Virus record (IMG/VR): IMGVR_UViG_3300009684_000126
Coordinates: 1-29,471 of that record
Direction: 5' to 3' (one strand)
DNA: 29,471 bases
Source of the DNA: a virus
Part shown: piece after piece, positions 1 through 29,471 of the stretch
How positions within the stretch are numbered: position 1 is the stretch's first letter
Layout: each line of letters begins with the position of its first letter
Made by a program: the position numbers and the translations under genes
Notes under the pieces: model-generated
The model's input: only the letters and a program-made list of their open reading frames with translations
Told to the model about the DNA's origin: nothing
The model's database searches: none

Positions 1-2
1 AA

Positions 3-2381
3 TTTACACCGCCGGCTGGCATTAGTATAAACAGCCAGTCTGGTGTTATTACCTATGCTGCACCCAGTGTAACATATGACGTAACCACTGCATTCACTGT
101 TAGAGCTACAACTGGAACACTGTACAGTGATTTGCCCGTAACAATAACAGTGTTAACAGTGCCACATGCACCTGCATGGGTAACACACAGCGGACTCATA
201 GCAGAAGCATTTGAAAATCAATTTGTAGAAGTACCAATAGCTGCCTACGACAGCAGTGGCAGTGCAATCAACTATAGTGTAGTATCTAGCACTCCAGCAT
301 TTCCATTCACACTGCTTAGCAACAGCGCAGTATCCAATCAAGCTGTGATATATGGATCGTTGCCGGTACTATACACGACAACAGTATATCAGTTTGCAAT
401 AACTGCAACCAGTATCAATGGTGCATCTACTAGAACGTTTGATATAATTGCCAATCCCAACAGCATCGGTGCATTGTTGTATTGGAAAAATACATCAGCT
501 GATCTTGGCACAGTGTTGGATGGCAGATTCCACACATTTGATGTCAGTGCAGTTAGTACAACGTATACAGTTGTGTACAGTATTGTAGGTGGTATATTAC
601 CTCGTACTATGTCATTGAATAGATCACAGGGTTTTATTGCTGGATTTATGGAATTTCAAACCAGAGATAGAGATTATTTCTTTGATGTGCAAGCAGATGA
701 CGGCTTGCAAATTATACAACGCAGATTTAAAGTCACTGTAAGACAGGGTGTCAAAGCACCATACATGGGCATCACAATACCTTTGGAAGGTTATTTAAAA
801 GATATCTATTACAATTATGTTGGCACGGTAATCAATAGCAACTGGGTGCCTAACAGCAACAGTACTCCACAAGAAATACTGTTAACACCCTATGTGCAGT
901 TGATAAATGGGTTGGATTATGCCATAGACAACCCGGCCGCTGCAATGAATTTTGCCAATTTACACCTGTATACCAGTGAAGTTATGATAGGTGCTGTAAC
1001 CAATGTCAATGTCAGCCCATCGACAACTTTATTTTATAGCCCAATTTTAGATAATACACAGGGTGCAAATTCTAGCCTAACACAAGTTGCAAATGCAGTT
1101 GCAACCAGTACCGATACAGTATCTGTTACAAATGGTTCGGTGACTTTTTATACAGACAGTCGTACTACTGCCGCAGCCAGTATTGTGTACGGCACACAAT
1201 TAAAAATAGTAGATGCCAACAATCCTACTATTTGGATGCAAGGGCCTGTTACATTTATCAATGTCTATGAGTTGACTATAGACAGTACGCTGACCAGTGG
1301 GGCCGGTGCGTGTAGTAACTGGAATATATACTTTGCACCTGTATATCCGCCCAGTCTTGAAAATATACGCAATGATCTTATTGCAGGCATGGGTTGGGTA
1401 ACTGCGGGTGCAGGCTCTGGGGCAGAATTGCAAGCAACTGTAGACATAGTAACCACTGGTATCAGCAGTGTAAATGTAATAAATCCCGGTAGCGGATATT
1501 TGTATACACCGGAAATCATAGTATCAGGCGGTGTAAACGTTGCAGTGATAGCCAGTAATCTCACTGTGGTGGGGTATACTATTCACAATGCAGGTAATAA
1601 TTGGACGACTGGTACAGAAATTACATTGACACCGCCTAACAATAGTCCTGCTGTAATTGCAATAGGCAATGTAACCAGTCTAGGTGGTATTGTGGATTTG
1701 ACCATCGTCAGTGGTGGAAACTATAAAGAATGGCCGGCCGGGGACATGTTATTGGTAACAGGATCGGGGCAGGTAGCATCTATTGATTTTAATCTTGGTA
1801 TATTGGATTGTAGAGTTGTAGATCCGGGCACTGGTTATAATACCAATACTGTCAGTGTCAGTGCCGCAGGTCGAGAACTGTTACCGGATTGGCAACAGAC
1901 ATGGTCACCATATTTAGGTATAGGCGAAGTATATACTGCCAATGGTGCAGATGTAGTTACTCGTGAAACTGCAAGTATTACATCTCAACTCTATTATCAA
2001 CGTTGGCCATTACAGCATATGATATTGGAATTGCAAGGTATATCTTGGACAGGGGATACCACGTTTGACGGTCTATCAACTCAATGGGACGGTGGTACTA
2101 CATTCTTTGCAGAATGGTTAGAACCGAAAGATACCATATTTGATAACAACTTGGAAGTGTTTGACCAAAATAATACACGATTCGACGATGACTATGCGCT
2201 GTGGCAACGGCTTGCATATTTGACATGGGGCACAACACTGTTTGATCAAGAATTTACAATTTTTGACCTTTATAGCACAATATTCGATCCTGGATTCACT
2301 TCTACGCAGAGTATAACCCTGATGAGACGATTATTGCGTGTGTTAACTCCACAAATCAGTGGTCACAATGTTGTTGTTTAA
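3..2381 (+). CDS. Large virion structural protein with Ig/cadherin-like repeats (5' partial)
   Basis: The reading frame is open to the left edge (first full codon at 3), so the N-terminus is missing; the TTG at 132 is internal, because upstream codons read as the same beta-rich repeat (PAGISINSQSGVITY). The visible part resembles Ig/cadherin-like modules: Thr/Ser/Val-rich strands ending in phrases such as TTVYQFAITAT and RDYFFDVQADDG. The middle carries two GxGY motifs (PGSGYLYTPEIIVSGG and PGTGYNTNTVSVSAAG) that I associate with phage particle proteins. The last ~100 residues contain about eight xFD motifs (TTFDG, TIFDN, EVFDQ, TRFDD, TLFDQ, TIFDL, TIFDP) spaced mostly 7-8 residues apart. 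There are no enzyme motifs. It precedes two fibre genes on the same strand, which supports a tail, baseplate or fibre-associated role. The exact role is inferred. Confidence 0.75.
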   Translation, partial: FTPPAGISINSQSGVITYAAPSVTYDVTTAFTVRATTGTLYSDLPVTITVLTVPHAPAWVTHSGLIAEAFENQFVEVPIAAYDSSGSAINYSVVSSTPAFPFTLLSNSAVSNQAVIYGSLPVLYTTTVYQFAITATSINGASTRTFDIIANPNSIGALLYWKNTSADLGTVLDGRFHTFDVSAVSTTYTVVYSIVGGILPRTMSLNRSQGFIAGFMEFQTRDRDYFFDVQADDGLQIIQRRFKVTVRQGVKAPYMGITIPLEGYLKDIYYNYVGTVINSNWVPNSNSTPQEILLTPYVQLINGLDYAIDNPAAAMNFANLHLYTSEVMIGAVTNVNVSPSTTLFYSPILDNTQGANSSLTQVANAVATSTDTVSVTNGSVTFYTDSRTTAAASIVYGTQLKIVDANNPTIWMQGPVTFINVYELTIDSTLTSGAGACSNWNIYFAPVYPPSLENIRNDLIAGMGWVTAGAGSGAELQATVDIVTTGISSVNVINPGSGYLYTPEIIVSGGVNVAVIASNLTVVGYTIHNAGNNWTTGTEITLTPPNNSPAVIAIGNVTSLGGIVDLTIVSGGNYKEWPAGDMLLVTGSGQVASIDFNLGILDCRVVDPGTGYNTNTVSVSAAGRELLPDWQQTWSPYLGIGEVYTANGADVVTRETASITSQLYYQRWPLQHMILELQGISWTGDTTFDGLSTQWDGGTTFFAEWLEPKDTIFDNNLEVFDQNNTRFDDDYALWQRLAYLTWGTTLFDQEFTIFDLYSTIFDPGFTSTQSITLMRRLLRVLTPQISGHNVVV

Positions 2382-2399
2382 TCGCAGTGTTCAGACTGC

Positions 2400-2408
2400 A
2401 ATAAATAC
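2400..2408 (+). promoter_or_regulatory. Putative T4-like late promoter
   Basis: The sequence AATAAATAC lies 27-29 bases before the ATG at 2436, in the short gap after the preceding gene. It matches the T4 late-promoter core TATAAATA in seven of eight positions and recurs at equivalent positions before several other genes in this window. Confidence 0.6.
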
Positions 2409-2435
2409 TAGACGATACACAGCACATAGTGAACC

Positions 2436-6200
<3,765 letters not shown>

Positions 6201-6206
6201 TACCAA

Positions 6207-6214
6207 CTAAATAC
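6207..6214 (+). promoter_or_regulatory. Putative T4-like late promoter
   Basis: CTAAATAC lies 26-27 bases upstream of the ATG at 6240, between the stop codon of the collagen-like gene and the next fibre. Position and sequence match the other TAAATA boxes of this window. An AGGAT ribosome site (6229-6233) follows. Confidence 0.5.
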
Positions 6215-6239
6215 TGAGCACACGTATTAGGATAAAGCC

Positions 6240-7526
6240 ATGGTAGTAGGCAGTAATGTTAATCCCAACTATCCCATTCCTGGGATAGATCAAAGCAGTA
6301 AAGGCTTTAGAGATAACTTCTCTACTATAAAAGTAGAGATTGAAAACCTACAGAGCAAAAATATTGTCTTGCAGGGTGATGCAACGGGCAATGCTATAAT
6401 AGATAGCGGTACAGGTGACATTGTTATCAATACCATAGTAAGCGTGTCTAACATTGCAGCAGCAACACCTGACAGATCTATACAATTCAACAATGCAGGT
6501 ATACTAGACGGCGACACGCAGCTAACGTGGAACGCCAGCAATGTGTTAGTTATCGGGTCGCAATCTCCAGACACTTATTATACTGTAGATGCAGGACCAA
6601 CTAAAATACACAATGAACTATTGGTATACAGCGATGTGGGCAGCAGCTTATTCACTGTTGCCAGCGCATTTGCTCAAAATCCAACTATTACTATAAGCGG
6701 CACAAATAACAACAATGTTGGTATGGCCAACATAAACATTTCAAATGCCGATACTATAACCACCGATCCACTTAATATACAATTCAACGACTTTACATCT
6801 GCCGTATTCAACGCAACTGGTTTGTCGGTGGGTGCATTGGTAAATTCTGCAAATGTACAGCCTACTGTATCGTTGGAAGTATATACAGATTCGCAAGCAT
6901 CTATCGCTACATTCTATAATGCATTTCCCTACAGTGATAACGGTATACGCATTATCACTGTTGGTACCAACAGTACAGCAGGTGTTGTATTACAGCAATC
7001 TGATGCAGACAGTGTAGCGGGTATCAGGATAGGACAAACTGGTAACTTTACTATACATACAGGTCTTAATAATAATGCAAATCTCAATGACAGCAGCCAA
7101 GTTGTTACAGTAGATCCAACTGGGCAAGTTGGTATAGGTATACCTGCGCCACAAACACGACTCGATGTGGATGGCGGCATACAATGGGTATTGCCTAATA
7201 CTGCAAATGCTGCCCCACAAAGCACAAATCCTGTAGGTGTGGTTGTTGACAGTTGGCCATTGACTCAGTATCGCAGTTCAGATTATACACTGCAAGTAAC
7301 AGCACCAAGTGGTGCAGTTGAAATTACCAAACTGATTGTTATGCACGAAGCTGGTGTGGCATACCAATATATCTATGCCAATCTCAATAACGGCGGTGGG
7401 GATCTTGGGCCTACTACATTGGGTACAATATTTGCCGATTTAAACGGCGGTTTAATGGAATTAACTTACTCTGGCAATGTGGCAAATACCATTGTCAAAC
7501 TTGATGCCACATATATAACCATATAA
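6240..7526 (+). CDS. Phage fibre/structural protein
   Basis: 428 aa. Residues ~5-40 (NVNPNYPIPGIDQSSKGFRDNF...EIENLQ) repeat the N-terminal module of the upstream collagen-like fibre. The middle is Asn/Thr/Val-rich beta repeat, with the shaft motif GQVGIGIPAPQTRLDVDG near residues 292-309, as in tail-fibre shafts of the S74-associated type. The C-terminal ~110 residues (SWPLTQYRSSDYTLQV ... LNGGLMELTYSGN) resemble a C-terminal domain I know from other T4-like marine phage fibres. No S74 protease is present. The ATG has AGGAT at a good distance. It is followed after 9 bases by a small structural gene, so the two are likely co-transcribed. Confidence 0.8.
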   Translation: MVVGSNVNPNYPIPGIDQSSKGFRDNFSTIKVEIENLQSKNIVLQGDATGNAIIDSGTGDIVINTIVSVSNIAAATPDRSIQFNNAGILDGDTQLTWNASNVLVIGSQSPDTYYTVDAGPTKIHNELLVYSDVGSSLFTVASAFAQNPTITISGTNNNNVGMANINISNADTITTDPLNIQFNDFTSAVFNATGLSVGALVNSANVQPTVSLEVYTDSQASIATFYNAFPYSDNGIRIITVGTNSTAGVVLQQSDADSVAGIRIGQTGNFTIHTGLNNNANLNDSSQVVTVDPTGQVGIGIPAPQTRLDVDGGIQWVLPNTANAAPQSTNPVGVVVDSWPLTQYRSSDYTLQVTAPSGAVEITKLIVMHEAGVAYQYIYANLNNGGGDLGPTTLGTIFADLNGGLMELTYSGNVANTIVKLDATYITI

Positions 7527-7535
7527 GGATACAAA

Positions 7536-7865
7536 ATGACTACTACAACTCCAAAGATATTCGGACAGGCCAAGCCAGTAGCAGGTGTGGAAACTACATT
7601 GCTAACAACTGCATATACATCACAAGCACAACTTAGTATATTTGTTGCAAATCAAAGTGATACTATAGACAGATTCAGTATTGAAATTTTACCATTCGAT
7701 ACCAGTCCTGATCTAAGCAGATTCATTGCATATAATACACCATTGATAGGAAACGGTATATTTGCAGTAAGCAGCGTGGCATTGAATGGCGGCGATCAAG
7801 TTATTATCACCACTGCAAATGGCAATTGCAGTTTCACTGCAACAGGCTTGCAATTCGACGCTTGA
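7536..7865 (+). CDS. Small phage structural (decoration/fibre-associated) protein
   Basis: 109 aa, predicted all-beta, with no enzyme motifs. The pattern KIFGQAKPVAGVETTLLTTAY ... LSIFVANQSDTIDRFSIEI ... AYNTPLIGNGIFAVSSVALNGGDQVIITTAN matches a small phage protein family that I recall sitting next to fibre genes: a short jelly-roll-like sandwich with an 'induced-interval' centre and a GDQV(I/L) strand. It starts 9 bases after the preceding stop, with AGGAT (7527-7531) as ribosome site. The structural role is inferred from family resemblance and from its position at the end of the fibre block. Confidence 0.6.
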   Translation: MTTTTPKIFGQAKPVAGVETTLLTTAYTSQAQLSIFVANQSDTIDRFSIEILPFDTSPDLSRFIAYNTPLIGNGIFAVSSVALNGGDQVIITTANGNCSFTATGLQFDA

Positions 7866-7903
7866 AAAAATCGTCTATTTGCCGTGTGATATTGCGGTGA
7901 TGA

Positions 7904-7912
7904 CGTAAATAT
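7904..7912 (+). promoter_or_regulatory. Putative T4-like late promoter
   Basis: CGTAAATAT lies in the 67-base gap after the structural gene, about 22 bases before the ATG at 7933. It is a weaker match (first two positions differ from TATAAATA) but its placement matches the other motif copies. Confidence 0.4.
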
Positions 7913-7932
7913 TTGTGGAGGAACAGCCGCCC

Positions 7933-8214
7933 ATGTCCACAAATATTATAAAGTTCCCGGCACTAAAAAAACGTCGTAGGCGGATAACAGATGTACTTGT
8001 TGATAGAGTAACTCCCACCGAGCATCATATATCGCTGGGAACTGTGCCGTTCACCTGCCCTGAATGTAGACAAGTATCCAGTTTTGATTTTACCAATTTG
8101 ATTTTCAAACATGTGGAATTCTATTGTAATTCATGCGGACATGGTTACAAGGTCAGTAATCCAATGTTTGCAGATAACAGCAGCAAAATACATACTGCCA
8201 AATACAAAGGTTGA
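7933..8214 (+). CDS. Small zinc-ribbon protein
   Basis: 93 aa. An Arg/Lys-rich segment (KKRRRR, residues 12-17) precedes two CxxC pairs, CPEC and CNSC, separated by ~24 residues, which indicates a single structural zinc site. The ATG at 7933 is preferred over the in-frame GTG at 7915, because the strong Shine-Dalgarno GGAGGA (7917-7922) would lie inside the coding region of the longer form and is correctly spaced for the ATG. A TAAATA box is also just upstream. Nucleic-acid binding is plausible from the basic patch plus zinc ribbon, but the function is unknown. It is the first of a run of small + strand genes leading to the replication genes. Confidence 0.7.
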   Translation: MSTNIIKFPALKKRRRRITDVLVDRVTPTEHHISLGTVPFTCPECRQVSSFDFTNLIFKHVEFYCNSCGHGYKVSNPMFADNSSKIHTAKYKG

Positions 8215-8245
8215 TTGTTAGCGGTTTACACATTAATATTGTAGT

Positions 8246-8488
8246 ATGACAGAACATCCATTAGCAGACGACCTTACACAACTGAGTCTAGACGACTTGG
8301 AAAAACGCCTAGCAATGTTAACGCAACGCTATTATGCAGCTAGACGTATGAACATGAATCAGGGTATAATATATCAACTGGACTTGCTGTTGCAAGGTCT
8401 TGAATATGAAAAGATACGTAGAGCGCAGCCACCGTTGGATAACAATCCGATTGTTGTAGACACTGATGAAAATTATAAAAAGCCATAA
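8246..8488 (+). CDS. Conserved hypothetical phage protein (helical)
   Basis: 80 aa, mostly predicted alpha-helix: LSLDDLEKRLAMLTQRYYA and then a second amphipathic helix (IYQLDLLLQGLEYEKIRRA), followed by an acidic tail ending DTDENYKKP. The pattern of a short two-helix protein with DTD near the end resembles a small protein of unknown function I recall from marine T4-like phages. The following gene starts 10 bases downstream. No function is assigned. Confidence 0.6.
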   Translation: MTEHPLADDLTQLSLDDLEKRLAMLTQRYYAARRMNMNQGIIYQLDLLLQGLEYEKIRRAQPPLDNNPIVVDTDENYKKP

Positions 8489-8498
8489 AGGACCGGGC

Positions 8499-9137
8499 AT
8501 GACTAATACACTTAACGGTGAATATTGTTTGATGAGAATGATGGGAGAAACTCTGCTTATCACTCATGCACAATTGGAATTGAACTTGCAAGTCGTGCCA
8601 GGGCATGATAGATTAAAACAAGCAGATTTGATTGTTCGTATACAATTTTGGTTAGACAATATTTTAGATGGTTGTATTGCGCTGCCCATGAACCGTGAAT
8701 ACTCTGTGACATGGATTGAAAATCTCAATAATCCCATCATGTTCTGTCCAGATGAACCCAATGATGTAACGTTGCAGGTGTTGATTCATGCTAAACTCAA
8801 TGCCATTGGACAAGGCCTAGTTGTTGTCAATGCCAGTCATATGACAACTGACATAGGTCGCGGATTGGGTACATGGTTTGATGGTGATCCAGATGACATG
8901 CTGCCTAGCAATGTAGACTGGATGGGGCCTGCACATTTCTTTACTAAGCCGTGGTGGCATAGATCAGATGCAGGCATAATGGATGTTGTTGCAAAAGAAG
9001 CTGCTGATTTAACACAACCGCCAGATATTATCGTTCCTTGGGAAGATCTTATTCCCATCGAAGAACAGATTTCGCCTGCACGATCTGCTGAAATTATTCG
9101 CCCGTCTTTTAAGCCAAACATCATCACTAACGATTAA
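8499..9137 (+). CDS. Hypothetical phage protein
   Basis: 212 aa from the ATG at 8499, which has AAGGA (8487-8491) upstream. An in-frame ATG at 8466 lies inside the previous gene and is less likely. No recognised catalytic motif. Notable segments are a Trp/Phe-rich middle (TWFDGDPDDMLPSNVDWMG and FFTKPWWHRSDAG) and a proline-rich C-terminal tail. No signal peptide or membrane helix. It lies between a helical small protein and the Dda-like helicase on the same strand, so it belongs to the same transcription unit, but this does not define its role. Confidence 0.6.
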   Translation: MTNTLNGEYCLMRMMGETLLITHAQLELNLQVVPGHDRLKQADLIVRIQFWLDNILDGCIALPMNREYSVTWIENLNNPIMFCPDEPNDVTLQVLIHAKLNAIGQGLVVVNASHMTTDIGRGLGTWFDGDPDDMLPSNVDWMGPAHFFTKPWWHRSDAGIMDVVAKEAADLTQPPDIIVPWEDLIPIEEQISPARSAEIIRPSFKPNIITND

Positions 9138-9157
9138 CTGTAATTGAGATTTCAAAT

Positions 9158-10252
9158 ATGAACTGGACTGATCAACAGTCGGCAGCTTTGATATCTGTAA
9201 ACGAATGGTACAAAACCAAACCTCGTAAACAGATATTTAGAGTGTTTGGCTATGCAGGTGTGGGTAAAACCACGCTTGCTAAGGAATTCGCCAACAGTAT
9301 CACTGGTAATGTGTTGTATGCAGCCTACACAGGCAAAGCTGCATTGATGATGCGCAACAACGGTTGCGAAGGTGCTAGTACTATTCACAGTTTAATCTAC
9401 AAAGCGGTTGAGGATAGCAAAGGCGATGTTACATTCAAAGTAAACGGCGCCAGTGCATTACGCAATGCTGCATTGTTGATTATTGACGAATGTTCAATGG
9501 TAGACAAAGATCTGGCAGAGGATGTGCTGGCATTTGGTACACCTGTACTGGTATTGGGCGATCCTGCACAATTGCCACCCGTTAGTGGTGCAGGATATTT
9601 TACAGAAGCCAAGCCCGACGTAATGCTGACCGAAATACATCGTCAAGCCAAAGACAATCCAATTGTGCATTTGGCTACTATTGTGCGCGAAGGCGGCAAG
9701 CTGATACCTGGTACATATGGTGACAGCATAATTGCTGCTACCATTGAATCAACCGAAGAACTGGTTACATATGATCAAGTTATCGTTGGTAGAAACACAA
9801 CTCGCACCATGCTTAACAATACTATCAGAGGCATGATCAATCACGACAGTGTGCTACCTATGGAAGCAGACCGTCTTATATGTTTGAAGAATGATAGAAA
9901 GTTAGGCATTCTCAATGGCGAAATGTTTACAGTACAGCATACTATACCTTCTAAAATACCATCGCAATACAAACGCTACAAACTACTGGATATCGACACT
10001 GGCGAAAAACCTGTAGTAGCAAAGATACACGATTCCTTCTTTGATGGTACACCCAGACCCGACTGGAAATTGCTAAAAGGCACGCAAGAGTTTGATTATG
10101 GCTATGCAATCACTGCGCACAAAAGCCAAGGCAGTCAATGGAATACTGTGTTGATATTCGACGAAAGCTGGTGTTTTAGAGAAGATGCAAATAGATGGTT
10201 GTATACTGCTATAACTAGAGCGCAAACTAAAGTATTGGTATACCAGACATAA
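9158..10252 (+). CDS. dda: Dda-like SF1B DNA helicase
   Basis: 364 aa. An ATP-dependent helicase of superfamily 1B (RecD/Dda group, 5'-to-3' on DNA by family knowledge), probably acting in replication initiation and recombination. Visible motifs: Q-like N-terminus (NWTDQQSAAL, 2-11); Walker A GYAGVGKT (31-38); motif Ia AAYTGKAA; Walker B LLIIDECSMV; motif III VLGDPAQLPPV; an arginine after it (TEIHRQ); motif V DYGYAITAHKSQGSQW; and motif VI WLYTAITRAQ at the C-terminus. The length is a little shorter than T4 Dda (~440 aa), and no large accessory insert is obvious. The stop is one base before the next start codon, indicating translational coupling. The ribosome site is weak (GAGA). Confidence 0.9.
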   Translation: MNWTDQQSAALISVNEWYKTKPRKQIFRVFGYAGVGKTTLAKEFANSITGNVLYAAYTGKAALMMRNNGCEGASTIHSLIYKAVEDSKGDVTFKVNGASALRNAALLIIDECSMVDKDLAEDVLAFGTPVLVLGDPAQLPPVSGAGYFTEAKPDVMLTEIHRQAKDNPIVHLATIVREGGKLIPGTYGDSIIAATIESTEELVTYDQVIVGRNTTRTMLNNTIRGMINHDSVLPMEADRLICLKNDRKLGILNGEMFTVQHTIPSKIPSQYKRYKLLDIDTGEKPVVAKIHDSFFDGTPRPDWKLLKGTQEFDYGYAITAHKSQGSQWNTVLIFDESWCFREDANRWLYTAITRAQTKVLVYQT

Positions 10253-10253
10253 A

Positions 10254-10775
10254 ATGATACAACTAGTCAACAGACAAATATTAGACGACGGTACAGTAAT
10301 ATGTACCGTCGATGCCGCCATTGAAATGCTATATGCTGGTAAAAAGTTAGAGCAGGCAATACTAGAACCCAACGACGATGTTGATTTGTATAACCGCAGC
10401 AATGCCATGTTGGATCTTGAATTGGAATCATTGTTAACTGCAACAGGTGAATGTTTCGGTGATTATCCTTGGTATGATCAATGGGCTACCCCCGAACCAT
10501 GGTCAACTATGTCTGTATTAGACTATTGCATAGACCGTTGTACAGATGACGATCAGCGTATAAGGGTATGCGAAGAATATCAATTGTTTGATGAACGCAG
10601 TATGATACCTGTGCTACGACATCTCATTTGGATGGTCGACGACATGCGATCGCGTGGCATATTTTGGGGTGTAGGGCGCGGTAGCAGTGTCAGCAGTTAC
10701 ATTTTGTACCTTATTGGTATCAATAGAATCAATCCAATGCAATTTGATTTGGATGTTCGCGAATTCCTCAAATAA
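10254..10775 (+). CDS. Orphan DNA polymerase III alpha-like small protein
   Basis: 173 aa. The C-terminal ~65 residues resemble the palm segment of bacterial replicative polymerase III alpha (C family): residues 135-173 carry WGVGRGSSVSSYILYLIGI and then RINPMQFDL, comparable to [24 protein letters not shown]. The protein ends (VREFLK) just before the place where alpha subunits have their catalytic PDFDID aspartates, and it lacks the PHP and thumb/fingers domains, so polymerase activity is unlikely. I recall similar short proteins with WGVGRGSSV and a terminal EFLK in T4-like cyanophages, so the short form seems to be the normal length and not a fresh truncation. It is one base after the helicase gene. 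The role is unknown. Confidence 0.7.
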   Translation: MIQLVNRQILDDGTVICTVDAAIEMLYAGKKLEQAILEPNDDVDLYNRSNAMLDLELESLLTATGECFGDYPWYDQWATPEPWSTMSVLDYCIDRCTDDDQRIRVCEEYQLFDERSMIPVLRHLIWMVDDMRSRGIFWGVGRGSSVSSYILYLIGINRINPMQFDLDVREFLK

Positions 10776-10779
10776 ATAT
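10771..10779 (+). promoter_or_regulatory. Putative T4-like late promoter
   Basis: AATAAATAT overlaps the stop codon of the Pol III alpha-like gene and sits about 30 bases before the ATG at 10809. It is a strong match to TATAAATA, followed by a good ribosome site (AGGAG, 10796-10800). Confidence 0.6.
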
Positions 10780-10808
10780 CACACTATAACCACATAGGAG
10801 ACAGTGAT

Positions 10809-11165
10809 ATGGCGACTAGACATATAACTATGAGAGGCGAAGTCATAGACATGGAACGTCTCAAAATGAGCAACGCCGAACAGGTAGCATTGGGCAATGC
10901 TAGTAAAAATGCCAGAGGCGACCAACTGGGTGCAGGCGGTGTGATAATACGCACACAAGAGCAAATAGAAGCAGAGTGGAACGCTATTCGTGCTCGCAGA
11001 GAAGCACAAGCTGCACCTGTAGATTTAAAAGCAGAAGAAAGTGTGCAACGTGCATTGGCTGCACTTGCGCCTAAAACAAAGAAATTGGCAGATGACGATA
11101 TGGAATTTGAACCCACTCAAACAAATAACACTGTTCAACGCCGTCGCGTTGTGGATGGTGACTAA
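10809..11165 (+). CDS. Small conserved phage protein (RGE-IDM family)
   Basis: 118 aa, hydrophilic. The N-terminus has the pattern ITMRGEVIDMERLKMSNAEQ, then LGNASKNARGDQLGAGG. I recall this pattern (RGExIDMxxL...N...GN...NARGDxLGxGG) from small uncharacterised proteins of T4-like phages. The rest is helical and charged with a basic C-terminus (RRRVVDGD). A ribosome site AGGAG and a late-promoter-like box precede it. Its TAA overlaps the ATG of the GroES-like gene by one base, so the two are translationally coupled, which could point to a linked role in particle assembly. That link is inference only. Confidence 0.65.
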   Translation: MATRHITMRGEVIDMERLKMSNAEQVALGNASKNARGDQLGAGGVIIRTQEQIEAEWNAIRARREAQAAPVDLKAEESVQRALAALAPKTKKLADDDMEFEPTQTNNTVQRRRVVDGD

Positions 11166-11497
11166 TGTCATTGGCAGATATCAAAACAGTAACGCCCATG
11201 CCCAACACTGTGCTAGTTCACAATATCGAGCAGGGTGAACGACGTACCAAAAACGGTATAATCATTCTAGACGACGATGGTAAAGAACGTGGCATTCGTG
11301 AACGCTGGGCGCAGGTATGGGGCAAACATGCAGACATAGACGACGTTGAAGTTGGCGATTGGATACTGATCAAACACGGTCGGTGGACTCGTGGTATTGA
11401 CATCGGCGATGGCAATGGCGGCATGGTAACTATTCGCAAAGTGGATTGGCCAGAAGCAATACTGGTTACTACAACACAGTGTCCGCTGGAAACCTAA
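11165..11497 (+). CDS. GroES-like co-chaperonin (gp31-type)
   Basis: 110 aa. The layout matches GroES/Cpn10: an early beta strand (PMPNTVLVHNIEQGERRTKN), then GIIILDDDGKERGIRERWAQV, then VEVGDWILIKHGRW and a final strand. The middle segment (GIIILDDDGKERGI) is in the position of the mobile loop that contacts GroEL. T4 gp31 replaces host GroES to fold the major head protein, and the same role is the natural inference here. The length is close to GroES (97) and gp31 (111). It starts at an overlapping TAATG with the upstream gene, and the likely shared TAAATA promoter lies at 10771. Confidence 0.75.
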   Translation: MSLADIKTVTPMPNTVLVHNIEQGERRTKNGIIILDDDGKERGIRERWAQVWGKHADIDDVEVGDWILIKHGRWTRGIDIGDGNGGMVTIRKVDWPEAILVTTTQCPLET

Positions 11498-11505
11498 TTG
11501 TCAGC

Positions 11506-11541
11506 TTGACTGAACTGCACTGTGCAGATATACTGTGTATA
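11506..11541 (+). promoter_or_regulatory. Sigma70-like promoter with two nested dyads
   Basis: TTGACT (11506-11511), a 17-base spacer and TATACT (11529-11534) form a near-consensus host-type promoter in the 65-base gap before the clamp loader gene. Two perfect dyads overlap it: CTGCAC-T-GTGCAG (11515-11527) fills the spacer and TATAC-TGT-GTATA (11529-11541) covers the -10 box. Such symmetry suggests operator sites for a repressor or activator. Confidence 0.55.
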
Positions 11542-11562
11542 AACAAGTAGGACACATTATTG

Positions 11563-12498
11563 ATGAGCAGGACTAACGCACTTTGGGTTGAGAAGTACAG
11601 GCCCAGTACTATTGCAGATTATGTTTGGGTTAACGATAGCCAAAAATCTCAAGTAGAAGGTTGGATTGCTGATAAATCAATTCCTAACCTATTGTTAAGT
11701 GGCGGCCCTGGCATTGGTAAAACCACTCTTGCCAAATGTCTTTTCAATGAACTGGGTGTAGTAGATTCTGATATCAAATATGTCAACGCCAGTAATCAAA
11801 CCAAGATAGATGATCTACGACTTTTGCAGGGTTTCATAGAAACTATGCCTATGGGCGATTACAGGTATGTGCTGCTAGATGAAGCAGATTATCTATCTCA
11901 AAATAGCCAAGCTATGCTGCGAAACTGGATAGAAGAATACAGCAACGTTTGTCGTTGGATTCTTACATGTAATGCTCCTCATAAAATTATACCAGCACTG
12001 CATAGTCGTACTCAAGGGTTCCATATTGAGCATCTTGACCGCGAACTGTTCGTTACACGCATTGCCACTATCTTGATCAACGAAGGCGTTGATCTTACTG
12101 AAGAAAATTTAGAGATACTGGACGATTACGTAACAGCTACATACCCAGATTTGCGCAAATGTATTAACCTACTACAACAGAATTGTTCAGACGGTGAACT
12201 ACGTCGGCCCAACAAAGGCGGCAGTATGGGCAGTATGGACTATATGATTCAAGCTATCAGTTTGTTCAAAGCTGGTAAAATTCACGATGCTCGTAAAATT
12301 ATCTGTGCGCAAGCACGAGTAGAAGAATACGAGGAATTATATCGTATGATGTATCGTAATTTGGCATGGTGGGGTGACACAGATGCACAACAGCATCAGG
12401 CAATTGTGATTATTGCAAACCGTCTTAAAGATCATTCGCTGGTATCAGATCCTGAAATCAACATTGCAGCATGCTTGATTGAACTGTCTAATCTCTAA
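11563..12498 (+). CDS. 44: Sliding-clamp loader large subunit (gp44-type AAA+ ATPase)
   Basis: 311 aa from the ATG at 11563; the TTG at 11560 just before it is less likely. It opens the sliding clamp and places it on primed DNA. AAA+ features of the RFC/gp44 family are clear: the RFC box WVEKYRP at 8-14, Walker A GGPGIGKT at 47-54, Walker B LLDEAD at 104-109, sensor 1 in WILTCN (Asn137), and HSRT at 147-150 in the place of the RFC SRC arginine finger. The C-terminal third is helical, as expected for the oligomerisation collar. Length is similar to T4 gp44 (319). Ribosome site AGGAC lies upstream, with its own sigma70-like promoter. A recognisable gp62 partner is not present immediately downstream. 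Confidence 0.93.
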   Translation: MSRTNALWVEKYRPSTIADYVWVNDSQKSQVEGWIADKSIPNLLLSGGPGIGKTTLAKCLFNELGVVDSDIKYVNASNQTKIDDLRLLQGFIETMPMGDYRYVLLDEADYLSQNSQAMLRNWIEEYSNVCRWILTCNAPHKIIPALHSRTQGFHIEHLDRELFVTRIATILINEGVDLTEENLEILDDYVTATYPDLRKCINLLQQNCSDGELRRPNKGGSMGSMDYMIQAISLFKAGKIHDARKIICAQARVEEYEELYRMMYRNLAWWGDTDAQQHQAIVIIANRLKDHSLVSDPEINIAACLIELSNL

Positions 12499-12512
12499 GC
12501 AGAGACTACGTT

Positions 12513-12797
12513 ATGTATTATACCGACAGCCGTGTACGAACACCTCGCAGCCTAGTAGAGGATATGCAGGATAACTGGGGCAATCTTGCAGATCCTCGCA
12601 GAGAACTGGATCAAAAGTTCTGGAGTTTTATACTCAGCCAGTATACTGCTTTTGAATTTACAGAAATTGAAACGTGGTGTGACGATATGTTAGGGCACAA
12701 CAACTGGTTTAGAATGTTTAACAAGTTCTGGTTTACAAGCGAATCTGAATATGTTATGTTCCGTCTAGTATGGTCAGGAGTGGAACATGGACAGTGA
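12513..12797 (+). CDS. Hypothetical phage protein
   Basis: 94 aa, rich in aromatic residues (FWSFILSQYTAF, WCDDMLGHNNWFRMFNKFWF, YVMFRLVWSG). No catalytic motif is recognised. The C-terminal phrase FWFTSESEYVMFRLVWSG resembles the end of small phage proteins of unknown function that I recall from T4-like phages. It lies 14 bases after the clamp loader and overlaps the next gene by 11 bases, so it belongs to the same transcript. Position alone would suggest the gp62 clamp-loader partner, but length and sequence do not support that. Confidence 0.6.
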   Translation: MYYTDSRVRTPRSLVEDMQDNWGNLADPRRELDQKFWSFILSQYTAFEFTEIETWCDDMLGHNNWFRMFNKFWFTSESEYVMFRLVWSGVEHGQ

Positions 12798-13179
12798 TTT
12801 GGAATACAAGCCCGATGCAAAAGTAGTACGTACCTGCCGTGCGTTCATTCGCAGCTTGTGCGAAGCCTACGGCCATGGACAAGGTTTGGCTATTTGGGAC
12901 AGTGTGCGAGAAAAGCTTGGCGATCGTGCAGCAGGCGATATTTTTCTTGGCATGCTGATCAAATCCAGCGAGGCCAATATTGTTGCCACAGGTCCAAATT
13001 TTATCAGTGCAATCAAAGAACTTCGGCAGTTGACAGGATGGGGTCTGAAAGAATCCAAAGAATTCCTTGATAATGTACGCGACAAAGGTCCTGTTGCGTT
13101 GGACGTAACCAACTACGATGAAGAACGATTGGCAGTGTTTTATGAAAACATGCGACAAATTGGTGCAACAGTTGAATAA
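12787..13179 (+). CDS. Phage protein with ribosomal L7/L12 C-terminal-like domain
   Basis: 130 aa. Residues ~72-95 (NFISAIKELRQLTGWGLKESKEF) match the helical hairpin of the ribosomal protein L7/L12 C-terminal domain (compare K-IxVIKxVRxxTGLGLKEAK). The N-terminal part has a separate helical pattern (YGHGQGLAIWDSVREKLGD). L7/L12-like domains recruit translation factors in ribosomes, and in phages they occur in small proteins of unknown function. An effect on host translation is possible but unproven. The ATG is preceded by AGGAG (12776-12780) inside the previous gene. Confidence 0.6.
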   Translation: MDSDLEYKPDAKVVRTCRAFIRSLCEAYGHGQGLAIWDSVREKLGDRAAGDIFLGMLIKSSEANIVATGPNFISAIKELRQLTGWGLKESKEFLDNVRDKGPVALDVTNYDEERLAVFYENMRQIGATVE

Positions 13180-13196
13180 CTGAATAGGAGGGACAA

Positions 13197-13541
13197 ATGA
13201 TCCTTACAAGCCTAAACAAACAAAATCTGATCCATCCGCCCAAGTGGTTGCCGGATAATACAGCATATCTCACCATCATGGGCAGTCAGGCCTACGGTGT
13301 AAGTATTGACGACAGCGACCTTGATGTGTATGGTTTCTGCATTCCGCCCAAGGATCTGGTATTTCCGCACTTGGCAGGTGAAATCCCTGGCTTTGGTAGG
13401 CAGATCCAGCGATTCGACCAGTGGCAAGAACATAGAGTGCAGTCCGCAGATGTTGCAGAATATTGCAATAAACTTGGAATAACAGTTCCTGCATTAGATG
13501 AAGTAGAACGCGAAATGAAATCTCGCAATTTGAATAAATAG
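13197..13541 (+). CDS. Nucleotidyltransferase, N-terminal part of a split gene
   Basis: 114 aa. It carries the active-site pattern of the DNA polymerase beta nucleotidyltransferase superfamily: MGSQAYGVSIDDSDLDVYGF with Gly29-Ser30 and the metal-binding pair Asp41/Asp43. Intact relatives that I recall (the RlaP/COG3541-like group) are ~250-300 aa and continue after a phrase like RFDQWQEH into YDFSVYGIVKYFQLxxxNNPN. Here the homology breaks near residue 85, a ~29-residue unrelated tail follows, and the frame stops at 13541. The expected continuation resumes in the gene at 14229, after a GIY-YIG endonuclease gene. Ribosome site AGGAGGG (13187-13193) is very strong. Whether the two halves assemble into an active enzyme is unknown. 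Confidence 0.75.
   Translation: MILTSLNKQNLIHPPKWLPDNTAYLTIMGSQAYGVSIDDSDLDVYGFCIPPKDLVFPHLAGEIPGFGRQIQRFDQWQEHRVQSADVAEYCNKLGITVPALDEVEREMKSRNLNK
13532..13540 (+). promoter_or_regulatory. Putative T4-like late promoter for the homing endonuclease
   Basis: GAATAAATA overlaps the end of the split nucleotidyltransferase N-terminal ORF, 45 bases before the endonuclease ATG. If it works like a T4 late promoter, transcription would start about six bases after the box (near 13546), inside the left arm of the adjacent hairpin. Confidence 0.5.
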
Positions 13542-13577
13542 AACAATGGCACGATATAGTGTAGTGCCATTGTTCTA
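13539..13577 (+). promoter_or_regulatory. 14-bp hairpin before the homing endonuclease
   Basis: A perfect inverted repeat, TAGAACAATGGCAC (13539-13552) and GTGCCATTGTTCTA (13564-13577), with an 11-base loop. It contains the stop codon of the upstream ORF and ends at the weak ribosome site (AGG at 13577-13579) of the endonuclease. No U-tract follows, so it is not a typical intrinsic terminator. A translation-blocking structure is more likely. Confidence 0.7.
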
Positions 13578-13585
13578 GGTGTTAC

Positions 13586-14251
13586 ATGGCATACTTTATT
13601 TACATAACAGAAAATTTAATAAATGGTAGAAAATATATAGGCAAGCATTCAGGTGATATATCTGATGGATATTTAGGATCTGGTATGTTACTGAAGCGGG
13701 CCATTGAAAAATATGGTATTGATAATTTCAAACGAGATATCATCGAAATAGTAGACACTGAAATTGATTTAGATAATGCAGAACGTAAATGGATAGCTGA
13801 GTTCGATGCAGCATCAAATCCGTTATTTTATAATTTAACAGAAGGTGGCACTGGTGGTAATACTTTAAAATATTTACCAGCCGATGTAGTATCAAAAACT
13901 AGAAGTGGGTGGTTTGCTAAATTAAATGACGTTGATAAGGAAAAAGTCAGAGAACAACGTAAAATGCACTTGACTAACTTGCGAGCAGATGCTAGTTTGG
14001 AAAAACAAAGACTGGCAGCTCAACAGAAGTATTATCAAAACTTAACAGAAGATGATAAAGATAAATTGTATGCATCGCGTAGAGGTAAAAATGCATATCA
14101 AGCAAAATCTGTAAAAACTCCATTAGGTGTATTTGATACTGCAAAAGATGCAAGTAGAGCACACAATGTTAATATACAAACAATTTTAAATAGATGTAAT
14201 AATCCTAACTTTGCGGATTGGAAATTTAATGAAAACCCTAGCAGACCTTGA
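13586..14251 (+). CDS. GIY-YIG homing endonuclease
   Basis: 221 aa. The GIY-YIG nuclease domain occupies residues ~1-95: YFIYITENLINGRKYIGKHSG (degenerate first tripeptide, intact YIG), then GYLGSGMLLKRAIEKYGIDNF and the conserved glutamate in LDNAERKWI, followed by YNLTEGGTGG. After a charged helical linker, the C-terminus (TPLGVFDTAKDASRAHNV ... ILNRCNNPNFADWKF) looks like a NUMOD1-type helix-turn-helix DNA-binding repeat. GC content is visibly lower (a sampled 60-base stretch is ~32% versus ~48% in the flanking gene), which suggests transfer. It interrupts a nucleotidyltransferase gene and overlaps the start of its second half by 23 bases. No group I intron core was recognised, so it seems free-standing. 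Confidence 0.88.
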   Translation: MAYFIYITENLINGRKYIGKHSGDISDGYLGSGMLLKRAIEKYGIDNFKRDIIEIVDTEIDLDNAERKWIAEFDAASNPLFYNLTEGGTGGNTLKYLPADVVSKTRSGWFAKLNDVDKEKVREQRKMHLTNLRADASLEKQRLAAQQKYYQNLTEDDKDKLYASRRGKNAYQAKSVKTPLGVFDTAKDASRAHNVNIQTILNRCNNPNFADWKFNENPSRP

Positions 14252-14921
14252 TAATACAGAGCTTTTAAAGCTTCATACTCTTATGTCAACAAAAACTACA
14301 TATGACTTTTCTGTCTACGGCATTGTAAAGTATTTCCAACTGTGCATGGAAAACAATCCCAATATGATTGACAGCCTGTTCACTCCTCGCAACTGTGTTA
14401 TTCACAGCACTGCGGTAAGTGAACTTGTTCGTGAAAACCGTCGTATGTTCCTGCACAAAGGTGCATGGCACAAGTTCAAAGGTTATGCCTATGCACAGAT
14501 GGCAAAGATCCGTACCAAGACCAATGCCAACAATGAAAAGCGTGCTGCCAGCATTGCTGCACATGGCTACGATCTCAAGTTTGCATATCACATTGTGCGA
14601 CTGCTGAATGAAGCCGAACAGATCATGGTTGAAGGCGACTTGGATCTGCAACGCAACAGGGAACAGCTCAAAGAGATCCGTCGCGGTGAATGGACCATGG
14701 AACAAGTGGAGAACTACTTTGAGAACAAGGAACGTGCGCTGGAATTGACCTATGCTAATAGTCAATTGCCGCATAGTCCGGATGAAGCTGCTGTTAAAAC
14801 ACTGTTGATCAACTGCATGGAACAACATTACGGTGATCTCAGCACTGCTGTTAGCCGTAATGTCAATGTGGATGCAATGGCTCGCGAAATCCGCTCTGTC
14901 TTGGATCGCTATGTTGTTTAA
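14229..14921 (+). CDS. Nucleotidyltransferase, C-terminal part of a split gene
   Basis: 230 aa from the ATG at 14229 (a TTG at 14211 is also in frame; an ATG at 14283 gives a shorter form). Residues ~22-100 continue the nucleotidyltransferase family of the ORF at 13197: TTYDFSVYGIVKYFQLCMEN, NPNMIDSLFTP, then FLHKGAWHKFKGYAYAQMAKI. The helical rest (FAYHIVRLLNEAEQIMVEGDLDL, then LKEIRRGEW) is also family-like. The first ~20 residues (MKTLADLDNTELLKLHTLMS) do not belong to the family as I know it and probably come from the insertion. The start overlaps the endonuclease gene. The catalytic aspartates are in the other half, so this piece alone cannot be catalytic. Confidence 0.75.
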   Translation: MKTLADLDNTELLKLHTLMSTKTTYDFSVYGIVKYFQLCMENNPNMIDSLFTPRNCVIHSTAVSELVRENRRMFLHKGAWHKFKGYAYAQMAKIRTKTNANNEKRAASIAAHGYDLKFAYHIVRLLNEAEQIMVEGDLDLQRNREQLKEIRRGEWTMEQVENYFENKERALELTYANSQLPHSPDEAAVKTLLINCMEQHYGDLSTAVSRNVNVDAMAREIRSVLDRYVV

Positions 14922-15336
14922 GCTATTAAAACGCCGCCTGGTTCGTAAATGGGCCAAGGATATTGCAAAAATAGTGGGCGCTGTTGTGGCGCCTGCTGAC
15001 TACGAACTCAGCAAAAATATCGCGGGCGCAGGCGGACAAAGTCTCCAACCGTATGGTGTAACCTGGCAATCATTGTTTGATCAATGCGATTCTATAGAAT
15101 TGAAAGTTGCTGCCAATAATAAACAATCCCTTGCAGTTAAAGAATTTTTATTCTTTGCATACCTGGGACCATTAGAAGCATGGTGCGAGCGTAATTTCGT
15201 CGGACCGTTCATGTTATGGTCCGACAATCGCTGTATTCACTGTATGCTGTTTGACACGCAAGACCGTGTGTTATGGCAATTGACATGGGGCAACACCATG
15301 CCGCGATATAAAGAAATGTCTGACTATTACCGTTGA
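14911..15336 (+). CDS. Hypothetical phage protein
   Basis: 141 aa. The ATG at 14911 overlaps the end of the preceding gene by 11 bases (ATGTTGTTTAA), and starting there avoids ~26 extra residues that lie within the previous gene. The N-terminus is basic (LFKLLKRRLVRKWAKDIAK) and might be an amphipathic helix. The remainder is mixed with aromatic segments (FLFFAYLGPLEAWCERNF, FMLWSDNRCIHCMLFD). No known motif. It is the last gene of the rightward block and ends 31 bases before the convergent left-running operon. Confidence 0.6.
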   Translation: MLFKLLKRRLVRKWAKDIAKIVGAVVAPADYELSKNIAGAGGQSLQPYGVTWQSLFDQCDSIELKVAANNKQSLAVKEFLFFAYLGPLEAWCERNFVGPFMLWSDNRCIHCMLFDTQDRVLWQLTWGNTMPRYKEMSDYYR

Positions 15337-15359
15337 TATTATCTGCCTTTGTCATACAA

Positions 15360-15380
15360 CCAACCTGCTAAGCAGGTTGG
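15360..15380. terminator. Hairpin between convergent operons
   Basis: CCAACCTG-CTAAG-CAGGTTGG is a perfect 8-bp stem (10 bp of symmetry) in the 31-base gap between two convergent gene blocks, overlapping the stop codon of the minus-strand gene. Position suggests a bidirectional terminator, but neither side has a clear U-tract. Confidence 0.5.
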
Positions 15381-15841
15381 GATGGCCAGCTGATACTTTT
15401 AGTTAATGCGATAAATTGGTCTATGTCGGTTGTTACAGCAAATGAAGCAATTGATTGCTGTGCAGTTTCTCGTACTGCTGTTCTATAATTGCGCCATTGT
15501 ACAGGTATCTCTGTGCCAACTTCTAACAATCGTACTACCATCCAATCGCTGGGTAGCAGTAGTTGATAAGCCAGTTGATTAATCTTATCTGTCCATATGG
15601 ACACAAGGTCATAGTGGTTTATAGGTAATACAGTGTCATATTGATAGAAATTGGGATCGGCCATCTCCCATGTTATTAGTCTGTAACCACGGTAATCAAC
15701 ATTGAGTTCTGGTCCAAGTATTTGGATCAGATCAGGCAGGAATAGTATATCAGGTATGCCAGGGCACTGACCCCACGTGCCACCCCAACGTTCCAACACG
15801 CTACCATCATCTATCTTTATCAGCTTATATCCTACTAACAT
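15368..15841 (-). CDS. Small tail-fibre-associated protein
   Basis: 157 aa. The C-terminal half reads DWMVVRLLEVGTEIPVQWRNYRTAVRE, then a run ending ISWPSQP, the layout of small phage proteins that follow tail fibres (DUF4376/tail-fibre-assembly-like, with W..YR.A.R and a final WP.QP). The N-terminal part, with VLERWGGTWGQCPGIPD, has no known motif. The ribosome site GAGG lies within the upstream stop region, 6 bases downstream of the glycine-rich adhesin gene. The position as the last gene of a fibre operon supports an assembly or accessory role, which is an inference. Confidence 0.6.
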   Translation of the reverse strand: MLVGYKLIKIDDGSVLERWGGTWGQCPGIPDILFLPDLIQILGPELNVDYRGYRLITWEMADPNFYQYDTVLPINHYDLVSIWTDKINQLAYQLLLPSDWMVVRLLEVGTEIPVQWRNYRTAVRETAQQSIASFAVTTDIDQFIALTKSISWPSQPA

Positions 15842-15847
15842 ATGTCC

Positions 15848-17008
15848 TCACATTCCCAACATTGGCATGTTCCATGAATAGACGAAGCTTGGCGTGTAGG
15901 TAACTACAATTAAACCTTGTCCACCTGCTCCGGTTGTTACTGTACCAGAATCTGCGGCTGCGCCTGCCCCACCGCCACCATATGCTCCGCCAACACCTGC
16001 GGTCGCATTCGGCGAAGTGTATGTGCCGCCACTACCACTACCACACCCATGAGTGGCGTCAAATTCAGTACCGGAATTACCTGCACCACCATTGATTGCA
16101 CCGCCTGCTACAGTACCATTATCGGCTGTACCACCAATACCGGTAGTGTTTGACTGGTTTGATGATGCACCTCCGGCTCCGTTTGGACCGGCAGCACCGC
16201 CGCCACCGCTAGCACTGGTTGTTGTAGTGAATATAGCAGTACCGCTGGCCCCTCCAGAATTCTTAGTTGCACCCGTGCCCGATGCAGCAGCACCACCAGC
16301 TGCGCTTGCTGCGGTTGTGCCAGATGCAGCTTGTTGTCCTGGGTTGCCACCTTTAGCACCCACACTTGATAATGCGAGTGTGGTACCGTTAAACCATGCA
16401 TCAGCACCAAGATTCCCTACAGCCCCAGATGAGGTAGTACCAGATCCAACAAAAACAATAGCTGCTGCTGCGGCATTTAGGAAAAAGGTTGCTGTGCCGC
16501 CTTGTGTAAGTGTAATATTGGTCTGTGCCGAATATGCGCCACCACCGCCTCCTGTGACAGCCCTACCATAGTAGCCACGGCCGCCACTGCCTCCACCTGC
16601 AATGACCTCAACCTTGTTTGAAGTGTTTAGCCAATCAATTGGCACACTAAAAGTTTGGTTAGCAGCAGATGTGCTGGTTAAAAAACTAACAGTTGCAAAT
16701 TCAAAATCAAGATGTTCGCCCAGGTACGGTGACCATGCTGGCGTAGGCAAGTCCCATAGCTTGCGTTCATAGCGTAGGGTATTGTTGGCAATAGCCCACA
16801 GAAATGCATCAAGATCATGCCGGTCATCAAACCAACCAGTCCACACGGTGTATCCGTCGTTTAATCTCGCACGCAGTCTAAATCTAGTTTGATTTTCATT
16901 GCCAAACTGATCTTTTTGTTGTGCTTGCGAAGGTGCTGTCCACTGCGTATCAGCCACAGGCATAAGAAACTTTGCACGTGGTATGTTGCGATCTGGTAAT
17001 ATAATCAT
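15848..17008 (-). CDS. Glycine-rich phage adhesin
   Basis: 386 aa. Residues ~1-100 form an attachment-like module (NIPRAKFLMPVADTQWTAPS ... RLRARLNDGYTVWTGWFDDR ... AFLWAIANNTLRYERKLWDL). After a segment ending KVEVIAGGGSGGRGYYG, most of the protein is Gly/Ala/Ser-rich with GGGGG and GG-x-GG runs, and it closes with GGQGLIVVTYTP. Such glycine-rich stretches form polyglycine-type sheets in distal receptor-binding proteins of T4-like phages (for example S16 gp38), so a host-recognition tip is likely. It overlaps the upstream fibre gene by four bases (ATGA), hence they are coupled. The GC-rich Gly region creates a long antisense frame without meaning. Confidence 0.7.
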   Translation of the reverse strand: MIILPDRNIPRAKFLMPVADTQWTAPSQAQQKDQFGNENQTRFRLRARLNDGYTVWTGWFDDRHDLDAFLWAIANNTLRYERKLWDLPTPAWSPYLGEHLDFEFATVSFLTSTSAANQTFSVPIDWLNTSNKVEVIAGGGSGGRGYYGRAVTGGGGGAYSAQTNITLTQGGTATFFLNAAAAAIVFVGSGTTSSGAVGNLGADAWFNGTTLALSSVGAKGGNPGQQAASGTTAASAAGGAAASGTGATKNSGGASGTAIFTTTTSASGGGGAAGPNGAGGASSNQSNTTGIGGTADNGTVAGGAINGGAGNSGTEFDATHGCGSGSGGTYTSPNATAGVGGAYGGGGAGAAADSGTVTTGAGGQGLIVVTYTPSFVYSWNMPMLGM

Positions 17009-18291
17009 GTTGCAATAACCTTTATCACATACGTTGGTACAGCGTTGATCCTACGTATGCTTATGATCCACTTTGCAGTAGTACTGGTTGTAGGTGCAGT
17101 GTCGCCTGTGCTACCTGCAACAACTGTAAATCCGCTGAGAGTTTGCGCTGCTGCACCTGTGGTGTTTGATATCAGTATGTCTATAGCACAATCGGACGTT
17201 GGTGCGTTTATAGTACCAGCACCATTGTTAGATGCATATTGATAATTGCCATTAAATGCGTTAGGTGTCAGGCTTGCACCTGATAGGTTACCAAGATTGA
17301 ACGCAGTAAAAAGAAAACCGGCTGTAAGAGTTTCTTGTGCACCGGCATCAAGAACTATGTTGCCCAACTGCCTTGTTAATCCCGCTACTTCTAGTTTATA
17401 ACCGGTGGTAACAGTTGTGGTGTTGATGCCTACGTTGCCAGCAGAATCAATACGCATACGTTCTGTATAGGTTTCACTGCCAACTGCACCAGTGTAGGTA
17501 CCAAACACCAAACCGCCGCCATTAACACCGTATACGTTACCGCCGCCAGCTGTGCCACCTGCCAGTTGTATACCACCTGCATTGGTTGAGAATCCGTAAG
17601 CTAATATCGACACGTTATTACCGCTTGGTATCGTAGCGGTGTTAAACATAACCCTGCCATTGGCATTCATTCGCATACCAGATGCAGCTATGTTGTTCCA
17701 TGGTGCAATTATTAGATTGCCAGTGTTAACACCGGCATTGCTGCCGAATATTATGCCACTGTCGCCAGCCTGCGTTATGTTATTATTGGCACCAGCACTG
17801 TTGTTTGGTCGTATGGTCATGTTACCATTTTGAAAACTGGTGTTTGGACCTATTAGAAAAATACCGTCTGTTCCCTGTGTGCTGGTACGCACATCAAGTA
17901 TTGTGGATGGAACAGTTGTGTTAATACCAACTTGTCCACTGGCATCAATTCGCATGCGTTCTGTATAGGTTTCACTGCCGACAGCACCGGTAAATGTGTT
18001 AAAGTTGATGCCGCCACCGCTTAGTCCGGAAATGCTAACACCACTTGCATCGTCGCCGCTGACAAGTTCTATACCGGCGCCGTTGGTTCCTATTGAGTTT
18101 ATTACAACAGTAGAATTACCACCTGCGGGCGCAGTTGAGCCGCCAACCACTATGTTACCGCCAGAGCTTACATAGACATTGGTATTTACATTAACGGCGC
18201 CGCTGGCACCGCTCAATACCATATAGTTGGCAGGATATACTGTGTTGTTGTCACTGGCTATTAAGCCTGTAAATGGTACAAAATCAACCAT
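17005..18291 (-). CDS. Tail-fibre shaft protein
   Basis: 428 aa, Asn/Thr/Gly-rich beta repeats of the S74-associated fibre type. Two copies of a shaft unit, FTGAVGSETYTERMRIDASG-QVGINTT and the near-identical TYTGAVGSETYTERMRIDSAG-NVGINTT, are encoded near 18010-17910 and 17510-17410. The C-terminal ~100 residues (SGFTVVAGSTGDTAPTTSTT, WIISIRRINAVPTYVIK) resemble C-terminal domains I have seen on other phage fibres; no S74 protease is present. The N-terminus MVDFVPFTGLIASDNNTVYP may be the connection to the particle. A TAAATA box lies ~36 bases upstream. Its stop overlaps the start of the glycine-rich adhesin. Confidence 0.75.
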   Translation of the reverse strand: MVDFVPFTGLIASDNNTVYPANYMVLSGASGAVNVNTNVYVSSGGNIVVGGSTAPAGGNSTVVINSIGTNGAGIELVSGDDASGVSISGLSGGGINFNTFTGAVGSETYTERMRIDASGQVGINTTVPSTILDVRTSTQGTDGIFLIGPNTSFQNGNMTIRPNNSAGANNNITQAGDSGIIFGSNAGVNTGNLIIAPWNNIAASGMRMNANGRVMFNTATIPSGNNVSILAYGFSTNAGGIQLAGGTAGGGNVYGVNGGGLVFGTYTGAVGSETYTERMRIDSAGNVGINTTTVTTGYKLEVAGLTRQLGNIVLDAGAQETLTAGFLFTAFNLGNLSGASLTPNAFNGNYQYASNNGAGTINAPTSDCAIDILISNTTGAAAQTLSGFTVVAGSTGDTAPTTSTTAKWIISIRRINAVPTYVIKVIAT

Positions 18292-18327
18292 GCGTGTTAT
18301 TTCCCATTGTTTCTATACCGTTTTTAA

Positions 18328-18336
18328 TATTTATTG
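18328..18336 (-). promoter_or_regulatory. Putative T4-like late promoter
   Basis: On the minus strand this reads CAATAAATA, followed by TTA, in the 63-base gap between the giant fibre and the next fibre gene, about 36 bases before its ATG (18291). It matches seven of the eight TATAAATA positions. Confidence 0.6.
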
Positions 18337-18354
18337 TGTGGTTTGAGAAGACTG

Positions 18355-21300
18355 TCATTCGACAATCTTTTCAAGTGCTGAGATTTTAGATTCCAACTGA
18401 TCAATCTGCCGTTGTTGTTCTTTGATGGCTTCGACCAACAGCGGTATAACCTTTTCATATTGGATAGTCTTGTAGTTTTCACCGCTCTTGCTGGATCCAT
18501 CTGTATTGGTATCAAACGGTGCAGAACGTATAACATGCGGTAATACTGCTTCAACTTCCTGTGCAATCAAACCAACTTTTGAAGTATGACGGCTTTCATG
18601 CAGCAGTGATTCTGCCAATCGGCTTGGATTGTAATAAACGCCGTTGATAGCAGACAGCATACCCATGGCATTGGTTATCAGCGTGATATTGTCCTTGAGT
18701 CTCACGTCTGAATAGTATGCTGTGACTTCGCCTGTTGCAGTGATGTTACCTGTTACTGCCAAGTTTGCAGTGGCGTTTGTACCGTTTTTGGTAAGTGTCA
18801 TTACAGAAGTAGAACTGACTGCCCATCCTAGTGATGTAGCACTTGGCAAATACATGCCATTGGTAGGAATAGTTGCGCTGCTTGGTACAAATGCTGTACC
18901 AGTTACTGTACCGTTACTGGTTACAGATGCAACACTTGCAGAACCTGCTGTGCTAAATGCAGTTCTGGCAGATATTACACCGTTAACATCCAGTGTACTG
19001 CCTGGTGTAACTGTTGCGATACCAACTGTACCAGTAGACGTAATGCGCATCACTTCTGGCACACCGTTGGGACCTAATGTACTTAGACCTGTACCAAAGC
19101 TGATACCACCGTTATTGGTTGTTACTGTGTTACCGTTGTTGAATCCTACCCAGCCCATGTAAGTAGCATCAATTTTCTGCTGGATTCTTTTACCAGCAGT
19201 GGTCCAATCCACACCGCCTGTTGCATTCCGTACATCTGTGAATTCTAAATAACTGGCATTACCAACATCACTATTATACAAAGTCAACAGTGGGGATTGG
19301 CTGTTGGCCACTGTGCCCAATGCAGCACCGGTAACACTTGACTTAAAGGTACCGATGGCCGAACCGCCAACACCAAGCGTACCCGAAACTGTTAAGTCGC
19401 TGACACCATATGGAGCATTCAATGCCTGAACACAGTTGATTTCAATTGTTGCGAAGTTAGGCGGAGCACTGGAAAATGTTAGAGTTGTACCGCTCCAACT
19501 GTATGTGCTCTTGCGCTGATAAACGCCGTTAACAAATACCATAGTATTGTTAATGCTGCTGGCAGTTATAGGACTTGTGCTATAGCCTGTAGTTGAACCG
19601 TTTCCTGTATAGTTGAACGTGGTATAGGTATTGACCGCAGTGTTTAAGAACGTACCGTCTGGGAAATAAATGCCAGATCCGCCAGCAGTGGTGTTGCCGA
19701 TAACAATGTTACCATAATGCTGTGCAGTGCCATATATAGTAAACACGTTGCTGTTGATACCAGTTGCGGTACTAGTACCTATACCTACGTAGTTAGTGAA
19801 TAAGTTTCGCGACCCGCCAATGTTTATGTTGCCAGCAGCACCTATGCCGCCCGCTACAACCAATGCACCATTTGTTGTTGCAGTACTTGTGTTGGTGCTG
19901 TTAACAGTGACGTTCTGCCCGAACAAGCCGTAGACGTTGCCGACCAGTGCGTTAACAGTTGCAGTGCCACCTGTGCTGAATGCAGTTCTTGCGCTGATAA
20001 TGCCGTTTACGTCCAGTGTACTAAGTGGAGTAAATGTACCAATACCAACTGAACCTTGTACACTCAACCCGTTGGTGTTGGTCATTGCAGCAAGGCCGCT
20101 GAAACCGTTACCAATGGCAACAGTGCCGTTGATGTCCATGGTGTTTTGTGGTTGTGTAATACCATTGACGCCGATGCGATATGCACCTGTACCATATGCC
20201 CATGCTAACGCAGGCGTACTGGCAGCACTGTCACCTCTGCGTAGATAACCTATGCTGTTACCAACGCTGGGATCGTATCCCAATACAGCACCATAGGTAG
20301 TCACGTTGCCCACAGTTATTTCTTGACGTGCGCCACCGCCTGGTTTAGTGTTGAATAATACAGCTTCTGCACTGTATGCAGAAATGGTCTGTCCAGGTGT
20401 AGACGTGCCGATACCTAATCTGTTGTTGGTATCATCCCAGAAGAAGTTGGTGGTGTCACCAAGGAAGGTATTACCAGCACCTGCAAACTGTATGGTGCCT
20501 GCTGTACCGAAACTGACAGTAGCAGCAGTTGGGCTGGCAGCACTGTTTTGTATAGTACCATCAGAGAATACAATGCCACTGCTGGTGGTAGCGGTGTTTG
20601 CAATTCTCACGTTGCCCCAATGATATGCATCGTTGCTAACACCCGCAGCAGCAATCATACCTGCTGCTGTACTAGTACCAATGCCTATTGCACCTGTAAA
20701 CAGGCTTCTACTACCGCCGGCATTTACGTTGCCTGCAATACCTGCACCACCTGTTGTTATTATTAAAGCACCGTTGCTAATAGCTGTGCTAGCATTGGCA
20801 CTGTTAACAGTTACGTTTTGCCCGAATAAGCCATAAACGTTGCTTACAAGTGCGTTGGTAGTTGTAGTCCCGCTGTTTTGTATTGATGTAAATGTACCAG
20901 TAGTACCAGTTATAGTAGTACCACTTATAGCGCCGTTGCTTACAAAACTAGCAACTGTTGCTTGTCCCGTACTTTGAATATTAGTTGCAACTACGTTGGT
21001 GTTGCTATTCAAGCTTTGAACTAATGTTGTACCGCTGTTTTGTATTGATGTAAATGTACCAGTAGTACCAGTTATAGTAGTACCACTTATAGCGCCATTG
21101 CTTACCAAACTAGCTACAGTAGCTTGTCCAGTACTCTGAATATTGGTTGCAACTATGTTAGTATTGCTGTTGAGCAAATTGACAATTGCAGCACCTGCAC
21201 TATTTACTGTGCCGCCGTATAGAGCACCAGTAAATGTACCAGTGGTGCCACTGACTGCGCCGTTGCTAGCCAACGCATTAACTGTAGCTGTACCAGCAGT

Positions 21301-24300
21301 GTTGAAACTACCACCATACAGTGCACCAGTAAACGTACCGGTTGTACCACTAACTGCACCGTTGCTTACCAAACTAGCTACAGTAGCTTGTCCTGTGCTT
21401 TGAATATTAGTTGCAACGACGTTGGTGTTGCTGTTGAGCGAATTGACAATTGCAGCACCTGCACTATTTACTGTGCCGCCATATAACGCACCAGTAAATG
21501 TGCCAGCTGTACCACTAACTGCGCCATTGCTAGTCAATGCGTTTACAGTTGCAGTACCAGCCGTGTTGAAACTTGCTCCGTATAGAGCACCGGTAAACGT
21601 ACCAGTTGTGCCACTAACCGCACCATTGCTTACAAGTGCGTTTACTGTAGCTGTACCAGCAGTGTTGAAACTTGCTCCGTATAGAGCAGATGTAAATGTA
21701 CCATTTGTGCCACTAACTGCACCATTGCTTACAAGTGCGTTTACTGTAGCTGTACCAGCAGTGTTGAAACTTGCTCCGTATAGAGCAGATGTAAATGTAC
21801 CAGTTGTGCCACTAACTGCACCATTGCTAGTCAAGCTGTTTACTTGTGCAGCACCTGCTATGTTAAGTGTGCTTGCGCCGTATATTAAACCACCTACATG
21901 AACTGCGCCCTGTATACCAGCACCGCCGCCCATGAGCAGTGCGCCTGTGACAGTGCTGGTGCTTGCAGTGGTATTGTTAATAGTCAAGTTGCCTACTTGC
22001 ACAGGTCCACTTAGATAGCTAGCTACGTTTGTGTTGCTATAATTTCCAGATCCTGATCCTGTTGCTGCTGTAGTTTGGAATGTGCCATCTGCAAAGTAAA
22101 TACCAGCAACACCCGCTGCTTGGTTTTGTAATACTATATTACCGTAATGCTGTGCGGTGCCATATACAGTAAACACGTTGCTGTTGATACCAATTGCGGT
22201 GCTAGTACCTATACCAACGTAGTTAGTGAATGTATTTCTAGAACCGCTGATATTAATATTGCCAGATGCAGTCATACTTACTGTGCTAATATTATTAACA
22301 CCGGATATGTTACCACTTGTACCAGTAGTGGTAATATTACCGCCAACAAACAAGTTACCGGCAGCACCTATACCACCAGCTACAACCAGCGCACCTGTTG
22401 CGGTACTTGTGCTTGCGTTTGTGCTATTGACAGTTACGTTTTGACCAAACAAGCCATAGACATTGCTTACTAATGCGTTTACTGTAGCAGTTCCGCCCAA
22501 TGTAAGAGTGGTTGCAGTTATGCCGGCGTTGCTGGTTATATCTCTAACAAATAAAGATCCTGTAATGCTTGTAGCACTGCCAATACCAACGTTACCGGTG
22601 GTATCAATACGCATACGCTCTAATGATATAGTCCTAAAGATAGCGTTTGCAGCACCGGCCGAACCTACATAAAGATCATTTGCACCAGTTGCTTGTAAAA
22701 AGATAGATCCTGTGAAAGCAGAAACTGCTATACCACCAGTTGTTGAGCCTGCATAGAATTGAGTAGCAGCATTTGTACCGATAACTGCCATACCGCTGCC
22801 TACATATGAAGTCGGAGTGGGTGTACCAACTCCTACGTTGCCGTTAGCATCAATGCGTATGCGTTCGCTACCACTCGTGCTTAAAGAAAGTGCGTTGGTA
22901 GTTGGTAGATATAATCCTGCACCCGGAATACTAGCACTTGTTGGTTGGAAGCTGGCTGCTACCACGTTGCTGCCTGCATAAACGTTACCTGCTACGCCAA
23001 TGCCGCCTGCTATAATCAATGCGCCTGTTGTGGTACTAGTACTTGTGTTGGTGCTGTTAACTGTTAGATTCTGTGCAAATACGGCATTTCCATAATTGGT
23101 AAGCGTGAGCGCAGCCGCAGGTGCTGATGCACCGGTCTTAATAGTTACGTTTGATGCAGATATTGCATAAGGCGTGTACGCTGTTCCGGCAGCATTTAGT
23201 GCATCATTGGCCACACCATATCCTGCGGTACCGTTGGTGGCTATAGCAAACTGATCACCTGTGCTACTACCCTTGATCCTGAGGGTATATTCTAGTGAGC
23301 CGCTGCCTATGAAATTGACAAACCCTGTTGTAGTTAATCCACTTGCTATACCAGCGCCGCCTGCTACTACAAGAGCACCAGTTGTTGCAGATGTAGTTGA
23401 TGCTGCGTTAGTAGAGTTAATAGTTACGTTCTGTCCAAATACGCCATACACGTTGCCGACCAATGCGTTGGTTGTTGTTGTACCACTGACTTGTAGAGAA
23501 GTAAATGTAGCAGCAGTACCCGTCACTGTTGTACCAGTTATTGCACCATTGCTAGTTAAGCTATTGACTATAGCACCATTTTGCACGTTCAGTGTGCTAC
23601 TGGTTGTGTTGGCATTAACAAGTAGACTTGCAAGTTGTGCCTGACCACTGCTTTGTAGTGTTGCACCAAACACATTGGTGTTGCCAATCAAACTGCTGAC
23701 CTGTGCAGCACCACTTATATTGATGTTGGCACCGAATATGTTGGCATTGCTTATCAACTGATTGACTGTTGCCAGTCCAGTTGACTGTAAATTAACACCT
23801 ACCACGTTGGTATTGCTGTTTAAGCTATTAACTAGTGCAGCACCTGCAATGTTTAAGTTTGCACTGTAAATACCTGCGTTGCTTATCAAGCTGTTGACTT
23901 GAGCAGCACCTGTGACATTTAACGTAGCAGTTGTGGTATTGACATTGACGATCAAACTTGCCAGTTGTGCAGGACCGCCAATGTTGATGTTGGCACCGTA
24001 TATGTTGGCATTGCTTATCAATTGATTAACTGTTGCAAGGCCGGCACTTTGCAGTGTAGCAGTTGTGGTATAACCGTTGCTAGTAAAGTTAGCAGCTTGC
24101 GCTAAGCCGGTGCTGTTTAGTGTAGCAGTTGTGGTATTGGCATTGGCGATTAAACTTGACAGTTGTGCAAGTCCACTAGTATTCAGTGTTGCGCCGAATA
24201 TATTTGCGTTGGCAATTAAACTTGCAACGCTGGCCAATCCAGTACTTTGAACGTTGGTAGCAACCACATTTGTATTGCTGTTCAGGCTAGCAACTATTAC

Positions 24301-26562
24301 GTTACTGGTTGCATTAAGTGTGCTTGTGGTTATATTTGTGTTGGCAATCATCGAGCTAACTGATGCAAGCCCTGTTGACTGTAAGTTAACACCGACCACG
24401 TTGGTATTGCTAGACAGCGCATTTACAGTTGCAGTACCACCTGTACTGAATGCAGTTCTTGCGCTAATAATGCCGTTTACGTCCAGTGTACTAAGTGGAG
24501 TAAATGTACCAATACCAACAGATCCTTGAACAGCAAGTCCATTGCTAGGTGGGTTAATAAAGTTGTTGTTGCCAGCAAATGTACCACCTATTACAGTAGT
24601 ACCGCCTATTTCCAATGTGTTTTGCGGTATGGTTATACCACCTATACCGGTCTTACCAGACGTCACAGATATGTTTTTAGATGCTGCGCCAACAAAACTT
24701 ATGTAACCATAAGTGTTGAGACCTGAACCTGCGCTGCTGTTATATCCGACCACAGTACCGTATGAACTGGTATTGCTGTTACCAACAATTATCTGTTGAT
24801 CCGCACCGTTTGTTGTACTGAATAATGCAGGTGTTGCAGAGAACACTGTCAAGCTGTTGGTTAGACTGATAGTGCCAATGCCAAGACGCTTGTTTACATT
24901 GTCATATAAGAAATCAGTATCACCGCCAAATACACCGTTGTTGTTGTATTGTACGCTTTGGTTTATACCACCAATAGTGCCTGCCGTTTGTTGATATGTG
25001 CCGTCTGGGAAGTAGATACCACTGCCGCCTGATGTGGTGTTGGCAATTATCAAGTTACCGTAGAGATTTTCTGTGCCATATACGGCCAATACGTTTGCTC
25101 GTGCACCGAGTATAACACTGGTACCAATGCCAACCTTATTGCTAAACAGATTATTAGCACCGTTTACGTTCAAGTTACCGTTGATACCAACTCCGCCTGC
25201 AACTATTAGCGCACCTGCTGTGTATGCAGTACTGGCATTGGTACTGTTAACAGCGACGTTTTGTCCAAACACGCCATATACGTTGCTTGACAATGCGTTG
25301 GTAGTTGTAGTGCCGCTGTTTTGTAATGAGGTAAATGTACCGGCAGTACCAGTTATGGTTGTGCCAGTTATTGCGCCGTTGCTAGCCAGCGCATTTACAG
25401 TAGCAGTACCCGCTGTGTTGAAGCTTGCTCCGTATAGAGCACCTGTGAATGTGCCAGTGGTGCCACTGACCGCGCCGTTGCTGGCAAGTGCGTTTACTGT
25501 AGCTGTACCTGCGGTGTTAAAGCTTGCTCCGTATAGAGCACCTGTGAATGTGCCAGTTGTGCCACTGACTGCGCCGTTACTAGTCAGTGCATTTACAGTA
25601 GCAGTACCCGCAGTGTTAAAACTCGCACCGTAAAGTGCACCTGTAAATGTACCAGTTGTGCCACTTACTGCGCCATTGCTAGCCAATGCGTTTACTGTAG
25701 CTGTACCGGCTGATTGAATTGCACCATTACTGGTCATAGACGATGCGACAATGCTGTTACTTGCTATGACAAAGCTGAGTTGGCTAGCCAATGCAACTGA
25801 TAAGTTGCCACCTATGTTAACACTGCCCTGTATACCAGCACCACCGCCCATAAGCAATGCACCTGTGACAGTGCTGGTGCTGGCAGTGGTGTTGTTGATA
25901 GTCAAGTTGCCAACTTGTACTGGGCCGCTTAGATAACTGGCCACGTTTGTATTGCTATAGTTGCCAGGTGCAGCACCTGCTGTGGTTTGGAATGTGCCAT
26001 CTGCAAAGTATATGCCTGCGCCGCCTGCGGCTTGGCTCTGCAATGCAATATTACCATATTGCTGTGTAGTACCATATACTGCAAGCACGTTGCTGTTGGC
26101 ACCGGTTATAGTGCTGGTACCTATACCTACTTTACCATTAAACAGGTCATTGCTGCCCAATACAACAATGTTGCCAGTTATATATTGATTTTGTGCAACA
26201 TAGGAGTTGCCAGTTGCGTATAAATTGCCTGCAACGCTGAGAACATTACTGGCTTGTCCCTGTGACGCACCTATGGTCACGTTACCGTTGTATTGTGCGA
26301 GAACTATGTTACCCAAACTGTTGACAGTTATGCTGGGAATACCACTTATATCATTGACTGCAAATATGGTGCCAGTTAAGCTATTTGTAATGCTAAACAA
26401 TTGTCCAGCAGTGCCACTCCAACTCAGTGTACCACTGGCATACATTGCCATGTTAATACTATTGGCCACAGTGGTATTACCGCCTGTGAAAACAATGGTT
26501 GGATCAGCAGTGCTGGATCCAATACTAGGGGTAATAATTATATTTTTATCTGTATTGGCCAT
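18355..26562 (-). CDS. Giant tail-fibre protein with C-terminal S74 chaperone/autoprotease
   Basis: 2735 aa. The N-terminus (MANTDKNIIITPSIGSSTAD) leads into a very long Asn/Thr/Ser/Ala-rich shaft with repeated modules such as IYFADGTFQTTA, TGALVVAGGIGAAGNL, VGIGTST and SERIRIDANGNVGVGT. Arrays of 22- and 33-residue units (e.g. TAGTATVNALASNGAVSGTT) fill three sections. Residues ~2612-2735 are a peptidase S74 / intramolecular chaperone domain: YYSDVRLKDNI with Ser2618-Asp2619, GLIAQEVEAVLPHVI, then IQYEKVIPLLVEAI and a terminal coiled coil. In this family the domain trimerises the fibre and cuts itself off just before the serine. It is far longer than T4 gp34 (~1290 aa). A TAAATA box precedes the ATG by ~22 bases. 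Confidence 0.92.
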   Translation of the reverse strand: MANTDKNIIITPSIGSSTADPTIVFTGGNTTVANSINMAMYASGTLSWSGTAGQLFSITNSLTGTIFAVNDISGIPSITVNSLGNIVLAQYNGNVTIGASQGQASNVLSVAGNLYATGNSYVAQNQYITGNIVVLGSNDLFNGKVGIGTSTITGANSNVLAVYGTTQQYGNIALQSQAAGGAGIYFADGTFQTTAGAAPGNYSNTNVASYLSGPVQVGNLTINNTTASTSTVTGALLMGGGAGIQGSVNIGGNLSVALASQLSFVIASNSIVASSMTSNGAIQSAGTATVNALASNGAVSGTTGTFTGALYGASFNTAGTATVNALTSNGAVSGTTGTFTGALYGASFNTAGTATVNALASNGAVSGTTGTFTGALYGASFNTAGTATVNALASNGAITGTTITGTAGTFTSLQNSGTTTTNALSSNVYGVFGQNVAVNSTNASTAYTAGALIVAGGVGINGNLNVNGANNLFSNKVGIGTSVILGARANVLAVYGTENLYGNLIIANTTSGGSGIYFPDGTYQQTAGTIGGINQSVQYNNNGVFGGDTDFLYDNVNKRLGIGTISLTNSLTVFSATPALFSTTNGADQQIIVGNSNTSSYGTVVGYNSSAGSGLNTYGYISFVGAASKNISVTSGKTGIGGITIPQNTLEIGGTTVIGGTFAGNNNFINPPSNGLAVQGSVGIGTFTPLSTLDVNGIISARTAFSTGGTATVNALSSNTNVVGVNLQSTGLASVSSMIANTNITTSTLNATSNVIVASLNSNTNVVATNVQSTGLASVASLIANANIFGATLNTSGLAQLSSLIANANTTTATLNSTGLAQAANFTSNGYTTTATLQSAGLATVNQLISNANIYGANINIGGPAQLASLIVNVNTTTATLNVTGAAQVNSLISNAGIYSANLNIAGAALVNSLNSNTNVVGVNLQSTGLATVNQLISNANIFGANINISGAAQVSSLIGNTNVFGATLQSSGQAQLASLLVNANTTSSTLNVQNGAIVNSLTSNGAITGTTVTGTAATFTSLQVSGTTTTNALVGNVYGVFGQNVTINSTNAASTTSATTGALVVAGGAGIASGLTTTGFVNFIGSGSLEYTLRIKGSSTGDQFAIATNGTAGYGVANDALNAAGTAYTPYAISASNVTIKTGASAPAAALTLTNYGNAVFAQNLTVNSTNTSTSTTTGALIIAGGIGVAGNVYAGSNVVAASFQPTSASIPGAGLYLPTTNALSLSTSGSERIRIDANGNVGVGTPTPTSYVGSGMAVIGTNAATQFYAGSTTGGIAVSAFTGSIFLQATGANDLYVGSAGAANAIFRTISLERMRIDTTGNVGIGSATSITGSLFVRDITSNAGITATTLTLGGTATVNALVSNVYGLFGQNVTVNSTNASTSTATGALVVAGGIGAAGNLFVGGNITTTGTSGNISGVNNISTVSMTASGNINISGSRNTFTNYVGIGTSTAIGINSNVFTVYGTAQHYGNIVLQNQAAGVAGIYFADGTFQTTAATGSGSGNYSNTNVASYLSGPVQVGNLTINNTTASTSTVTGALLMGGGAGIQGAVHVGGLIYGASTLNIAGAAQVNSLTSNGAVSGTTGTFTSALYGASFNTAGTATVNALVSNGAVSGTNGTFTSALYGASFNTAGTATVNALVSNGAVSGTTGTFTGALYGASFNTAGTATVNALTSNGAVSGTAGTFTGALYGGTVNSAGAAIVNSLNSNTNVVATNIQSTGQATVASLVSNGAVSGTTGTFTGALYGGSFNTAGTATVNALASNGAVSGTTGTFTGALYGGTVNSAGAAIVNLLNSNTNIVATNIQSTGQATVASLVSNGAISGTTITGTTGTFTSIQNSGTTLVQSLNSNTNVVATNIQSTGQATVASFVSNGAISGTTITGTTGTFTSIQNSGTTTTNALVSNVYGLFGQNVTVNSANASTAISNGALIITTGGAGIAGNVNAGGSRSLFTGAIGIGTSTAAGMIAAAGVSNDAYHWGNVRIANTATTSSGIVFSDGTIQNSAASPTAATVSFGTAGTIQFAGAGNTFLGDTTNFFWDDTNNRLGIGTSTPGQTISAYSAEAVLFNTKPGGGARQEITVGNVTTYGAVLGYDPSVGNSIGYLRRGDSAASTPALAWAYGTGAYRIGVNGITQPQNTMDINGTVAIGNGFSGLAAMTNTNGLSVQGSVGIGTFTPLSTLDVNGIISARTAFSTGGTATVNALVGNVYGLFGQNVTVNSTNTSTATTNGALVVAGGIGAAGNINIGGSRNLFTNYVGIGTSTATGINSNVFTIYGTAQHYGNIVIGNTTAGGSGIYFPDGTFLNTAVNTYTTFNYTGNGSTTGYSTSPITASSINNTMVFVNGVYQRKSTYSWSGTTLTFSSAPPNFATIEINCVQALNAPYGVSDLTVSGTLGVGGSAIGTFKSSVTGAALGTVANSQSPLLTLYNSDVGNASYLEFTDVRNATGGVDWTTAGKRIQQKIDATYMGWVGFNNGNTVTTNNGGISFGTGLSTLGPNGVPEVMRITSTGTVGIATVTPGSTLDVNGVISARTAFSTAGSASVASVTSNGTVTGTAFVPSSATIPTNGMYLPSATSLGWAVSSTSVMTLTKNGTNATANLAVTGNITATGEVTAYYSDVRLKDNITLITNAMGMLSAINGVYYNPSRLAESLLHESRHTSKVGLIAQEVEAVLPHVIRSAPFDTNTDGSSKSGENYKTIQYEKVIPLLVEAIKEQQRQIDQLESKISALEKIVE
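20860..21860 (-). repeat. Interleaved 66/99-bp coding repeats (array 2)
   Basis: About 990 bp coding for 330 residues. The units run 33, 33, 33, 33, 22, 33, 33, 22, 33, 22, 33 residues, typified by TAGTATVNALVSNGAVSGTT and STGQATVASLVSNGA. Some neighbours are almost identical at the DNA level: 21639-21737 and 21738-21836 differ at only a few bases. Confidence 0.8.
23490..24445 (-). repeat. 22-residue (66-bp) coding repeats (array 3)
   Basis: About thirteen 22-residue units (STGLASVASLIANANIFGATLN-like) followed by one 33-residue unit in the giant fibre shaft. Consensus: xxG-x-A-x-V-x-x-L-xxNxNxxxxxLx. The DNA copies are more diverged than in the other two arrays. Confidence 0.8.
25318..25713 (-). 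repeat. 33-residue (99-bp) coding repeats (array 1)
   Basis: Four consecutive 99-bp units near the 5' end of the giant fibre gene. On the + strand the conserved phrase g-c-(a/g)-tttac beginning each unit recurs at 25391, 25490, 25589 and 25688, exactly 99 bases apart. Confidence 0.85.
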
Positions 26563-26583
26563 GTGAACCTGGATAATCTCATG

Positions 26584-26591
26584 ATATTTAG
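26584..26591 (-). promoter_or_regulatory. Putative T4-like late promoter
   Basis: On the minus strand this reads CTAAATAT, in the 53-base gap between the last LamG gene and the giant fibre, about 22 bases before the giant fibre ATG (26562). It is the same form (CTAAATA) as the box at 6207. Confidence 0.5.
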
Positions 26592-26615
26592 CTTGTAATT
26601 TTTAGTGATCGTAGA

Positions 26616-27332
26616 TCATATTCCATAGCGGCCTCGAAGGGCGTTGAAGTTTTGTAGAATTTCTTCTGCTGAAAGAGCACGGTTGTATTGTGTTATATTT
26701 GAAAATTTTCCATTCATATAACCCCCATAACTTGCATTTGCTGTAGCAGCACCCATATACAAAGTACCACCACCCATACTTGTTGAAATATTACCAGAAG
26801 CTAATAATGCACCATTGAGATACATTTGCTGTGAAGATGCCCCGTCCCTTAGTACAACAACATTATGCCACTGTTGAATTGGCATATTAATACCAGATAC
26901 AGTACATGATCCAGTTGCACCGCCCCCATATCTACCCAATGTCATAGAATAGGGCGGACCCGCCGCTGATCCGGCGGTGTTCAAGGTAAATTCGTAAGCA
27001 CCAGATACATTACCAGAAAAAATTAAACAACCTTTAATGCTGCCCCACGCACCATTGATATCTGTGTTCAAATACATCCAAACACTAATTGTAAATAAGT
27101 TAGTACCCGATGGCATAGGGCTTGCTGTTAAGTATTGATTGGTGCCGTTGAACGTAAGACTTCCGCCATTAGTAGAATCTACCCCTGGAGTATTAAACAA
27201 CGTACCTGTATTGCCATTGCCACTTAAATCACCCCAAGCTGTACCTGATCCTGGATACGACTTGGTATTTGCAGCATCTAAATCCAACACCAATCCGCTA
27301 GTTACAACCGAAGGTCCGGCTGACACACTCAT
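26616..27332 (-). CDS. LamG/concanavalin A-like fibre protein (copy 1)
   Basis: 238 aa. The fold is inferred from the family pattern: PSVVTSGLVLDLDAANTKSYPGS, GTAWGDLSGNGNTGTL, then LTFNGTNQYLTAS, FTISVWMYLNT, QQWHNVVVLRDGASSQQMYLNG and a late strand. These are hallmarks of LamG-type beta-jellyroll carbohydrate-binding domains. It ends with LQNFNALRGRYGI, shared with the next two genes. No catalytic residues were identified. The start ATG overlaps the upstream gene's stop by four bases. Together with its two paralogues it is probably a host-surface (glycan) recognition protein in the tail-fibre operon. Confidence 0.75.
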   Translation of the reverse strand: MSVSAGPSVVTSGLVLDLDAANTKSYPGSGTAWGDLSGNGNTGTLFNTPGVDSTNGGSLTFNGTNQYLTASPMPSGTNLFTISVWMYLNTDINGAWGSIKGCLIFSGNVSGAYEFTLNTAGSAAGPPYSMTLGRYGGGATGSCTVSGINMPIQQWHNVVVLRDGASSQQMYLNGALLASGNISTSMGGGTLYMGAATANASYGGYMNGKFSNITQYNRALSAEEILQNFNALRGRYGI

Positions 27333-28033
27333 ATACCGTACCTCCCGCGAATGGCATTAAAGTTTTGACTAACTTCTGCTGCGGATAGCTCGGTATTGTA
27401 GAATCTACCCAATCCAACAGACCCAGGAAAACGGTATGCAGCAAAATTACTTCCAGCTATTACTGGTGGTGAAACTCTATACCAGACATTTCCACTACTG
27501 GTGGTAAAACCAGATACATCTGTGCTTGCTGTAAGAACACCATTCACGTATATTCTCATAAAGCCTAGTGCATTAAAAGTTGCTACAGAATGATACCATG
27601 TGTCTATTTGTGTAGTAATACCAGAATTTGCTTGAGCAACTCCCCAACTACTAACACCAGTTGAATACCAGTCCTGAGCCAAAATTCTATCGCTAGCTAT
27701 TACTACTCCTCCATTAAATCCCTGCCAGCCAAAGATAATTCGTCCGTTAGCTGTAGCAGATCTTTTTGCAACAGTCTCAAAAGAATAGGTATTTCCAATG
27801 GAAAGTTGCGTTAACGATTTGCTTGTATCGGCATACATAGTAGTCCCATCAAAAGTAAATATACCATTATTTGTAGAACTATACGTCGGAGTATTTACTA
27901 GAGTTCCATTGTTGCTATTACCACTCACATCATTCCAAGCAGTACCTGTTCCAGAGTATGATTTTGGATTGGCTGCATCTAAACACAATATCAATCCGTC
28001 CATAACTATACTAGGAGAATGTGCTAAACTCAT
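27329..28033 (-). CDS. LamG/concanavalin A-like fibre protein (copy 2)
   Basis: 234 aa, a paralogue of its neighbours: N-terminus PSIVMDGLILCLDAANPKSYS, GTGTAWNDVSGNSNNGTL, and C-terminus SQNFNAIRGRYGI, with FTFDGTTMYADTS and IDTWYHSVATFNALGFMRIYVNG between. The middle is strongly diverged from copies 1 and 3. A sampled 60-base stretch is about 32% GC, lower than the giant fibre, suggesting a separate origin of this cassette. Starts and ends overlap the flanking genes by four bases (ATGA), so all three are translated in coupled fashion. The role as receptor-binding protein is inferred. Confidence 0.75.
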   Translation of the reverse strand: MSLAHSPSIVMDGLILCLDAANPKSYSGTGTAWNDVSGNSNNGTLVNTPTYSSTNNGIFTFDGTTMYADTSKSLTQLSIGNTYSFETVAKRSATANGRIIFGWQGFNGGVVIASDRILAQDWYSTGVSSWGVAQANSGITTQIDTWYHSVATFNALGFMRIYVNGVLTASTDVSGFTTSSGNVWYRVSPPVIAGSNFAAYRFPGSVGLGRFYNTELSAAEVSQNFNAIRGRYGI

Positions 28034-28740
28034 ATTCCATATCTCCCACGTAGTGCATTGAAATTTTGACTAATCTCTACGTCAGATAAACCTCTATTAT
28101 ATGTCAACATCATACCAAGTTTAATATCCCAGGCACCAGTAAGTGACAAATCATTAGGATTTTTATTAATATAAACAGGTTCAGATATTAGACTGATGTC
28201 TGCTGCTGCACTTGTATTTGTAATGAGTGTAGTCGTGTTTTTAATGATGCTTCTGTTAGAAGAGTTGGTATCTCTGCGAAGGCTCATCATACACCAGTTA
28301 CTTGTAGTATCTACACCAATATTAGTTCTAGTGTCTGAACCGCAACATCCACCCTGATCAAAATATACAGTACTGACGCTATGCGCAAGATGGGCAGCTA
28401 TACCTCTATTAGCACTACCAGTGCCAGTCTTCGAAAACAAAAATGAATAGTTCGCAGTTAAAGTTATCTGCTGCATAAGAAATATAACTGTATAACCAGA
28501 AGAACCTGTCAAACCAAAAGAATCTGATGCCGGACCAGTTGCAAACCTACCATTTGTATTAATATAAGATGCTCCACCAGCCGAAACAAAAGTTGGCTGT
28601 GCATCCCAAGCAAAATGTTTACCGTTACCACTCAAATCATTCCAAGCAGTACCTGACCCAGGATAGCTTTTTGGATTGGCAGCATCCAGTGCCAGTATTA
28701 ACCCACTGGTAACTATTGCTGGATTATAATTAACTCCCAC
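28030..28740 (-). CDS. LamG/concanavalin A-like fibre protein (copy 3)
   Basis: 236 aa from a GTG at 28740, chosen because GGTGGAG lies 8 bases upstream, the codon follows the preceding stop by two bases, and the paralogues begin at the equivalent residue. A longer frame upstream would overlap the previous gene. Conserved ends are PAIVTSGLILALDAANPKSY, PGSGTAWNDLSGNGKHF and SQNFNALRGRYGI. The middle contains GYTVIFLMQQ, FLFSKTGTGS and an unusual GGCCGSD with two adjacent cysteines, which the other copies lack. The LamG-like fold and glycan binding are inferred from the family. Confidence 0.72.
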   Translation of the reverse strand: MGVNYNPAIVTSGLILALDAANPKSYPGSGTAWNDLSGNGKHFAWDAQPTFVSAGGASYINTNGRFATGPASDSFGLTGSSGYTVIFLMQQITLTANYSFLFSKTGTGSANRGIAAHLAHSVSTVYFDQGGCCGSDTRTNIGVDTTSNWCMMSLRRDTNSSNRSIIKNTTTLITNTSAAADISLISEPVYINKNPNDLSLTGAWDIKLGMMLTYNRGLSDVEISQNFNALRGRYGI

Positions 28741-28742
28741 GA

Positions 28743-29471
28743 TTAAAACTCCACCACAAGCGTGCCCACATCTTTGCGAGTTGCAAACACAGTATAGAAA
28801 CAATTGATATTTGCGCCGCCAACAACAACAGTATTATCAACTATGTCGTCAACCCATAGAGCTTGCTTGGTGCCAATTGCAGTCAGATTAACTGTGATGC
28901 TGTTTTCATCTATCAATCCAGTCCAGTAATCTGGCAGCTTAATGACATTGGTATTTGATAATCTGCCACGCACATATACGCCATTTTCAGGACCTTCCAG
29001 AGATCCATAACGCAGTAACATGCCTGGTTTGGTTGGGTGATCAATTACGAAGCTTTTGGTTGTTGCAGCAAATGCACCAACAACTTGCAGCTTGTAACCT
29101 GCACCCACAGTGGTAGTGCCCACACCCACGTTACCACTAAAGGTATTTTGTACACCGCCAGTGTTAACGTTGCCAGCAATGCCAACCCCGCCGTTGGTAA
29201 TTATAGCACCTGTTGTTGTATTGGTACTTGCAGTGCTGTTACCAACATACAAATTGCCTATCAATATAGGCCCACTCAAGTAACTGGCCACGTTGATGTT
29301 GCTATATGGTACAGCAGCACTGGTTTGGAATGTGCCGTCTGCAAAGTAAATGCCCGCACCGCCCGCGGCAAGGTTCTGAAGAACCACATTGCCGTAGTGC
29401 TGTGCAGTGCCATATATAGTAAACACATTGCTGTTGATACCAGTTGCTGTGCTAGTACCTATGCCAACACT
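28743..29471 (-). CDS. Tail-fibre protein, C-terminal part (5' partial)
   Basis: The frame is open to the right edge: codons before the internal GTG continue as SVGIGTSTATGINSN, so the N-terminal part is outside the window. The visible 242 residues start with modules also present in the giant fibre (FTIYGTAQHYGN, GIYFADGTFQTSA, NVASYLSGPILIGNL, TGAIITNGGVGIAGNV, VGVGTTTVGAGYKLQV). The C-terminal ~105 residues are a distinct domain: KSFVIDHPTKPGMLLRYGSL, EGPENGVYVRGRL, LPDYWTGLIDENSITVNLT, INCFYTVFATRKD. I recognise it from fibre proteins of cyanophages and other marine T4-like phages. It ends two bases before the LamG copy 3 start. Confidence 0.8.
   Translation of the reverse strand, partial: SVGIGTSTATGINSNVFTIYGTAQHYGNVVLQNLAAGGAGIYFADGTFQTSAAVPYSNINVASYLSGPILIGNLYVGNSTASTNTTTGAIITNGGVGIAGNVNTGGVQNTFSGNVGVGTTTVGAGYKLQVVGAFAATTKSFVIDHPTKPGMLLRYGSLEGPENGVYVRGRLSNTNVIKLPDYWTGLIDENSITVNLTAIGTKQALWVDDIVDNTVVVGGANINCFYTVFATRKDVGTLVVEF

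Follow-up and report, generated by a model that had tools for sequence, protein, structure and literature searches.

The window analysed here, a stretch of 29,471 nt that is a 29-kb fragment of a virus (record IMGVR_UViG_3300009684_000126), carries an RlaP nucleotidyltransferase gene in two pieces, with complementary halves of a single enzyme (family PF10127/phrog_388) encoded by the ORFs at 13197-13541 and 14229-14921. The gene was almost certainly split via insertion of an endonuclease gene, and the halves are likely to form a functional two-piece RlaP, joined by docking tails that the insertion itself brought. Association of the halves, enzyme activity and homing are inferred, in the absence of transcript, protein or complex data.

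The divided gene and its intact counterpart

The N ORF matches PF10127 (RlaP) over profile positions 19-53 (E 5e-5, 23.5 bits; cut-off 23) and phrog_388 over positions 28-69, and the C ORF matches PF10127 over positions 70-185 (E 3e-10, 40.7 bits, above the family cut-off) and phrog_388 with an E-value of 1e-38. Each half matches RlaP independently and the matched parts of PF10127 adjoin; therefore, the ORFs are complementary parts of one RlaP family. RlaP is found in one piece in L006, a 519-kb jumbo-phage contig that shares with the window the gene order clamp loader, small ORF, L12-like ORF and RlaP. The features of the split locus are listed below.

13197..13439, + strand: RlaP N-terminal core, residues 1-81 (PF10127/phrog_388; 86% identity to intact L006 RlaP; invariant residues kept), with the GS motif at G29-S30 and SDxD at D41/D43
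13440..13541, + strand: N-tail with TAG stop, residues 82-114 (QSADVAEYCNKLGITVPALDEVEREMKSRNLNK); part of the insert, without counterpart in intact L006
13539..13577, + strand: hairpin with a 14-bp stem, lying between the N-half stop and the endonuclease start (shuffle z -6.6); it is preceded by AATAAATA, which is T4 late-promoter-like
13586..14251, + strand: GIY-YIG (Seg-like) homing endonuclease gene, 221 aa, 33% GC (PF01541, SegE_GIY-YIG, phrog_314)
14229..14294, + strand: C-head (MKTLADLDNTELLKLHTLMSTK), first part of the C half; no counterpart in L006, 33% GC
14295..14921, + strand: RlaP C-terminal core, D26 in TYDF followed by the helical part (PF10127/phrog_388; 82% identity to intact L006 RlaP)

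In the alignment to L006, homology extends as far as N residue ~81-83 (nt ~13445), is then lost, and restarts at C residue ~19-25 (nt ~14283). L006 has 8 residues from V81 to YDF, and Q82-S83 together with M19-T24 rebuild exactly this spacing, which places the insert at ~13446 to 14282 (~837 bp), with the joined flanks exactly of L006 length. This AT-rich insert contains the GIY-YIG endonuclease gene, the hairpin and both tails. The same split is present at 99.9% DNA identity in contigs of two other metagenomes (L003 and L004), and the same insertion is present in L005 at 73-74% identity, with an endonuclease that is 62% identical and similar tails; hence the split is not an assembly error. 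An intact, syntenic L006 set beside the window, L003, L004 and L005, all with an endonuclease between two open halves, satisfies the criterion for a gene in pieces, and both the existence of the split and the insert boundaries at this locus are established. Since L005 adjoins intact L006 in the RlaP tree, the split must have been gained or lost inside that small group. By our script criteria, 249 of 346 RlaP loci are simple, intact single ORFs.

A first-pass annotation, made without database searches, had described two ORFs at these positions as complementary nucleotidyltransferase halves of the RlaP family, kept open without decay and separated by an AT-rich GIY-YIG gene, with homology breaks near 13450 and 14290 and an insert of about 840 bp. 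All of this held: the positions in an ORF check of the window, the halves as adjoining parts of PF10127/phrog_388, the family by profile matches, the endonuclease gene by PF01541, phrog_314 and its 33% GC, the open frames, the break points within ~10 nt and the insert length as measured against L006. It had proposed a search of related contigs for an uninterrupted allele, which L006 now provides. It had also held that homologues normally encoded by two genes, or ORFs belonging to different families, would refute the reading; neither was seen, intact homologues being one ORF.

The endonuclease ORF (13586-14251) matches PF01541 (E 1e-5) and phrog_314 (homing endonuclease, E 3e-39); PF01541 and SegE_GIY-YIG are above cut-off and TIGR01453 is below it. 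The hairpin recurs after the N-half stop of L005 with paired changes (z -5.1), and L071, L320 and L068 have hairpins in which a ribosome-binding site is enclosed and the loop is TATAAATA-like. Endonuclease genes of T4 have hairpins of this kind. The C half begins before the endonuclease gene has ended, with an overlap of 23 nt in the window, ATGA in L005 and 14 nt in Aeromonas phage Aeh1; translation of the C half is therefore likely to be coupled to that of the endonuclease gene, although this is an inference. That the endonuclease cuts the intact allele and homes is likewise inferred: the allele pattern fits, and there are no cleavage data.

The window endonuclease is 50% identical to the homing endonuclease of Rhizobium phage RHph_I1_18 (L115:4989-5687), its closest relative in cultured phage. 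That gene lies directly 5' of an intact RlaP and overlaps the RlaP start, an arrangement that could represent a free-standing stage prior to insertion. An origin of the N-tail from the peptidyl-tRNA hydrolase gene 5' of the RHph_I1_18 endonuclease was considered and rejected, as no likeness was seen by eye.

Several neighbouring genes also deserve mention. The ORF at 12787-13179, which adjoins RlaP and is conserved in L006, has a ribosomal L7/L12 C-terminal-like domain (PF00542, E 6.5e-6). A short DNA polymerase III alpha piece at 10254-10775 (PF07733, phrog_11127) fits the minimal PolIII described for jumbo phages, which is reported to consist of two separate proteins (PMC7824862). A 1254-aa collagen-like GPTG-repeat protein and a 2735-aa repeat protein are encoded at 2436-6200 and 18355-26562 (minus strand), respectively; the terminal RLKDNI motif of the latter recalls intramolecular tail-fibre chaperones.

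Related tails at two split sites

The split of the window and L005 (site A) is not the only one in the family. Site B lies after the helix KGYAYSQMHK of RlaP, where 11 RlaPs are split: L066, L067, L068, L069, L071, L073, L143, L153, L205, L239 and L320. A TnsA-like nuclease (weak PF08722, phrog_218) is found at site B in L066, L069, L071, L143, L153, L205, L239 and L320; its family is inferred from the TnsA likeness to be PD-(D/E)XK. L067 retains only a 33-aa remnant of the TnsA-like nuclease, together with both halves and tails, L068 has an HNH enzyme, and L073 has a GIY-YIG gene on the opposite strand. RlaP has been split several times independently, with different nucleases, mostly unrelated ones at site B. 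All reading frames are open in the 13 different split alleles of the two sites. The share of 13 among 116 distinct cores is not a frequency, because the loci were partly gathered with split genes as queries. Seven further RlaPs are unsplit but have 49-75 aa inserted in frame at site B; L148, with the N-tail and C-head fused in frame, is the clear case, and the remaining fused inserts are less alike.

Every RlaP split has an N-tail, with consensus LxxFxxxCxKxxI...sLexVExEMxxR, and a C-head, with consensus MxxLxxLsDeELxxL. The motif L..L.D.EL is common to the C-heads of the window, L005 and site B. A site-B N-tail HMM, trained on the site-B N-tails and two fused ones, was searched against 14,801 ORF C-ends; the two site-A N-tails rank first and second outside the training loci (E 0.008 and 0.056; next 1.7), and the window N-tail is the best non-training match. 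With the site-B head HMM, L005 ranks first (E 0.46), and the window C-head is not listed and has no significance alone, so the homology of the tails across sites A and B, which these searches establish, rests mainly on the N-tails. The first-pass annotation had called the tails, put at ~29 and ~20 residues, unrelated; they measure 33 and ~18-22 residues and are homologous to other split-RlaP tails. Their conservation and recurrence at a second split site had been missed.

The tails resemble the nuclease in composition. In the window, GC is 36% in the N-tail and 33% in the C-head, compared with 47% in the core; in L005 it is 33-41% in the tails and 36% between them, compared with 58% in the core. 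Across 13 loci, the tails are GC-poorer than the host gene, like the nuclease (Wilcoxon P=0.0002). They are under purifying selection: compared with random placement of the same DNA differences, fewer amino-acid changes are found in the site-A tails (window/L005, P=0.0005) and in the site-B tails (L071/L320, P=0.001 and <0.0005), in a test that ended before its last sequence pairs. This selection may reflect another role, for example RNA binding.

Tail-bearing genes are scattered on the RlaP tree, with 18 changes over 116 rows, as with random labels. Support is low in places, and the well-supported branches require only 8 of the changes. The scatter fits repeated gain with the insert, or gain and loss by recombination. 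Comparison of the tails with Pfam and PHROGs gave no credible family, non-RlaP genes in 37 whole records (~11 Mb phage DNA) gave only weak matches, and tblastn searches of 50,697 phage records with a 50-aa consensus of the tail pair returned nothing credible at E<=10.

Some observations on the sites themselves are recorded here. Column 155 of RlaP, 9 residues before site B, is Gln in 91 of 93 intact viral RlaPs and S/T/G/M in all nine TnsA-like splits (L066, L067 with its remnant, L069, L071, L143, L153, L205, L239 and L320), with Gln155 retained in the HNH and GIY-YIG splits and in all fused forms. The association with the TnsA-like nuclease has a Fisher P of 1e-9, relatedness being ignored; possibly the change marks where the nuclease cuts, as self-protection, or a boundary of the transferred unit. 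At site A, the window and L005 have R/K in place of His80 (H in 79 of 93). A third site of RlaP interruption is seen at L062:3300-4010, where a group II intron (RF00029, 60.6 bits) is apparently without a reading frame.

Invariant residues, selection and known split enzymes

D41, D43 and D91 show no variation among 162 intact RlaPs (93 viral, 69 bacterial) or in any split one. Site A separates the invariant DxD, which stays with the N half, from the invariant Asp of YD; the latter belongs to the C half, where it is D26, the third invariant acid (family column 91). By analogy with Pol-beta enzymes, D91 would be the third metal-binding acid, its catalytic role being inferred. Since it lies in the C half and neither half has all three invariant acids, we infer that neither alone would be active.

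The structure model of the fused relative L148 (mean pLDDT 91) adopts a nucleotidyltransferase fold; among solved structures, HalB and aminoglycoside nucleotidyltransferases come closest, with modest Z. Site A is predicted in this model to be a beta-hairpin turn between strands 76-84 and 89-97; the fused tail helices reach pLDDT of just ~60-75. When the N half is modelled alone, the strand beside the break (residues 73-83) is predicted to be disordered, and the N-tail to form two helices.

Both halves are under purifying selection, with pN of 0.11 and 0.14 against pS of 0.79 and 0.80 between the window and L005, and the split genes show no excess change at conserved columns except those beside site B. 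Each of 12 jumbo/large records has one RlaP, and 3 of these, >190 kb, are clearly split. A second intact RlaP elsewhere in the window phage remains possible, as the window is a 29-kb fragment. From selection and the conserved sites, and without activity data, we regard both halves as very likely to be functional. The suggestion of the first-pass annotation that the split enzyme is possibly functional is strengthened by the selection on halves and tails, the single RlaP per jumbo contig and the intact conserved residues; its comparison with Aeh1 nrdA also held, the layout being the same.

In nrdA-a/mobE/nrdA-b of Aeromonas phage Aeh1, as in the window, a homing endonuclease splits an enzyme gene, and a stop and hairpin are followed by an endonuclease gene whose end overlaps the start of the second half. 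The host gene is nrdA rather than RlaP, and the endonuclease HNH rather than GIY-YIG. The split Aeh1 NrdA is active (PMC2988022); its tails are reported to be essential interaction domains for assembly, and reportedly this led to the suggestion that insertion-borne tails are a general way to survive gene fragmentation (Crona et al. 2011). No sequence likeness between the NrdA and RlaP tails is evident by eye, and whereas Aeh1 is a single described case, the RlaP tails form a recurrent family. Enzymes in two polypeptides are also made from gene 43A/43B of Aeromonas phages 25 and 44RR and from T4 topoisomerase genes 60/39, with mobA; these splits, which differ from the window in host gene, are attributed to insertion of an endonuclease or untranslated sequence, and the phage 25 gp43 parts co-purify (PMC2988022). 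The two parts of 44RR gene 43 are not separated by an endonuclease, a situation comparable to that of L067. The free-standing Seg/Mob endonucleases of T4-like phages share the GIY-YIG family, hairpin and late-promoter-like leader with the window endonuclease, but they lie beside coding sequence, whereas it lies inside that of RlaP. T4 mobD adjoins nrdC.11, whose Aeh1 namesake is RlaP. The RlaP of jumbo phages, which has the family and the invariant residues in common with the window halves, is normally one polypeptide.

Alternative explanations and implications

In one alternative, the insert would be a group I (or II) intron that houses the GIY-YIG gene, so that RNA splicing joins the halves and the tails are untranslated intron. 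This endonuclease type does occur in group I introns (TIGR01453, below cut-off), the insert is length-preserving, and small group I introns are numerous in Jug phages (PMC12363816). However, the window gave no Rfam match at the gathering threshold, with no intron family at E<=5 in 13100-14500, although the same search recovered the group II intron in the L062 RlaP as a positive control. Moreover, the endonuclease gene takes up all but ~140+30 nt of the insert, and the tails are conserved as protein and in frame in the fused forms. We consider an intron very unlikely. An intein was rejected, as each tail (<=33 aa) is far too short and profile searches matched no intein family.

The tails might instead be an RlaP domain with its own function, such as RNA binding, that was invaded by homing endonucleases, with reassembly as a by-product. 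The seven RlaPs with an unsplit insert at site B and the confinement of the tails to RlaP in the records searched speak for this. Against it, the tails are AT-rich like the nuclease, missing from most of the RlaP tree, scattered, and placed at two different loops, and L148 adjoins split L068 in the tree, which fits re-fusion after nuclease loss; the explanation seems unlikely. That the insertion killed RlaP and left the halves awaiting decay agrees with the interrupted gene and the lack of expression data, but is hard to sustain, and we hold it to be very improbable. L005, only 73% identical, shares the split, and in this comparison silent sites are saturated while pN stays far lower than pS; conserved columns carry no excess changes, save beside site B; and 13 of 13 different split alleles are open.

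The reading we prefer is a two-piece enzyme held together by tails that came with the insertion. The mobile unit would consist of the N-tail, stop, hairpin, GIY-YIG homing endonuclease, start and C-head, and would enter a phage RlaP gene at the beta-hairpin turn. The enzyme would then be produced as two polypeptides, neither with all three invariant acids, and the insertion-borne tails, as short helical pieces folding together, would hold the halves and restore the enzyme. Tails of the same kind sit at a second loop in the fused forms and in the majority of the other splits, and the endonuclease would spread the split allele through cleavage of intact RlaP genes. That the tails are docking parts brought by the insert is an inference that the evidence favours only by a narrow margin. 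A bolder form of this reading, which we could as readily see fail as stand, is that a mobile insertion family carries a standard docking-tail pair, reused at two RlaP sites with three nuclease families, with the nuclease sometimes lost or the tails re-fused, so that protein reassembly, not splicing, neutralises the insertion.

RlaP of jumbo phages is predicted to put back nucleotides that RNA ends have lost, ahead of ligation (PMC7824862); therefore, if the split RlaP works, the enzyme would serve against host RNases. The 13 split RlaPs, with related tails at two loops and three nuclease types, are comparative evidence in nature for insertion-borne tails. Because the tails are related, the assembly idea is testable by tail swap, deletion or mutation, and could yield small natural split-protein tags. 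Split phage genes should not be dismissed as pseudogenes.
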